A stretch of 64,000 nucleotides of DNA from Pseudonocardia benzenivorans CB1190 (GTDB taxonomy: Bacteria; Actinomycetota; Actinomycetes; Mycobacteriales; Pseudonocardiaceae). The notes under the pieces are model-generated. The model worked only from the letters and a program-made list of their open reading frames with translations, had not been told where the DNA came from and did not search any database. Location: contig NC_015312.1 in the NCBI RefSeq assembly GCF_000196675.2, positions 1,798,001-1,862,000 on the forward strand. The letters are read 5' to 3'. The first letter of the stretch is position 1. Each line of letters opens with the position of its first letter. Both the position numbers and the translations under genes were made by a program. This document shows positions 1 to 64,000 of this stretch, piece after piece.

Positions 1-1
1 C

Positions 2-85
2 GCCTTCGACGACATCTCCCGCGCCTTCGAGATGATGACGTCGAAGGAGGACGGGATCATCAAGCCGCTCATCACCTTCGGCTGA
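2..85 (+). CDS. Zinc-dependent alcohol dehydrogenase, C-terminal end (partial)
   Basis: The first 85 bases read through to a TGA and encode only the last 27 residues of a protein whose start lies outside the window. The peptide contains the stretch AFEMMTSKEDGIIKPLITF, which resembles the C-terminal helix and strand of medium-chain zinc-dependent alcohol or threonine dehydrogenases. Substrate cannot be judged from so little. It lies upstream of an aldehyde dehydrogenase on the same strand, which would suit an alcohol-to-aldehyde-to-acid pair, but a hairpin between them suggests separate transcripts. Confidence 0.6.
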   Translation, partial: AFDDISRAFEMMTSKEDGIIKPLITFG

Positions 86-98
86 CGGCTCCCGTCCG

Positions 99-132
99 CG
101 GCCGCGCGGGTCGTCGTCGGCCCGCGCGGCCG
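99..132. terminator. Hairpin after the partial dehydrogenase
   Basis: Two perfect 12-base complementary arms (99-110 and 121-132) enclose a 10-base loop, starting 14 bases after the stop codon of the partial dehydrogenase. There is no T-run, as is usual in very high-GC actinobacteria. It probably ends that transcript before the aldehyde dehydrogenase gene. Confidence 0.55.
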
Positions 133-157
133 GCGGCGATCCGGTTACCCTTGGGTA

Positions 158-1630
158 ATGACCGCCACCGACGCCGCGCCGCGGACCTTCGAGTCGCTGG
201 ACCCGCGCACCGGCGACGTCGTGGGCACCCATCCCGTGCACGACGCCGCGGCCGTGCAGGCCGCCGTCGACAAGGCGGCGGTCGCGGCGGACTGGTGGCG
301 CGGGCTCGGGTTCGACGGGCGCCTCCCCCGGCTCGCGGCCTGGCGCTCGCTGCTGGCCAACCGGATCGACGACCTCGCGGGCGTGATCGTCACCGAGACC
401 GGCAAGCCGCTCGACGACGCCCGGCTGGAGCTCGTGCTCGCCGTCGACCACCTCGACTGGGCCGCCCGCAACGCCAAGCGTGTGCTCGGACGTCGTTCCG
501 TGCGGGCCGGGCTGCTCGGCGCCAACCAGGCCGCGTCGGTCTCCTACCCGCCGCTCGGCGTCGTCGGCGTGATCGGACCGTGGAACTACCCGGTGTTCAC
601 CCCGATGGGCTCGATCGCCTACGCGCTCGCCGCCGGGAACACCGTCGTCTTCAAGCCGAGCGAGCTGACCCCCGGTGTCGGGCGCGCCCTGGCCGACACG
701 CTGGCCGAAGCGGTGCCCGACGCGCCGTTGCTGCAGGTCGTGACGGGTTACGGCGAGACGGGTGCCGCGCTGTGCCGGGCGCGGGGCGTCGGCAAGATCG
801 CGTTCACGGGCTCGACGGCCACCGGCAAGCGCGTCATGGCCGCCTGCGCGGAGAACCTCGTGCCCGTGCTGATCGAGTGCGGCGGCAAGGACGCGATGAT
901 CGTCGACTCCGACGCCGATCTGGCCGCGGCCGCCGACGCCGCCGTCTGGGGCGGGATGTCCAACGCGGGGCAGACGTGCGTGGGCGTCGAGCGCGTGTAC
1001 GTGCTCGGGACGGTCGCCGACGCCTTCGCCGCGGAGGTGACCAAGCGTGCCCTGGCGCTGCGGGCGGGCGAGTCCTTCGGGCCGATGACCATGCCCGCGC
1101 AGGCCGACGTGGTCGCCCGGCACGTCGCCGACGCACTCGCCGCGGGCGGGACCGCGCTGGTCGGGGGCCCCGACCCGGTGCACGACGGACTCGTCGATCC
1201 GGTCGTCATCGCCGACGTGCCCGAGGACAGCGTCGCGGTGACCGAGGAGACGTTCGGGCCGGTGCTCGTCGTCAACCGCGTGCAGGACGTCGACGACGCG
1301 GTGCGCCGCGCCAACGCCACCGGCTACGGGCTCGGCGCCTCGGTGTTCTCCGGGGCGCGCGGCGAGGAGATCGCCGGCCGGCTGCGCTGCGGCATGGTCG
1401 CGGTCAACGGGGTCATCTCGTTCGCGGGCATCCCCGCGCTGCCCTTCGGGGGCGTCGGCGACTCGGGGTTCGGCCGCATCCACGGCGACGACGGCCTGCG
1501 CGAGTTCACCCGGCCGCAGGCCGTGGCCCGCCAGCGGTTCGCGCTGCCCGTTCCGCTGACCAGCTTCCGACGCCCCGCGTCGGCGATGAAGGGCCTGGTC
1601 AGGATGACGCGGCTGCGGATGGGGCGCTGA
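158..1630 (+). CDS. Aldehyde dehydrogenase (NAD(P)-dependent)
   Basis: A full-length aldehyde dehydrogenase of 490 residues, the usual family size, oxidising an aldehyde to the acid in the cytoplasm. The conserved residues are all present: the oxyanion-hole Asn143 in PWNYPVF, the general base Glu240 in LIECGGKD and the nucleophile Cys274 in AGQTCVGVERV. The family usually has ELGGK around the base; here it is ECGGK, as in some succinate-semialdehyde-like and MMSDH-unlike branches. The nucleotide-binding region is around FTGSTATGK. The last 40 residues are a basic, weakly conserved tail. The preceding partial alcohol dehydrogenase could supply its substrate. The specific aldehyde is unknown. 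Confidence 0.9.
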   Translation: MTATDAAPRTFESLDPRTGDVVGTHPVHDAAAVQAAVDKAAVAADWWRGLGFDGRLPRLAAWRSLLANRIDDLAGVIVTETGKPLDDARLELVLAVDHLDWAARNAKRVLGRRSVRAGLLGANQAASVSYPPLGVVGVIGPWNYPVFTPMGSIAYALAAGNTVVFKPSELTPGVGRALADTLAEAVPDAPLLQVVTGYGETGAALCRARGVGKIAFTGSTATGKRVMAACAENLVPVLIECGGKDAMIVDSDADLAAAADAAVWGGMSNAGQTCVGVERVYVLGTVADAFAAEVTKRALALRAGESFGPMTMPAQADVVARHVADALAAGGTALVGGPDPVHDGLVDPVVIADVPEDSVAVTEETFGPVLVVNRVQDVDDAVRRANATGYGLGASVFSGARGEEIAGRLRCGMVAVNGVISFAGIPALPFGGVGDSGFGRIHGDDGLREFTRPQAVARQRFALPVPLTSFRRPASAMKGLVRMTRLRMGR

Positions 1631-1757
1631 CCCCGGCACCCGTGCGCGACCCTCCCGGCCGGGTGTTCCTGGCGACATGCGTGGTATCCCGAGCAGCCGG
1701 GATGGGAGGATCGGCGCCGGACAGCCATGTCCCTCGTCGATGTGGGAGGTTGCAGGC

Positions 1758-3542
1758 GTGACACGGGAGTTCCGGACGGTCGGGGTCGTCGGGCTGGGCA
1801 CGATGGGCGCCGGCATCGTGGAGGTGTTCGCCCGCAACGGCCTGCAGGTCATCGCGGCAGAGATCAACGACGAGGCCGTCGCCCGCGGGCGCAGCCATCT
1901 CGAGACCTCGACGACGCGCGCGATCGAGCGTGGCAAGCTCAGCCGCGAGGACGCCGACGAGCTGCTCGGCCGCATCACGACGACGACGGCCCTCGCCGAT
2001 CTCGCGGACTGCGACCTCGTCGTCGAGGCGGTGCCCGAGCACCTCGACCTCAAGGCGGGCGTCCTCGCCGAGCTCGACAAGGTGATGCGCCCGGAGGCGA
2101 TCCTGGCGTCCAACACGTCGTCGCTGTCGGTCACCGAGCTCGCCGTGCGGACCAGCCGGCCCGGCAAGGTCGTGGGGATGCACTTCTTCAACCCCGCCCC
2201 GGTGCAGAAACTCGTCGAGCTGGTGCGCACTGTCGTCACCGAGCCCGACGTGATCGAGGACGCCCGGGCGTTCGCCGCGACGCTGGACAAGGTGCCGGTC
2301 GTCATCGGCGACCGCGCGGGGTTCATCGCGAACGCCTTGCTCTTCGGCTACCTCAACCACGCCGCCCGCATGTACGAGGCGCGCTACGCGACGCGTGAGG
2401 GTCTGGACGCCGCGATGCGCTACGGCTGCGGCTACCCGATGGGCCCCCTCGCGCTGCTCGACCTCATCGGCCTCGACACGGCCTACGAGATCCTCGACAC
2501 GATGTACCACGAGTCGCGGAACCTGATGCACGCTCCCGCGCCGGTGCTCAAGCAGATGATCACCGCCGGCCTCCTGGGCCGCAAGAGCGGCCGCGGCTTC
2601 TACACCTACGCCAAGCCGCACAGCTCCAAGGTCGTCCCCGACGCCGACACCCCCGCCGGCACCGTCCCCGCCGACGCGAACCTGCGCGAGATCGCCCGGG
2701 TCGGCGTCGTCGGCACCGGGACGATGGCCACCGGCATCGTCGAGGTGTTCGCGAAGGCCGGGTACGACGTCGTCGTCCGCGGGCGCAGCGACTCCAAGGC
2801 CGAGGCGGCCGTCGCCACCGTGCGCAAGTCGCTGGACAAGGCCGTGGTGCGCGGCAAGATCGGCGAGGCCGAGCGCGACGCCGCGCTGGCCCGCATCACC
2901 CCCACGACGCGGCTGGAGGACATGGCCGACGTCGACCTCGTCGTCGAGGCGATCGCCGAGGAGCTCGACGTCAAGCGGGCCGTCTTCGGCGCGCTCGACG
3001 AGATCTGCAAGCCCGGCGTGATCCTCGCGACGACGACCTCCTCGCTGCCGGTCGTCGAGTGCGCCGCCGCGACCACGCGGCCCGGCGACGTCGTCGGCCT
3101 CCACTTCTTCAACCCCGCACCGGTGATGAAGCTCGTCGAGGTGGTCTCCACGATCACCACCTCGCCCGACGTCACCGCCACTGCGCTCGCGCTCTGCGAG
3201 AAGCTCGACAAGGTCCCCGTCTCCTGCGGCGACCGCGCCGGGTTCATCGTCAACGCGCTGCTGTTCCCGTACCTCAACGACGCCGTCAAGATGCTCGAGG
3301 CGCACTACGCGACGGCCGACGACATCGACGCGGCGATGAAGACGGGCTGCGCGCTGCCGATGGGGCCGTTCGAGCTGCTCGACGTCGTCGGGCTCGACGT
3401 GTCGCTCGCCATCGAGAAGTCGCTGTTCCAGGAGTTCCGGCAGAGCGGGTTCGCGCCCGCGCCGCTGCTGGAGCACCTCGTGACGGCCGGGCGCCTGGGC
3501 CGCAAGACCGGTCACGGGTTCCGCGACTACGCGCGGCGCTGA
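1758..3542 (+). CDS. Tandem-duplicated 3-hydroxyacyl-CoA dehydrogenase
   Basis: A 594-residue protein made of two complete 3-hydroxyacyl-CoA dehydrogenase units (about residues 7-290 and 314-594), each about the size of a single 3-hydroxybutyryl-CoA dehydrogenase. It interconverts 3-hydroxyacyl-CoA and acetoacyl-CoA. Both halves keep the catalytic set: His142, Glu154 and Asn192 in the first, His449, Glu461 and Asn499 in the second, inside the shared motif HFFNPAPV. The Rossmann motifs differ: GLGTMG followed by an acidic residue (Glu35) in half one, GTGTMA followed by RGRS (Arg341) in half two. The GTG start at 1758 is chosen for its GGGAGG ribosome site; the frame remains open to 1677. Tandem proteins of this size are, from memory, found beside ccr in streptomycetes. 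Confidence 0.9.
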   Translation: MTREFRTVGVVGLGTMGAGIVEVFARNGLQVIAAEINDEAVARGRSHLETSTTRAIERGKLSREDADELLGRITTTTALADLADCDLVVEAVPEHLDLKAGVLAELDKVMRPEAILASNTSSLSVTELAVRTSRPGKVVGMHFFNPAPVQKLVELVRTVVTEPDVIEDARAFAATLDKVPVVIGDRAGFIANALLFGYLNHAARMYEARYATREGLDAAMRYGCGYPMGPLALLDLIGLDTAYEILDTMYHESRNLMHAPAPVLKQMITAGLLGRKSGRGFYTYAKPHSSKVVPDADTPAGTVPADANLREIARVGVVGTGTMATGIVEVFAKAGYDVVVRGRSDSKAEAAVATVRKSLDKAVVRGKIGEAERDAALARITPTTRLEDMADVDLVVEAIAEELDVKRAVFGALDEICKPGVILATTTSSLPVVECAAATTRPGDVVGLHFFNPAPVMKLVEVVSTITTSPDVTATALALCEKLDKVPVSCGDRAGFIVNALLFPYLNDAVKMLEAHYATADDIDAAMKTGCALPMGPFELLDVVGLDVSLAIEKSLFQEFRQSGFAPAPLLEHLVTAGRLGRKTGHGFRDYARR

Positions 3543-3589
3543 GCACCCGTCACGGCCGGCGGCCGGGGGCGCGCCCGTAACCTGGGGGC

Positions 3590-3907
3590 GTGCCGCGCGC
3601 GAACCGACCCCGCCGGGCCGCGTCGACGGCCTCCTCGAAGTGGGCCGTCCCGCACCGGCCCCTGGGGTCGGCGCTGCTCAGCCGGACGGAGACGGGTACC
3701 GACGGGGACTGGCACGTCCGGCACATCCCCGGTGGGGCCTCGGTCAAGGAGTACCGCTGCCCCGGTTGCGACCAGACCCTGCCGCCCGGGACGCCGCACG
3801 TCGTCACCTGGCCGGCGGGGGAGTACGGCTCGGTGGGGGAGCGTCGGCACTGGCACCTGCCGTGCTGGAACGCTCGTGACCGGCGCCGCCCGGGCCGCCG
3901 CCGCTGA
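3590..3907 (+). CDS. Small conserved putative zinc-binding protein
   Basis: A 105-residue basic protein beginning with GTG just after a G-rich ribosome site. Its centre has a CPGC pair (YRCPGCDQTLPPGTPHVV) and, about 40 residues on, HWHLPCW, so Cys2-His/Cys zinc binding is plausible. Similar short proteins occur widely in actinobacteria, where they are sometimes labelled ATP/GTP-binding without support. The N terminus is Arg/Ala-rich and the C terminus ends in an Arg-rich tail. The function is unknown. It follows the dehydrogenase by 47 bases on the same strand and could share its transcript. Confidence 0.65.
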   Translation: MPRANRPRRAASTASSKWAVPHRPLGSALLSRTETGTDGDWHVRHIPGGASVKEYRCPGCDQTLPPGTPHVVTWPAGEYGSVGERRHWHLPCWNARDRRRPGRRR

Positions 3908-4200
3908 GCTCGGTGCGCTGGTGCGCCGCCGTCGAGTTCGGCGTGTTGCCGGGTCGCCGGGTGTCGAGTTCGGCGTGTTGTTCTCGGGCCGCCGCAGCTG
4001 AGTTCTGCGTGTTGTCGGGCCGCCGTTGAGTCCGGTGGCCTGGCGCCGTCGAGGTCGGTGTGCGGGTGGGTCGTGGCGGCGTAGGTCGGCGTGTGGTCGG
4101 GCCGTGGCCGCGGATGTCGGCATGCTGTCGGGGCCGCGGCGTCGAGCTCGGCGTGCCGTCGGGCCGGCCGGGCTGCCGTCCGCCGGCCCCGGGGGAACTG
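3908..4200. repeat. Degenerate tandem repeat, period about 29-31 bp
   Basis: This gap between convergent genes holds no credible ORF. It contains about nine imperfect copies of a G/T-rich unit whose clearest form is GTCGAGTTCGGCGTGTTG followed by TCGGGCCGCC. The best copies lie between about 3932 and 4020 and the units decay towards 4200. Copies abut without unique spacers, so this is not a CRISPR array. Confidence 0.7.
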
Positions 4201-4201
4201 G

Positions 4202-5116
4202 TCAGAGCAGGGGGCCGGCGGGGCGGGAGAGGGTGGCCTGCTCGTCCTCCAGCGGACCGATCATGGCGAGCAGTTGGTCGATCCGGCCGCGGGCACCGCT
4301 GAGCTGTTCGGCGATCCGGCCACGCAGCCCGACCAGCTCGACGAGGTGCGCCTCGGCGTCGGCGACGATCCCCTTGGCGCGGCGCTGGGCGTCGGCGATG
4401 GTCGTCGCCGCCTGCTCCTGGGACTCAGCCCGGCGCTGCGCGATCTCCTGCTGCGCGGCCGTGCGCTCGGCCGTCAATGCGGCGAGGGCCTCGGCCCGAC
4501 GCTGGTTCATGGCGATCCGGAAGTCCTCCTCGACGAGGTTGCGCCGGGCTTCCGACTCCGCGAACAGCGTCTCCCGCTCCTGCCGGGCCTGCTCGTCGGC
4601 GGCCCGCAGCTCCGCCTCCGCCGTGGCGATCCGGCGGGCGAGGTCGTCCTCGACCGCGGCCCGGTGCGCCTCCGCCGCCGCATGCGCGGCGCGTGCCTGC
4701 TCCAGGATGTGATCGGCCTCGGCGCGGGCGTCGGCGAGCAGGCGCCCGGCGTCGCGCTCCATGTCGGCACGGCTCTGGGCGATCTCGGCCTCGGCGCGCG
4801 CCCGCATCTCGGCGACCTCGTCCTGCGCCAGCCGCAGCATGGACCGCAGGCGCTCGCTCATGCCCTGGACGTCCTGCGGGGGACCGGAGAGCTTGCGCAC
4901 CTGCAGGCGCAGCGCCTCGTTCTCCGAGCGCACGACGTCGAGCTCGCGGGTGATCTCGTGGATGCCGGAGGCTGCCGCATCGCGGTCGGCGACGAGCATG
5001 CGCAGGTCCGCCTCGACCCGCTGCAGGTGCGCGTCGACCTCGGCCTGGTCGTATCCGCGACGGGCGATGCGGAAACCGGCGGTGGTGGTTCGGGGAGAGT
5101 CCGTGGCACCGACCAT
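4202..5116 (-). CDS. DivIVA-domain coiled-coil protein
   Basis: A 304-residue protein. Near its N terminus is the DivIVA-type motif GFRIARRGYDQAEVDAHLQR, the membrane- or pole-targeting segment of this family. It is followed by almost continuous heptad-like coiled coil rich in Ala, Glu, Arg and Gln up to the C terminus. It resembles the Wag31/SepIVA class of actinobacterial cell-wall and division organisers and probably acts as a scaffold at the membrane. ATG at 5116 is used; a GTG three codons upstream is also possible. It is transcribed alone, convergent with the gene to its left, and has tandem repeats on both sides. Confidence 0.8.
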   Translation of the reverse strand: MVGATDSPRTTTAGFRIARRGYDQAEVDAHLQRVEADLRMLVADRDAAASGIHEITRELDVVRSENEALRLQVRKLSGPPQDVQGMSERLRSMLRLAQDEVAEMRARAEAEIAQSRADMERDAGRLLADARAEADHILEQARAAHAAAEAHRAAVEDDLARRIATAEAELRAADEQARQERETLFAESEARRNLVEEDFRIAMNQRRAEALAALTAERTAAQQEIAQRRAESQEQAATTIADAQRRAKGIVADAEAHLVELVGLRGRIAEQLSGARGRIDQLLAMIGPLEDEQATLSRPAGPLL

Positions 5117-5381
5117 GGGCGTCACCGTACCGGGCGACAGCCCTTCGAGGTGGTCCTCGCGCCGAGCGCCCCGAACCGAGCCGTCGGCCGCTGTTCCGGG
5201 CCCCGTACCCGGTTGGTGGTGTGTCGGGTTCCGCCGGGCCGAGCGGCTGGGGGAGCCACGGCGTCATCCGCGCGCAGCGGTGTCCGGCAGGCCGACCTCG
5301 CCCGTGCCCATCAGCGCGGCGACGCCGACGGCCGGCGGTCGCCGGCGGGGCGGTAGCCGGGTCGTCGGCGGGGCCGTTGGT

Positions 5382-5439
5382 TCGGGCTGCCGGGCTGGTT
5401 GCCGGCGGGGTCGGGCTGCCGGGCTGGTTGCCGGCGGGG
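5382..5439. repeat. Perfect 29-bp direct repeat, two copies
   Basis: Two identical, abutting 29-base units (5382-5410 and 5411-5439; core GGGCTGCCGGGCTGGTTG), followed by a decayed third start. The whole gap 5126-5519, between the DivIVA-like gene and ccr, has no credible gene apart from this repeat and other low-complexity G/C text. Confidence 0.85.
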
Positions 5440-5519
5440 TCGGGCCGTCCGACCGGCTGCGGTGCCCCGGGCCGCCGGGCCGATCGGTGGCCCGCTACCG
5501 CTGAGCCGCCGCCCGCGTG

Positions 5520-6851
5520 TCAGATGCCGCGGAAGCGGTTGATCGCGTCGATGTGCTGGGCGCGCTTCTCGTGGTTCACGACACCCAGGCCCTCCTCGGG
5601 CGCGAGGCACAGCACCCCGACCTTGCCCTGGTGCAGGTTGTGATGGACGTCGAGCGCGGCCTGCCCGGTCTCGGCGAGCGGGTACACGCGCGAGACCGTC
5701 GGGTGCACGAGGCCCTTCGCGACCAGCCGGTTCGCCTCCCACGCCTCGCGGTAGTTCGCGAAGTGCGAGCCGACGATGCGCTTGAGGTTCATCCACAGGT
5801 AGCGGTTGTCGTACTGGTGCTCATAGCCCGACGTCGAGGCGCACGTGACGATCGTCCCGCCCTTGCGTGCGACGTAGACACTGGCGCCGAAGGTCTCGCG
5901 GCCGGGGTGCTCGAACACGATGTCGGGGTCGTCGCCGCCGGTGAGCTCACGGATCTTCTTCCCGAAGCGACGCCACTCCTTCTGGTCCTGGGAGTGCTCG
6001 TCCTTCCAGAAGCGGTAGCCCTCGGCGTTGCGGTCGATGACCAGCTCCGCGCCCATACGCCGGCAGATCTCCGCCTTCTCCGGTGAGGAGACCACGCACA
6101 CCGGGGTGGCGCCGCCGTTGAGCGCGAACTGCGTCGCGTAGGAGCCGAGGCCACCCGAGGCGCCCCAGATCAGGACGGTGTCGCCCTGCTTCATGTCCGC
6201 GCCGTTGCGCGAGACGAGCTGCCGGTAGGCCGTGGAGTTGACCAGGCCGGGGCTCGCCGCCTCCTCCCAGCTCAGATGGTCGGGCATCGGCATGAGCTGG
6301 TTGGACTTCACGAGCGCCAGGTCGGCGAGGCCGCCGAAGTTGGTCTCGAAACCCCAGATGCGCTGCTCGGGGTCCATCATCGTGTCGCTGTGGCCGTCGG
6401 GGCTCTCCAGCTCGACCGACAGACAGTGCGCGACGACGCGGTCGCCGGGCTTCCAGGCGTTCACCCCCGGGCCCGTGCGCACGACGACGCCGGCGAGGTC
6501 GGAGCCGACGACGTGGTAGGGCAGGTCGTGCCGGGCGGCCAGCGGCGAGGTGCGCCCGTAGCGCTCGAGGAAGCCGAAGGTCGGAACCGGTTCGAAGATC
6601 GAGGTCCAGACCGTGTTGTAGTTGATCGCGCTGGCCATGACGGCGACGAGTGCCTCCCCCGGACCGAGCTCCGGGGTCGCGACGTTCTCGACGTGCAGGC
6701 TCTTGCGAGGGTCCTTGTCGCGGGTGGCGATGCCCTCGAACATCGTCTGCTCGTCCTTGTGGACGGTCACGGCGCGGTAGTGGTCCGGCACCGGCAGCGC
6801 GCCCACGGCGTCGTACTGCTCGGCGAGAACCGCCTCGAGAATCTGCTCCAC
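5520..6851 (-). CDS. ccr: Crotonyl-CoA carboxylase/reductase
   Basis: A 443-residue medium-chain dehydrogenase that reductively carboxylates crotonyl-CoA to ethylmalonyl-CoA with NADPH and CO2. It is the signature enzyme of the ethylmalonyl-CoA pathway and also supplies polyketide extender units. The four CO2-pocket residues known from the Kitasatospora enzyme (Asn81, Phe170, Glu171, His365) appear here at a constant offset of minus two: Asn79 in NYNTVW, Phe168-Glu169 in WGFETNF and His363 in VGSHFAN. The nucleotide motif is WGASGGLGSYA. The start has many conserved family residues (EAVLAEQYDAV). Epimerase, thiolase and MeaB genes nearby fit the same route. The other pathway enzymes (ethylmalonyl-CoA mutase, mesaconyl-CoA enzymes) are not in the window. 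Confidence 0.95.
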   Translation of the reverse strand: MEQILEAVLAEQYDAVGALPVPDHYRAVTVHKDEQTMFEGIATRDKDPRKSLHVENVATPELGPGEALVAVMASAINYNTVWTSIFEPVPTFGFLERYGRTSPLAARHDLPYHVVGSDLAGVVVRTGPGVNAWKPGDRVVAHCLSVELESPDGHSDTMMDPEQRIWGFETNFGGLADLALVKSNQLMPMPDHLSWEEAASPGLVNSTAYRQLVSRNGADMKQGDTVLIWGASGGLGSYATQFALNGGATPVCVVSSPEKAEICRRMGAELVIDRNAEGYRFWKDEHSQDQKEWRRFGKKIRELTGGDDPDIVFEHPGRETFGASVYVARKGGTIVTCASTSGYEHQYDNRYLWMNLKRIVGSHFANYREAWEANRLVAKGLVHPTVSRVYPLAETGQAALDVHHNLHQGKVGVLCLAPEEGLGVVNHEKRAQHIDAINRFRGI

Positions 6852-7026
6852 GGCCTGCCTCCGCTGGCTGAGTCGTGTCCGTCGGACGGCATGCGTCCGC
6901 CGCTTGATATCCCGAAGCTACTGTTAACTATGCCAATCGACAACCGGGCCGGGCAGAGACGGCCCCCAGAGGTGGTCCACGCCACGTCGACCGTTGCGCA
7001 GGCCTACCCGAGACCGCTGTGCAGCG

Positions 7027-7058
7027 CGCCCCGCGACGGCGGAGGTCGTCGCGGGGCG
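7027..7058 (-). terminator. Hairpin between mce and ccr
   Basis: Perfect 11-base arms (7027-7037 and 7048-7058) with a 10-base loop, about 90 bases downstream of the epimerase stop codon. It probably ends the epimerase transcript and separates it from ccr. No T-run follows. Confidence 0.6.
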
Positions 7059-7149
7059 GTGTGGCCGGCCGGGGAGGCTCACGGGGCCGCGTGAATGTGC
7101 GTGCCGGCGTCGACGGTCCCGGCGTCAACCGGTCGGCCGCCGGCCAGGC

Positions 7150-7605
7150 TCAGTGGTGCGCGTCCGCCGCGGGCTCGACGAGCTCGACGAGGACGCCGCC
7201 CGCGTCCTTGGGATGCACGAAGTTCACGCGGGATCCCGCGGTCCCGTTGCGGGGCTCGTCGTAGAGCAGGCGAAGCCCCTTCGCGCGCAGCGCGGCGCCT
7301 GCCGCGTCGATGTCGGACACCCGGTAGGCCAACTGCTGGATGCCGGGACCGTTGCGGTCGATGAACTTCGCGATCGTCGACGTCTCGTCGAGCGGCGCCA
7401 GGAGCTGGACCTGCGCACCGGAATCGCCCGGAGCCGCGAGCATCGCCTCGCGGACGCCCTGCTCCTCGTTCGTCTCGACGTGGACGGCCTCCAGGCCCAG
7501 CGTGTCGCGGTACCAGGCGATCGCTTCGTCGAGGTCCGCGACGGCGATACCGACGTGGTCGACCGCGGTCACCAGGGCGCCCAGACCGGCGTTGTCTGCT
7601 GTCAT
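7150..7605 (-). CDS. mce: Methylmalonyl-CoA epimerase
   Basis: A 151-residue glyoxalase-fold (VOC) protein that interconverts (R)- and (S)-methylmalonyl-CoA. The first metal-ligand His is in VDHVGIAV (His17), a Gln ligand is in VQLLAP (Gln67), and the C-terminal Glu ligand is in GGVLVELVEP. The middle His ligand of the Propionibacterium enzyme falls where this protein has GPGIQQLAYRV, that is Gln in place of His. I recall mycobacterial homologues with the same QQ, so it may be a lineage feature. ATG at 7605 is preferred to the upstream frame extension. It diverges from the thiolase gene and pairs functionally with MeaB and the mutase. Confidence 0.9.
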   Translation of the reverse strand: MTADNAGLGALVTAVDHVGIAVADLDEAIAWYRDTLGLEAVHVETNEEQGVREAMLAAPGDSGAQVQLLAPLDETSTIAKFIDRNGPGIQQLAYRVSDIDAAGAALRAKGLRLLYDEPRNGTAGSRVNFVHPKDAGGVLVELVEPAADAHH

Positions 7606-7844
7606 GACCTGGGAATGTAACCGCCGCACCCGCGTGTCGGGGGTCTCATCGGATCCTCCTGTTCGTCAGGTACGGACTCGGTGCGACGCAGGTATTGTCG
7701 AGCGGAGTCTCTGTCGCCGGGCTGCTGGTCGCGCCCCGGTCCGGTCGCCGGGGGCGGGGGTCGTCCGCGCCGGGCGGCGCGCAAGTGGCCGGTCGCTCGG
7801 CCGTCGTCCCCCGGGAAACTTCGCCGCTGTCGCTGGAGGTCTTC

Positions 7845-9035
7845 GTGTCCGGATCCGTGATCGTCGCCGGTGCCCGCACCCCGATGGGGCGCATGCTCGG
7901 TTCGCTCAAGGGCTTCTCTGGCGCCCAACTGGGCGGCATCGCGATCAAGGCCGCCCTGGAGCGTGCCGGGGTCGCCCCGGACGCCGTCGACTACGTGATC
8001 ATGGGCCAGGTCTTGACCGCGGGTGCCGGGCAGATCCCGGCGCGCCAGGCCGCGGCCGCCGCAGGCATTCCGATGGATGTCCCGGCGCTGACGATCAACA
8101 AGGTCTGCCTCTCCGGGATCGATGCCATCGCACTCGCCGACCAGCTCATCCGGGCCGGGGAGTTCGACGTGGTCGTCGCCGGCGGCCAGGAGTCGATGAC
8201 CCAGGCGCCGCACCTGCTCCCCAAGTCGCGCGAGGGCTTCCGCTTCGGCGACGTCACCATGCAGGACCACATGTCGCTCGACGGTCTGTTCTGCGCGTTC
8301 GACCAGGTCGCCATGGGCGCGTCGACCGAGAAGTACAACGCGCGCTACGAGCTCTCCCGCGCCGACCAGGACGAGTTCGCCGCGCGGTCGCACCAGCGCG
8401 CGGCCAAGGCGACCATGGACGGGATCTTCGCCGAGGAGATCACGCCCGTCCAGATCCCGCAGCGCAAGGGTGACCCCGTCTCGTTCACCACGGACGAGGG
8501 CATTCGCGCCGAGACGACGGTCGAGAGCCTCGGAAAGCTGCGCCCCGCGTTCTCCTCCGACGGGACGATCACGGCGGGTTCGTCGTCGCAGATCTCCGAC
8601 GGTGCCGCCGCCGTCGTGGTGATGAGCAAGGCCAAGGCCGAGGAGCTGGGCCTGGCCTGGCTCGCCGAGATCGGCGCGCACGGTGTCGTCGCCGGCCCCG
8701 ACGCCAGCCTCCACGAGCAGCCCGCGAACGCCATTGCGAAGGCCTGCGACAAGGACGGCATCGAGCCGACGGACCTCGACCTCATCGAGATCAACGAGGC
8801 GTTCGCGGCGGTGGGCGTCGTCTCGACCCGCAAGCTCGGCGTGTCCGAGGACATCGTCAACGTCAACGGCGGAGCGATCGCGCTGGGCCACCCGATCGGC
8901 ATGTCGGGCGCTCGCATCGCACTCCACCTGGCGCTGGAGCTGCGCCGCCGTGGAGGCGGTGTGGGTGCCGCGGCGCTGTGCGGTGGCGGCGGCCAGGGCG
9001 ACGCCCTGATCCTGCGCGTTCCGGCGGCCTCCTGA
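7845..9035 (+). CDS. Acetyl-CoA acetyltransferase (thiolase)
   Basis: A 396-residue biosynthetic-type thiolase condensing two acetyl-CoA to acetoacetyl-CoA, or cleaving it. The acyl-accepting Cys88 lies in NKVCLSG, the base His349 in ALGHPIG and the second Cys379 in [15 protein letters not shown] is also present. Spacing matches canonical Cys89/His348/Cys378 numbering. The GTG start at 7845 has GGAGG a few bases upstream; the frame is open to 7695 but without a family-like N terminus. It feeds the hydroxyacyl-CoA dehydrogenase and ccr steps and is followed 49 bases later by meaB, probably in one transcript. Confidence 0.93.
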
Positions 9036-9084
9036 CCGTCCGGACCGCTCCGGCCCGCCGGCGGCCGCGTTCACGGCAAGCCCC

Positions 9085-10065
9085 ATGAGTCCACGACACG
9101 ACCCCGCGGACCTCGTCACGCGCGCACGGCGCGGCGAGGCGCGGGCCGTCGCCCTGCTGATCTCGATGGTCGAGAACGACGGGCCACAGCTGCGTGAGGT
9201 CGTCGAGGCGCTGACCCCGTACACCGGGCGGGCGCAGATCGTCGGGCTGACGGGCGCCCCCGGCGTCGGCAAGTCCACATCGACGTCGGCGCTCGTCGCG
9301 GCGCTGCGGGCCAAGGACCGCCGCGTCGGCGTGCTCGCCGTCGATCCGTCGTCGCCCTTCTCCGGCGGTGCGCTGCTCGGCGACCGCGTCCGCATGAGCG
9401 AGCACGCCACGGACGACGGCGTGTTCATCCGGTCGATGGCCACCCGCGGGAAGCTCGGCGGTCTCGCCTGGTCGACCCCGCAGGCGCTGCGGGTGCTGGA
9501 CGCCGCGGGTTGCGACGTGGTGCTCATCGAGACCGTCGGCGTCGGCCAGTCCGAGATCGAGGTCGTCTCGCTGGCGGACACGACCGTCGTCCTGCTCGCA
9601 CCCGGGATGGGCGACGGCATCCAGGCCGCTAAGGCGGGGATCCTCGAGATCGCCGACGTCCTCGTGGTGAACAAGGCCGATCGTGACGGCGCCGCCCAGA
9701 CGGTCCGCGACCTGCGGTACATGGCCTCGCTCGCGGCGCGGGACGGTGGCTCCGGCGAGGAGGCCTGGACCCGGCCCATCGTGCGGACGGTCGCCGCGCG
9801 GGGCGAGGGCGTCGACGAACTGCTCGACGCCATCGACGCCCACGCCGAATGGCTGGAACGCAGCGGCGAGGGTGCTCGCCGCCGCAGGCGTCGGGCGGAG
9901 GCCGAGATCCAGGCCGTCGCCCTCCGGACGATCCAGGACCGGATCGGCGACCTCGGCGGATCGGAGATGCTGCCGCGACTGGCCGAGCAGGTCGGGCGGG
10001 GTGAGCTCGACCCGTACGCGGCGGCCGACCGGCTCATCGAGGCGCTGGGCTCGCAGCCCGGCTGA
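9085..10065 (+). CDS. meaB: Methylmalonyl-CoA mutase-associated GTPase MeaB
   Basis: A 326-residue G3E-family P-loop GTPase that gates cobalamin loading and protects methylmalonyl-CoA (or ethylmalonyl-CoA) mutase. The Walker A motif GAPGVGKS is at residues 57-64. Other family marks are AVDPSSPFSGGALLGDR, the metal-binding stretch IETVGVGQSE, and the base-specificity motif NKAD. It lies 49 bases downstream of the thiolase on the same strand. No mutase gene is present in the window, so it must work with one encoded elsewhere. Confidence 0.93.
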   Translation: MSPRHDPADLVTRARRGEARAVALLISMVENDGPQLREVVEALTPYTGRAQIVGLTGAPGVGKSTSTSALVAALRAKDRRVGVLAVDPSSPFSGGALLGDRVRMSEHATDDGVFIRSMATRGKLGGLAWSTPQALRVLDAAGCDVVLIETVGVGQSEIEVVSLADTTVVLLAPGMGDGIQAAKAGILEIADVLVVNKADRDGAAQTVRDLRYMASLAARDGGSGEEAWTRPIVRTVAARGEGVDELLDAIDAHAEWLERSGEGARRRRRRAEAEIQAVALRTIQDRIGDLGGSEMLPRLAEQVGRGELDPYAAADRLIEALGSQPG

Positions 10066-10093
10066 CGACGGCTGCTCGACCTCGGTGCGCCGG

Positions 10094-11218
10094 TCATCGG
10101 GTGTCCTGCGTGAGCAGCCGTCCGACCCGGTGCGACCCGATCCCGTCGGCCAGTGCCCGGGCCCGCCGGGCCTGCTCCGCGGCCTCGTCGCGGGCCCCCC
10201 TGGCGAGCAGGGCGAGCGCGAGCTGCGCACGTAGCCGTGCCCGGTCGCGCGCGGGCAGGTCGGGATCCTCGACCGTCTCGCGCAAGCCGTCCAGGGCCCG
10301 GTCGTCGTGCGCGGCCAGGGTCGCGTCGCGGATCCTCGCAACGGGTGGCCAGACGACGTCGGTGACGGCGCCGCGGTGGGCGCCCGCCGCGTCGGCGGCC
10401 GCGTCGAACAGCGTCGCTGCGCCGGCCGAATCCCCGGTCGCGGCTCGCAGCTGCGCTCGCGCGATCCGGACCCAGGCCGCTCCCGGACCGCCGGCGGGGC
10501 CGTCGCGCAGGACCGCTTCGGCCTCCTGCGGAAGGCCCGCGGCGAGCAACGCCGCCGACTGGCCCGCGAGGGCCTGACCCGCCGAGACGTCGTCGCCCGC
10601 GAGGCGGGCCGCGTCGTGGGCCGTGCGGTGCCGGCGGTGGGCGACGTCGAGTGCGTCCTGGTCGAAGGCCTGCCAGCCGCCCAGCAGGGCGACCTCGCAC
10701 AGCAGACCGGTGACCACCCGCCGTCGGGCGGGGTCACACGTGTGGGCGACCGTGTCGGCGAGGTGCTCGAGCTGTGCCGCGACGACGGCGCCCGCCCCGG
10801 CGGCCCCCAGCGTCCCGTCCAGGCCGGTGTGTGCGACGATCTGCGCCCGCAGCGCCTCGACCGCGTCGTCGTCCACGGCAGCCGCGCGGGCGACCGCGGA
10901 GCGCAGCCGCGCCGCTCCCGAGCCTTCCTCCTCGTGCCCGGCCTGCGTCGCCGCGAGGTCCGGCCGTTCGAACAGCTCGGCGAGCAGGGCGAGCGACGAG
11001 GCGTCCGGCGCCACGCGGCCGTTCTCCCAGCGCGAGAGCTGCGTCCGCAGGCTGGCGGGCGACCCCGCGACCCGGCCCTGCCGGGCGGCGACCGCTCCCA
11101 GCTCGCGCGCCGCGTCCGACAGCGACCAGCTGCGGGCGAGCCGCTCCGACCGCAGCGTGCCGGCGATCCGTTCGACGTCCACGACGCCGATCTTGTCGGT
11201 GCCCGGGGCTAGTGTCAA
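10094..11218 (-). CDS. XRE-family regulator with helical repeat domain
   Basis: A 374-residue protein. The N-terminal third carries an XRE-type helix-turn-helix, with the recognition segment LRTQLSRWENGRVAPDASS, unusually interrupted by an insertion (AAARQGRVAGSPA) between the two helices. The remainder is Ala/Leu/Arg-rich helical sequence resembling degenerate TPR repeats, as in actinobacterial regulators where this part senses a ligand or peptide. The target is unknown. The gene converges on meaB, with only 28 bases between the two stops. Confidence 0.75.
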   Translation of the reverse strand: MTLAPGTDKIGVVDVERIAGTLRSERLARSWSLSDAARELGAVAARQGRVAGSPASLRTQLSRWENGRVAPDASSLALLAELFERPDLAATQAGHEEEGSGAARLRSAVARAAAVDDDAVEALRAQIVAHTGLDGTLGAAGAGAVVAAQLEHLADTVAHTCDPARRRVVTGLLCEVALLGGWQAFDQDALDVAHRRHRTAHDAARLAGDDVSAGQALAGQSAALLAAGLPQEAEAVLRDGPAGGPGAAWVRIARAQLRAATGDSAGAATLFDAAADAAGAHRGAVTDVVWPPVARIRDATLAAHDDRALDGLRETVEDPDLPARDRARLRAQLALALLARGARDEAAEQARRARALADGIGSHRVGRLLTQDTR

Positions 11219-11291
11219 CAGCGTTGAGTCGACAGGTGTTCACGAGCCTGTTCGGTCGTGGTCGCAGTGCTGGTGGGGGCGAGGAGTTGCC

Positions 11292-11501
11292 GTGGATGTG
11301 ACGACGTGTTCGTTGTGTGTTGTCGCCGGATCGGTCGGGGGCGGTGTCGCGGGCTACGGCGCGGGTCGGGCCCACGCCGCTCGGCGCAGACGGGGGAGGC
11401 GCCGCACGATGCGCGCGTGGCCCGGCCTCGGTCCCGGGCACACCCGACCGCACGATGTGCAGGCCCGGCGGTCGGACGGGACCAGGCGGGGGCGGCGATG
11501 A
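11292..11501 (+). CDS. Possible small basic protein (weak)
   Basis: In the 302-base gap between the XRE and MarR genes, a GTG at 11292 follows GAGGAG by five bases and opens a 69-codon frame. The peptide starts MDVTTCSLCVVAGSVGGGVA, hydrophobic and Gly-rich, then becomes Arg-rich. No family is recognised. Third-position bias is weak, so this may be a chance ORF behind a good ribosome site. Confidence 0.25.
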   Translation: MDVTTCSLCVVAGSVGGGVAGYGAGRAHAARRRRGRRRTMRAWPGLGPGHTRPHDVQARRSDGTRRGRR

Positions 11502-11520
11502 GGAGCGCGGTCGGGGCTCG

Positions 11521-12024
11521 TCAGTCGAAGTCGCCGACGGCCCGGCGGACCTGGCCGAGCAGGCGGGTGAGCTGGGCGCTCTCGTCGGCGTCGAGGCCAC
11601 GGAGGCCGAAGTCGTCGTCGGTGACCGCCTTCGTGGCGTCGGCCAGGCGGTTCAGGCCGTCCTCGGTGATCTCGACGAGAGTCGCGCGGCGGTCTGTCGG
11701 GTGCGGGACCCGGCGTACGAGGCCGTCGGCCTGCAGCCGGTCGACGATGTTGGTGACGCTCGTGGGGTGCAGCTGCAGGCGCTCACCCATGACGCGCATC
11801 GGCAGGCTCCGCCGCCTGGCGAAGGACAGCAGCACGAGCGCCTCGTACCGGGCGAAGGTCAGACCGTGGGGACGCAGCGCGGCGTCGACCGCCGAGAGGA
11901 GGATCTGTTGGACCCGCATGACGCTGGTCACCGCCGCCATCGTCCCCGACGGACCGATGCGCTGCTCCCACAGTTCCGCCGCGCGCTCGATCGGGTCGAA
12001 CGGCAGGCGATCGCGCGCCACCAT
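11521..12024 (-). CDS. MarR-family transcriptional regulator
   Basis: A 167-residue winged-helix regulator. The DNA-binding domain contains LTFARYEALVLLSFA, the recognition helix region LQLHPTSVTNIVDRLQADGL and the wing VRRVPHPTDRRATLVEIT, a strong MarR signature. ATG at 12024 is chosen because the longer frame adds only a basic, non-conserved leader. It diverges from the interrupted thiamine-binding-protein gene across about 155 bases, so it may have regulated that gene. The ligand is unknown. Confidence 0.88.
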   Translation of the reverse strand: MVARDRLPFDPIERAAELWEQRIGPSGTMAAVTSVMRVQQILLSAVDAALRPHGLTFARYEALVLLSFARRRSLPMRVMGERLQLHPTSVTNIVDRLQADGLVRRVPHPTDRRATLVEITEDGLNRLADATKAVTDDDFGLRGLDADESAQLTRLLGQVRRAVGDFD

Positions 12025-12405
12025 GACGGATGACGCTAGCAGTGTGATCCCCGCGAGGGCGTCGATCACGCGTGCCGGGGCGTCGACCAGGTGGGCGGAC
12101 GAGCGCCGTGGGCGTCTCGTGGGTGTGAGGCGCGGCCGCAGCGCTCGCCCGCGCCGGGCCCCTGCGGCAAGCTGCGGCCATGCTCGTCGCATTCAGTGTG
12201 GCCCCGGCCGGTGGTGGATCGGACAGCGTCGCGGACGTGGTGGCGGAGGCGGTGCGGGTGGTCCGGGAGTCCGGCCTCCCGCACGAGACCACCTCGATGT
12301 TCACGACGATCGAGGCAGAGACCTGGGACGAGGCCATGGACGTGGTGAAGCGCGCCGTCGAGGCGGTGCAGGCGCGGTCGTCGCGGGTGAGCCTCGTGCT
12401 GAAGG

Positions 12406-12430
12406 GGCGGGTTCCAGTCAACGTCGCAAC
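12406..12430. repeat. Left terminal inverted repeat of the IS30-type element
   Basis: The left end begins GGCGGGTTCC and carries the core CGTCGCAAC at 12422-12430. The transposase stop codon (12418-12420) lies inside it. The target duplication AGG is immediately outside at 12403-12405. Confidence 0.88.
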
Positions 12431-13674
12431 GATGGCTCGGACGAAGAGGCTAGCAACGCAGCGAACAGCTCGGCGGGAGCGCGGTCGGCGAGAACCATTC
12501 GAGGGCGGGTGTTGAGCTCGTTCTCGACGGCCTTGAGGTGCCGCGGGCTGTGGATGCTCAGGTCGGTCCGCTTAGGGAAGTACTGACGCAGCAGCCCGTT
12601 GGTGTTCTCGTTCGATCCCCGCTGCCAGGGCGCGTGGGCGTCGCAGAAGTAGACGGGGACCGCGAGGGTGGCGGTGATGTCGGTGTGTCTCGCCATCTCG
12701 GTGCCCTGGTCCCAGGTGATCGAGCGCAGCAGCGACGGTGGCAGGTCGCCCATCCTCATCGCGAGGACGCGGTGCAGCGTGTGTGCGTCACGCTGAGGAA
12801 GGTGTAGCAGCCGGACCAGGCGAGTCGTGCGCTCGACCAGGGTGCCGATCGCCGAACCGTGGTCCTTGCCCACGATCAGGTCGCCCTCCCAGTGCCCGGC
12901 CTCGGACCGGTCCTCGGGTCGGAACGGGCGCTGGTGGATGGTCAGCATCGGCTGCGCGAAGCGGGGCCTGCGCCGCTCGACCTTCTGGTGCGCTCGGCGA
13001 TGATCGCGCCCGGTCCGCAGCGGCGATCGATGCACCGACGGCACCCTTGAGGGCCGGACGAGAGAGGACCCGGGCTCATAGATCGCCTGGTAGATGCTTT
13101 CGTGACACAGACGCATGCCCGGGAGTTCCGGGAAGCGGGCCCGCAGGTGACGGGAGATCTGCTGAGGGCTCCACCGCTGTGCGAGTAGCTCTCCAACGAG
13201 GGCTCGCAGCTCGTGGTTGGTGTCCAGACGGCGTCGGTGCTGGCGGGCTCGGCGGGCCACGGCCCGGCGGTGGGCGTCGAACGGGCGGTAGCCGCCGTCG
13301 TTGCGTGCGTTGCGGCGCAGCTCGCGGGAGATGGTCGAGGGTGAGCGTCCGAGGTGGGCGGCTATGCGTCGGATGCTCCAGCCCATCCGGCGCAGGTCGG
13401 CGATCTGGAAACGCTCGTCCTGGGATAAGTAGCGCGAGCTGATCTCGCGCACGGCGAGGCGATCCAGTGGCGCCACGAACCCGACCACCCGCCCGTCGCG
13501 GTAGGTCTTGTAGCCGCGGGCCCAGTTCGCCCCGGACGTGCGGGACGTGCCGACCTCCCGTGCCGCGGCCTGGATGCTCCAGCCGCGGGCGCGCAGCTCC
13601 ATGAAGCGCTGGCGCTTGGCCGACTGAGGCCGCCGTCCGGGCCCCTTCTTGACACGACGCGTCGAAGACAACAC
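12418..13674 (-). CDS. IS30-family transposase
   Basis: A 418-residue DDE transposase filling the insertion sequence. The N-terminal half has two helix-turn-helix regions ([15 protein letters not shown] and [20 protein letters not shown]), the latter the classic IS30 DNA-binding motif. The catalytic acids are in [26 protein letters not shown] and [17 protein letters not shown] at 13674 is taken as the start because the longer open frame (to 13830) runs across the element's right end into host DNA. The terminal stop lies inside the left inverted repeat, a compact arrangement. The sequence looks intact. Confidence 0.92.
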
Positions 13675-13697
13675 AACCCCTAAACGATCATGGGAGT

Positions 13698-13722
13698 GTT
13701 GCGACGCTCCGTAGAAACCACC
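13698..13722. repeat. Right terminal inverted repeat of the IS30-type element
   Basis: Read on the minus strand from 13722 it begins GGTGGTTTCTACGG and carries the same CGTCGCAAC core as the left end. The second AGG target copy lies outside at 13723-13725. The transposase promoter must lie in this end, just upstream of 13674. Confidence 0.88.
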
Positions 13723-13927
13723 AGGCCGATATCCGTCCCGGCTATTCCGGCCAGCTGACGGCGAAGGTCGACCGGATCGAGCAGGCGCTCGGCGGAGCGG
13801 CCGGCGGCGGGACCTGACGCGCCGGGGCACGGCGCGCTCCCGGCCACGGTCGCATCCCGGACCGGTGCACCCGGCCCGGGAGTGTCCGCAGCCGGTCTCG
13901 GTGCTGCCGGTCTCGGTGCTGCCGGCG

Positions 13928-14224
13928 TCAGTGCATGGAGATGCGCAGGGTGAAGAAGAACGTCGCCACGAGGATGGCGGCCACGCCGAGCGCGAGAGCG
14001 ATCTTCGCGTTCTTCGCGTGCTCGGGCTTGCGGATGGTCGCGATGCCGAGGCCGATCGTGATGACGCCCAGCACGTAGCCCGCGAGCGAGATCGGGCTCG
14101 CGACGAAGGCGATGATGCCGACGACCAGGACGAGCTTCCCGCGGCCCGCAGCGGTCCGCTCCTGCTGCGCGGTCCGCTTCCGGGCCTCGCTGAGCAGACG
14201 GTCGGCGACGTTGCTCTCGCTCAT
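13928..14224 (-). CDS. Small two-helix membrane protein
   Basis: A 98-residue protein with a charged N-terminal segment (SEARKRTAQQERTAAGR) and then two strongly hydrophobic stretches, KLVLVVGIIAFVASPISLAG running into YVLGVITIGLGIA, and IALALGVAAILVATFFFTL. It is predicted to be an inner-membrane protein with two or three passes, of the DUF4190-like kind. ATG at 14224 has GGAGG seven bases upstream, which decides the start against the longer frame. The function is unknown. The 300 bases upstream (14225-14531), shared with the divergent thioredoxin gene, show no other gene. Confidence 0.7.
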   Translation of the reverse strand: MSESNVADRLLSEARKRTAQQERTAAGRGKLVLVVGIIAFVASPISLAGYVLGVITIGLGIATIRKPEHAKNAKIALALGVAAILVATFFFTLRISMH

Positions 14225-14531
14225 GCTGATCCTCCGGTCGGTGTCGGCCACGGGTGGCGGCGCCGGCTGACGACGACGCGGCGTCGCGACGTCGTCACTG
14301 TCGGCACTCCCCGTCTGCTCAACGAGCGTCGCGGCGCAGTGTTGCTCCGTCGGCCGGTGCGCGAGCCGTGCGCTGGCCGACGTGCCGGCCGGTCGGGTGG
14401 TGCCGAGGCGGTGTGGTGGACGGGCCGCGGGCCCGCGGATGAGGTCGCGCCGGGCCGGCGGTGGCGGCCGCGCAGGTCGGGAGCCGGGGCGGGCGCCCCC
14501 GCGTCGGTATGGACGTGCCAGGATGAAAGGC

Positions 14532-15527
14532 GTGTCACGTCCCGATCCCCGTCAGGTGGCCCAGTCGGCGGCGATGTCGTCGGCGATGGCCGGCGCCGTC
14601 GATCTGTCCGTTCTGAAGGCACGCTCCGAAGCGGCCGCCCGGGCCCAGGCCTCGGCTGCCTCCACGGGTGCCGACACCCAGGGGGGCGCCGGTGGTGGTG
14701 GCGCCTGGGTCGTCGACGTCACGGAGCAGACGTTCCAGACCGAGGTGCTCGACCGGTCCACGCAGGTGCCGGTCGTCGTCGATCTGTGGGCCTCGTGGTG
14801 TCAGCCCTGCAAGCAGCTCTCGCCGGTTCTCGAGCGGCTCGCGGCGAAGGGCAAGGGAGCCTGGATCCTCGCGAAGGTCGACGTCGACGCGAACCCGCGG
14901 ATCGCGCAGGCCTTCGGTGTCCAGTCGATTCCCATGGTCATCGCCCTCGCGGGCGGCCAGCCGATCGACGGCTTCAACGGCGCCTTGCCCGAGCCGCAGG
15001 TCAGCCAGTGGATCACGGCGCTGCTCGAGGCTCTCCGGCCGCAGATGCCCGGCATCCGCCAGGCGGAGGAGCGGGCCGGGCAGGAGGGCGACGGCGAGGT
15101 CGTCGAGGAGGAGCCCGAGGACCCGCGGTTCACGGCCGCGGAGGAGGCACTCGAGGCGGGCGACTACCCGGCCGCCGAGGCCGCCTACCTCGCGATCCTC
15201 AACGTCGAGCCCGCCAACGAGCAGGCAGCTGCGGCGCTGGCCCAGGTGCGCTTCCTGGCCCGCGCCGAGGCGGCCGACCCGTCCTCGATCGAGCGGGCCG
15301 ACGCGGCGCCCGACGACGTCGACGCGCAGCTGGCCGCGGCGGACGCAGAGGTCGCGGCCGACCGGGTCGAGGCGGCGTTCGACCGGCTGGTGAAGACGGC
15401 CGGGCGCTCCTTCGGTGAGGACCGCGACCGGGTGCGTGAGCACCTGGTCGGGCTCTTCGAGCTGTACCCGGCCGACGACGCACGGGTCTCCGCGGCACGT
15501 CGCGCACTGGCCCGCGTCCTGTTCTGA
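14532..15527 (+). CDS. Thioredoxin-domain protein with TPR-like C terminus (YbbN/CnoX-like)
   Basis: A 331-residue cytoplasmic protein. Residues about 58-165 form a thioredoxin domain with the redox pair Cys90 and Cys93 in [11 protein letters not shown]. Residues about 190-331 are acidic TPR-like helices ([19 protein letters not shown]) as in YbbN/CnoX co-chaperones. Such proteins hold unfolded clients under oxidative stress and pass them to chaperonins; unlike E. coli YbbN, this one has both thioredoxin cysteines, typical of actinobacterial members. The start is GTG 14532, preceded by AGGA with an eight-base gap; ATG 14523 is possible. The N-terminal 55 residues are low-complexity. Confidence 0.87.
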
Positions 15528-15535
15528 CGGTCGAA

Positions 15536-15562
15536 CGCCCCCGGAATTCGGTGCCGGGGGCG
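15536..15562. terminator. Bidirectional hairpin between convergent genes
   Basis: Perfect nine-base arms, CGCCCCCGG at 15536-15544 and its complement at 15554-15562, with a nine-base loop containing GAATTC-like sequence. It begins nine bases after the thioredoxin stop and faces the 3' end of the metallopeptidase gene, so it can serve both. Confidence 0.65.
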
Positions 15563-15597
15563 GGGTCGGGCCCGGCCGTCGCCGCCCGGGCGTGGCG

Positions 15598-17070
15598 TCA
15601 GAGCCCACAGGTTGCCGGGCCGCCAGTGAACCCCTGGCGGAAGCGGGCGACGCGGTCGAACCCGTGGTCCGCGGGATCGACCGTGCCGGCACCGTCGGTC
15701 TCGGCCCAGTCCTGGTCGAGGAGGATGCCGACGGCCTCGTCGAGGTCGCCGGGGGAGAGACCGAACCCGCCGGTCGGGTCGACCAGCCGGGCGGTGTAGG
15801 CGCCGGTCAGGCACAGCGCGGATCGTCCCGCGTCGAATCCCGTCGTCGACAGGCCCGCGCCGGCCCGCGCCGCGAGCGCGTACCGGGAGGCGAGCAACGT
15901 CGCGCCGGCGAAGTCGCCCGACGTGTCCTCCAGATCGGCGAGCCGGCTCAGGTCGGTGACGATCGCGCCGTCGGCGCAGAACGTCACGGGACCCTGGTCG
16001 CCCCCACCACCCGGGCAGGGCGGGGCCGACCGCGGCTCCGGCGCGCGCCAGCCCTGCACCCCGCGGGCCGCCACGAGCTGCTCGTACCAGCCGCGCGCGT
16101 CGCCGGAGACCGCCGCGACGAGACGGTTCAGCGGGAGGTTGCCACCGCGGGCCCGGTCGGCGGCCGATCCGAAGCGCCGCTGGGTGAACTGGCGGTTCTC
16201 GACGGTCATCCGCGCACACAGCGACGGCCCGCCGGAGTACCCGTCCTCGACGGCGGAGATCCGGTCGAAGGAGTTGCCGTGCGCGCTGGTGTCCGCGGCC
16301 AGGGTGCCGAGCGGGTCGCGGAAGGTCATCAACGCACGCAGGGCCGCGTCGCGCTCGACGGTGCCCAGTGGCAGCGCGGAGCCGCCGGCGGCGGTCGCGT
16401 CCACGAAGTGCCGGATCGCAGCTCCCGCAAAGCAGTCGGCCATGGCCTCGAGCAGGATCGTCGGGTGACCGGCGGGGTCGGACCGCTGGAGCGCGTCGAC
16501 ACCGAGGCGGGTCTCGACGGCGTGCCCGAACTCGTGCGCGAGCACGACGACGACCCCGGCCGGCCCGAACCTGTCCCGCAGGCCGGGCACGAGGACGTCG
16601 TCGTCCCAGACGATCGCGTCGGCGCCTGGGCAATAGAAGGCGTTTCCCCGCAGGTCGGAGGCCTTGGCCACGCAGGGGGGCGGTGGCGCGTCCGCGGCGT
16701 CGACGTGGACGGGGGCGATGGTCCGCACGTCCTGCCACGACGTGCCGAACGCCCGTGGGAACTCCTGGCGCCAGTAGTCCTGCAGGGCGTCGACCGTCAG
16801 GCGGGTCACGTCGTCGGCACCGAGGCCCGGGAGCGCGGGATCGACCGACGTGGCGGGTGCGGGCGACGGCGTCGACACCGCAGCCGTGGTGGGCGGCGCG
16901 GGACCGACGCACGAGCCCGCTGCCAGCAGCAGCGCCAGCCCCGCGACGACCTGCACGCCTCGGCGCGCGCCTCGCCGCGCGCCCTCCGCGGGGGTCCGGC
17001 GGCGAGGGGCACGGACGGCTGCTCCCCAGCGCTCGATCCGCGCGGGTGCCCCCCACCGTGCCCGGTCCAC
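15598..17070 (-). CDS. Secreted or lipid-anchored neutral zinc metallopeptidase
   Basis: A 490-residue exported protein. After a basic N terminus there is a hydrophobic segment (VVAGLALLLAAGSC) that could be a signal peptide; Cys54 is a possible but imperfect lipobox cysteine. The zinc motif HEFGH is at 179-183, with a downstream EAMADCFAG segment (Glu208, Asp212) supplying the third ligand, as in the YpfJ-type neutral zinc metallopeptidases. Six or more cysteines in the mature part could form disulfides outside the cell. The substrate is unknown. The start is GTG 17070; the mature region begins after a Pro/Thr-rich linker. Confidence 0.82.
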   Translation of the reverse strand: MDRARWGAPARIERWGAAVRAPRRRTPAEGARRGARRGVQVVAGLALLLAAGSCVGPAPPTTAAVSTPSPAPATSVDPALPGLGADDVTRLTVDALQDYWRQEFPRAFGTSWQDVRTIAPVHVDAADAPPPPCVAKASDLRGNAFYCPGADAIVWDDDVLVPGLRDRFGPAGVVVVLAHEFGHAVETRLGVDALQRSDPAGHPTILLEAMADCFAGAAIRHFVDATAAGGSALPLGTVERDAALRALMTFRDPLGTLAADTSAHGNSFDRISAVEDGYSGGPSLCARMTVENRQFTQRRFGSAADRARGGNLPLNRLVAAVSGDARGWYEQLVAARGVQGWRAPEPRSAPPCPGGGGDQGPVTFCADGAIVTDLSRLADLEDTSGDFAGATLLASRYALAARAGAGLSTTGFDAGRSALCLTGAYTARLVDPTGGFGLSPGDLDEAVGILLDQDWAETDGAGTVDPADHGFDRVARFRQGFTGGPATCGL

Positions 17071-17151
17071 CCGTTCATTGTGATCGTCGACGAGGCGTCG
17101 TGGGGGAGTGGTGCGCGAGGTCGTCCCGGTGCCCCGCTACCGTCGGGAGTC

Positions 17152-18471
17152 GTGTCGGACGTCAGCTCCCGCCGCACCCCGGCGGCGTCGCCCCTTCGCG
17201 GCCGGATCCCCCTGGGCCGTGCGGTGGCGGCCGTCCTCGTGCTCGTGGCGCTGGGCACCGCGATCGCGCTGACCGTCATCCATCCCGACGTGCTGCTGCG
17301 GCTCGTCCCGTCACCGGACATGCGCGAGCTGCACCCGGACTTCGACACGTTCTGGCATTCCGCCGTCGCGCTGTTGCAGGGCAGCGACATCTACCACACC
17401 CCGGCGAAGCTCACGAACCTCAACCCGCCGGTGTTGTCGGTGCTGCTCGCGCCGTTCGCGCTGCTCGAGGCGCTGACCGCGTACCGGCTGTGGGCGCTGC
17501 TGACGTTGCTGATGATCGTCGCGGCGGTGCTCGCCGTGGCTCGCGAGCTGCGGCTGGGAAAGGGCTGGACCGCGGTCGCGGTCGTCGCGCTGCTGCTGTC
17601 CTCGCCGCTGCACGGAACCCTGGTGCTGGGGCAGATCTACGGGCTGCTGCTGGTCGCGCTCGTGGCGGGCTGGATCGCCGAGCGCCGTGGACACCCGCTG
17701 CTCGCGGGCGTGCTGTACGGCGTGGCGGTCGCGTTCAAGCCCTCGCTGGCGCCGATCCTGCTGTTGCCCTTCGTGCAGCGACGCTGGCGGCCGGGCGTCG
17801 CCGGGATCGTCGGTGCGGGCGTCGCGACGCTGATCGGGGTCGTGCCGGCGGGCTGGTCGAGCGGCCTGGAGTGGCTGCGGATCGGCCTGACCGCCCCCGT
17901 GCCCGACGTCGTCGACAACGCCGCGCTGCCCGGGGTCGCGGTGCGGATGGGCGTGCCGTCCGAGGTCGGCACCCTCGCCGGGGTCCTGGTACTGGTCCTC
18001 ACGCTCGTCGTGCTCGCGCGCCGGGCCGGGCGCGGCGCCGCGGATCCGGCGGGCACGGCGCCCTGGGCGGTGGTCGCCGCGGGTCTGCTGACCGCGCCGA
18101 TCGCCTGGCACAACTACCTGCTGCTGCTGTGGCCGGGCCTGCTCGTCCTGATCGCGCTCGGCCGTGAGCGGGCGTGGACGCGGCCGGTGTCGGCGGTGCT
18201 CCTCGCGTTCCCGATCATCCCGGTCTCCTGGGGCGCGCTGTGGGCCGACGACGACCCGTGGTCCCCGCTCGGCCGCTCCCTCTATTGCGCGATCCTGCTG
18301 AGCTACTGGGTGGCGCTGCTCGCCGGGTCGTCGGCGTCCCCGGCCCGGCGCGCGCACACATCCCTGCCTCCCGGGGGCGCGGCGAACCCCGCAGCAGTGG
18401 TACCGCCGCCGGACGCCGTCGCACCGGCGCCCGATCCCGCCGAGCGGTCCTCCGCCTCGCCGACGAGCTGA
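17152..18471 (+). CDS. GT87-family polyprenyl-phosphate mannosyltransferase-like membrane protein
   Basis: A 439-residue polytopic membrane protein with about ten hydrophobic segments. An extracytoplasmic loop after the first helix contains HPDFDTFWHSAVALLQGSDIY, matching the GT-C fold signature of GT87/DUF2029 enzymes, which have an acidic residue in the first loop. Members use polyprenyl-phosphate-mannose to extend lipomannan, arabinomannan or related envelope glycans. The GTG start at 17152 follows CGGGAG; the frame remains open far upstream but without membrane-protein character. The last 60 residues are Pro/Ala-rich and cytoplasmic or disordered. It diverges from the metallopeptidase gene. 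Confidence 0.8.
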   Translation: MSDVSSRRTPAASPLRGRIPLGRAVAAVLVLVALGTAIALTVIHPDVLLRLVPSPDMRELHPDFDTFWHSAVALLQGSDIYHTPAKLTNLNPPVLSVLLAPFALLEALTAYRLWALLTLLMIVAAVLAVARELRLGKGWTAVAVVALLLSSPLHGTLVLGQIYGLLLVALVAGWIAERRGHPLLAGVLYGVAVAFKPSLAPILLLPFVQRRWRPGVAGIVGAGVATLIGVVPAGWSSGLEWLRIGLTAPVPDVVDNAALPGVAVRMGVPSEVGTLAGVLVLVLTLVVLARRAGRGAADPAGTAPWAVVAAGLLTAPIAWHNYLLLLWPGLLVLIALGRERAWTRPVSAVLLAFPIIPVSWGALWADDDPWSPLGRSLYCAILLSYWVALLAGSSASPARRAHTSLPPGGAANPAAVVPPPDAVAPAPDPAERSSASPTS

Positions 18472-18893
18472 TCCGCCCCTGGCTCGATTCCCGTCGGAGC
18501 CGAGCTCCTGCGGTCCGGCCGCCGGGCACCCCGCCCGCGTACGCGACAGTCCGCGCCGGCTGCCGGGGGTCCGCGTGCGAGTGCGGGTGCCCGGGGCGCA
18601 CGGTTGTGCAGCCGGTGCGCGGCCCTCGTGCGGTCGGCCGGGGGCCGGCGCGGCGCGCCCACCGGCCACATGGCGCTGTCGGGTCGCCGTCGTCGCGCGG
18701 TGGGCAGGAGGCGCCGGTCCCGGCCGGACGTGCCGTTGCGCGGCCCTCGTGCGGTCGGCCGGGTGCCGGCGCGCCTGCGCCCGCCAGGCGACCCTGCCCG
18801 GTCGGCTGTCCCTGCGCGCGCGGGTTCCGGCCGGGACGGCCCTCGCGCGCGATCGGCCCGCGCCCGCCGGCCACGCCGTGCCGTCGGGTCGGA
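18472..18893. repeat. Gene-free GC-rich segment with imperfect direct repeats
   Basis: A 422-base gap between convergent genes with no credible ORF. A 27-base sequence (beginning TGCGCGGCCCTCGTGCGGTC) occurs at 18616-18642 and again, identical, at 18737-18763, 121 bases apart. Related decayed text (CCGGCCACATGGCGCTGTCG near 18662, CCGGCCACGCCGTGCCGTCG near 18868) suggests a larger duplicated unit. Confidence 0.7.
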
Positions 18894-21392
18894 CTACCCC
18901 TGCGGGGGTGGGCCGGACGCGCCGGTGCCCGCGCGTCCGCCGTTCGCATCGGCCGGGCCGGGTGCCGGAGGCTCGATGTCGCGGGCCTCGCTGACCGCCT
19001 CGGGATCGGCGGCGGGCAGCGGGGCCGGACGGCTGGAGGACGGCGGCGCGACGACCGCGGGCTCGCGGACCGGTGTCGGCGCGGGCGGGGCCCCGGCCGT
19101 GAGCGACCCCCGGTGCACGGGGCCGCCGGAGTTGTCGGGGACGAGCCAGAGCACGCCGGACGGGGGCAGCCGCAGCACCGCGGAGGCGGGTCGGCCGTGC
19201 CAGCTGCGCTGCTCCGCCTCGACGAACCCCAGGTTGCCCACGCCGGACCCGCCGTAGGCCTCGGCGTCGGTGTTGACGAGCTCCCGCCAGCGGCCTGCGA
19301 ACGGCAGCCCGACGCGGTAGTTCTCGTTGGGCGTGCCCGAGAAGTTGGCGATGCAGGCCAGCACGTTGGGGGTGCCGTCGTCGCCGGTCTCGGTGCCGCT
19401 CATCCGCAGGAAGCTCAGGACGTTGCCGGAGGCGTCGTTGGCGTCGATCCAGGAGAACCCGGCGGGCGTGGTGTCGAGTGCCCACAGCGCGGGCTGGCTG
19501 CGGTAGGCGCGGTTGAGGTCGCCCAGGAGCGTGCGGATGCCGCCGTGCAGCGGGTCCTCGAGCAGGTGCCAGTCGAGCGGCCGCTGCTCCGACCATTCCC
19601 GGACCTGCCCGAACTCCCCGCCCATGAACAGCAGCTGCTTGCCGGGGTGGGCCCACATGAACGCCAGCAGCGCGCGCACGCCCGCGGCCTTGTTCCAGTC
19701 GTCACCGGGCATCCGCGTCCACAGCGATCCCTTGCCGTGCACGACCTCGTCGTGGCTGAGCGGGAGCACGTAGTTCTCGCTGAAGGCGTACATCAGCGAG
19801 AACGTCATCTGGTTGTGGTGGTAGCTGCGGTGTATCGGATCGCGCCCCGTGTAGTCGAGCGTGTCGTGCATCCAGCCCATGTTCCACTTGAACCCGAATC
19901 CCAGGCCGCCGAGGTGGGTGGGGCGGGTGACGCCGGGCCACGCCGTCGACTCCTCGGCGATGGTGACGACGCCCGGGTGGTTGCGGTAGACCGTCGCGTT
20001 CATCTCCTGCAGGAACGCGACGGCGTCGAGGTTCTCCCGGCCGCCGTGGATGTTGGGCAGCCACTGGCCGTCGGCGCGGGAGTAGTCGAGGTAGAGCATC
20101 GAGGCGACGGCGTCGACGCGCAGGCCGTCGATGTGGAACTCCTCGCACCAGAACAGCGCGTTGGCGACGAGGAAGTTGCGGACCTCGCGGCGCCCGAAGT
20201 CGAACACGAGCGTGCCCCAGTCGGGCTGCTCGCCGCGGCGCGGGTCGGCGTGCTCGTAGAGGGGACCGCCGTCGAACCGGGCGAGCGCCCACTCGTCGCG
20301 CGGGAAGTGGGCGGGCACCCAGTCGACGATGACGCCGTAGCCGGCCTGGTGCAGCGTGTCGACGAAGTAGCGGAAGTCGTCGGGGCTGCCGAAGCGCGCG
20401 GTCGGCGCGTAGTACGACGTCACCTGGTAGCCCCACGACCCGCCGAACGGGTGCTCGGCGACGGGCAGCAGCTCGACGTGGGTGAAGCCCGTCTCGGACA
20501 GGTACTCGACGAGCTCCTGGGCCAGCTCGCGGTAGCCGAGCCCGGGCCGCCAGGAACCGAGGTGCATCTCGTAGACGCTCATCGGCTCGGCGTGCGGGCG
20601 CCGACCTGCGCGCGCGGTCATCCAGTCGGTGTCGCCCCACTCGTGCGTCGTGGCGGTGACGACGGACGCGGTCGCCGGCGGGATCTCGGTGGCGAAGGCC
20701 ATCGGGTCGGCCTTGTCGCGCCAGCGGCCGTCCTGGCCGAGGATGCGGTACTTGTACCGGGTCCCGACCCCGACGTCCGGGACGAACAGCTCCCAGACCC
20801 CGGAGCTGCCCAGCGAGCGCATGGGATGCGCCCAGCCGGCCCAGCCGTCGAAGTCGCCGGTGACGCGCACGCCCTGCGCCGTCGGCGCCCACACGGCGAA
20901 GCTGGTGCCGGTGACCTGGCCCGACGCGGTGTCGTAGGTGCGCACGTGCGAGCCCAGGACGTCCCAGAGGCGCTCGTGCCGGCCCTCGGCGATGAGGTGC
21001 AGGTCGACCTCGCCGAGGGTGGGGAGCCAGCGGTACGGCTCGTCGACGACGTGGGTGTCCTCGCCGTAGCGGACGGCGAGGCGGTAGTCGTCGGGTTCGC
21101 CGGGCACGATGCCGGAGAAGAGCCCGGCCTCGTGGACCCTGGTCAGCGGGAAGGACCGGTCGGTGTCGCCGTGCAGGAGCACGGACACCTCGTCGGCGTG
21201 CGGGCGCAGGGTGCGCACGATGGTGCCGTCGCGACCCTGGTGCGCGCCGAGCACGCCGTGCGGGTTGTGGTGGGCGCCGCCGAGCAGGCGGTCGACGGTG
21301 CGGGGGTCCGGGGCGTGGGAGTCGGCGGTGCCGGCGCCGATCGTCCGGGTGTTGGTGTCCTCGCGATCCACCCGTGAACCGTAGTGCCCCAC
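18894..21392 (-). CDS. glgB: 1,4-alpha-glucan branching enzyme (GH13)
   Basis: An 832-residue branching enzyme that cuts alpha-1,4 chains and re-attaches them through alpha-1,6 links. The N-terminal CBM48-like modules run from THHNPHG-type sequence ([13 protein letters not shown]) to about residue 240. The GH13 core follows with the nucleophile Asp427 in [10 protein letters not shown], the acid/base Glu in [13 protein letters not shown] and the transition-state Asp in [11 protein letters not shown]. The catalytic protein ends near SGVLWLVPD; about 75 Pro/Ala/Gly-rich residues follow, making it roughly 100 longer than the mycobacterial enzyme. In the GlgE pathway it branches the GlgE product. 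It closes the leftward glgE-treS-mak cluster. The start (GTG 21392) is uncertain by a few codons. Confidence 0.95.
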
Positions 21393-21555
21393 GGGCGGTC
21401 ACGCTGGCCGGGGAGGGGCCGCCGTTCGGGTGGCCGTACCGCGGTCGGGGGGCGTCCGTGGTACGGCCACGTCTCGCCGTCCAGGCACGGACGGCGACCG
21501 GCACGGGGTAGGTCCCACCGGGAAGGGGTCCGGGGGCGCCCGTGCGATCGAGGGG

Positions 21556-22509
<954 letters not shown>

Positions 22510-22600
22510 GGCGGGGCGTTCAGCGCCGCCGCCGCGGGAAGTGTTACTCCCGCGCACCGCGTGCCGGCCGTCCCTGCCGCCCGGGTACCGGCTCAGCTGG

Positions 22601-23281
22601 TCAACCACGCGACACCCGCCCGTCGTCGAGGCGACGCGGCGACTGCCCGTCGTCGAGCATCCGGGCCAGCCGGCGCAGGCCGCGGTGGGCGGCGACGCGC
22701 ACCGCGCCGGGGCGCTTGCCGAGCACCATCGCGACGGAGGGCGCGTCGAGTCCGACGACGGTGCGCAGCAGCACCGCCTCGGCCTGGTCCTGGGGGAGCT
22801 CGCTGATCAGCGCGATGGCCTCACGGGTGGACATGGCCTCGAGCGCGGAGCCGGCGGCGTCGTCCGGGCCGGCCCGCTCGGCGAGGACGTCGATGTCGGT
22901 CGGGGTCACCGGTCGTCGCGACCGTGACCGTGCCACGTCCATCGCGCGGTTGCGGCAGATGGCGCTGGCCCAGCCGCGGAACCCGTCGACGTCGCCGGTG
23001 AAGCGCGGGAGGTCGCGGGCGATCTGCAGCCAGGTCTCGGCGGTGACGTCCTCGGCGTCGTTGCCGACCAACGCCGTCGCGTAACGCAGCAGCCGCGGCT
23101 GCAGGTCGCGGTACAGCGTCACGAAGCCGCTCTCGTCGCCCGCGCGGGCCGCCGCCAGGGCGTCGGTCAGGTCGCCGTGGCGACCCGATGGGGAGCCGTC
23201 CGCCCCGGCGGCGGGCTGCGGCGCGCGGGCGTGCGGCAGCGCGACGTCGGCGCCGACGACGTCGGCGGCAACAGCGTGCAC
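22601..23281 (-). CDS. ECF RNA polymerase sigma factor
   Basis: A 226-residue extracytoplasmic-function sigma factor. Region 2 runs through GFVTLYRDLQPRLLRYATAL, the core-binding segment AEDVTAETWLQIARDL and GFRGWASAICRNRAMDVAR. Region 4 contains ELPQDQAEAVLLRTVVGL and the helix-turn-helix APSVAMVLGKRPGAVRVAAH. GTG 23281 is chosen because AGGAGGA lies four bases upstream; ATG 23332 would add 17 residues. The putative anti-sigma factor follows. The pair lies between mak and glgB in the same direction, so readthrough from the glycogen genes or regulation of glgB by this factor is possible. The target promoter is unknown. Confidence 0.9.
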   Translation of the reverse strand: MHAVAADVVGADVALPHARAPQPAAGADGSPSGRHGDLTDALAAARAGDESGFVTLYRDLQPRLLRYATALVGNDAEDVTAETWLQIARDLPRFTGDVDGFRGWASAICRNRAMDVARSRSRRPVTPTDIDVLAERAGPDDAAGSALEAMSTREAIALISELPQDQAEAVLLRTVVGLDAPSVAMVLGKRPGAVRVAAHRGLRRLARMLDDGQSPRRLDDGRVSRG

Positions 23282-23362
23282 ACGTCCTCCTACTGCATGG
23301 CGGCCGGACGGTGGGGAGCTCCGTCCGGACATCCGGGCCCTTCAGCGCCGAAGGCCCACGCA

Positions 23363-23371
23363 GTGTTACAC
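23363..23371. promoter_or_regulatory. GTGTTACAC palindrome upstream of the sigma gene
   Basis: A perfect nine-base palindrome GTGTTACAC in the 147-base gap between mak and the sigma factor start. The same nine bases, with similar GCAAGG flanking text, occur at 29018-29026 upstream of glgP. It could be a shared operator, but a nine-base word can recur by chance. Confidence 0.3.
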
Positions 23372-23428
23372 CCCTTGCGGAGATAGGTGTGCGGCACTGC
23401 CGTAAGAGTGACGAACAGCCGAGATCCG

Positions 23429-24828
23429 CTACGGAACGGAATCAATCCGCGGCGTCGACGGCGCAAGGATGCGCACGATCGCGTTCAGCGGGATGGGCGC
23501 CCACGTCGGGCGGTTGCGCGTCTCGTACACCACCTCGTAGACCGCCTTGTCCAGCTCGTACGCGCGCAGCACCAGCGCCTGCGCCCGTGGGTCGGTCTCG
23601 GAGCGGACCGCGTAGCCGTCGAGAAAGGCGGACCGGTTGCGCTCGGCCCACTCCGCCGCGCGCCACTGGCGCTGCGGGTCGGGCTCGGTCGCGTCGGCGT
23701 CGAGCAGCTGGTGGTTCGCGGCGTAGTCGAAGGACCGGAGCATCCCGGCGACGTCGCGCAGGGGCGAGTCCGGCCGCACCCGCAGCTCCAGCGGTGTCGC
23801 GGGCTCGCCCTCGAAGTCGATGACGAGCCAGCCGAGCGGGGTGCGCAGCACCTGCCCGAGATGCAGGTCGCCGTGGACGCGCTGGGCGGGCAGGGGACCG
23901 GGCAGTGCCGCGAACTCGTCGTAGACGGCCCGGATGGCGGCGGTGTGCGGCGCCAGCGCCGGGACGTCGGTGGCGGCGACGGTCAGCCGTGCCCTCATCG
24001 CGGCGGCGACCTCGGCGGTGTCGCGCTCGGCCGTCCCGAGCGCACGGGCGAGATCGCCGTGCAGCACGGCGATCGTCTGACCGAGCCGGTTGGCCTCCGC
24101 GGCGAAGTCCCCACCGACCTCGTCGGCGCGCAGGTCCGCCTCCGCGAGCAGGTCGCGGACGCTCGCCAGCGCCATCGCCCACCCCTCCGCGGAGTTCGAC
24201 GCGTAGTCCTGCAGCATCCCGAGCACGGCCACCTCGCCGTGCAGCACTCCCTCGACCGCCCCCTGCAGCGTCGCGACCTCGGTCCCGCCCGCGGCCCGCA
24301 GCGCGCGGTGCAGCTCGAGGTCGGGGTTGCCGCCGGCGGCGACGCGCCGGAACAGCTTGAGGATCGACCGCTCGCCGTAGACGACGGAGGTGTTGGACTG
24401 CTCGACCCCGAGGACCCGCCCCGGCGGCCCCGGCGCCAGCTCGACGCCGGGCTCCGGCACGAAGCGCAGGTCGCCGACCGTGCATCCGTTCCGGACCGCC
24501 TCGTACAGCCACTTCGTGACCGCCGGGTCCCACAGCCCGTCGTAGACGATGCGGCCGCCGAGCGCCCCGATGGTGGCGTGCTCCAGCTCGCCGCCGACGT
24601 CGGTGCGGTAGGCGGCCAGTACCTGGAAGTGCGCGGCGGGCCCGCCGTCGGTGAACTCGACCTCGGCGACCACGTGGTCGACGTCGAGTCCCTCGATCGG
24701 CAACGGCGTCGACGCGACGACGGACACGGAGCCGACCTCACGGCCCTTCGCGCCGGACCAGCGCTGCTGCGGAATCCAGTCCGCCAGCAGGGCCGCCAGG
24801 TCGGCGGACGGTGAGCTCGCGAGCTCGG

Positions 24829-24832
<4 letters not shown>
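23429..24832 (-). CDS. mak: Maltokinase
   Basis: A 467-residue kinase-like protein that phosphorylates maltose to maltose-1-phosphate, the GlgE donor. The N-terminal cap has the family stretch [16 protein letters not shown]. The C-terminal kinase lobe carries the catalytic loop [13 protein letters not shown] and the metal-binding VIDFEGEP, as in mycobacterial Mak/Pep2. The GTG start at 24830-24832 overlaps the treS stop as GTGA, so the two are translationally coupled, in line with the TreS-Mak complex known from mycobacteria. Earlier in-frame extension into treS is rejected. Confidence 0.95.
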
Positions 24833-26592
<1,760 letters not shown>

Positions 26593-26849
26593 GGGCGTCC
26601 TCCCGGTCGGCGGCGGGGTCGGCGGAAGCATCGCCCCAATTGGTACCGCGAGGGGCGGGCTCGCGCAGGCCGGACGGCCGGCGACGCGCCGCCGCCGCTG
26701 CGCGCGCGTACCGGTACCCGACGGTCTCACCCGGCACCGCCGGGGCGCCACCACGGAATGCCCGCACGCCGCGTGCCCGGCTCGTACCCGTCGCGGCCGG
26801 ATGTCACACGGGCCGGCCGGGACGGGCGCCCGCGGCCCTCAGCCGGGCG

Positions 26850-28820
<1,971 letters not shown>

Positions 28821-29232
28821 CGGTGCCACCCCCAGGTCTGGCCGAGATCCGTACGTCGCAGGGGCCGGGGAGCCGGTGGGTCCTGCGCTCGATGGTCAGT
28901 GCCCCGCCGGGGACCGCGGACCGGGTTCGCACCCACCCGATCACCACCCGTCGCGTGTGTCACAACGGTACCTACCCCGTCCAGCCGTGGCGGTAACGGG
29001 GTTGACCGCGATGCAAGGTGTTACACGCAGTTCATCGACGTTGTCGGTCCGTTCACCGACTCGCCCCGCGCCGACCGGTCCTGGCCCGGGGCCCAGCGGT
29101 CGGGATCGATCCGGTTCCGGGTGGTGACGGCGCGCAGGCGGGCTGTGCAACCCCACCCGATCGGGCGCGGACCATCCGGACGTCCGCGACGCCGGACGCG
29201 GCGCGCCGACGGCATCAGTACGCTGCGTCCGC
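28821..29232. promoter_or_regulatory. Divergent glgE/glgP promoter region
   Basis: A 412-base gap with no convincing ORF, from which glgE and glgP diverge. It contains the palindrome GTGTTACAC at 29018-29026 and a 7-base inverted repeat (ACCCCGT at 28974-28980, ACGGGGT at 28996-29002), plus the less GC-rich text GTGTGTCACAACGGTACC near 28956. Promoter elements cannot be fixed by eye. Coordinate control of synthesis and breakdown from this gap is likely. Confidence 0.4.
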
Positions 29233-31788
29233 GTGAGAGCCCTGCGTCGCTTCACCGTCCGTGCCCAGCTGCCCGAGCAGCTCGCCCCGTTGCAGAAACT
29301 GGCGACGAACCTGCGCTGGAGCTGGCACCCGCCGACCCAGGAGCTGTTCGCACGCCTCGACCACGACGCCTGGGAACGTGCCGGCCACGACCCCGTGCGC
29401 CTGCTGGGCGAGATCAGCACCGCCCGGTTCGCCGAGCTGGCCGCCGACGCCGAGACCGTCGTGACCGTCCGCGAGCTGTCCGACGAGCTCGACGCCTACC
29501 TGAACGAGCCGCGCTGGTACCAGCTCGCGGCCGAGGACGGCCAGGACCTGCCCGCGGCCATCGGCTACTTCTCGATGGAGTTCGGCGTCAGCGAGGTGCT
29601 GCCCAACTACTCCGGCGGGCTCGGGGTCCTCGCGGGCGACCATCTCAAGGCCGCGTCCGACCTGGGCGTCCCGCTGATCGGCGTCGGGCTGCTCTACCGC
29701 TCCGGCTACTTCCGCCAGTCGCTCTCGCTCGACGGCTGGCAGCTCGAGCACTACCCGCAGCTCGACCCGCAGGGCCTGCCGTTGCAGCTGCTCGTCGACG
29801 GGGCGGGCGAGCCGGTGCTCGTCGAGGTCGGCATGCCGGAGGGCCGCACGCTCACGGTGCGGGTCTGGCAGGCGGCGGTCGGCCGGGTGCCGCTGCTGCT
29901 GCTCGACTCCGACATCGAGGCCAACGACGCCGACCTGCGCGGCGTCACCGACCGGCTCTACGGCGGCGACCAGGACCACCGCATCAAGCAGGAGCTGCTC
30001 ATCGGCGTCGGCGGGGTCCGCGCGGTGCGCGCCTTCTGCGCCGCGACGGGCCATGTCGCGCCGGAGATCTTCCACACCAACGAGGGCCACGCGGGCTACC
30101 TGGGCCTCGAGCGCATCCGCGAGCTGCTCGCGGGCGAGGGGCACGACGCCGCCGGCCTGGACTTCGACGAGGCCGTCGCCGCGGTGCGCGCGGGCACGGT
30201 CTTCACCACGCACACCCCGGTGCCCGCGGGCATCGACCGGTTCCCGCTCGACCTGGTGCGCAGGCACTTCTCCGACGAGGTGCTGCCCGGCGTCCCGCTC
30301 GACCGCGTCCTCGCGCTCGGCGCCGAGGAGGACCCGGAGATGTTCAACATGGCGCACATGGGGCTGCGGCTGGCCCAGCGCGCCAACGGCGTCTCCCGCC
30401 TGCACGGCATCGTCTCGCGCGGCATGTTCTCCACGATCTGGCGCGGGTTCGACGCCGACGAGGTGCCGATCGGCTCGGTCACCAACGGCGTGCACGGGCA
30501 CACGTGGGAGGCCCGCGAGGTCACCGACCTGCTGGGTGAGCCGGGCGTCGGTGGTGGGGACGACGCCGTCGGCGACATCCCGGACGCGGCGCTGTGGGGG
30601 TTGCGCGCCTCGCTGCGGGCGCGGCTGGTCGAGGAGGTGCGCCGGCGGGTCCGCGCGGCGTGGCTGGAGCGCGGCGCGTCGGCCCCCGAGCTGGGCTGGA
30701 CCGACCACGTCTTCGACCCCGAGGTGCTGACCGTCGGCTTCGCGCGCCGCGTCCCCACCTACAAGCGGCTCACGCTGATGCTGCGCGACCCCGACCGGCT
30801 GCGCGACCTGCTGCTCGACCCGCACCGGCCGGTGCAGCTGATCGTCGCCGGCAAGTCGCACCCGGCCGACGACGGCGGCAAGGCGCTCATCCAGCAGATC
30901 GTCCGCTTCGCCGACGACCCCGCGGTGCGCCACCGCATCGTCTTCCTGCCCGACTACGACATGTCGATGGCCCGCTACCTGTACTGGGGCTGCGACGTCT
31001 GGCTCAACAACCCGCTGCGCCCCTTGGAGGCCTGCGGCACGTCGGGCATGAAGTCCGCGCTCAACGGCGGGCTCAACCTGTCCATCCGCGACGGGTGGTG
31101 GGACGAGCTCTACGACGGCGCGAACGGCTGGGCCATCCCCACCGCCGACGGCATCGAGGACCCGGTCAAGCGCGACGACCTCGAGGCCAACGCCCTCTAC
31201 GAGCTGCTCGCGACGCAGGTCGCCCCGGCGTTCTACGAGCGCACCGACGGCGTGCCCACCCGGTGGGTCGAGCTCGTCCGGCACACGCTGGAGACGCTGC
31301 GTCCCCAGGTTCAGGCCAGCAGGATGGTGCGCGAGTACGTCGAGGACTGGTACGCCCCGGCCGCCCTCGCGGCGCGCGAGATCGCCCGGGACGACTTCGC
31401 GGGCGCCCGCGCGCTCGCCGGGTACCGGTCGCGGCTGAACGACGCGTGGCCGCGGGTGCAGATCTCGGGCGTCGACGCCTCCGGGCTGCCGGACACCCCC
31501 GTCGTCGGTGCCCCGATGACGGTGCGCGCCGCGGTCTCGCTCGCCGGCCTCGACCCGCAGGACGTGTCCGTCCAGGCCGTCGTCGGGCGGGTCTCGGACA
31601 GCGACGAGCTCGACGCGCCGATGATGTCGGTGATGAAGCACGTCGGCGCGGTCGACGGGCTGGACCGCTTCGAGGCCGTCGTCCCGCTGCCGCACGCGGG
31701 CCTGACCGGCTACACGGTCCGGGTCCTGCCGGCGCACCCGCTGCTCGCGACGCCGGCGGAGCTGGGCAAGGTCGTCCTCGCAGGCTGA
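29233..31788 (+). CDS. glgP: Alpha-glucan phosphorylase
   Basis: An 851-residue phosphorylase releasing glucose-1-phosphate from alpha-1,4-glucan. It is of the actinobacterial type (as Rv1328), with the N-terminal domain RRFTVRAQLPEQLAPLQKLA and GYFSMEFGVSEVLPNYSGGLG in the catalytic core. The pyridoxal-phosphate lysine is Lys607 in GTSGMKSALNGG; HTNEGHAG and TTHTPVPAG are other family motifs. It starts with GTG 29233 directly after the shared glgE promoter region. It may also work in reverse under high phosphate-sugar conditions. A palindromic repeat lies two bases after its stop codon. Confidence 0.95.
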   Translation: MRALRRFTVRAQLPEQLAPLQKLATNLRWSWHPPTQELFARLDHDAWERAGHDPVRLLGEISTARFAELAADAETVVTVRELSDELDAYLNEPRWYQLAAEDGQDLPAAIGYFSMEFGVSEVLPNYSGGLGVLAGDHLKAASDLGVPLIGVGLLYRSGYFRQSLSLDGWQLEHYPQLDPQGLPLQLLVDGAGEPVLVEVGMPEGRTLTVRVWQAAVGRVPLLLLDSDIEANDADLRGVTDRLYGGDQDHRIKQELLIGVGGVRAVRAFCAATGHVAPEIFHTNEGHAGYLGLERIRELLAGEGHDAAGLDFDEAVAAVRAGTVFTTHTPVPAGIDRFPLDLVRRHFSDEVLPGVPLDRVLALGAEEDPEMFNMAHMGLRLAQRANGVSRLHGIVSRGMFSTIWRGFDADEVPIGSVTNGVHGHTWEAREVTDLLGEPGVGGGDDAVGDIPDAALWGLRASLRARLVEEVRRRVRAAWLERGASAPELGWTDHVFDPEVLTVGFARRVPTYKRLTLMLRDPDRLRDLLLDPHRPVQLIVAGKSHPADDGGKALIQQIVRFADDPAVRHRIVFLPDYDMSMARYLYWGCDVWLNNPLRPLEACGTSGMKSALNGGLNLSIRDGWWDELYDGANGWAIPTADGIEDPVKRDDLEANALYELLATQVAPAFYERTDGVPTRWVELVRHTLETLRPQVQASRMVREYVEDWYAPAALAAREIARDDFAGARALAGYRSRLNDAWPRVQISGVDASGLPDTPVVGAPMTVRAAVSLAGLDPQDVSVQAVVGRVSDSDELDAPMMSVMKHVGAVDGLDRFEAVVPLPHAGLTGYTVRVLPAHPLLATPAELGKVVLAG

Positions 31789-31790
31789 CC

Positions 31791-31830
31791 GTGAGTGGCG
31801 ATGGTCGACACGGCGACCATCGCCACTCAC
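31791..31830. repeat. Palindromic repeat PR-1, after glgP
   Basis: A perfect 17-base stem (31791-31807 GTGAGTGGCGATGGTCG, complement 31814-31830) with a six-base loop, starting two bases after the glgP stop codon. It separates convergent glgP and the zinc-ribbon gene and could fold in either transcript. No T-run follows. It is one of three copies in the window. Confidence 0.85.
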
Positions 31831-31844
31831 GAGGGCCGGGACTC

Positions 31845-32069
31845 TCAGCCGCAGCAGCCGCCGCCGCAGCACCCGCCGCCCGCGGCGGGGGCGGGCCGGG
31901 GCGCGGCGCCGCCGCGTCCGCCGACCCCGGCGAGCGCGACGGTGCTCAGCAGCTTGACGGTGTCGGCGTGCCCGCCGGGGCAGGACGCGGGCTCGCCGGA
32001 CTCGCTCATCGGCCGGTTGACCTCGAAGGTCGTGTCGCACTGCCGGCAGCGGTACTCGTAACGGGGCAC
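31845..32069 (-). CDS. FmdB-type zinc-ribbon protein
   Basis: A 74-residue protein. The first 40 residues match the FmdB regulatory zinc ribbon: MPRYEYRCRQCDTTFEV supplies CxxC, and the second half CPGGH supplies Cys and His. The C terminus is Gly/Ala-rich and ends CCGGGCCG, four extra cysteines that could hold metal. FmdB-family proteins are often annotated as regulators from an amidase operon, but most have no proven role. It lies between convergent glgP and upstream glgX on the minus strand. Confidence 0.75.
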   Translation of the reverse strand: MPRYEYRCRQCDTTFEVNRPMSESGEPASCPGGHADTVKLLSTVALAGVGGRGGAAPRPAPAAGGGCCGGGCCG

Positions 32070-32130
32070 GGGCGGATCCTAAGCGATGGATCCGCCGTCC
32101 GGCGGGGTTCGCCCACGCGGAGCGAACCCG

Positions 32131-34152
32131 TCAGTCGCCCACCTGCGCGGGCCCCCGCAGCAGCAGCACCGACCGCGGCGGCAGCGTGATCGTCGTGCCC
32201 CCCGGCAGCAGCCTGCCCGACACCGGACGGCCCGTCGCCCGGGTCGAGTCGAGCACCGGCCGGAACGGGCCCACCTTCGGCAGCGTGCACGCCACCGCGG
32301 CGCCACCGGCGTGCAGGAGCAGCAGGCTGTCGCCGACGTGCACACCGATCGTGCAGGCACCGAAGTCGTGCCAGTCCTGCTCGGTCATCAGCCGTCCCGA
32401 CGGGTGCCACCACGCGGCCTCCTCGTCGGCCAGCCAGCGGTCACGGCGCAGGTCCGCGTGCGCCCGGCGCAGCGCGGTCACGCGCGAGGTGAACTCGGTG
32501 AGGTTCTCGGCGTCGGGGTCCGGCGTCCAGTCGACCCACGACGTCTCGTCGTCGAGGCAGTAGGCGTTGTTGTTGCCGCGCTGGGTGCGCCAGCGCTCGT
32601 CGCCGGCGACGAGCATCGGGGTCCCGATGGACAGCAGCGTCGTCGCGAGCATCGCCCGCGCCGTCGACAGCCGGCGTTCCGCGATCACCGGGGAGGTCGT
32701 CGGGCCCTCGACGCCGAAGTTCTGCGAGCGGTTGTCGTCGGTGCCGTCGCGGTTGGCCTCGCCGTTGGCCTCGTTGTGCTTGCGTTCGTAGGAGACCAGG
32801 TCGCGCAGGGTGAACCCGTCGTGGGCGGTGACGAAGTTGACCGACGCCCACGGCCGCCGCCCCGACAGCGCGTAGATGTCCGAGCTGCCCGTCAGCCGCG
32901 ACGCCACCTCGCCGATCAGGCCGTGGCCGCGCCAGAAGTCGCGCACGGCGTCGCGGTAGCGGCCGTTCCACTCCGACCAGGCCACGCCGAACCCGCCGAC
33001 GCGGTACCCCTCGCCGGTCGCGTCCCACGGCTCGGCGATCAGCTTCGTCGTGGACAGCACGGGATCGACGGCGATGGCGGTGAGCAGCGAGGCGTTGGGG
33101 TCGAAGCCGCCCGAGCGCGGCCGGCCGAGCACCGAGGCGAGGTCGATGCGGAAGCCGTCGACGCCGTAGGCGGTCACCCAGTGCCGCAACGCGTCGCACA
33201 CGAGCCGGATGACGGTCGGCGACCCGGAGTCCAGGGTGTTGCCGGTGCCGGTGATGTCGGCGTCGTGCCCGTTGCCGCCGAGGGAGTAGTAGGCCCGGGC
33301 GTCGAGACCGCGGTAGGACAGCGTGCTGCCGCCGACCCCGCCCTCGCAGGTGTGGTTGGGGACCATGTCGAGGATGACCTCGATGCCCGCCGCGTGCAGC
33401 GCGTCGACCATCGTGACGAACTCGGTGACCTCCGCGCCCGGGACGCTCGCGTAGCCCGCGTGCGGGGCCATGAAACCGAGCGTCGAGTAGCCCCAGTAGT
33501 TGGGCGCGCCGCGCTCCAGCAGCGGCGGCTCGTCGGCGATCGAGGCGACGGGCAGCAGCTCGACGGCCGTGGTCCCGATCCGCTTGAGGTGCGCGATCAC
33601 GGCCGGGTGAGCCAGCCCGAGGTAGGTGCCGCGCTGCTCCGGCGGCACCTCGGGGTGCAGCCGGGTGAACCCGCGGACGTGCAGCTCGGTGATCACCGTG
33701 TCCGACCACGGCAGGTCGGGCCGCGGCCGGGACGGTCCCTCCGGCGGCGCGGTGACGACCGACAGCGGGACGTGGCCCAGCGAGTCGACGGTGTCGGGCG
33801 GGCCCGTCATCGGGTCGCCCGCCCAGCCCCGCGCCGCCCGCACGTCGGTCACCCGGCCGGTGATCTGCCGCGAGTAGGGGTCGACGAGGATCTTCGCCGG
33901 GTTCGACCGGGTGCCCTCCCAGGGCCGGTACGGGCCGTGCACCCGGTAGCCGTAGCGCTGGCCGGGCCGCACGCCCGGGATCGTGCCGTGCCAGACCCCG
34001 AAGGTCCGTTCGGTGAGCTCGACGCGCCGCTCGGTCAGCGCGTCGTCGGGCCCGTCGACGAGGCACACCTCGACGACCTCCGCGCTGGTCGACGCGACCG
34101 CGAAGCGGACGGCGTCGCCGTCGACATGGGCACCCAACGGGAAGACCGGCAC
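32131..34152 (-). CDS. glgX: Glycogen debranching enzyme GlgX-type (GH13 isoamylase)
   Basis: A 673-residue isoamylase-type enzyme that hydrolyses alpha-1,6 branch points of phosphorylase-trimmed glycogen. The N-terminal CBM48 domain has GTIPGVRPGQRYGYRVHGPY and NPAKILVDPYSR; the barrel carries the nucleophile in VDGFRIDLASVLGR, the acid/base in KLIAEPWDATGEGY and the third acid in VTAHDGFTLRDLVSY. NEANGEANRDGTDDNRSQN is a strong GlgX/TreX mark. It is 20 bases from, and divergent to, the ABC ATPase gene. It acts with GlgP. Confidence 0.95.
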   Translation of the reverse strand: MPVFPLGAHVDGDAVRFAVASTSAEVVEVCLVDGPDDALTERRVELTERTFGVWHGTIPGVRPGQRYGYRVHGPYRPWEGTRSNPAKILVDPYSRQITGRVTDVRAARGWAGDPMTGPPDTVDSLGHVPLSVVTAPPEGPSRPRPDLPWSDTVITELHVRGFTRLHPEVPPEQRGTYLGLAHPAVIAHLKRIGTTAVELLPVASIADEPPLLERGAPNYWGYSTLGFMAPHAGYASVPGAEVTEFVTMVDALHAAGIEVILDMVPNHTCEGGVGGSTLSYRGLDARAYYSLGGNGHDADITGTGNTLDSGSPTVIRLVCDALRHWVTAYGVDGFRIDLASVLGRPRSGGFDPNASLLTAIAVDPVLSTTKLIAEPWDATGEGYRVGGFGVAWSEWNGRYRDAVRDFWRGHGLIGEVASRLTGSSDIYALSGRRPWASVNFVTAHDGFTLRDLVSYERKHNEANGEANRDGTDDNRSQNFGVEGPTTSPVIAERRLSTARAMLATTLLSIGTPMLVAGDERWRTQRGNNNAYCLDDETSWVDWTPDPDAENLTEFTSRVTALRRAHADLRRDRWLADEEAAWWHPSGRLMTEQDWHDFGACTIGVHVGDSLLLLHAGGAAVACTLPKVGPFRPVLDSTRATGRPVSGRLLPGGTTITLPPRSVLLLRGPAQVGD

Positions 34153-34172
34153 GATCGGCGAGGATAGGGCCC

Positions 34173-35030
34173 GTGGACCGGTCCGGAACGTTGCCTGAGT
34201 CGTCCGTCACCGACCCCGGGGAGGCGCGCACGCCCGAACGCGACCTCACCGACGTGGTCGTCGCGATGGACGGGGTCACGGTGCGCCGCAACGGGACGAC
34301 GCTCGTCTCGGCGATCGACTGGACGGTCGAGCTCGACGAGCGCTGGGTCGTGCTGGGTCCCAACGGCGCCGGGAAGACGACCTTGCTGCGCATGGCCTCG
34401 GCGGAGCTGCACCCCACCGAGGGAGTGGTGCACGTCCTCGGCGAACGGCTCGGGCGTGTCAACGTGTTCGAGCTGCGGCCGCGGATCGGGGTCTCGTCGG
34501 CGACGCTGGGCCTGCAGGTGCCGGGCGACGAGGTGCTGCGCGACGTCGTCGTCAGCGCCGGGTACGGCGTGTTCGGCCGCTGGCGCGAGACCTACGACGG
34601 CATGGACACCGAGCGGGCGGACGCGCTGCTCGACGCGCTGGGCGTCGGGAAGCTCGCCGACCGCGAGTGGCGGACGCTGTCCGAGGGCGAGCGCAAGCGC
34701 ACGCTGATCGCCCGCGCGCTCATGACCGACCCCGAGCTGCTGCTGCTCGACGAGCCCGCCGCGGGTCTCGACCTCGGCGGCCGGGAGGACCTCGTCGGCC
34801 GGCTCGCGACGCTGGCCGCCGACCCCGACGCGCCGACGTCGATCCTGGTCACCCACCACGTCGAGGAGATCCCCCGCGGCTACAGCCACGGCCTGCTGCT
34901 GCGGGAGGGCCGGGTCGTGGCCGCCGGGCTGCTCGACGACGTGCTCACCGACGAGAACCTCACCGAGACCTTCGGCCTGCCGCTCGCGGTCCAGCGTCGT
35001 CGCGGGCGGTACACGGCCTGGCTGCGGTGA
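34173..35030 (+). CDS. Orphan ABC transporter ATP-binding protein
   Basis: A 285-residue ABC ATPase: Walker A GPNGAGKTT, signature LSEGERKRTLIARAL, Walker B LLLLDEPAAGLD and switch His in LVTHHVEE. The phrase ERWVVLGPNGAGKTTLLRM resembles ModF/Rv2326-like single ATPases. No permease or binding protein is adjacent, so its partners are unknown. The start is GTG 34173, which leaves a 30-residue leader before the ABC fold. It precedes the crotonase gene by 67 bases. Confidence 0.85.
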   Translation: MDRSGTLPESSVTDPGEARTPERDLTDVVVAMDGVTVRRNGTTLVSAIDWTVELDERWVVLGPNGAGKTTLLRMASAELHPTEGVVHVLGERLGRVNVFELRPRIGVSSATLGLQVPGDEVLRDVVVSAGYGVFGRWRETYDGMDTERADALLDALGVGKLADREWRTLSEGERKRTLIARALMTDPELLLLDEPAAGLDLGGREDLVGRLATLAADPDAPTSILVTHHVEEIPRGYSHGLLLREGRVVAAGLLDDVLTDENLTETFGLPLAVQRRRGRYTAWLR

Positions 35031-35097
35031 CCCCCGGCCCTGGCCCGTGGCGTGCGTCTCCAGCCGGATGACCGTGACCCGGGTTAGGGTCCCGGGC

Positions 35098-35877
35098 GTG
35101 ACGGAGTTCGTGAGCCTCGAGGTCGACAACGGTGTGGGCACGATCCGGCTGGCGCGGCCGCCGATGAACGCCCTGAGCAGGCAGGTCCAGGAAGAGCTGC
35201 TGCAGGTCTCCACGGAGGCCGCGACGCGCGACGACGTGCGCGCCGTCGTCGTCTACGGCGGTGAGAAGACCTTCGCGGCGGGTGCCGACGTCAAGGAGAT
35301 GGCGGCGATGTCCTACTCGGACATGGCCCCGGTGGCGCGGCGGCTCTCCGCGGGCCTCGGCTCGATCTCGACGATCCCCAAGCCGACGGTCGCGGCCGTC
35401 ACCGGCTACGCGCTGGGCGGCGGGCTGGAGGTCGTCCTCGGTGCCGACCGGCGCATCGCGGGCGACAACGCCAAGCTCGGCTTCCCCGAGATCCTGCTCG
35501 GCATCTTCCCCGGCGGCGGCGGCACCCAGCGGCTCGCGCGGCTGATCGGTCCGGCGCGTGCCAAGGACCTGATCTACACGGGCCGGTTCGTCGACGCCCA
35601 GGAGGCGTTGTCGATCGGGCTGGTCGACGAGGTCGTCCCCGCCGACGACGTCTACACCCGTGCCGTCGAGTACGCCGCGCAGTTCGCGAACGGCCCGGCG
35701 CTGGCCTACGCGGCGGCGAAGAAGGCCATCGACGGCGGCCTCGACACCGACCTGCGCACCGGCCTCGACATCGAGTCCGAGCTGTTCGCGAGCCTGTTCG
35801 CCAGCGAGGACCGGACGGCGGGCATGCAGTCGTTCATCGAGAACGGCCCCGGCAAGGCGACGTTCACGGGCCGCTGA
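35098..35877 (+). CDS. Enoyl-CoA hydratase/isomerase (crotonase family)
   Basis: A 259-residue crotonase-fold enzyme. Both catalytic glutamates of true hydratases are present with the canonical 20-residue spacing: Glu111 in GGGLEVVLGAD and Glu131 in FPEILLGIFPG. The oxyanion-hole segments are AAGADVKEM and ALGGGLE. It should hydrate 2-enoyl-CoA in beta-oxidation; the substrate chain length is unknown. GTG 35098 is chosen as the start (TEFVSLEVDNGVGTIRLARP begins the fold). A half-copy of the window's palindromic repeat tail, CCACTCACGAGG, follows the stop. Confidence 0.9.
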   Translation: MTEFVSLEVDNGVGTIRLARPPMNALSRQVQEELLQVSTEAATRDDVRAVVVYGGEKTFAAGADVKEMAAMSYSDMAPVARRLSAGLGSISTIPKPTVAAVTGYALGGGLEVVLGADRRIAGDNAKLGFPEILLGIFPGGGGTQRLARLIGPARAKDLIYTGRFVDAQEALSIGLVDEVVPADDVYTRAVEYAAQFANGPALAYAAAKKAIDGGLDTDLRTGLDIESELFASLFASEDRTAGMQSFIENGPGKATFTGR

Positions 35878-35911
35878 CCCCCACTCACGAGGTTCTCTAC
35901 GCTCGGTTCCC

Positions 35912-36868
35912 ATGAGCCCGGATCCCGAGCCCCGCCCGCACCCGACGGCCGCGGAGGTCGAGGCCGCGCGTCGCGATCCCAAGCTCGCCAACGCGCTCTA
36001 CCACGACTGGGAGGCCGGCTCCTACGACGAGAAGTGGTCGATCTCCTACGACGAGCGCTGCATCGACTACGCCGCGGGGCGGTTCCGGCACGCCGCGGGA
36101 GACGCGGACTGGCCGTACGAGCGCGCGCTCGAGCTCGGCTGCGGCACCGGCTTCTTCCTGCTCAACCTGATGCAGGCCGGGCTCGCCACCCACGGCTCGG
36201 TCACCGACCTCTCGCCGGGCATGGTCGAGGCCGCGCTGCGCAACGCCGAGGGCCTGGGCCTGCCCGTCGACGGCCGCGTCGCCGACGCCGAACGCATCCC
36301 CTACGACGACGCGACGTTCGACGTCGTCGTCGGGCACGCCGTACTGCACCACATCCCGGACGTCGGGACGGCGCTGCGCGAGGTGCTGCGGGTCCTGAGG
36401 CCGGGTGGGCGGTTCGTGTTCGCGGGGGAACCGACGAAGATCGGCGACTTCTACGCCCGCCGCCTCGGGATGCTCACGTGGAAGGCGACGACGACGCTGA
36501 CCCGGCTGCCGGGGCTGCAGGGGTGGCGGCGGCCGCAGGCCGAGCTCGACGAGTCGTCGCGCGCCGCGGCGCTGGAGGCCGTCGTCGACCAGCACGTCTT
36601 CGACCCGTCCGAGCTGGAGCGCGTCGCGAACGCGGCCGGCGCCGCCGACGTGCGCGTCGTGACCGAGGAGTTCACCGCCGCCATGCTCGGCTGGCCGGTG
36701 CGCACGTTCGAGGCCGCGGTGCCCACCGAGAGACTGGGCTGGGGGTGGGCGATGTTCGCCTACCGTGGCTGGCAGCGGCTGTCCTGGCTCGACGAGAACG
36801 TCCTCTCCCGGGTCGTGCCGCGCGCCTGGTTCTACAACGCGCTGGTGACGGGGACCCGGCCTGCGTAG
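35912..36868 (+). CDS. Class I SAM-dependent methyltransferase
   Basis: A 318-residue methyltransferase. The SAM-binding motif I is ALELGCGTGFFLLNL, followed by the acidic strand-2 end SVTDLSPGMVEAA and motif DVVVGHAVLHHIPDV. The C-terminal third (from about residue 185) is an additional helical region with RLPGLQGWRRPQAELDE. Such proteins with a UbiE-like core act on lipids, quinones or small molecules; I cannot name the substrate. It starts at ATG 35912, 34 bases after the crotonase. Confidence 0.83.
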   Translation: MSPDPEPRPHPTAAEVEAARRDPKLANALYHDWEAGSYDEKWSISYDERCIDYAAGRFRHAAGDADWPYERALELGCGTGFFLLNLMQAGLATHGSVTDLSPGMVEAALRNAEGLGLPVDGRVADAERIPYDDATFDVVVGHAVLHHIPDVGTALREVLRVLRPGGRFVFAGEPTKIGDFYARRLGMLTWKATTTLTRLPGLQGWRRPQAELDESSRAAALEAVVDQHVFDPSELERVANAAGAADVRVVTEEFTAAMLGWPVRTFEAAVPTERLGWGWAMFAYRGWQRLSWLDENVLSRVVPRAWFYNALVTGTRPA

Positions 36869-36912
36869 ACGTACGGATCCGGGCGCCCGGTCGCACCGGG
36901 CAGGATGGCGGC

Positions 36913-38052
36913 ATGGATCGCCCGCTCGAGCCGCTGTGGCGGGGCCTGCTGGTCTACCGCGTGCTGACGCTCGTCAGCACGTCGGTGTTCGTCCTGGTGT
37001 CGTTGCGCGAGTACGCACATCCCCTCGGCGCGGGTCTCGTCGTCGCGGTCATGGTGGTGTGGACGGTCGTCACCGGGTTCGCGTACTTCCCGCGCCGTGA
37101 CGGTCCCGACCGGCGCGGCACCGTCGCGGCGGTCGACCTGGTCGTCACCGCCGGGGTGATGCTGACGACGCCGGTCGTGCAGAGCCCGGCCCAGCTCGCG
37201 GGCGACACCCCGCTGATGGGCTCGATCTGGACGCCCGGTGCCGCGCTGGCGCTGGCCATCGCGTTCGGGCTGCGGGGCGGGCTGGTCGGGGCGCTCGTCG
37301 TCGCGGCGGCCCTGGTGGCGGTCACGCTGACGTCGGGCCCGATGACGCTGGTCGACCTCGCCGACGTCCAGCTGCTGGTCCTCGCCGGGCTGACCGTCGG
37401 GTTCTGCTCGGGTGTGCTGCGCCGCTCGGCGGAGCGGGTCCGGGCCGCGGTCGCCGAGCAGGCGGCGGCGACCGAGCGGGAACGCCTGGCGCGCAGCATC
37501 CACGACGGTGTCCTGCAGGTCCTCGCGCACGTCCGCAGGCGGGGTGCCGAGCTCGGCGGGGGCGCCGGTGAGCTCGGGACGCTGGCGGGGGAGCAGGAGG
37601 TCGCGCTGCGGACGCTGCTCACCAGCGGGACCGCGGCCGTCGACGGCGGTGGCCGTCGCGACCTGGCCGCCGCGCTGCGGACGCTGGCGTCGACACGGGT
37701 GAGCGTCTCCGCGCCCGCGCACCCCCTCGACCTGCCGGCCCGCGTCGTCGACGACCTCCTCGGCGTGGTCGGGGCGGCACTCGCGAACACTGCCGTCCAC
37801 GTCGGGGTCGACGCGCCCGCCTGGGTGTTCGTCGAGGACCTGGGCGACGAGGTGGAGATCAGCGTCCGTGACGAGGGCCCCGGCATCCCCGACGGCAGGC
37901 TCGCCGAGGCCGAGGCGCAGGGCCGGCTGGGGGTCGCCGCGTCGATGCGGGGGCGGGTACGCGACCTGGGCGGCACGATCGCCTGCGACACGGCCGTCGA
38001 CCGGGGCACGGAGTGGATCATCAGGGTGCCCAGGGAGGTGGCGACCGCATGA
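36913..38052 (+). CDS. Two-component sensor histidine kinase (NarL-pair type)
   Basis: A 379-residue membrane kinase. Five or six hydrophobic segments span about residues 10-165. The HisKA_3 dimerisation box has the phospho-acceptor His197 in RSIHDGVLQVL, and the ATPase domain carries ALANTAVHVGVD and DEGPGIPDG. It resembles the MacS-type kinases annotated in actinobacteria; the signal is unknown. The stop codon overlaps the start of the response regulator as ATGA, so the two are co-translated. Confidence 0.88.
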   Translation: MDRPLEPLWRGLLVYRVLTLVSTSVFVLVSLREYAHPLGAGLVVAVMVVWTVVTGFAYFPRRDGPDRRGTVAAVDLVVTAGVMLTTPVVQSPAQLAGDTPLMGSIWTPGAALALAIAFGLRGGLVGALVVAAALVAVTLTSGPMTLVDLADVQLLVLAGLTVGFCSGVLRRSAERVRAAVAEQAAATERERLARSIHDGVLQVLAHVRRRGAELGGGAGELGTLAGEQEVALRTLLTSGTAAVDGGGRRDLAAALRTLASTRVSVSAPAHPLDLPARVVDDLLGVVGAALANTAVHVGVDAPAWVFVEDLGDEVEISVRDEGPGIPDGRLAEAEAQGRLGVAASMRGRVRDLGGTIACDTAVDRGTEWIIRVPREVATA

Positions 38053-38708
38053 CGGTGTCCGTGATGGTGGTCGACGACCACCCCATCTGGCGTGAAGGGG
38101 TGGCCCGTGATCTGGACGAACGCGGTCTCGACGTCGTCGCGACCGCCGCCGACGCCGATGCCGCCGTGCGCATCGCCCGCGCGGTCCGCCCGCAGGTCGT
38201 GCTCATGGATCTCAACCTCGGCGGGACCTCGGGCGTCGACGCCATCCGCGGGATCGTCGACGCCCTGCCCGACACCCGGATCCTGGTCCTGTCGGCCAGC
38301 GGTGAGCACACCGACGTGCTGGAGGCGGTCAAGGCGGGCGCGACCGGGTACCTGGTGAAGTCCGCCGGCGCCGATGAGCTGCTCGACGCCGTGCGCCGCA
38401 CCGCCGACGGCTATCCGGTCTTCACGCCGGGACTCGCAGGCCTCGTGCTGGGGGAGTACCGCAGGCTGGCCGACGAGCCGGCCCGGCGCCCGGCGGGCGA
38501 TCCGGCCGTGCCCGCGCTGACCGAGCGGGAGACCGGCGTCCTGCGGCTGGTCGCGAAGGGGCTCACGGCTCGCGCGATCGGCGAGCGGCTCGGCCTCTCG
38601 CACCGCACCGTCGAGAGCCACGTGCAGAACACGCTGCGCAAGCTCCAGCTGCACAACCGCGCCCAGCTCGTCCGGTACGCCATCGAGCAGGGTCTCGACG
38701 AGGCGTGA
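38049..38708 (+). CDS. NarL/FixJ-family response regulator
   Basis: A 219-residue regulator with a complete receiver: acidic pair Asp9-Asp10 (VVDDHP), phospho-acceptor Asp54 (VLMDLNLGG) and Lys104 (YLVKSAG). The C-terminal LuxR helix-turn-helix reads TERETGVLRLVAKGLTARAI followed by LGLSHRTVESHVQNTLRKL. Its start overlaps the kinase stop by four bases. It is probably phosphorylated by that kinase and may control this cluster. Confidence 0.93.
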   Translation: MTVSVMVVDDHPIWREGVARDLDERGLDVVATAADADAAVRIARAVRPQVVLMDLNLGGTSGVDAIRGIVDALPDTRILVLSASGEHTDVLEAVKAGATGYLVKSAGADELLDAVRRTADGYPVFTPGLAGLVLGEYRRLADEPARRPAGDPAVPALTERETGVLRLVAKGLTARAIGERLGLSHRTVESHVQNTLRKLQLHNRAQLVRYAIEQGLDEA

Positions 38709-38857
38709 CGCTCGGTGGCCGGTGGCCGCCGCCCGGGTGATCGTGCGCGCCGTCGGGTGATCGGGCGCCGAACGGTCCGGGTGCCCGTGCAGCAGATGCG
38801 AAGATCCGGCGGAGCACCGCGGCGTCGGCAGGCTGGTGCGAGCTGGTAGGGGGCGGG

Positions 38858-39478
38858 ATGTCGGCGCGTGTGGTGGTCGTCGCGCCCGTCGACGTCGCGG
38901 CCCGGCTGGCCGCGGCACTCGGAGCGGCCGGCCTGCCCGTCGAGGGCCGTGGGCCCGATCCGGCGACCGTGCCGCCCCGCGGCGACGTGGTTGTGGTCGT
39001 CGACGTCGGTCTCGACGACGCCGCGCCCGTCGGCGCACCACCCGTCGTCGACACGGTGCTGGAGGCCGCGCCCGGGGCGGCGGTGCTCGCCGTCGCCGCC
39101 GACGTCGTGCCCGGGCAGGTGCTCGCGGCGCTGCGCGCGGGGGCGTCGGGGTTCCTGTGCCGCGACACCGACGGGTTCGCCCTGGCCGACGCGGTCCGCC
39201 GGGTCGCCGCCGGTGACGTCGTCTTCGGCCCCGGTATCGCCGACCTCGTCCTCGACGCCCATGGCGCGGGCGCGTCCGCCGGGCCCGTGGTGCTCACCGA
39301 GCGCGAGGCCGACGTCGTGCGGCTCGTCGTGGACGGCCTGACGGCCAGGCAGATCGGGGTGCGGCTGGTGCTGTCGCCGCGGACGGTCGAGAACCACGTG
39401 CAGCGCATCCAGCGCAAGCTCGGCGTCAGCGGCCGGGCGGCGATGGTGCGCTTCGCGATCGAGAACGGGCTCGCCTGA
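38858..39478 (+). CDS. LuxR-type regulator with degenerate receiver domain
   Basis: A 206-residue protein of the same architecture as the preceding response regulator, and probably an old paralogue. The C-terminal DNA-binding domain is intact (TEREADVVRLVVDGLTARQI, LSPRTVENHVQRIQRKL). The receiver is not: the acidic pair is replaced by Ala9-Pro10 (VVVVAPVDV) and the conserved Lys is lost at FLCRDTDG, though Asp49 (VVVVVDVGL) remains. It is unlikely to be switched by ordinary phosphorylation and may respond to a ligand or partner. It starts 149 bases after the previous gene, at ATG 38858 with GGGGGCGGG upstream. Confidence 0.85.
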   Translation: MSARVVVVAPVDVAARLAAALGAAGLPVEGRGPDPATVPPRGDVVVVVDVGLDDAAPVGAPPVVDTVLEAAPGAAVLAVAADVVPGQVLAALRAGASGFLCRDTDGFALADAVRRVAAGDVVFGPGIADLVLDAHGAGASAGPVVLTEREADVVRLVVDGLTARQIGVRLVLSPRTVENHVQRIQRKLGVSGRAAMVRFAIENGLA

Positions 39479-39523
39479 CCGCGGCGCCGGCGGTGCCGGT
39501 CCCGACGGCGTGTGCGATCCGGC

Positions 39524-39727
39524 TCACTCCGACCGCGTCGGCTCGCTCGCGGCCTCGTCGGCGACCTCCCGGCTCGCCGCCCCGCTCGTGCCCTCGTCGC
39601 CGTCCCCGCCGCCGACGACCGTGGTGACCGAGTCGTCGCCGTCGGAATGGGCGCCGGGGTCGACGACCGAGCCGTGCGGGCCCTCGTCGCCAGGGGCGTC
39701 GCCGGTGCGGGATCCGTTGTCCACCAT
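39524..39727 (-). CDS. Possible small acidic protein
   Basis: A 67-residue frame in the otherwise empty 387-base gap 39479-39865. The product is very acidic and low-complexity, rich in Asp, Gly, Glu and Ser (GAHSDGDDSVTTVVGGGDGD), with no recognised domain and probably disordered. The ribosome site is weak. It may be real, because third positions are strongly G/C, but it could equally be chance. Confidence 0.35.
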   Translation of the reverse strand: MVDNGSRTGDAPGDEGPHGSVVDPGAHSDGDDSVTTVVGGGDGDEGTSGAASREVADEAASEPTRSE

Positions 39728-39865
39728 GTCGCCGGCCTACCCGGGCCGGTGCCGCGGCACACTCCGTCCGTCGGACGCGCGCACCCGCACTGCTCGCGCC
39801 GGGGCCGCGGGCGACCATCAGGTTGCGCTCGGGCTCCGGTGTGCTCGCGCAATAGGGTCCCGGGC

Positions 39866-40639
39866 ATGACCAGCATGTGGGGGGCGCCGGTGTGGCGGCG
39901 CTGGGCCCGGCGCGGCGGCGACGACGAACAGGCGCGCTTCCTCACCCTGGCCTCGCTGCGCTGGGTCGTCCGGCACCGGGCATGGACGCCGTGGTACCTC
40001 GTCCGCTACGCGCGGCTGCTGCGCTTCCGGCTGGCCAACCCGCACGTCGTGCTGCGGGGCATGGTGTTCCTGGGGCGCCGGGTCGAGCTGCACGCGCGAC
40101 CCGGGTACGGACGCCTCGAGATCGGCCGCTGGGTGCACATCGGCGACGGCAACTCCATCCGCTGTCACGAGGGTTCGCTGCGCATCGGCGACAAGGTCGT
40201 CCTCGGCAAGGACAACACCGTCAACTGCTACCTCGACGTCGAGATCGGGGCGGCGACGATCGTCGCCGATTGGGTCTACGTCACCGACTTCGACCATCGC
40301 ACCGACGACGTCCACGTCCCGATCAAGGACCAGGGGATCGTCAAGTCGCCGGTGCGGATCGGGCCGGACTGCTGGCTCGGGGTGAAGTCGACGGTGTTGC
40401 GCGGCACCAGGATCGGCCGCGGCAGCGTGCTCGGGGCGCACGCCGTGGCGCGCGGGGAGATCCCGGCGTTCTCGGTCGCCGTCGGGACCCCGGCGCGGGT
40501 CGTGCGCGACCGCGTCGCCGACTACGAGGCCGCCGCCGCGCAGCGTGCCGCACTGGCCGACATCGCGCGCAAGACCGAGGCCGCGGTCCGCGAGCAGCTC
40601 GCGCAGACCCCCGAGCTGTCGCCGCCGACCGAGCCGTAG
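39866..40639 (+). CDS. Left-handed beta-helix (hexapeptide) acyltransferase
   Basis: A 257-residue acyltransferase. After an N-terminal helical part (LRWVVRHRAWTPWYLVRYAR), hexapeptide repeats run from about residue 80 to 215 (IGRWVHIGDGNSIRCHEG, LRIGDKVVLGKDNTV, RIGPDCWLGVKSTVLRGTRI), with the usual catalytic-loop His in DFDHRTDD. It is reminiscent of the mycobacterial acetyltransferase Rv3034c, which is encoded next to the Rv3030-Rv3032 methylglucose-lipopolysaccharide genes. Here an Rv3032-like glycosyltransferase lies 50 bases away, convergent. A role acylating a glycan is inferred from this context. Confidence 0.83.
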   Translation: MTSMWGAPVWRRWARRGGDDEQARFLTLASLRWVVRHRAWTPWYLVRYARLLRFRLANPHVVLRGMVFLGRRVELHARPGYGRLEIGRWVHIGDGNSIRCHEGSLRIGDKVVLGKDNTVNCYLDVEIGAATIVADWVYVTDFDHRTDDVHVPIKDQGIVKSPVRIGPDCWLGVKSTVLRGTRIGRGSVLGAHAVARGEIPAFSVAVGTPARVVRDRVADYEAAAAQRAALADIARKTEAAVREQLAQTPELSPPTEP

Positions 40640-40689
40640 CCGCCGTCGACGCCCCACCCGAACCCGGGACGAGCGGGGGCCTGCGCGTG

Positions 40690-41955
40690 TCACGCCGGAC
40701 CGAGCACGTTCCCCGTGGGGATCTTCGGCCGGCCCACGTCGATCGGGCCGCCCGCCGGCGCGGCAGCGTAGATCTCGGCGGTCCGGACCGCGATGACCGG
40801 CCAGCCGAAGTCGGGGCCGAGCCGGGCCCGCGCCCGGTGGGCCCGTTCGGCCGCGGCGGCGGGGTCGGCGAGCACCGCATCGACGGCGGCCGCGATCCCC
40901 GCGACGTCGCCGGGCGCGAACGACAGTCCGGTCTCGCCGTCGACGACGACCTCACCCAGCCCGCCCGCCGTCGACGCGACGAGCGGCGCCCCGGCCGCGG
41001 CGGCCTCCAGCGCGACGATGCCGAAGGGCTCGTAGCGGCTGGGCAGGACGACGGCCGACGCGGCCGTGAGCAGCGCGGCGAGCTCGTCGTCGGGGAGGTG
41101 TCCGGCGAAGGTGACCGAACGGCGGACCCGGAACCGGCGCGCCTGCTCGACCAGCATCTCGCGCTGGGTCCCGGTGCCCGCGACGACCAGCCGCGTCCCG
41201 GGGTAGGCCCGTCGCACCCGCGGCAGCGCCGCGATCAGGTCCTGGACGCCCTTCTCGTACTCGAGGCGTCCGAAGCTCGCCAGCAGCGGCACCCCGCCCG
41301 GCGCCCAGCGGCGGCGGGCCGCCTCCCGCGCGGTCGGCGGCACGCTCCACCGTCGGGGGGCGATCCCGTTGTGCACCACGGAGATCTCAGAGGGATCGAG
41401 GTCGAACAGGGTGGCGACCTCGGCGCGCATCGCCCGTGAGCAGGTGACCACGGCGTCGGCGCGGCGCGCGAGCCACCACTCGACGGAGTGCACCTGCCGG
41501 CTCAGCGGCGTCGTCAGCCAGCCGGCGTGCCGGCCCGCCTCGGTCGCGTGGATCGTCGCGACGAGCGGGACGCCGAGGACGTCGGCCAGCGCGATCGCGG
41601 GGTGCGCGACGAGCCAGTCGTGGGCATGCACGACATCGGGGCGCCAGCCGGCCAGCCGGGTCAGCGCGGCACGCAGCATCGCGTGCCCCATCGCGAGCGC
41701 CCAGGCGACGAGGTCGTCGGAGAAGCGCAGGTGGGCAGGGTCCTCGGCGACGTGCAGGACCCGGATCCGGGGATCGTCGGGATCGGGGCCGTCGGTGGTC
41801 GGGTGGGTCGCGGCGTCGGTGCCCGTCTGTCGGCGCGACACGACGACGACCTCGTGGCCCGCTGCGGCGAGCTCGCGCACGAGGGCGTGCACGTGCCGCC
41901 CGAGGCCGCCGACGACGACCGGCGGGTACTCCCAGCTCAGCACCAGTACACGCAT
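40690..41955 (-). CDS. GT4 glycosyltransferase, Rv3032-like alpha-1,4-glucosyltransferase
   Basis: A 421-residue GT-B fold enzyme. The N terminus VLSWEYPPVVVGGLGRHVHA, the middle segment RPDVVHAHDWLVAHPAIALA and the donor-site motif SRYEPFGIVALEAAAAGAPL match mycobacterial Rv3032 closely as I remember that protein. Rv3032 elongates the alpha-1,4-glucan of methylglucose lipopolysaccharide and contributes to glycogen. It probably uses UDP- or ADP-glucose. ATG 41955 (MRVLVLS) is taken; an ATG nine bases upstream is possible. Its usual partners, the methyltransferase and GH57 enzyme, lie about 10 kb away here. Confidence 0.9.
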   Translation of the reverse strand: MRVLVLSWEYPPVVVGGLGRHVHALVRELAAAGHEVVVVSRRQTGTDAATHPTTDGPDPDDPRIRVLHVAEDPAHLRFSDDLVAWALAMGHAMLRAALTRLAGWRPDVVHAHDWLVAHPAIALADVLGVPLVATIHATEAGRHAGWLTTPLSRQVHSVEWWLARRADAVVTCSRAMRAEVATLFDLDPSEISVVHNGIAPRRWSVPPTAREAARRRWAPGGVPLLASFGRLEYEKGVQDLIAALPRVRRAYPGTRLVVAGTGTQREMLVEQARRFRVRRSVTFAGHLPDDELAALLTAASAVVLPSRYEPFGIVALEAAAAGAPLVASTAGGLGEVVVDGETGLSFAPGDVAGIAAAVDAVLADPAAAAERAHRARARLGPDFGWPVIAVRTAEIYAAAPAGGPIDVGRPKIPTGNVLGPA

Positions 41956-41977
41956 CCGCGCCATGGTGGCAGGCCGG

Positions 41978-42835
41978 TCAGCCCGCGACGTCGAGGACCT
42001 GCCTGATCGAGCGCGCGGCCTCGACGGCGAGCTCCCTGCGCAGCCCGCGCCGGGAGCGGACGGCCAGCGCGATGGGTTCGGCGACGGGCAGGTCGTCGCG
42101 CTCGACGAGTCCCTCCGGCGTGCGCCCGACGGTGGCCAGCAGGGCCACGCCCAACCCCGCCCTGGCGGCGGCCAGCACCCCGCCGAGGTAGGCCGCGTCA
42201 CACACGACGGCGGCGGGCGTGTGGTGCGCGGCAAGGGTTTCCAGGGCCCGGTTGCGGATGGCGCACGGCTCGTCGAAGGCGACGAGCGGGATGGCGGTCC
42301 CGTCGGTCGGGGGAGCCCAGCCGGGTGCGGAGTACCAGCGCAGGGTCAGCCGGCCCGAGCCGGTGGAGCGGTCGTCGTCGGGGGCGCCGAACAGCAGCGC
42401 GAGATCGACGTCGCCCCTGTCCAGGGCCGTCCGCAGCACCGCGCCGCGGTCGAGCCGGAACCGGATGCGGGCGACGCCCAGCGAGGCCTGCAGCGCCGAG
42501 GCCAGCTCGGGCAGCAGCTGGTCGGCGGCGTGCTCGGTCGAGCCGACGACGACCTCGTCGGTCTCGGGTGCGTTGCCGATGCGGCGCATGGCCTCGTCGT
42601 GGATCTCCAGCATCCGCCGGGCGTCGGCCAGCAGCATCTCGCCCGCCGCCGTCAGGCGGGAGGTCCGGCCCTCCCGGACCATCAGGGGCTGCCCGATCGT
42701 CGCCTCCAGCCTGCGGATGTGGTGGCTCACCGTCGGCTGGCTGACGTGCAGTGCATTGGCGGCACGATGGAACCCGCCGCAGTCGGCGACGGCGACGAAG
42801 CTGCGCAGCTGCGTGAGCTCGAGGGTCCTGGCCAT
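41978..42835 (-). CDS. LysR-family transcriptional regulator
   Basis: A 285-residue LysR regulator. The N-terminal winged helix is ELTQLRSFVAVADCGGFHRA with recognition helix VSQPTVSHHIRRLEA; residues from about 90 on form the substrate-binding co-inducer domain. It diverges from the monooxygenase-transporter operon and has a perfect T-N11-A box 20 bases before its start codon, so it very likely controls that operon and itself. ATG 42835 (MARTLELTQL) is preferred to the nine-residue longer frame. The ligand is unknown; a sulfur compound is inferred. Confidence 0.92.
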   Translation of the reverse strand: MARTLELTQLRSFVAVADCGGFHRAANALHVSQPTVSHHIRRLEATIGQPLMVREGRTSRLTAAGEMLLADARRMLEIHDEAMRRIGNAPETDEVVVGSTEHAADQLLPELASALQASLGVARIRFRLDRGAVLRTALDRGDVDLALLFGAPDDDRSTGSGRLTLRWYSAPGWAPPTDGTAIPLVAFDEPCAIRNRALETLAAHHTPAAVVCDAAYLGGVLAAARAGLGVALLATVGRTPEGLVERDDLPVAEPIALAVRSRRGLRRELAVEAARSIRQVLDVAG

Positions 42836-42854
42836 AGGGGGAGCGAAGCACAGA

Positions 42855-42875
42855 CCGATCAATGTTCTCTATCGG
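42855..42875. promoter_or_regulatory. LysR-type operator (T-N11-A box)
   Basis: CCGAT, 11 bases, ATCGG: a perfect five-base inverted repeat with the T-N11-A layout of LysR recognition sites. It lies in the gap between the divergent LysR gene and the monooxygenase operon. A further ATCGG half-site at 42882-42886 could be the activation site. Confidence 0.7.
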
Positions 42876-42988
42876 ATGTGATCGGAACCGCGAGTTGGAC
42901 CGGGCCGATCCCCTCGTGACACCATCGGGTCATGGCAGACCGCCCGGCTTCCGCCCGCACCGCACGGTGCGTGGCCGCCGGCGCCGTC

Positions 42989-43060
42989 ATGCTCACCCGA
43001 CGCCGTGCCGTCGATCTCGGCCGGACGTCCACCGCGACGTGTCGTCGCCACACCGCCTGA
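42989..43060 (+). CDS. Putative sulfur-regulated leader peptide
   Basis: A 23-codon frame encoding a peptide that begins MLTRRRAVDLGRTSTATCRR. It fits the actinobacterial putative-leader-peptide pattern (LTRRxHVDLxRxxSAxC) found upstream of sulfur-uptake and sulfonate-monooxygenase genes. It ends 145 bases before the FMN monooxygenase gene, in the right place to act as an attenuator read by a ribosome sensing Cys supply. An in-frame ATG at 42932 would make it 42 residues. The pattern assignment is from memory. Confidence 0.65.
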   Translation: MLTRRRAVDLGRTSTATCRRHTA

Positions 43061-43205
43061 CCGGCCGCGCCCGCTGAGCGCCGCCGGGGCACCCGTGTGC
43101 CCCGTGCCGGCCGGTCGTCCCATCCCGTGCCTCCGACAGTCCTCGCACCGCTCCCGCGCGCCGCCGCGTCCGGAGCGGCCTCCTCCTGCGCAGAAAGGCG
43201 GACCC

Positions 43206-44576
43206 ATGGTCCGGCAGTTGAAGCTCGGCGCCGTCCTGATGGGGGTCGGCGGCCCCGGCCAGCACGACACCTGGACCCACCCCGAGATCCCCGGCGACGC
43301 CAGCATCGACATCCGCTGGTACATCGAGCGGGCGCGGCAGGCCGAGGCCGCACTGTTCGACCTGGTGTTCATCGTGGACAGCCAGTTCATCACCCCCGAC
43401 TCGCCGCCGCACTACCTCAACCGGCTCGAGCCGCTGACGCTGCTGTCGGCCCTCGCGGTCTCGACCAGCCACATCGGACTCGTCGGCACGCTCACGACGT
43501 CGTACAACACGCCGTTCAACCTGGCGAGGCGGCTCGCGTCGCTGGACCTGATCTCGGGCGGCCGGGCGGGCTGGAACGTCGTCGCGACCGGCGACGGCGG
43601 CACCGCGGCGAACTACAGCCGCGACGAGCACTTCGACTACCCCTCGCGCTACGGCCGGGCGCTGGAGTCGGTGCGGGTCTGCCAGGGGCTGTGGGACTCC
43701 TACGAGGACGACGCGTTCCCGCGCGACGTCGCGACCGGCGTGTTCCTCGACCCGAGCCGCCAGCACCGCCTCGACCACGTCGGCGAGCACTTCTCGGTGC
43801 GCGGGCCGCTCAACATCTCGCGGTCGCCGCAGGGCCGGCCGGTGATCTTCCAGGCCGGCGACTCCGACGAGGGCCGCGACCTCGGCGCGGCCGTCGGCGA
43901 GGGGATCTTCACGCACTCGCCGACGCTGGAGAAGGCGCAGGCGTTCTACCGCGACATCAAGTCCCGGGCCGCGGCCAAGGGGCGCAACCCCGACCACGTC
44001 GTGATCATGCCCGGCGTCACGCCGGTCATCGCCGACACCGACGACGAGGCCCGCGAGATCGAGCGCGCCACCCGGCTCGGGAAGGACTTCGACAAGAACC
44101 TCGCCCAGTTCGGCAGGCCCTTCGGCTGGCACGACTTCTCGGGCTACGACCTCGACGCGCCCTTCCCGGAGCTGGGCGACCTCGGCGCCGACTCCTTCCG
44201 CACCCAGGCCGAGCAGATCAAGAAGGTGGCCAGGGAGAACGGCTTCACGCTGCGCCAGACCGTGGAGCACTTCATGTCGTCGACACCCGCGCCGTTCGTC
44301 GGCTCGGCCCCGACCGTCGCCGCCGAGATCGAGCGCTGGTTCACCGGCCGCGGTCTCGACGGGCTCAACGTGCACGTCACCGTGCCCAGCGAGTTCGCCC
44401 GGTTCACCGACGAGGTGCTCCCGATCCTGCGCGAGCGCGGCGTCGTGCGCGCCGACTACGAGGCCACGACCCTGCGCGGCAACCTCGGGCTGCCGATCCC
44501 GCGCAACGTCCACACCGTGGAGCGGGAGGCCCGCGAGGCGCGCGACGCCCGCGTCCCGGCACCCGCACACGCCTGA
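43206..44576 (+). CDS. FMN-dependent monooxygenase (NtaA/SnaA/DszA family)
   Basis: A 456-residue bacterial-luciferase-like oxygenase. Family segments include GRAGWNVVATGDGGTAANYS, HFDYPSRYGRALE and GEHFSVRGPLNISRSPQGRP. Members use FMNH2 and O2 from a separate reductase to open nitrilotriacetate, pristinamycin or dibenzothiophene sulfone, and many desulfurise organosulfur compounds or dialkyl sulfides. No flavin reductase is present in the operon. ATG 43206 follows AGAAAGGCGG. It heads a seven-gene operon with an importer, a hydrolase and a cupin, so the substrate is probably taken up by the adjacent transporter. Confidence 0.9.
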   Translation: MVRQLKLGAVLMGVGGPGQHDTWTHPEIPGDASIDIRWYIERARQAEAALFDLVFIVDSQFITPDSPPHYLNRLEPLTLLSALAVSTSHIGLVGTLTTSYNTPFNLARRLASLDLISGGRAGWNVVATGDGGTAANYSRDEHFDYPSRYGRALESVRVCQGLWDSYEDDAFPRDVATGVFLDPSRQHRLDHVGEHFSVRGPLNISRSPQGRPVIFQAGDSDEGRDLGAAVGEGIFTHSPTLEKAQAFYRDIKSRAAAKGRNPDHVVIMPGVTPVIADTDDEAREIERATRLGKDFDKNLAQFGRPFGWHDFSGYDLDAPFPELGDLGADSFRTQAEQIKKVARENGFTLRQTVEHFMSSTPAPFVGSAPTVAAEIERWFTGRGLDGLNVHVTVPSEFARFTDEVLPILRERGVVRADYEATTLRGNLGLPIPRNVHTVEREAREARDARVPAPAHA

Positions 44577-44606
44577 CCGACCCGAGTCCCCGGAGGACCA
44601 ACCCTC

Positions 44607-46139
44607 ATGGCCCGCCCCCGCACCCTGCTCAGACTGGCCGCGCTCGCCGCGGCCGCCGCCGTCGCCCTCGCCGGTTGCGGCGCCGGCGCCGGCTCGGCGT
44701 CCGGATCGACCCTGAAGTGGGGCTTCTCCCTGCCCACGTCGTGGGACCCGGTCACGTCCAGCACCGGCAACGACATCAACACGATCAGCCTCGTCTACGC
44801 CTCGCTCACCCAGCTCGACGAGAAGGCCACCGCCATCCCGGGCCTGGCCCGGTCGTGGGACTACAACGCCGACGGCACCGCCGTCACGTTCCACCTGCGG
44901 CCCGGCCTGACCTTCACCGACGGCACCCCGCTCGACGCCGACGCGGTGAAGCAGAGCCTGCTGCGCGGCAAGACCCAGCAGAACTCGCTGCTCAAGGACC
45001 AGCTGGCGACGATCTCCGACATCACCACCTCCGGTGACCTCGACGTCACCCTGCACCTGGCGGCGCCGGACTACCAGGTGCCCAACCTGCTGGCGGGCAA
45101 GACCGGCGAGATCGTCAGCCCCGCGGCGTTCACCAAGGACGCGGCCGCGATCCCGACCGCGCCGGTCGGGGCCGGCCCCTTCAAGTTCGAGTCGTTCGTG
45201 CCGGAGTCGAAGGCCGTGCTGGTCAAGAACCCGGGCTACTGGAACGCCGACGCGATCAAGATCGACCGCTTGGAGCTCACCCCCACGACCGACCCGGCGA
45301 CGGTCATCGCCGCCGTGCAGTCCGGGGCCCTCGACGTCTCGTTCATCCCCGGCAACCAGATCCCGCAGGCCAAGGCCGCGGGGCTCGAGGTCGACGTCAT
45401 CGACTCGATGCAGGTCAACCAGGTCGACGTCAACAGCACCCTCGAACCGTTGACCGACCGCCGCGTCGTCGACGCCCTCAAGTACGCGATCGACCGCGAG
45501 CAGATCATCGACGTGATCAACGGCGGCGTCGGCGACGCCGTCTCCCAGCCGTTCCCGAAGGGCTACGTCGCCTACGACCCGAGCCTGGACACCGCCTTCG
45601 CCTACGACCCGGCCAAGGCCAGGCAGATGCTCGCCGACGCCGGCTACGCGCCGGGGCAGCTCTCGCTCACGGTGACCGTCAACGCGCTCTCGCAGGCGAC
45701 CGCCGAGCTCGTCCAGCAGCAGCTGCAGGCGGTCGGCGTCAACGCGACGATCAAGGTGGTGCCGCCGGGCTCGTCGACCTGGCAGCAGGAGGTCTACCTG
45801 GGCCGCAAGGCGCAGTTCGCGCTCGACGGCACCGTCGGCCGCGAGTCGCCGGTGCAGAACCTCATGGTGGTCTACGGGTCGCAGGGCCTGATGAACACGA
45901 GCAAGGTCGCGACGCCGGAGTTCCTCGCCGCGCTCGACGCGGTGCGCCGCACCCCGCTCGACGCCCCGAACTACCCGCAGGTGCTGCAGGCCGCGGTGCG
46001 CGCGGGCGTGCAGATGTCGCCGAGCTTCTCCCTCGGCACCCAGCCGCGCGTCGCGGTGCGCAGCAAGAAGGTCTCGCCGCTGCCGCACTTCCTGTCGCAG
46101 TACCGGTGGGAGGGCGTCACGGTGGGGAGCCCGTCGTGA
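44607..46139 (+). CDS. ABC transporter substrate-binding lipoprotein (peptide/nickel type)
   Basis: A 510-residue SBP_bac_5 family lipoprotein. The signal peptide ends in a clear lipobox, VALAGCGAGAGS. The mature protein has the typical RSWDYNADGTAVTFHLRPGL and FTDGTPLDADAVKQSLLRG segments. It captures the substrate outside the membrane and delivers it to the two permeases encoded next. GGAGGA precedes ATG 44607. Its stop overlaps the next start as GTGA. Ligand specificity cannot be read, but the monooxygenase suggests an organosulfur compound. Confidence 0.93.
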   Translation: MARPRTLLRLAALAAAAAVALAGCGAGAGSASGSTLKWGFSLPTSWDPVTSSTGNDINTISLVYASLTQLDEKATAIPGLARSWDYNADGTAVTFHLRPGLTFTDGTPLDADAVKQSLLRGKTQQNSLLKDQLATISDITTSGDLDVTLHLAAPDYQVPNLLAGKTGEIVSPAAFTKDAAAIPTAPVGAGPFKFESFVPESKAVLVKNPGYWNADAIKIDRLELTPTTDPATVIAAVQSGALDVSFIPGNQIPQAKAAGLEVDVIDSMQVNQVDVNSTLEPLTDRRVVDALKYAIDREQIIDVINGGVGDAVSQPFPKGYVAYDPSLDTAFAYDPAKARQMLADAGYAPGQLSLTVTVNALSQATAELVQQQLQAVGVNATIKVVPPGSSTWQQEVYLGRKAQFALDGTVGRESPVQNLMVVYGSQGLMNTSKVATPEFLAALDAVRRTPLDAPNYPQVLQAAVRAGVQMSPSFSLGTQPRVAVRSKKVSPLPHFLSQYRWEGVTVGSPS

Positions 46140-47173
46140 CCGCGACGGTCGTCGAGAGCACCTGGGCGAACCCGGCCGCCGTCGCGGGACCCGCGCGCGG
46201 CGGCGCGGTCCCGGCCGTCGCGGGCGCGGCCCGCTGGCTCCTGCGCACCCTCGCGCTCACCGTCCCCGTCTTCCTGTTCGCGACGTTCCTGACGTTCCTG
46301 CTGGGCGCGGTCAGCGGGCTGAGCCCGGCCGGTCTCCTGCTCGGTGACGCGGCCACCCCGGCCGACGTGGCCCGCGTCCGCGCCGAGCTCGGGCTCGACC
46401 GGCCCGTGCTCGTGCAGTACGTCGACTGGCTCTCCCACGTCGTGCGCGGAGACTTCGGCAGCTCGTGGCTCAACGGGGTCAGCGTGTCGTCGCAGATCGG
46501 CGACCGCCTCTCGGTCAGCCTCTCGGTGGCCGGGTTCGCGCTGCTCATCGCGGTGGTCGCGGGCACGGCGCTCGGCGTGGGCGCCGCGGTGTGGCGCGGG
46601 ACGTGGTTCGACCGCGCGGTGACGGTCTTCTGCTCGGTCGTGGCCGCGCTGCCGCCGTTCGTCGTGGCCGTCGCGCTGATCGTGGTGTTCAGCGTGCTGC
46701 TGCCGCTGGTCCCGTCGGCCGGGTACGTGCCGTTCGACCAGGACCCCGGCATGTGGCTGACCCTGATCACGCTGCCGGCCGTCGCGCTGAGCCTCGACGC
46801 CGTCGCCGACATCGCCCGCCAGCTGCGCACCGGTCTCGCCGGGGCCTATCGGGAGAACTACGTGCTGGGCGCCGTCGTCCGCGGGCTCGGTCCGCGCCGC
46901 ATCCTGTTCAACCACGTGCTGCGCAACGGTGCCGGCCCCGCACTGAGCGTGCTCGGGCTGCGCATCCCGATGCTCGTCGGCGGTGCCGTCGTCACCGAGT
47001 CGATCTTCGGCATGTCGGGCTTCGGCCGCTTCGCCGCCGACGGCGCGTTGCGCGGCGACGTCCCGGTCGTGCAGGGCACGCTCGTCGTCGCGATCGTGCT
47101 GGTGCTCGTGGCGAACACGATCGTCGACGCGCTGCTGCTGCGGCTGCGCCCCGCCGCCCGGCGGAGGTCCTGA
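46136..47173 (+). CDS. ABC transporter permease (DppB type)
   Basis: A 345-residue inner-membrane permease with about six transmembrane segments. The ATPase-contact EAA loop includes AYRENYVLGAVVRGLGPRRI, and the N-terminal LGLDRPVLVQYVDWLSHVVRGDFG segment is typical of DppB. It starts with GTG 46136 overlapping the previous stop by four bases. The N-terminal 30 residues before the first helix are longer than usual. It pairs with the next permease in the peptide-type importer. Confidence 0.92.
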   Translation: MTATVVESTWANPAAVAGPARGGAVPAVAGAARWLLRTLALTVPVFLFATFLTFLLGAVSGLSPAGLLLGDAATPADVARVRAELGLDRPVLVQYVDWLSHVVRGDFGSSWLNGVSVSSQIGDRLSVSLSVAGFALLIAVVAGTALGVGAAVWRGTWFDRAVTVFCSVVAALPPFVVAVALIVVFSVLLPLVPSAGYVPFDQDPGMWLTLITLPAVALSLDAVADIARQLRTGLAGAYRENYVLGAVVRGLGPRRILFNHVLRNGAGPALSVLGLRIPMLVGGAVVTESIFGMSGFGRFAADGALRGDVPVVQGTLVVAIVLVLVANTIVDALLLRLRPAARRRS

Positions 47174-48024
47174 TGCGCCGCGTCCTCGCCGGCCGGGTGG
47201 GCGTGGTCTCGGTCGCGGTGCTGGCGGTGATCGCGCTGCTCGCCGCGTTCGGGCCGCTGCTCGCCCCGCACGACCCGCTGTTGCAGGACCCGCGCGCGAT
47301 CCTCGCCGGGCCGTCGGCACAGCACTGGCTGGGCACCGACAACCTCGGCCGCGACGTGCTCAGCCGGCTGCTCGCCGGGTCGACGCTCTCGCTGGTCGCG
47401 GGCGTCGAGGCCGTGGCCGTGGGGCTGGTGCTCGGCGTCGTTCCGGCGCTGCTGTCGGTCCATCTCGGACGGGTCGTCGAGTGGGTGTCGCTGCGCGTCA
47501 TGGAGACGTTCGTGACCCTTCCGTTCCTGGTGTTCGCCGTCGCGATGACCGCGTTGCTGGGCAACGGGTTGCAGCAGGCGATGCTCGCCGTCGGGATCCT
47601 GATCGCCCCCGGCTTCTACCGGGTCACCCGCGCCGCGGCGCTGCCCGTCGCGACCGCCCAGTACGTCGAGGCCGCCGTGCTCGCCGGCGCCTCGCCGTGG
47701 ACCGTCCTGCGCCGGCACGTGTGGCCCAAGGTCGTCCCCGCCGTCGCGGTGAGCACCGCGAGCCTGCTGGGGGCGAGCCTGGTGATCGTGTCGTCGCTGA
47801 CGTTCCTCGGCATCGGCATCACCCCGCCGACGCCGACGTGGGGCGGGATGCTCGCCACCGACCTGCAGTACCTCTACCAACGCCCGTTCGGCCCGTTCGT
47901 GCCCGCGGCGCTGATCGTCGCGACGGTCGGGGCGTGCAACGGGCTCGCCGACGCGCTGCGGGACGGCCCGTCCCGCCGTCCCGCCCGGCGGAAGGTGGTG
48001 GCCGATGTTGCTGCGAGTACGTGA
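47173..48024 (+). CDS. ABC transporter permease (DppC type)
   Basis: A 283-residue permease of the DppC class: N-terminal helix, then HWLGTDNLGRDVLSRLLAG, the characteristic DppC motif, and an EAA loop near QYVEAAVLAGASPWTVLRRH. About six membrane segments. It starts one base into the preceding stop codon (TGATG), and its own end overlaps the next gene by 20 bases, so the operon is tightly coupled. Confidence 0.92.
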   Translation: MRRVLAGRVGVVSVAVLAVIALLAAFGPLLAPHDPLLQDPRAILAGPSAQHWLGTDNLGRDVLSRLLAGSTLSLVAGVEAVAVGLVLGVVPALLSVHLGRVVEWVSLRVMETFVTLPFLVFAVAMTALLGNGLQQAMLAVGILIAPGFYRVTRAAALPVATAQYVEAAVLAGASPWTVLRRHVWPKVVPAVAVSTASLLGASLVIVSSLTFLGIGITPPTPTWGGMLATDLQYLYQRPFGPFVPAALIVATVGACNGLADALRDGPSRRPARRKVVADVAAST

Positions 48025-48814
48025 CCTGTCCGTCCACACCGGGGACACGACGCTCGTCTCCGGGGTGGACCTGCGGCTCGACCGCGGTGCGACGCTGGGC
48101 GTCGTCGGGGAGTCGGGCAGCGGCAAGTCGCTGACCTGCCGGTCGATCCTCGGCATCCTGCCGCCGGGCCTGCGCAACGGCGACGGGACCGTCGTCGAGT
48201 TCGACGGGACCGATCTGCGCGGGCTCGACGAGCGCGGCTGGCGCGAGTACCGCGGCACCCGCATCGGCGCGGTGTTCCAGGACCCGGCCTCCTACCTCAA
48301 CCCGTCGATCGGTGTCGGTGCCCAGCTCGCGGAGGTGCTGCGGGTCCGCGTCGGCCTCGGCAGGCGCGCCGCCCGCGACCGTGCCGTGGAGCTGCTGGCG
48401 GACATGGGGCTGCGCGACCCGGCGCGGGTGTACCGGCAGTACCCGTTCGAGCTCTCCGGCGGCATGCTGCAGCGGGTGCTGATCGCCGTCGCGATCAGTG
48501 CCGAGCCCGACCTGCTCATCGCCGACGAGGCGACCACCGCCCTCGACGTCACCGTGCAGGCCGAGGTCCTCGACCTGCTCGCCGACCTGCGCGACCGCAC
48601 CGGGCTCGCGCTGCTGCTCGTCTCGCACGACCTCGCCGTCGTCGCGCAGGTCTGCGACGAGGTGATCGTCATGCGCGACGGCGCGGTCGTCGAACGCGGG
48701 CGCGCGGGCGACGTGCTCGCCGCACCGTCGCACCCCTACACCCGTTCGCTGATCGACGCGCACACCCGCTACGGCATCGAGAAGTTCCGGCTCGAGGAGG
48801 CGCAGCGTGGCTGA
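48005..48814 (+). CDS. ABC transporter ATP-binding protein (DppD type)
   Basis: A 269-residue ATPase: Walker A GESGSGKS, signature LSGGMLQRVLIAVAIS, Walker B LLIADEATTALD and switch His in LVSHDLAVVAQ. The C-terminal SHPYTRSLIDA motif is typical of oligopeptide-type ATPases, though it is shorter than usual and lacks the iron-sulfur-like cysteine cluster seen in some. It overlaps the gene before by 20 bases and the one after by 8. Confidence 0.92.
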   Translation: MLLRVRDLSVHTGDTTLVSGVDLRLDRGATLGVVGESGSGKSLTCRSILGILPPGLRNGDGTVVEFDGTDLRGLDERGWREYRGTRIGAVFQDPASYLNPSIGVGAQLAEVLRVRVGLGRRAARDRAVELLADMGLRDPARVYRQYPFELSGGMLQRVLIAVAISAEPDLLIADEATTALDVTVQAEVLDLLADLRDRTGLALLLVSHDLAVVAQVCDEVIVMRDGAVVERGRAGDVLAAPSHPYTRSLIDAHTRYGIEKFRLEEAQRG

Positions 48815-49658
48815 GCCGCTGCTCGAGGTCGCCGGGTTGGCGGTCGCGCTCGGCCGCGGCCGGGGACGACGCGAGATCCTGCACGGTGTCGACCTCACCG
48901 TCGGGGCGGGCGAGAGCGTCGGGCTGATCGGGGAGACCGGATCGGGCAAGAGCACCCTCGCGCGCACGGTCGTCGGCCTGCACCGCGCGGCACGGGGACG
49001 CATCCGGGTCGCGGGGACGGAGGTGACGTCGTTGCGCGGGCGACGGTTGCGGGCGTTCCGCCGCAGCGGCGTCGTGCAGTACGTGTTCCAGGACCCGCTG
49101 CGCAGCCTCGACCCCGACCTGACGGTGGGGGAGTCCGTCGGGTTCGGGATCCCGGACGCGGGCTCCCGGGTGGCCGATGCGCTCCGTCTCGTCGGCCTCG
49201 ACCCGGCGCTCGCGTCCCGGCTGCCGGGGGAGGTCTCCGGCGGGCAGCGGCAGCGCGCCGCGATCGCCCGCGCGATGATCGCCGGGCCGCGCCTGCTGAT
49301 CTGCGACGAACCCGTCAGCGCGCTCGACGCCGCGACCCGCGTGCAGGTCCTCGACCTGCTCGTCGCGCTCTGTTCCGAGAACGGCATCGGCCTGCTCTAC
49401 ATCTCCCACGACCTCGGGTCGGTCGCGGGCGTCACCGACCGGCTCGCCGTGCTGCACCACGGCGACGTCGTCGAGGCGGGCACGACCGAGCAGGTCGTCG
49501 CCGCCCCGCGCCATCCCTACACCCGCCTGCTCATCGGCTCGGCCCCCACCGTCGACGGCGGGGGCATGAGCCGCACGGAGCGCGCCGAGCTGCGCGCCCT
49601 GTTGTCCGCGAGCTCGTCCACGGGCGGGTCCGTCCCGCTCGGAAAGGTGGTTCCGTGA
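48807..49658 (+). CDS. ABC transporter ATP-binding protein (DppF type)
   Basis: A 283-residue second ATPase: Walker A GETGSGKST, signature VSGGQRQRAAIARAM, Walker B LLICDEPVSALD and YISHDLGSVAG with the switch His. RHPYTRLLIGSAP near the end matches the DppF class. It starts with GTG 48807 inside the previous gene and its stop overlaps the hydrolase start as GTGA. It forms a heterodimer with the previous gene product. Confidence 0.92.
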   Translation: MAEPLLEVAGLAVALGRGRGRREILHGVDLTVGAGESVGLIGETGSGKSTLARTVVGLHRAARGRIRVAGTEVTSLRGRRLRAFRRSGVVQYVFQDPLRSLDPDLTVGESVGFGIPDAGSRVADALRLVGLDPALASRLPGEVSGGQRQRAAIARAMIAGPRLLICDEPVSALDAATRVQVLDLLVALCSENGIGLLYISHDLGSVAGVTDRLAVLHHGDVVEAGTTEQVVAAPRHPYTRLLIGSAPTVDGGGMSRTERAELRALLSASSSTGGSVPLGKVVP

Positions 49659-50434
49659 CCGTCACGAGTGCCGGCCCCGGCACAGTCCCCAGGACGCCCG
49701 ACGCCGTCCCGGTCGTCGCTTCCTGGCGCGAGCCGGCCGGCGTCAGCCCGCGCGGGACGGTCGTCGTCGTCCCCGGACGGGGCGAGCACGCCGGGGTCTA
49801 CGAGCGGTTCGGTCGTCGGATCAGCGCGGACGGCTACCGCGTCTGGGCCGTCGCCGACCCCACGGTCGACGCCGACCGGACCGAGGGCCAGGTCCGGGCG
49901 CTGCTGCCCGCCGAACCCGGGCCGGTCGTGCTCGTCGGGTCCGACAGCGGTGCGCTCTTCGCCGCCGGTCTCGTCGCGTCCGGGTTGCCGCACGTCGCCG
50001 GGCTCGTCCTCGCCGGGCTGCCCGCGTCCGCCGGTGCCGCCCCCGGGTCGTGGGACGACGAGCTCGCCGCCCGGACCGCCTGCCCGACGCACCTGGCTAG
50101 GCTCGGCGACGACCCCGCCGTGCGCCGCGGTGCGCTCGCCGACGCGATCCCGCCGTCCTGGTTCGCCGCGGCGGACCCAGCGGCCGTCGGTGTCCCGGTG
50201 CTCGGCGTGCACGGCGCGGCCGACACCGTCAGCCCGCTCGACGGAGCCCGCGGCTGGTACGCGGGCGTCGCGACCGTCGAGCTCGTCACCGTCGTCGGCG
50301 GGCGGCACGACGCGCTCAACGACGCCACCCACCGCGCCGCCGCGGCATCGGTGGTGCTGTTCCTCGAGCGCCTGCGGCTGGGCCCGGACCTGCCCGCGAT
50401 CGTCCGCGTCGAGACCCCGGGGGCCGCCCGATGA
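49655..50434 (+). CDS. Alpha/beta hydrolase
   Basis: A 259-residue alpha/beta-hydrolase fold protein. The N-terminal strand and oxyanion region is GTVVVVPGRGEHAGVYERF, the nucleophile elbow is GSDSGALF (Ser in the small-x-Ser-x-small pattern), the acid is probably in VHGAADTVSP and the base His in GGRHDALND. It may cleave an ester or thioester product of the monooxygenase step. It overlaps both neighbours by four bases, so it is an integral part of the operon. Confidence 0.83.
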   Translation: MTVTSAGPGTVPRTPDAVPVVASWREPAGVSPRGTVVVVPGRGEHAGVYERFGRRISADGYRVWAVADPTVDADRTEGQVRALLPAEPGPVVLVGSDSGALFAAGLVASGLPHVAGLVLAGLPASAGAAPGSWDDELAARTACPTHLARLGDDPAVRRGALADAIPPSWFAAADPAAVGVPVLGVHGAADTVSPLDGARGWYAGVATVELVTVVGGRHDALNDATHRAAAASVVLFLERLRLGPDLPAIVRVETPGAAR

Positions 50435-50886
50435 CGTTCCATCCCGACCTGACGGCGACCGTGGCACCCTCGCGTGCCCGCATCCACCACGTCCGCGCGG
50501 GGGAGCTGGTCGGCGACACCGCGCAGACCAGCGGCATGACCCGGCTGGAGGCGGTGAGCGGCAAGACCGTCGGCTCCGAGCGGATCTGGACGGGCGAGAC
50601 GCACGTCGCCCCGTCGACCAACTCCGGCAACCACCACCACGGCGAGGCCGAGACGTCGATCTACATCGTCAGCGGACGACCCGCGTTCGTGTTCCACGAC
50701 GGTGCGGGCGAGGTGCGAATCCAGACCGGGCCGGGCGACTACATCTTCGTCCCGCCCTACGTCCCGCACCGTGAGGAGAACCCGGACCCCGACGAGCCGG
50801 CCGTCGTGGTCATCTCGCGGAGCACGCAGGAGGGCATCGTCGTGAACGTGCCGGAGCTGACGCCGTTGCCGGTGGCGCCCGCCTGA
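50431..50886 (+). CDS. Cupin-domain protein
   Basis: A 151-residue single-domain cupin. The metal-site motif is present: GNHHHGEAETSIYIVSG (three His plus Glu) and, on the second strand, PGDYIFVPPYVPHREEN with the fourth His. Such proteins bind Fe, Mn or Ni and act as dioxygenases, isomerases or sensors. It starts as ATGA overlapping the hydrolase stop and ends the operon; a palindromic repeat follows three bases later. It may process the last intermediate of the pathway. Confidence 0.85.
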   Translation: MTFHPDLTATVAPSRARIHHVRAGELVGDTAQTSGMTRLEAVSGKTVGSERIWTGETHVAPSTNSGNHHHGEAETSIYIVSGRPAFVFHDGAGEVRIQTGPGDYIFVPPYVPHREENPDPDEPAVVVISRSTQEGIVVNVPELTPLPVAPA

Positions 50887-50889
50887 CCC

Positions 50890-50927
50890 GTGCGGCGATG
50901 GTCGCCATGGCGACCATCGCCACGCAC
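50890..50927. repeat. Palindromic repeat PR-2, after the cupin gene
   Basis: A diverged copy of the repeat at 31791. A 13-base perfect stem around GGCGATGGTCGCC with a two-base centre is continued by GTGC/GCAC after a two-base bulge. It begins three bases after the cupin stop codon and keeps the CGCACGAG tail seen as CTCACGAG in copy one. Confidence 0.8.
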
Positions 50928-51010
50928 GAGCACGGTCGGGTCGCCGGCGAGGGGGCGCCCGATCGGACAGCTCCGCGGGACCGCCGGCGGCGTACGTCGC
51001 CCCTGCCTTG

Positions 51011-51025
51011 CCGACACTGTGTCGG
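51011..51025. promoter_or_regulatory. Palindromic operator before the heme-oxygenase-like gene
   Basis: CCGACAC-T-GTGTCGG, a perfect 7-1-7 palindrome, sits 43 bases before the next start codon. It is directly followed by TAAGAT (51026-51031), a plausible -10 hexamer. A repressor such as a TetR-type protein binding here would block the promoter. It does not resemble an IdeR/DtxR iron box. Confidence 0.6.
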
Positions 51026-51067
51026 TAAGATGGGGTGCGTCGCTCACTATTCCCCTGGAGGCACGGG

Positions 51068-51373
51068 ATGTACGTCGTTCACAACCGCATCGAGGTCACC
51101 GCGGAGCAGGCCGCGGCGTTCGAGGAGACCTTCACGGCGAGCATGCGCGCCACGCTGAACGGCGTGCCCGGCCTGCGCCGCAGCCTGCTGCTGCGCCCGG
51201 CGAAGGCCGGTGGCGCCTACGTGTCCACGATGGAGTTCGACTCGGCCGACGACTTCCGCGCCTGGATGAGGTCCGACTCGTTCAAGGCCGCGCACTCCGA
51301 CACGCAGGCCCCGGGGATGCAGGCGCCGTCCGCGATCGAGCTGTTCGACGTCCTCGAGGACTTCGCGGCCTAG
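51068..51373 (+). CDS. IsdG/MhuD-like heme-degrading monooxygenase (ABM domain)
   Basis: A 101-residue ferredoxin-like antibiotic-biosynthesis-monooxygenase domain protein. Asn6, Trp66 and His76 lie at the positions of the Asn7-Trp66-His75 set that defines the IsdG/MhuD heme-degrading branch, within VVHNRIEV, FRAWMRSD and FKAAHSD. This supports heme cleavage to release iron, with the His as heme ligand; other ABM proteins oxidise quinones. GGAGG precedes ATG 51068. It is transcribed alone behind a palindromic operator. Confidence 0.75.
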   Translation: MYVVHNRIEVTAEQAAAFEETFTASMRATLNGVPGLRRSLLLRPAKAGGAYVSTMEFDSADDFRAWMRSDSFKAAHSDTQAPGMQAPSAIELFDVLEDFAA

Positions 51374-51502
51374 CGTTCCTCGCCACCCCTGCGGCGGCCC
51401 CGCCCGGGCATCGGCTCCCTGTGGCTGCGCTGTGAATGGGCGCCCCGCCCGTGCGCGACGCACCCGGTGCCGGGATCCTGGGTGCGGACCGAGGGGGGCG
51501 GC

Positions 51503-52324
51503 GTGCGGGGACGGCCGGCATGGGCGGTGACGGCGGGAGTCGTCGTGTGCCTCGCGGTCGTCGTGTGCCTCGTGGTCGTCGCGGCGTCCGGGACGGCGTC
51601 GGGGTCACCGGCCGCGCCGGCGCCCCAGCTCCCGGCCGCCACCCCCGCACACCGGACCGGCCCCGCCGCCGTCGCAGGCGTGGCCTGGCCCGCCGTCGGG
51701 GCGATCTTCGACGCCGCCGACGTCGGGTCCGACGGTGAGGGCTGGGGTGAGCACTTCTGCAGCGGCGCCGTCGTCGACACCCCGGCGGGGGACACGGTGA
51801 TGACTGCCGCGCACTGCGTCGCCGACGGTGACGGCACGCCCGCACGGACCGATCTCGTGTTCGTCCCCGGGTACCACGACGGTGTCGCGCCGTTCGGGAT
51901 CTGGACCGTCCGCGACACGGCCGTCGACCCGCGCTGGGTCGCCGCCGCCGATCCCGACCTCGACGTGGCGTTCCTCGCGGTGGGCCGCGACGGCGCCGGA
52001 CCGATCCAGGACGTGACCGGCGGCTACCGGCTCGCGATCGACCCCGGCGACGGTGGTCCGGTGCAGGTCGTCGGATATCCCGAGGACGCGGCCGGGCCCG
52101 TCGCCCCGACCGGCGTCGCGACCCGGTTCAGCCCCACCCAGCTGCAGCTCGCCGACGCGGATCTGCCCGGCGGCACCAGCGGCGGGCCGTGGCTGCGCGA
52201 CGGCACCCGGATCATCGGCGTCACCGGCGGCTACCAGCAGGGCGGCGAGAGCGACGACGTCTCCTACGCCAGCTACCTCGACGCCGACACCGTGGCGCTG
52301 CTCGCGACGCTGACGGCGGCCTGA
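51503..52324 (+). CDS. Secreted trypsin-like serine protease
   Basis: A 273-residue S1-family protease. A Tat/Sec-type N terminus with a long hydrophobic segment (VVCLAVVVCLVVVAASG) exports or anchors it. The catalytic triad is complete: His104 in MTAAHCVAD, Asp154 in DLDVAFLAVG and Ser226 in LPGGTSGGPWL. GTG 51503 follows GAGGGGGGCGG and is preferred to an ATG 36 bases upstream. Its last 52 bases overlap the 3' end of the convergent GH57 gene. Confidence 0.87.
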   Translation: MRGRPAWAVTAGVVVCLAVVVCLVVVAASGTASGSPAAPAPQLPAATPAHRTGPAAVAGVAWPAVGAIFDAADVGSDGEGWGEHFCSGAVVDTPAGDTVMTAAHCVADGDGTPARTDLVFVPGYHDGVAPFGIWTVRDTAVDPRWVAAADPDLDVAFLAVGRDGAGPIQDVTGGYRLAIDPGDGGPVQVVGYPEDAAGPVAPTGVATRFSPTQLQLADADLPGGTSGGPWLRDGTRIIGVTGGYQQGGESDDVSYASYLDADTVALLATLTAA

Positions 52325-53847
52325 CGGGCCCCGGGCCGGACGGCGCCGAGCCTGCGGGCGTCGACGTGGCCGAACGGCCCCGGCTCCCAGCTCGCCACCG
52401 CCGCCTGCGCGGCCCGCCGGTCGCCGGCCGCGAGCAGCCGTGCGAGCGTCGCCACCCGGTCGGCGTGCCCGTGGGCGCGGGACCGGGCGTAGTCGGCGGC
52501 GGAGTCGTGGCTGACCATGAACGCCCAGTCGCTCGACAGGGCCAGCAGGGCCTGCTCGGCGAGGGCGTCGCGCAGCGGGTCGCGGGCGGCGGTGGCGTGC
52601 GCGGGGGCGGGGTGCGCGGGGGCGGGGTGCGCGGTGGCCAGCAGGTCGCGCTGGACGGCCTGGCCGCGCCGCACCAGATCGGCGACCGGGTCGCCGTCCC
52701 AGACGTGCCAGTCCTTGCCCAGCCCCCACGACGACCTCGGCAGCTCCACGGGTGTGCCGACGAGTCCCGCGTCCACGGCCCCGGCCAGCGTCGTGGCCCG
52801 TACGCCCGCCTCCGGGAGCGCCCGCAGCACCGCCTCCAGCCAGGCCGGGCCCTCGTGCCACCAGTGCCCGAACAGCTCGGTGTCGAAGGCGGCGACCGCC
52901 AGTCCGGGCCGGCCCAGCCGCGCCCGGATCCCCGTCAGCCGCTCCCGGACGACACCGACGAAGTCCGCCGCGTCCCGTGCCAGGGCCGCCGCGGCGCGGT
53001 CGGGGTCGTAGGGGCGCTTGTCCTGTGGGGCAACGTGTTTCCCGGTCACGCGCGACGGTTTGAGTCCGGAGCGGTGGTCGAACGTGTGGAAGTCGCGGTA
53101 GTCGGGGTGCCCCGGGTAGCCCGCGCGCGGCGACCAGACCCGGTAGGTGACGTCGAGGTCGCGGCCGGCGACGAGCACGCCCGAGTCGCCGACCGGACGC
53201 AGCAGCGCCGTGTCGCCGTGCAACGCCGGACCGTCGACGACGAACCTGTCGACGCCCGCCGCCGCGTACCCGGTCTCCATCCCCGGTGCGTAGCCGCACT
53301 CCGGGGCCCAGATCGCGGCCGGTCGCACCCCGAAGCGGCGGGTGTGGTCGACGAGCCCGGCGTCGAGGGCGAAGGCGCGGACCCGGTCGTCGAGCAGGGG
53401 CGCGAAGGGATGCGTCGCCGGGCCGCCGAGCAGTTCGAGCGCGCCCGCGTCGGCGAGCCCGCGCAGCACCGGGGCGCCGCCGTGGCGCCAGCGGGCCTCG
53501 AAGCCGCGCAGTGCCGCCGTCGCCGCCCGGTGCTCGCGGCGGGCCAGGTCGGGCAGCCGCGTGGCCGCCTCGTGGGCGCGCAGCAGCCAGCCGCCGAGCC
53601 AGTCGTGCATGCCGCGCAGGCAGTGCGGGTCGTCGAGCTGGGCGGCGAGCACCGGCGTGACGCCGAGCGTCAGCAGGTCGCGGCGACCCTCCGCGGCGAG
53701 CCGCTCGAGCACGTCGACGACAGGCAGGTACGCGTGCGCCCACGACTGGTAGAGCCACTCCTCGCCGACGGGCCAGCGCCCGTGGTGGGCGAGCCACGGC
53801 AGGTGCGAGTGCAGGACGAGGCAGAACGTGCCGACCGGTTCGGTCAT
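52273..53847 (-). CDS. GH57 alpha-glucan branching enzyme (Rv3031-like)
   Basis: A 524-residue GH57 protein. The N terminus FCLVLHSHLPWLAHHGRWPVGEEW, abridged here as LVLHSHLPWLAHHGRWPVG, is diagnostic; the nucleophile region is AAIWAPECGYAPGM and the acid is in AFDTELFGHWWHEGP. In mycobacteria Rv3031 branches the glucan of methylglucose lipopolysaccharide. The ATG overlaps the preceding methyltransferase stop as ATGA. The C-terminal 20 residues are encoded antisense to the end of the protease gene. A PAPAHPAPAH run near residue 410 is a small linker insertion. Confidence 0.9.
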   Translation of the reverse strand: MTEPVGTFCLVLHSHLPWLAHHGRWPVGEEWLYQSWAHAYLPVVDVLERLAAEGRRDLLTLGVTPVLAAQLDDPHCLRGMHDWLGGWLLRAHEAATRLPDLARREHRAATAALRGFEARWRHGGAPVLRGLADAGALELLGGPATHPFAPLLDDRVRAFALDAGLVDHTRRFGVRPAAIWAPECGYAPGMETGYAAAGVDRFVVDGPALHGDTALLRPVGDSGVLVAGRDLDVTYRVWSPRAGYPGHPDYRDFHTFDHRSGLKPSRVTGKHVAPQDKRPYDPDRAAAALARDAADFVGVVRERLTGIRARLGRPGLAVAAFDTELFGHWWHEGPAWLEAVLRALPEAGVRATTLAGAVDAGLVGTPVELPRSSWGLGKDWHVWDGDPVADLVRRGQAVQRDLLATAHPAPAHPAPAHATAARDPLRDALAEQALLALSSDWAFMVSHDSAADYARSRAHGHADRVATLARLLAAGDRRAAQAAVASWEPGPFGHVDARRLGAVRPGARQAAVSVASSATVSASR

Positions 53848-54581
53848 CCGGCGATCGCGACGAGGTCGAGGCTGTCGTCGAGCGCGATGTCGTGCAGTAC
53901 GAAGTCCGCGGCCGTCACCGACGCGACGTCCGCGGCGAGCGCCGGCGACAGCTCCGTGCCCGCGAGCGCCGCCGCGACCTGGGCCTCGACGATCGAGCCG
54001 CCGTGCCGGGCGTCGAGCTCGCGCAGCCGTGCGCCGTGGTGCAGGCCCAGCATCTCGACGTCGTCGAACCCGTCGGCGCGCAGTAGGTCCTCGAGTTCGG
54101 CGGGGGCGAACTCCCGGCTGTGGAACGGGTTGAGCGGCGTGTCGCGGCCGGGGGAGAACGTGAGCCGGTTGGGCGTCGAGACGAGCAGCTCACCGCCGGG
54201 CCGCAGCACCCGGGCGCACTCGCGGACGAACCGCTCCTGCTCCCACAGGTGCTCGATCACCTGCAACGACACGACCACGTCGATCACGCCCGTCGCCACG
54301 GGCAGCGCGACGAGGTTGCCCCGCGCCGGTGCGACCCGCGGGTAGCGGCGGGCGACGTGCTGCACGGTCGGGACGTCGTGGTCGAGGGCGAGGACCCGAT
54401 CGGCGTGTCCGGCGACCAGATCGGCGCCGTACCCTTCCCCGCAGCCTGCCTCCAGGACCATGCCCGTGCAGCGCGGCAGCAGAGCGAGGTAGACGGCCTC
54501 ATGACGGCGGAACCAGTAATTCTCGGCGGCGACATCCGGCACGGTGCGCTCGCCGGTCAGTGGCAGGCCGGGCGCGGTCAT
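53844..54581 (-). CDS. SAM-dependent methyltransferase (Rv3030-like)
   Basis: A 245-residue class I methyltransferase. Motif I is VLEAGCGEGYGADLV, then VLALDHDVPTVQH and VVVSLQVIEHLWEQERFVR. N-terminal LTGERTVPDVAAENYWFRRH resembles the mycobacterial Rv3030 protein coupled to Rv3031. That enzyme is proposed to methylate glucose units of methylglucose lipopolysaccharide. The stop overlaps the GH57 start by four bases. The long upstream frame is rejected in favour of ATG 54581. Confidence 0.88.
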   Translation of the reverse strand: MTAPGLPLTGERTVPDVAAENYWFRRHEAVYLALLPRCTGMVLEAGCGEGYGADLVAGHADRVLALDHDVPTVQHVARRYPRVAPARGNLVALPVATGVIDVVVSLQVIEHLWEQERFVRECARVLRPGGELLVSTPNRLTFSPGRDTPLNPFHSREFAPAELEDLLRADGFDDVEMLGLHHGARLRELDARHGGSIVEAQVAAALAGTELSPALAADVASVTAADFVLHDIALDDSLDLVAIAG

Positions 54582-54632
54582 CGATCGACCGTATCCCGCG
54601 CGCATCTCGGCGGCTGGGGCGCGGTCCGACCC

Positions 54633-54671
54633 GTGGTGTGGCACCGCGCGCAACCTCACTGCTGCTGCTGA
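54633..54671 (+). promoter_or_regulatory. Possible poly-cysteine leader ORF
   Basis: Two GTG codons open a 12-codon frame reading VVWHRAQPHCCC and stop. Poly-Cys short ORFs act as cysteine-responsive attenuators in mycobacteria. A 10-base inverted repeat has its left arm inside the frame (54646-54655) and its right arm at 54698-54707, so a ribosome paused at the Cys codons would release the right arm. The AraC gene begins 310 bases downstream. The CTG repeat could make this by chance. Confidence 0.4.
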
Positions 54672-54707
54672 ACCCGGGAGCCGCCGGACGACCGTGGGGT
54701 TGCGCGC
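54646..54707. repeat. 10-bp inverted repeat overlapping the poly-Cys ORF
   Basis: GCGCGCAACC at 54646-54655 and GGTTGCGCGC at 54698-54707, perfect over ten bases with 42 bases between. It may be an attenuator stem or an operator. Confidence 0.6.
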
Positions 54708-54791
54708 GATCGGCCGATCCACGCCGCTGCCGCAACGGTTGGCCGCACAGCAGGCTCGGCGAGCACGACCAACTCGGCGGGCTCGACGTTT

Positions 54792-54817
54792 CCGCGACAT
54801 GTGCCGCCGTGTCGCGG
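54792..54817. promoter_or_regulatory. 8-bp inverted repeat upstream of the AraC gene
   Basis: CCGCGACA (54792-54799) and TGTCGCGG (54810-54817) with a ten-base spacer, a turn-and-a-half layout suitable for a dimeric regulator. It lies midway between the divergent methyltransferase and AraC genes. No other gene is seen in the 399-base gap. Confidence 0.5.
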
Positions 54818-54980
54818 CGAACACGTCATCCGTGACCAGTACCCGTCGACCGCCCGGAGAGCCGCACCCGACCGCGCGGCTCCGACGCGATCCCCGCCGT
54901 CCCGAGCGAGCTTCGCACTCGGCACCGGCCGACCCGAACCGGCCGACGGAACGACGCAACGCCGATACCGTCGGCCCCCG

Positions 54981-55826
54981 ATGTCGCAGAAACGTCGATC
55001 CGTCGCAGCTGAGCCGCATCTCGTCGTCCGGTCGGCCGTCGGCGACCACCTCGACGGCCAGGAGATCGCCGAGCACCGCCACGACTGGCACCAGCTCGTG
55101 TACGTCCGCTCCGGGTTGATGACCGTCCGCACCCCGGCGGGAGCATGGTTCGCCCCGCCGACGTGGGCGGTGTGGGTGCCGGCACGGGCCCGGCACTCGA
55201 TCCGGTTCGCCGGCCGCAGCGCTGTGCGCACCCTCTACCTGCGACCCGGCATCGGCGGCTATGGCGAGTGCCGCGCCCTCGCGGTCTCGCCGCTGCTGCG
55301 CGAGCTGATCGTCCGGGCCGCCGACATCGGGATGCTCGACGAACGTGTCCCCGTCGAGGCCGCGATGGCCGCCGTGATCCTCGCGGAGCTGCCGGTGGAC
55401 ACCCGCGGCGTCGACGTCCCGGGTGCCGAACCTGCCGACGCCCGCACCTCGGCGCAGGCCGCGCGTCACGGAGACGGCCCGTCGGCGTTCACCCTCCCGG
55501 AACCGGAGAGCCCGCTGATGGTGAAGGTAGCGGCGATGCTCGACGCCGGCGCGACCCTCGCGGTGATCGCGCGCCGCTTGGAGATCGGCGTCCGCACGCT
55601 CGAACGCCGTTTCCACGACGAGACCGGCATGACCCCCGGCCGCTGGCGCCGGCAACGGATGTTGCTGCGCGGTCTGGAACGCATCGCCGAGGGGGCGACG
55701 GTCGCAGCGGCGTCGGAGATCGCAGGCTACGAGACCCCCAGCGCCTACGTCGCGGCCTTCCGCGCGACCTTCGGCACCACCCCCGGGCACCTGTTTCCCG
55801 TGAACCCACAAGCCTGTGAACGCTGA
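54981..55826 (+). CDS. AraC-family transcriptional regulator with cupin sensor
   Basis: A 281-residue regulator. The N-terminal cupin-type sensing domain has EHRHDWHQLVYVRSGLMTV and a later PPTWAVWVPARARHSI strand. The C-terminal AraC DNA-binding domain contains LEIGVRTLERRFHDETGMTP with the second helix-turn-helix around VAAASEIAGYETPSAYVAAF and FGTTPGHLF. ATG 54981 is chosen; upstream frame is low-complexity. It converges on the allantoicase gene with an 7-base gap between stops. The target is unknown. Confidence 0.9.
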   Translation: MSQKRRSVAAEPHLVVRSAVGDHLDGQEIAEHRHDWHQLVYVRSGLMTVRTPAGAWFAPPTWAVWVPARARHSIRFAGRSAVRTLYLRPGIGGYGECRALAVSPLLRELIVRAADIGMLDERVPVEAAMAAVILAELPVDTRGVDVPGAEPADARTSAQAARHGDGPSAFTLPEPESPLMVKVAAMLDAGATLAVIARRLEIGVRTLERRFHDETGMTPGRWRRQRMLLRGLERIAEGATVAAASEIAGYETPSAYVAAFRATFGTTPGHLFPVNPQACER

Positions 55827-55833
55827 CCCGCGG

Positions 55834-56763
55834 CTATGCCTGCGGGACGAAGGAGCCGTGCAGCCGCAGGCGGGCCATGCCGCCGTCGGGGAAGACGTCC
55901 ATCCGGACCTGGGTCACCGGGCCTGCGCCGGGGAGGACGAAGCGGTGCCGGGTGTCGGGCTCCAGGGGCGTGCGCGGCAGCAGCGGCTCCCAGGGTGAGG
56001 CGTCCGACAGGCGACCCTGCAGGGACGCCGACCCGGGGGCGTTGTGCAGGAACCAGCTCGTGTCCAGCTCGGCGACCCGCACGACGGCCGGCCCGGCGAG
56101 GGCCAGCTCGACCCAGTCGTTGCCGTCGTCGCGCCGCCGCGCGGTCTCCCAGCCCTCGCCCATGCTGCGTGCGGGTCCGGGGAGCAGCAGGTTCTGCGGC
56201 GAGCTGTAGAAGAGGTTCGAGCAGGCCGTCACGCGGCCGCCGTTCTCGATCGCGGCGAGGTCCACCGACCCGAGCGCCGCCAGTAGCGCAGGGTCGGGCT
56301 TCGCCACGCCGTGGACGCGCAGCCGCGCCACGCCGCCGTCGGGGAAGATCCGCAGGCGGACGTGGGTGATGCGGTCGTCGCACTGCACGTCGAAGGCGTT
56401 CTCGGTGTCGCCCTTGATCGGCGAGCGGGCGACGAGCGGGACCCAGGTGTCGCCGGCGAGCCCGTCGACGGCGGCCTCGGGCGGGTAGTTGCCGGTGAAC
56501 CACGCGGTGTCGACGACGATCCCGCGCACGACGCCGGGCGCCCCGAGGCGGACGACGGCCTCGTCGTGGCCGGGCTCGCGACGGCGGCGGGTCTCCCAGC
56601 CGTCGTAGACCTTGCCCTTGGGTCCGAACGTCGACGGGTCGAAGACGGCGGGGCCGGGGGTGATCAGGTTCTCGCGGGTCGCGAAGGCCTCGTCGTTGGC
56701 GGAGACGACGGCGCCGCCGACGTCGCGGCGGGCCAGGTCGGGCAGGAGCCGGAAGTCAGACAC
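55834..56763 (-). CDS. alc: Allantoicase
   Basis: A 309-residue allantoicase that hydrolyses allantoate to ureidoglycolate and urea. It is built of two homologous jelly-roll halves, each with a matching segment: [19 protein letters not shown] and [19 protein letters not shown], then [13 protein letters not shown] and [13 protein letters not shown]. The GTG start overlaps the allantoinase stop by eight bases (GTGTCTGA). It is the last gene of the purine operon and completes allantoin breakdown after AllB. Confidence 0.94.
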
Positions 56764-58081
56764 GGGCGTCCTCTCTGCTCAGCAGCCGGCCGCGCGGAGC
56801 CTCACCGTCGGTGATCACGGTGCCGCGCAGCCAGGTCGCGCGGACGACGCCGTGCAGCGTGCGGCCCGCGTAGGGGGTGACGGGGTTGCGGTGGTGCAGT
56901 GCCCCGACGGCGAAGGTGGCGTCGGGGGCGAAGACCGTGAGGTCGGCGTCCGCGCCGGGCTCGATCCGGCCCTTGCTCGTCAGTCCGACGAGATCCGCGG
57001 GGCGCCGGGACATCCAGGTCACGACGTCGGCAAGGTCGATCCCGCGCGCCCGCGCCTCGGTCCACACGATGGGCAGCCCGATCTGCAGGGAGGCGATACC
57101 GCCCCAGGCAGCGCCGAAATCGCCGCACAAGGAGTCGAAAGAGTCGAGGCGCTTCAGGTCCGGGGTGCAGGGGGAGTGGTCGGACACGACGATGTCGATC
57201 GTGCCGTCGACGAGCCCCTGCCACAGCGCGTCACGGTTGTCGGCCTCGCGCACCGGCGGGCAGCACTTGAAGCGGGTGTCGCCGTCGGGTACCTCCTCGG
57301 CGGTGAGCGCGAGGTAGTGCGGACAGGTCTCGACGGTGACGCGCACCCCGTCCGCGCGCGCCGCGGCGAGCAGCGGGAGCGCGTCGGCGGACGAGAGGTG
57401 CACGACGTGCACCCGGGCACCGGTCTCGCGGGCGGCGGCCAGCAGCCCGGCGATCGCGGAGTCCTCCGAGGCGCGGGGCCGCGAGGCGACGAAGTCGGCG
57501 TAGCGCCGCCCCCCGGCGGGTGTGATGAGCGCGCCGTCCTCGGCGTGGGCGATGAGCAGGCCGTCGAACGCGGCGAGTTCCCGGAGGGCGGGTCGTGGGT
57601 CGGGCAGGGGCGGGAACTCGGGTACCCCGGAGTCGACGAGGAACGCCTTGAACCCGACGACGCCGGCGTCGTGGAGCGGGCGCAGCTCGGACCCGTTGCC
57701 GGGGATCGCCCCGCCCCAGAAGGCGACGTCGACGAGACACTGCCCGGCCGCCGCGGCTCGCTTCGTCGCCAGGAAGGGAACGGACACCGTGGGCGGCAAC
57801 GAGTTCAGCGGCATGTCGACGATCGTCGTCACCCCGCCCGCCGCGGCCGCCCGGGTCGCCGACGCGAAGCCCTCCCACTCGGTGCGGCCGGGCTCGTTGA
57901 CGTGCACGTGGGTGTCGACGAGCCCGGGCAGCAGCACCTCGTCGTCGGCGAGCGTGATCTCCTGCGCGGCCACGGCGTCGGAGAACGGGAGGACCGCCGC
58001 GATCCGCGAACCGTCGACCACGACGGCGGCCGGACGCAGCGATCCCTCGACGAGCGCCCGGCGGGCCCGCAGCACGATCAC
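56756..58081 (-). CDS. allB: Allantoinase
   Basis: A 441-residue cyclic amidohydrolase opening allantoin to allantoate. The metal ligands are visible: [13 protein letters not shown] (two His), the carboxylated Lys in [10 protein letters not shown], His in AHAEDGA, His in [11 protein letters not shown] and Asp in [13 protein letters not shown]. It starts with GTG 58081 overlapping the previous stop as GTGA. The longer open frame to 58522 is the previous gene's antisense-free shadow and is rejected. It acts directly before allantoicase. Confidence 0.94.
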
Positions 58082-58461
58082 GGCTGCTGCTCCCGGTACG
58101 CCCGCCAGCTCGCGAGGTCGGAGATGTCGGTCGGCGCGGGCCCGCCGTCCCACGGACGCCGCAGGATCATCGCGAGCGACCCGCTGCCGTCGGCCAGCTC
58201 GATGACACCGAGCTCCAGGCCGGCCGGCTCGCCGGGCAGGAGCACCTCGCGCAGCTGCTCGTAGGAGAGCTCGTAGACCTCGCCCTGTACGGCGGCGCCC
58301 TGGTCCGGGCCGACGTCCTCCAGCGCCGGATACGCACCGTCGACGGCGTGGAACCGGTAGCGCTTCGCCGTCGTCGTCGCGGTCACGAGCGCGGCGCCGC
58401 CGACCAGGTGGTGATCGGCGCCGCCGGCCATCGCCGTGCCGTTCAGGAACATGCGGGGCAC
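58078..58461 (-). CDS. AtzF C-terminal-domain-like (gamma-glutamylcyclotransferase-fold) protein
   Basis: A 127-residue protein resembling the C-terminal domain of allophanate hydrolase as a stand-alone unit: [20 protein letters not shown] at the start and [20 protein letters not shown] near the end. In AtzF this domain removes the carboxyl group of N-carboxycarbamate. Here no amidase domain is attached, so its own activity in purine or urea breakdown is uncertain. GTG 58461 is chosen for its GGAGG at five bases; ATG 58452 is possible. It is coupled to allB by a four-base overlap. Confidence 0.75.
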
Positions 58462-58486
58462 ACGAGCCTCCAACGAGTAGGGGGTC

Positions 58487-58526
58487 GTGAGTGGCGATGG
58501 TCGCGAGAGCGACCATCGCCACTCAC
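58487..58526. repeat. Palindromic repeat PR-3, overlapping the xdh stop codon
   Basis: A perfect 18-base stem (58487-58504 and 58509-58526, arm GTGAGTGGCGATGGTCGC) with a four-base loop. On the minus strand the TGA inside its first bases is the stop codon of the xanthine dehydrogenase Mo-subunit gene. It stands between that gene and the AtzF-C-like gene, inside the operon. Confidence 0.88.
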
Positions 58527-60793
58527 AGGGTGATGTGCTCCGGGCGGACGGGGACGCGGCGCAGGGCCTTGCCCGTCGCGGCGCGGATCGCCGCCGCCAC
58601 CGCCGGGCCCGACGAGATCGTCGGCGGCTCGCCGACGCCTCGGACGCCGTAGGGCGCGTGCGGGTCGGCGTACTCCAGGACCTTCACCTGCATCGGCGGC
58701 ATGTCGAGGATGGTCGGGATCAGGTAGTCGGTGAACGACGGGTTGCGCACCTTGCCGTCGGTCACGACGATCTCCTCCATCAGCGCCAGCCCCATGCCCT
58801 GGGCGCTACCGCCCTGGATCTGGCCGACGACGGCGTCGGGGTTGATCGCCCTGCCGACGTCCTGCGCGGTGTCCAGCGCGACGACCTTGACCAGGCCGAG
58901 CTCGACGTCGACGTCCACGACCGCCCGGTGCGCCGAGAACGCGTACTGCACGTGGGCGTCGCCCTGGCCGGTCTCCGGGTCGACCGGATACGTCGGCCGG
59001 TGGTGCCATTCGACGGTCTCCTCGACGGCCTCGTCGGCCAGTACCTCGGCCAGCACGGCGAGCACCTCGCCCGACGCGGAGACGATCTTGTCGCCGTCGA
59101 GACGGAGGCCGCTCACGCCGAGCCGCCGCGCGGACAGGGCGAGCACCGACTCCCGGACCGCCTCGCAGGCCGCCTTGACGGCGCCGCCGGTCACGTAGGT
59201 CTGGCGGGACGCGGACGTGGAGCCCCCGGAGCCGACCATCGTGTTCTTGGGGTGCACCACGACCCGGTCGACGCCCAGCTCGGTGCGGCAGATCTGCTGC
59301 TCGACGGTGATCAGGCCCTGCCCGACCTCGGCGGCGGCGGTGTGCACCGTCGCGACGGGCTCGCCACCGACGATCTCCAGCCGGACCCGGGCGGTCGAGT
59401 AGTCGTCGAAGCCCTCGGAGAACCCGACGTTCTTGTACGTGACGGCGTACCCGATCCCGCGGACGACGCCCTCACCGTGCGTGGTGTTGGACGCGCCGCC
59501 GGGCAGGTCGCGGATGTCGGGCCGGTCGTCCGGAGGCGGGGGCAGCGGCAGGTCGCGCACGGTGCGGATCAGCTCCGCGACGGGCGCGGCCGAGTCGATG
59601 AGCTGGCCGGTGATGTTGCGGTCGCCCTCGCGCATGCCGTTGAGCGCCCGGATCTCCACGGGGTCGACGCCGACCCGCTCGGCGAGCTCGTCCATCAGCG
59701 CCTCGTGGGCGAAGGCGGCCTGAACACACCCGAAGCCGCGCATGGCCCCGCACGGCGGGTTGTTCGTGTAGACGCCGCGCGCGTCGACGTGCACCGACGG
59801 GATGTCGTACGGGCCCAGGCCCAGTGTTCCGCCGTTGCCGACGACCGCCGTCGTCGACGAGGCATAGGCGCCGCCGTCGAACAGGATGTCGGCCTTGGCG
59901 TAGATCAGCCGGCCCCCCTCCGTGGCGCCGAACTCGTAGCGCAGCCACGCGGGGTGGCGGTGCACGTGACCGAAGAACGACTCCTCGCGCGAGTAGCTCA
60001 TCTTCACGGGCTTGCCGGTGTGCATCGCGAGCAGGCAGGCGTGGACGTGCATCGACAGGTCCTCGCGACCGCCGAACGCGCCGCCGACGCCGGCCAGGTG
60101 CAGCCGCGCCCGGTCGGGCGGCAGGTCGAGCACCCGGCACACCTGCTGCTGGTCGACGTGCAGCCACTGCGTCGCGACGTAGAGGTCGAGCCCGCCCTCG
60201 CCGTCGGGCACCGCGAGCCCGGACTCCGGACCCAGGAAGGCCTGGTCCTGCATGCCGACCTCGAAGTCCAGTGCGACGACGACCGGTGCCGTCGGGGCGG
60301 GGTCGCCGCGGCGGATCGCCAGCTCGCGCACCAGGTTCCCGCCGGGCTGGACGAGCGGGGCGTCGTCGTCCAGCGCCCGGCGCGGGTCGGTCAGCGCGGG
60401 CAGCTCCTCGTAGTCGACGACGATCCGCTTGGCGGCGCGCCGGGCCGTCTCGGGATGGTCGGCGGCGACGAGGGCGACGGGTTCGCCCTGGTAGCGGACG
60501 ACGTCCTCGGCGAGCGCGGGCTGGTCGAGGTGCTCGAGCCCGACGCGGTTCAGACCCGGGACGTCCGCATGGGTGAGCACCGCGTAGACGCCGGGGGTCG
60601 CCAGGGCGGCGCTGACGTCGATGGAGTGGATGCGGGCGTGCGGGTGCGGGCTGCGCAGCGTGACGCCCCAGCACATGTCGTCGTGCCACAGGTCGGACGA
60701 GTACGCGAACTCGCCGGTGACCTTGAGCGTGCCGTCGGGACGCAGCGGGGAGTCGCCGATCTTCCCGACGTTGCGGGTCTCGGTCGAGGTCAT
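58523..60793 (-). CDS. Xanthine dehydrogenase, molybdenum-binding subunit
   Basis: A 756-residue molybdopterin-binding subunit oxidising hypoxanthine and xanthine to urate. Moco-binding segments include GVGGAFGGREDLS, PCGAMRGFGCVQA and GSGGSTSASRQT; the catalytic base Glu lies in GVRGVGEPPTISS near the C terminus. It starts at ATG 60793, overlapping the deaminase stop as ATGA. Its stop codon lies in a palindromic repeat. The FAD and FeS subunits are encoded upstream on the same strand, so the enzyme is a three-subunit type with the deaminase gene inserted between subunits. Confidence 0.94.
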   Translation of the reverse strand: MTSTETRNVGKIGDSPLRPDGTLKVTGEFAYSSDLWHDDMCWGVTLRSPHPHARIHSIDVSAALATPGVYAVLTHADVPGLNRVGLEHLDQPALAEDVVRYQGEPVALVAADHPETARRAAKRIVVDYEELPALTDPRRALDDDAPLVQPGGNLVRELAIRRGDPAPTAPVVVALDFEVGMQDQAFLGPESGLAVPDGEGGLDLYVATQWLHVDQQQVCRVLDLPPDRARLHLAGVGGAFGGREDLSMHVHACLLAMHTGKPVKMSYSREESFFGHVHRHPAWLRYEFGATEGGRLIYAKADILFDGGAYASSTTAVVGNGGTLGLGPYDIPSVHVDARGVYTNNPPCGAMRGFGCVQAAFAHEALMDELAERVGVDPVEIRALNGMREGDRNITGQLIDSAAPVAELIRTVRDLPLPPPPDDRPDIRDLPGGASNTTHGEGVVRGIGYAVTYKNVGFSEGFDDYSTARVRLEIVGGEPVATVHTAAAEVGQGLITVEQQICRTELGVDRVVVHPKNTMVGSGGSTSASRQTYVTGGAVKAACEAVRESVLALSARRLGVSGLRLDGDKIVSASGEVLAVLAEVLADEAVEETVEWHHRPTYPVDPETGQGDAHVQYAFSAHRAVVDVDVELGLVKVVALDTAQDVGRAINPDAVVGQIQGGSAQGMGLALMEEIVVTDGKVRNPSFTDYLIPTILDMPPMQVKVLEYADPHAPYGVRGVGEPPTISSGPAVAAAIRAATGKALRRVPVRPEHITL

Positions 60794-62124
60794 GACGCCT
60801 TCTCCAACAGGGTCTCGTGTACGGCGGCGCACTCGCGCGCGACGGCGGAGGTGTCGACGGTGACGACGCGGTCGCGCTCGACGACCGGCCGCCCGTCGAC
60901 GAGCAGCAGCTCCAGCGGCGGCGGCGCACCGAGGACCAGCGCCGCGACGGGGTCGGCGACGTCGGCGTGGCCGAGGCCGTCGATGCGCCAGAGTGCGAGG
61001 TCGGCGAGCTTGCCGGGCTCGACGGAGCCGATCTCCCGCTGTCGGCCGAGCACGGAGGCGCCGCCGATCGTCGCCAGCTCCAGCGCGTCGCGGACCGTCA
61101 GTGCGGTCGGACCGCCCACCGCGCGGGCGAACAGCAGCGCGTGCCGGACCTCTTCCAGCAGGCTGCCGGCCTCGTTCGAGGCGGCGCCGTCGACCCCGAG
61201 GCCGACGCGGGCCCCGGCGTCGCGCAGGTCGCGGGTGCGGCAGATGCCGGCGCCGAGCCGGGCGTTGGACGAGGGGCAGTGCGCCACCCCGCTCCCGGTG
61301 GCGCCGACCTTCTTGACCTCGGCGTCGTCGAAGTGGATGCCGTGGGCGAACCAGACGTCCTCGCCGGTCCAGCCGAGGCTCTCCACGTACTCCAGCGGCG
61401 AGCAGCCGAACCGCTCGCGGCAGAACTCCTCCTCGTCGACGGTCTCGGCCAGGTGGGTGTGCAGCAGCACCCCGAGCCGCCGCGCCAGTTCCGCTGATTC
61501 GCGCATCAGCGAACCGGTCACCGAGAACGGCGAGCACGGCGCGAGCGCGATCCGCAGCATGGCGTCGGGCGACGGGTCGTGCCAACGGCGCACCGCCTCC
61601 TCCGAGGCGGCGAGGATCGCGTCGCGGTCCTCGACGACGTGGTCGGGTGGCAGGCCGCCGTCCTTGCGGCCCAGGTCCATCGAGCCACGGGTGGCGTGGA
61701 AGCGCAGCCCGACGTCGGCCGCGGCGCGGATCTCGGCGCCGAGCACGTCGCCGCCCTCGCGGGGGAAGACGTAGTGGTGGTCGGCAGCGGTCGTGCAGCC
61801 GGTCAGCGCGAGCTGCGACAGCGCGCCGGTGGCGCCGGTGTGCACGGCGTGCTCGTCGATGCCGGCCCACACCGGGTAGAGCGTGGTGAGCCACTCGAAC
61901 AGCGTCGCGTCGACGGCCAGGCCGCGGGTGACCCACTGGTAGAGGTGGTTGTGGGTGTTGACGAACCCGGGGGTGAGCAGGCAGCCGCGGGCGTCGATCC
62001 GTTCTCCGGGAACCGGCGCCGGGCCGGGGCCGACGGCGGTGATCCGGTTGCCGTCGATCACGACGTGGCCGTCGGCGAACTCGGCACCGGTCACGGTGAC
62101 GACATGGGCACCCTCGATGATCAT
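60790..62124 (-). CDS. Guanine/8-oxoguanine deaminase-like amidohydrolase
   Basis: A 444-residue COG0402 metal-dependent deaminase. His58 and His60 in FVNTHNHLYQW, the HTHLAET motif, HGIHFDD and VDGAASNE (Asp) form the metal site. Its sequence (TTAADHHYVF, APCSPFSV) is closest in my reading to 8-oxoguanine or related purine deaminases, which would turn guanine or 8-oxoguanine into xanthine or urate. It lies between two xanthine dehydrogenase subunit genes and overlaps both by four bases, supporting a purine-ring role. The exact substrate is inferred. Confidence 0.87.
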   Translation of the reverse strand: MIIEGAHVVTVTGAEFADGHVVIDGNRITAVGPGPAPVPGERIDARGCLLTPGFVNTHNHLYQWVTRGLAVDATLFEWLTTLYPVWAGIDEHAVHTGATGALSQLALTGCTTAADHHYVFPREGGDVLGAEIRAAADVGLRFHATRGSMDLGRKDGGLPPDHVVEDRDAILAASEEAVRRWHDPSPDAMLRIALAPCSPFSVTGSLMRESAELARRLGVLLHTHLAETVDEEEFCRERFGCSPLEYVESLGWTGEDVWFAHGIHFDDAEVKKVGATGSGVAHCPSSNARLGAGICRTRDLRDAGARVGLGVDGAASNEAGSLLEEVRHALLFARAVGGPTALTVRDALELATIGGASVLGRQREIGSVEPGKLADLALWRIDGLGHADVADPVAALVLGAPPPLELLLVDGRPVVERDRVVTVDTSAVARECAAVHETLLEKAS

Positions 62125-62591
62125 GACTGCGCTCCCGCGGAAGCCGCCGCTCGCACCGCGTCCAGGATCTTCTCGTAGCCGGTGCAGCGGCAGAGGTTCC
62201 CCGCGAGCGCCTCCCGGATTTCGGGGTCGCTCGGGGAGGGGTTGCGCGCCAGCAGGTCGTGGGTGGAGACGAGGAAGCCCGGCGTGCAGAACCCGCACTG
62301 CACGGCACCGCACTCGACGAACGCCTGCTGCACCGGGTCGAGCCCGTCGTCGCCGGCGAGCCCCTCGACCGTCGTGACCTCGCGGCCCTGCGCCTGGCCC
62401 GCCGCGACGAGGCACGAGCACACCGGTACCCCGTCCATGTAGACGGTGCACGACCCGCATTCGCCCTGCTCGCAGGCGTTCTTGGACCCGGGCAGGCCCA
62501 GCCGCTCGCGCAGCGCGTACAGCAGGCTCTCGCCCTCCCACACGTCGTCGGCCTCGCGGCGCTCGCCGTTGACCGTCAGTTCGATCCGCAT
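62121..62591 (-). CDS. Xanthine dehydrogenase, 2Fe-2S subunit
   Basis: A 156-residue ferredoxin-like subunit with two 2Fe-2S clusters. Plant-type cluster: Cys40, Cys45, Cys48 and Cys60 (ACEQGECGSC). Helical-domain cluster: Cys99, Cys102, Cys134 and Cys136 (VQCGFCTPGF, GNLCRCTGYE). It passes electrons from the Mo site to FAD. The ATG overlaps the FAD-subunit stop by one base (TGATG), and its stop overlaps the deaminase ATG as ATGA. Confidence 0.95.
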   Translation of the reverse strand: MRIELTVNGERREADDVWEGESLLYALRERLGLPGSKNACEQGECGSCTVYMDGVPVCSCLVAAGQAQGREVTTVEGLAGDDGLDPVQQAFVECGAVQCGFCTPGFLVSTHDLLARNPSPSDPEIREALAGNLCRCTGYEKILDAVRAAASAGAQS

Positions 62592-63463
62592 CAGGCGGCC
62601 CTCCGGTGCTCGTCCCAGGCCCAGGTGGCGGCGCGGCGCGCCATCACCGAGAGCGTGTGCAGGCGGTACGCGGCGGTGCCGCGCACGTCGTCGATCGGGG
62701 CGGCCGCGTCGCGCACCCTGCGGCCGAACTCGGCCGCCAGACCGTCGGGCAGCGCGGCGCGCGACTCCCACAGCCCGGCGGCCTCCAGCTCGCCGGCGAG
62801 GAACGCGGCGGCGGCGTCGGCCCGGCGCGGGGTCGGGGCGGCCGAGCCCACCCCGGTGCCGACCTCCTTGCGGTCCGGGTGCAGCGCGAACCCGAACGCG
62901 GACACCGCGATCACCATCGCGTTGCGGGTCCCGATCTTGCAGAACTGCTGCGGTCCCGCGGGCGGGGCGACGAGCACGGCGGCGATCAGCTCGTCGGGCG
63001 CGAGTGCGTTGCGCTTGACGCCGGTGAAGAACTCCGCGACCGGCACCTCCCGGGTGCCGCGCGCCGCCGAGGCGATCTCGACGACGGCGTCGGCGGCCAG
63101 CAGCGCCGGGTGCGAGTCACCGGCGGGGGACGCGGCGCCGAGGTTGCCGCCGACGGTGCCCCGGTTGCGGATCTGCGGCGAGCCGACGGTGCGGGCGGCC
63201 ATCGCCAGCCCCGGCAGCCGGTCGCCCAGCTCGGCGATGACCCGCGCGTAGGTGACGCCCGCGCCGAGCCGGATGCGGCCGTCGTCCCAGGCCCACTCGC
63301 GCAGCTCCGGTACCCGGGTCAGGTCCAGCAGCGCGTCCGGACGACGATGGTCGAAGTTCAGCTCCACCATGACGTCGGTGCCACCGGCGACCGGCAGCGC
63401 GTCGGGCCGCTCCGCCTTCGCCGCGAGCGCCTCTGCCCACGTGCTCGGTGCCAGGAAGTCCAT
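62591..63463 (-). CDS. Xanthine dehydrogenase, FAD-binding subunit
   Basis: A 290-residue FAD subunit. The flavin-binding loops are AVAGGTDVMVELNF near the N terminus and RNRGTVGGNLGAASPAGDSH in the middle. It delivers electrons to NAD. It is the first gene of the leftward purine operon and diverges from the PucR gene across 94 bases that must hold both promoters; no clear operator was identified there. Confidence 0.95.
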   Translation of the reverse strand: MDFLAPSTWAEALAAKAERPDALPVAGGTDVMVELNFDHRRPDALLDLTRVPELREWAWDDGRIRLGAGVTYARVIAELGDRLPGLAMAARTVGSPQIRNRGTVGGNLGAASPAGDSHPALLAADAVVEIASAARGTREVPVAEFFTGVKRNALAPDELIAAVLVAPPAGPQQFCKIGTRNAMVIAVSAFGFALHPDRKEVGTGVGSAAPTPRRADAAAAFLAGELEAAGLWESRAALPDGLAAEFGRRVRDAAAPIDDVRGTAAYRLHTLSVMARRAATWAWDEHRRAA

Positions 63464-63557
63464 GCCGACGAGTACACCGGCACGCGGCCGTGCGGATAAG
63501 TCGCCGCCGCCACGAATCGGTGGCCCGCGTCACGCCGAGGTCTTGTACGTTCCTCCA

Positions 63558-64000
63558 ATGCTCCTGCGTGACCTGCTCGCGCACCCCGGGCTGCACCTGC
63601 GGCTGCTCCACGGGTCGGACGTGGACCTCGACCGCGGCGTCCGGTGGGTCTACACGACCGACCTCATCGATCCCGGCCGCTACCTGTCGGGGGGCGAGCT
63701 CGTCATCAGCGGGCTCGTGTGGCGCAACGACCCCGCCGACAGCGAGCGGTTCGTCGCCGCCGTCGCCGCGTCCGGGGCGGCCGCGCTCGCCGCCGGCGAG
63801 GCGGTCTTCCACACCGTCCCCGACGACCTCGTGCAGGCCTGCCGGCGCCACGGCGTGCCGCTGATCGCGGTGCCGGAGGAGACGTCGTTCGGGACGGTGA
63901 CCGAGATCGTCGTCGGCGCCGTCACCGCGGCCAGGGGCGACCGGCTCGCGCACACCCTGGGCCGCCAGCGCGAGCTGCTGAGCGCCGTCGCGAGCGGGGC
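63558..64000 (+). CDS. PucR-family purine catabolism regulator (N-terminal part)
   Basis: The first 147 codons of a gene that continues past the window. The product begins MLLRDLLAHPGLHLRLLHG and contains VRWVYTTDLIDPGRYLSGGE and VPLIAVPEETSFGTVTEIV, the PucR N-terminal (purine catabolism regulatory) domain. A C-terminal CdaR-like helix-turn-helix is expected beyond the edge. Divergent from the xanthine dehydrogenase operon, it is the likely regulator. CCTCC immediately upstream of the ATG is not a ribosome site; the true signal is weak. Confidence 0.9.
   Translation, partial: MLLRDLLAHPGLHLRLLHGSDVDLDRGVRWVYTTDLIDPGRYLSGGELVISGLVWRNDPADSERFVAAVAASGAAALAAGEAVFHTVPDDLVQACRRHGVPLIAVPEETSFGTVTEIVVGAVTAARGDRLAHTLGRQRELLSAVASG

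Follow-up and report, generated by a model that had tools for sequence, protein, structure and literature searches.

The 64,000-nt stretch of Pseudonocardia benzenivorans CB1190 analysed here (hereafter the window; assembly GCF_000196675.2, contig NC_015312.1, positions 1,798,001-1,862,000 of the forward strand, with all positions below in window numbering) carries a LysR-type regulator gene facing away from a set of eight genes that encode an FMN-dependent monooxygenase (MoxA), a five-part Dpp-type importer, an alpha/beta hydrolase and a cupin (Table 1). The divergent LysR gene and the gene positions given in the original prediction were recovered, all remaining genes lying on the plus strand, but the 'seven-gene' unit it described in fact comprises eight genes when its listed parts are added up. 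The coupling of these genes is equally visible, with overlaps of 1-20 nt at each junction from the substrate-binding protein (SBP) through the cupin. No flavin reductase was found among the eight genes, the palindrome behind the cupin shows no visible U-tract, and no RNA family reached its Rfam gathering score in the whole window.

Table 1. Position and supporting evidence of the features of the LysR-moxA locus (window numbering).
Feature	Position	Strand	Evidence
LysR-type regulator gene, divergent	41978-42835	-	Pfam HTH_1 82.5 bits, LysR_substrate 48.9 bits, both above cut-off
LysR box CCGAT-N11-ATCGG, CCGATCAATGTTCTCTATCGG	42855-42875	.	perfect match; predicted site
Inferred promoter: TTGGAC 42895-42900, 19-nt spacer, CACCAT 42920-42925	42895-42925	+	conservation
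Leader ORF, 42 codons, probably leaderless; core 42989-43042 conserved, including Cys37	42932-43060	+	NF042934
GC-rich hairpin starting at leader stop codon; possible read-out element	43058-43117	+	folding
moxA, FMN-dependent monooxygenase, NtaA/DmoA subfamily, YtnJ-like	43206-44576	+	TIGR03860 477.7 bits
Substrate-binding lipoprotein, SBP family 5	44607-46139	+	Pfam PF00496 253 bits
DppB, Dpp/Opp-type permease B	46136-47173	+	Pfam BPD_transp_1, BPD_transp_1_N
DppC, Dpp/Opp-type permease C	47173-48024	+	Pfam BPD_transp_1, OppC_N
DppD, Dpp/Opp-type ATPase D	48005-48814	+	Pfam ABC_tran
DppF, Dpp/Opp-type ATPase F	48807-49658	+	Pfam ABC_tran, oligo_HPY
Alpha/beta hydrolase, Asp97 at nucleophile elbow	49655-50434	+	Pfam Hydrolase_4 49.5 bits
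Single-domain cupin with His68, His70, Glu74, His113	50431-50886	+	Pfam Cupin_2 39.4 bits
Perfect 28-nt palindrome 3' of cupin stop; possible transcript end	50894-50921	.	sequence

The predicted LysR box is present as a perfect match, its centre lying 30 nt 5' of the -35 hexamer and 67 nt 5' of the inferred transcript start. About 0.0003 perfect sites are expected by chance in a gap of such size; nevertheless, the perfect match alone is weak, since ~5.5 such sites are expected genome-wide, and the palindrome by itself was rejected as proof (9 sites observed, and one for the reversed pattern). The box becomes convincing through its position, which is identical in all 12 Pseudonocardia loci (30 nt from box centre to the -35 hexamer in every case, with 0-2 mismatches). 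A predicted palindrome held at a constant distance from the promoter of the divergent target is the arrangement expected of a LysR-type system. In addition, GTGATCGG occurs at -17 relative to the -35 hexamer in 11 of these 12 loci.

A generic sigma-70 promoter scan and a terminator scan returned nothing within 42800-43250, and the promoter was placed by conservation rather than by these scans. In 38 of 41 leaders, compared to 2 of 1694 control starts, an in-frame start codon follows the TTGGAC promoter at a fixed distance, and in the window this codon lies 6 nt downstream of the -10 element. On this geometry, the most likely form of the window leader is a leaderless ORF beginning at 42932, a start preferred over an alternative one at 42989. 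The arrangement thus matches in silico that of leaderless-ORF attenuators, in which the start codon coincides with the transcript start behind the promoter. Note that no leaderless in-frame start was found in locus L187, which is the same place as the training locus L145.

The leader peptide, MADRPASARTARCVAAGAVMLTRRRAVDLGRTSTATCRRHTA, had been described as ending in Cys-Arg-Arg; this motif is found inside the peptide, but the actual end is His-Thr-Ala (CRRHTA). Its proposed fit to the actinobacterial sulfur-leader pattern was borne out by the NCBIfam leader-peptide model NF042934 (cis_reg_atten; 28 bits against a curated cut-off of 27, or 28.3 bits in the genome scan), with a match covering positions 1-19 of the 19 in the model, while the Ms5788A family Cys-rich leader model NF042933 gave 21.3 bits, under its cut-off of 45. 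The window leader holds only two separated Cys codons (Cys13 and Cys37, the latter five codons upstream of the stop) and has no run of them, CC pairs occurring in some relatives. The leader also exceeds chance: when the gap was dinucleotide-shuffled 200 times, no shuffle reached its score under a PSSM derived from three further loci. It ranked third among 18 leader hits in the CB1190 genome. Eleven other candidates of this genome have E < 0.05, seven of which precede genes of sulfur or organosulfur type (sulfite/nitrite-reductase family, rhodanese, MetY, SsuD-like, two peptide-ABC + LLM sets and one LLM + NtaA set) and four of which precede genes without an evident link to sulfur (OsmC, no family, SCO4226-like and FAD/NAD-binding).

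The hairpin behind the leader folds in the window and in loci L138 and L139 with z-scores against shuffles of -0.38, -1.25 and -1.18, respectively. Among five relatives folded, four were slightly better than shuffles (z -1.08 to -1.62) and L146 alone stood out (z -5.42). No U-tract terminator was found at this hairpin, and its role as an attenuator was considered and set aside given the z-score of the window fold. As most relatives also fold only slightly better than shuffles, we do not claim that the read-out proceeds through this hairpin.

Using the best 80 of 160 MoxA loci in named genomes, a choice that excludes distant relatives, a divergent LysR gene at >=45% identity was found in 52 loci and the leader in 40, all of the latter within the 52 (40/52, compared to 0/28 of the others). 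Leader scores were at least 29.6 in the 40 positive loci and at most 9.3 in the other 40, with a control maximum of 13.1 (n=316), although the seven training peptides came from the same locus family and six of them from loci counted among the 40. The leader core is ungapped over 17 residues and conserved at the protein level across these 40 loci; the same test did not detect a leader in 12 of the 52 LysR-type loci. It should be noticed that this 80-locus test is the better one, as the first relied on a PSSM from only three loci: among 18 non-Pseudonocardia loci, six outscored every one of the 200 shuffles (L163 among them, but on a wrong stretch), three lost to one shuffle, three lost to 3-13 and six failed. 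MetY was found in 15 of the 80 loci, none of them with LysR, and in other genera it takes, by gene content, the place of LysR and leader. As an example, a Streptomyces plasmid is annotated with the importer (binding protein, two permeases, two ATPases) together with an NtaA/DmoA monooxygenase, LLM, alpha/beta hydrolase, ssuE, O-acetylhomoserine sulfhydrylase and homoserine O-acetyltransferase, and in Microbacterium locus L243 MetY passes its cut-off and the genes resembling a sulfurtransferase, SfnG and MsuE fall short of theirs. Judged from these loci, the gene set is a recurrent actinobacterial cluster and not peculiar to the CB1190 genome. Pseudonocardia sulfidoxydans (L173) is among the other carriers of the operon, and Rhodococcus koreensis (L242) has the MetY form. 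A literature search, with subscription journals mostly outside its coverage, turned up no publication on the complete set, which is apparently widespread in actinobacteria yet undescribed.

Concerning the enzymes, MoxA scored 477.7 bits against TIGR03860 (NtaA/DmoA FMN monooxygenases; cut-off 279.7). Among solved relatives of known function, the protein, first labelled 'NtaA/DszA-type', is nearer to YtnJ (412 bits) than to DszA (218) or EDTA monooxygenase (176). The top PDB match is 3sdo (421 bits, 47% identity), slightly closer than YtnJ (45% over 430 residues), and YtnJ, here equated with the C-S cleaving enzyme CmoJ, is by sequence the nearest solved relative of known function. Serine alpha/beta hydrolases carry a G-x-S-x-G nucleophile elbow; a Ser was not found there in any of the 31 aligned hydrolases, in which Asp97, Asp190, His218 and Cys143 are invariant, and a pattern search over 44 hydrolases gave G-x-D-x-G in 35 and G-x-S-x-G in none. 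In the predicted hydrolase model (pLDDT 90), Asp97 sits between strand 91-96 and helix 98-108. The four cupin residues listed in Table 1 are invariant in 25 of 25 aligned sequences, whereas a fold search with the cupin model (pLDDT 75) gave no informative result. The statement that this is not a standard ssu or taurine set is right for importer and oxygenase, but further Pseudonocardia have the hydrolase-cupin pair inside clusters of the Ssu type as well, where a leader of this kind again precedes it.

These data bear on several alternative readings. Degradation of chelators or amino-polycarboxylates, with MoxA acting as an NTA/EDTA-type C-N cleaving monooxygenase behind a metal-chelate importer, could draw on the family name of TIGR03860, on the nitrilotriacetate monooxygenase label given to 3sdo by its depositors, on the homology to EDTA monooxygenase and on the NCBIfam scores of the importer, which include nickel and opine transporters; it is nonetheless very improbable, because YtnJ outscores EDTA monooxygenase by far, all 14 NCBIfam matches of the binding protein stayed under their cut-offs, and the cysteine-type leader, the MetY linkage and a low Cys+Met content would be left unexplained. 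A leader without regulatory function, either a fortuitous reading frame or mere spacing, would agree with its two Cys codons and with a hairpin not clearly better than shuffles, but its protein-level conservation and fixed promoter geometry make this very improbable.

Two further readings keep sulfur as the target. A route in which MoxA and its partners act on small sulfones or sulfonates and set free sulfite or methanesulfinate would suit the Ssu-type clusters sharing the hydrolase-cupin pair, as well as the L243 oxygenase and reductase beside MetY, whose best matches, both under the cut-off, are SfnG and MsuE; we regard it as rather unlikely, since the window operon has neither an Ssu-type importer nor SsuD (MoxA gives 37 bits against the SsuD equivalog TIGR03565, cut-off 518.2) and a Dpp-type importer is unusual for small sulfonates. 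Salvage of S-alkylcysteine or S-succinocysteine that follows the B. subtilis route step by step (N-acetylation, then C-S cleavage, then deacetylation) appears unlikely to a slightly greater degree: YtnJ as nearest solved enzyme of known function speaks for it, as does a peptide-type importer that could accept Cys-containing peptides or conjugates, but the eight window genes include no acetyltransferase or deacetylase, and the conserved partners are the Asp-elbow hydrolase and the cupin instead.

Organosulfur acquisition under LysR and a cysteine-type leader, as originally proposed, is consequently supported as the best reading by comparative evidence, namely the co-conservation of leader and LysR, the leaderless promoter geometry, the operator position, MetY in place of LysR and leader, and the low Cys+Met content. 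We consider it very probable that the locus is an organosulfur-scavenging operon with two locks, a LysR regulator and a cysteine-sensing leader. In this scheme, the LysR protein, upon a co-inducer or sulfur shortage, would bind the box centred at -67 and activate the TTGGAC promoter. The message would begin at the leader ATG, as the geometry of the 38 loci suggests, and the ribosome would make a 42-codon leaderless peptide; shortage of Cys-tRNA would cause a pause at Cys37 and allow expression of the operon, with a transcriptional or translational read-out. The Dpp-type importer may then take up a small organosulfur compound whose C-S bond would be cleaved by MoxA, using reduced FMN from a reductase encoded elsewhere in the genome, the hydrolase and metal cupin would process the substrate or its fragments, and sulfide, sulfite or a thiol would feed cysteine/methionine synthesis. 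The likeliest substrate class, tentatively and at somewhat under even confidence, is a thioether or sulfoxide (e.g., an S-alkylated cysteine derivative), sulfones and sulfonates being the next choice. Whether these loci represent an unnamed, widespread actinobacterial pathway, in which a core of Asp-elbow hydrolase and metal cupin may be plugged into different importers and C-S oxygenases and expression follows an AND gate of LysR activator and leaderless cysteine-sensing ORF at the first nucleotide of the message, seems to us evenly balanced. Were this so, an uncharacterised organic-sulfur route with an oxygenase, a cupin and a hydrolase not of the serine type would exist in many soil actinobacteria (Pseudonocardia, Frankia, Actinoplanes and relatives, Amycolatopsis, Rhodococcus, Gordonia). 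The promoter layout makes it possible to ask directly how LysR control and a leaderless ORF that senses cysteine act together, and which organosulfur compounds support these bacteria under sulfate shortage, with relevance to soil sulfur cycling and biodesulfurisation strains.

Several known systems resemble parts of this locus. The cysteine-responsive leaderless short ORFs of mycobacteria (Canestrari et al. 2020, as cited in PMC9094748 and PMC13236596) are likewise short and leaderless, have Cys codons near the end and lie upstream of sulfur genes; in contrast, the window leader is not polycysteine and sits behind the presumably LysR-controlled promoter of a probable organosulfur operon. The ssuEADCB alkanesulfonate set also joins an FMN oxygenase to an ABC importer for organosulfur, but the window has an importer of SBP family 5, another oxygenase subfamily and no ssuE among its eight genes. 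The CmoJ cysteine-dealkylation operon contains N-acetyltransferase and deacetylase genes. According to PMC10863075, CmoJ cleaves the C-S bond in B. subtilis cysteine dealkylation; the window has an oxygenase of the same family and probably the same chemistry, but also lacks a CmoO-like LLM among its eight genes and adds importer, hydrolase and cupin. Similarly, the B. subtilis yxe/scm operon for S-(2-succino)cysteine (PMC9706529) combines an importer and a C-S cleaving FMN monooxygenase for cysteine salvage with N-acetyltransferase and deacetylase genes, whereas the eight window genes hold no YxeL/YxeP counterpart and differ in importer and partners. Since the eight genes showed no acetyltransferase or deacetylase and identity to YtnJ is only 45%, the MoxA substrate may differ from those of the CmoJ/YxeK pathways.

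Beyond regulation, the operon proteins contain 1.17% Cys+Met, compared to 2.16% pooled over 41 other window genes (one-sided p = 0.0036), but this is not special to the window operon, because proteins around all leaders of the genome average 1.59% (99 proteins). Finally, a published induction speaks for organosulfur acquisition: in Gordonia terrae C-6, GTC6_13080-13100, matched to the window operon by gene order alone (FMNH2 monooxygenase, peptide binding protein, ABC parts), were induced 37-59-fold by RNA-seq and 10-37-fold by RT-qPCR on benzothiophene compared to sulfate (PMC3868597, Table 1), in a study that picked another operon, bdsABC, for benzothiophene desulfurisation.

We consider it likely that the operon serves organosulfur acquisition under a LysR regulator and a leaderless cysteine-type leader, since the leader accompanies the divergent LysR gene and the LysR box holds a fixed position, and the original prediction of a doubly controlled organosulfur operon is thereby upheld. 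From the LysR gene to position 50886, the window holds one short leader ORF and eight plus-strand genes, namely moxA and those for a family-5 binding lipoprotein, two Dpp-type permeases, two Dpp-type ATPases, an alpha/beta hydrolase and a cupin. The prediction had listed these genes correctly but counted seven, although its own parts add up to eight. All junctions from the binding protein through the cupin overlap by 1–20 nt, which suggests translational coupling, and the palindrome that follows may mark where the transcript ends, though no U-tract is visible there.

Features of the operon and its control region (window coordinates)
Feature	Position	Strand	Remark
LysR gene	41978-42835	-	divergent
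LysR box	42855-42875		CCGAT-N11-ATCGG
Inferred -35	42895		TTGGAC
Inferred -10	42920		CACCAT
Leader ORF	42932-43060	+	42 codons, ATG at 42932
moxA	43206-44576	+	FMN monooxygenase, first of eight genes
Palindrome	50894-50921		28 nt, perfect, directly 3′ of the cupin stop

The window leader is real, and its expected actinobacterial sulfur-leader pattern was borne out by the NCBI leader model NF042934 (28 bits, cut-off 27); with the Ms5788A equivalog model it remained below the cut-off (21.3 vs 45). The predicted Cys-Arg-Arg is present, but the peptide terminates in His-Thr-Ala. NF042934 at E up to 10 gave 18 matches in the same genome, six of them above the cut-off, with the window leader ranking third. 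Besides it, 11 candidates had E < 0.05, seven of which lie upstream of sulfur or organosulfur-type genes (a sulfite/nitrite-reductase family gene, a rhodanese, a MetY above its cut-off, an SsuD-like enzyme, two peptide-ABC and LLM sets, one LLM and NtaA set), and four have no clear sulfur neighbour (OsmC, no family, SCO4226-like, FAD/NAD-binding), as judged from family libraries run on part of the genes of each set. In this genome, two leaders above the cut-off (L045, leader at 8966 on the minus strand, and L047, leader at 966) are followed by genes for an OsmC-like protein and for a small protein that matches no family, neither with a clear link to sulfur. Another of its loci, L048, is a candidate second organosulfur island, where LLM, NtaA-type and ABC genes lie between two leader-like ORFs, one on each strand. 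In a class-wide sample of 296 genomes, leaders were found in 199 at E <= 0.001 and in 177 above the cut-off, and none of the 14 control genomes had leaders of the NF042934 type. Cysteine-rich upstream ORFs are described for mycobacteria in PMC4633059 and in papers that cite Canestrari et al. 2020. Folding and terminator scans for the leader read-out yielded no convincing terminator or switch. Note that, in a metagenome-assembled genome of Pseudonocardia, the stretch separating the leader from moxA holds a very stable hairpin (L146:2910-3055, z -5.42), directly upstream of the presumed moxA ribosome-binding site.

Judged by promoter geometry, the leader ORF is most likely leaderless. Indeed, an in-frame start codon 6–7 nt after NANNNT with an exact TTGGAC 18–19 nt further upstream, a strict test defined after a looser version, was found in 38 of 41 leaders (40 plus that of the window), vs 2 of 1694 other start codons on both strands of the same stretches. 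The best LysR box, with 0–2 mismatches, has its centre exactly 30 nt upstream of the -35 in each of the 12 Pseudonocardia loci, and GTGATCGG occurs 17 nt upstream of the -35 in 11 of them. This puts the centre of the window box at -67 relative to the inferred start, the usual location of LysR recognition sites. The perfect match of the LysR box alone is weak evidence, because nine perfect sites occur in the genome and about 5.5 are expected.

Sequence comparison places the operon in a conserved family, with MoxA matches at E <= 1e-140 in 22 of 397 genomes sampled across the order and in 13 of 62 Pseudonocardia genomes, this genome included. The best 80 of 160 loci from a scan of named genomes came from Pseudonocardia, Frankia, Actinoplanes and relatives, Actinokineospora, Amycolatopsis and others, as well as Rhodococcus, Gordonia, Williamsia and Sphingomonas. 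Among these 80 MoxA loci, gene counts are lower bounds because some loci end at contig ends or at the 10-kb flank: at least 61 have the binding protein, 59 DppB, 58 DppC, 55 DppD, 54 DppF, 52 a divergent LysR, 44 the hydrolase, 35 a second MoxA, 30 the cupin, 23 an FAD monooxygenase, 15 MetY and 7 an SsuE-like gene, and at least 55 combine MoxA, binding protein and DppBCD. In Pseudonocardia sp. MH-G8 (L144, same place as L177), two MoxA clusters stand back to back with one LysR gene between them and a leader-like ORF on each strand. Five loci from Sphingomonas, Acetobacteraceae and Pseudomonas (L241, L245, L248, L251, L252) carry an SsuA-like binding protein gene near a MoxA relative, without a DppB or DppC match within the fetched stretch.

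A 17-residue scoring matrix, trained on seven peptides from the same locus family (six of the 40 leader-positive loci are shared with training), separated leaders (at least 29.6) from the other loci (at most 9.3) and from 316 control upstream stretches (maximum 13.1). By this matrix, 40 of the best 80 loci have a leader, that is, 40 of the 52 with a divergent LysR (12 lack it) and none of the 28 without. MetY (O-acetylhomoserine sulfhydrylase) was found in 15 of the 80, never with LysR. A Streptomyces plasmid is annotated with a binding protein, two permeases, two ATPases, an NtaA/DmoA monooxygenase, an LLM and an alpha/beta hydrolase, together with ssuE, O-acetylhomoserine sulfhydrylase and homoserine O-acetyltransferase. 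In Microbacterium (L243), a sulfurtransferase-like gene (below cut-off) lies directly upstream of MoxA, and the importer is followed by the hydrolase, by MetY, which exceeds its cut-off (TIGR01326, 515 bits vs 495), and by an LLM and a reductase that resemble SfnG and MsuE but score below the respective cut-offs. The LysR-leader and MetY loci would thus represent two apparently alternative routes that bring a cysteine-type leader or sulfur genes to the cluster.

MoxA belongs to TIGR03860 (477.7 bits), and the solved structures closest to it are 3sdo, which its depositors call a nitrilotriacetate monooxygenase (421 bits, 47% identity), and B. subtilis YtnJ/MoxC (412 bits, 45% identity), followed by DszA (218), dimethyl-sulfide monooxygenase (196) and EDTA monooxygenase (176 bits). 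YtnJ is the enzyme now named CmoJ. According to PMC10863075, CmoJ cleaves N-acetyl-S-alkylcysteine sulfoxides. In PMC3868597, the Gordonia terrae C-6 genes GTC6_13080 to 13100, for an FMNH2 monooxygenase, a peptide binding protein and three ABC components, are induced on benzothiophene vs sulfate by factors of 37 to 59 in RNA-seq and of 10 to 37 in RT-qPCR; matched to the window operon by gene order, they may be orthologous to its genes. Enzymes annotated as nitrilotriacetate monooxygenase, possible relatives of MoxA, also increase when Gordonia NB4-1Y grows on organosulfur sources (PMC7661421), and in Rhodococcus IGTS8 such oxygenases are listed as probably involved in sulfur acquisition (PMC8557817). 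Proteins made under sulfur shortage are expected to be poor in sulfur, and Cys and Met together account for 1.17% of the 2556 residues encoded by the operon, lower than the 2.16% pooled over 41 other window genes called by script (one-sided p = 0.0036); the average is 1.59% in 99 proteins around leaders of the same genome.

The hydrolase elbow (G-x-D-x-G) carries Asp97, which is invariant with Asp190, His218 and Cys143 in 31 of 31 aligned sequences and sits between strand 91-96 and helix 98-108 in the predicted model (pLDDT 90); the nearest folds are monoglyceride lipases, enzymes that use Ser. Cupin residues His68, His70, Glu74 and His113 are kept in 25 of 25 aligned sequences, and the cupin fold search named nothing useful. 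Seven Pseudonocardia loci (L082-L088) and one from another genus (L091) place the hydrolase-cupin pair in a different cluster, ordered leader, permease, ATPase, SsuD-like oxygenase, hydrolase, cupin and SsuA-like binding protein (gene lists from L082, L085 and L091, families tested in L082). Genome G004 has both this cluster and the MoxA cluster, its fetched MoxA stretch being without hydrolase or cupin. Since the pair also accompanies an SsuD-like oxygenase, hydrolase and cupin may act at a step that different C-S oxygenases share.
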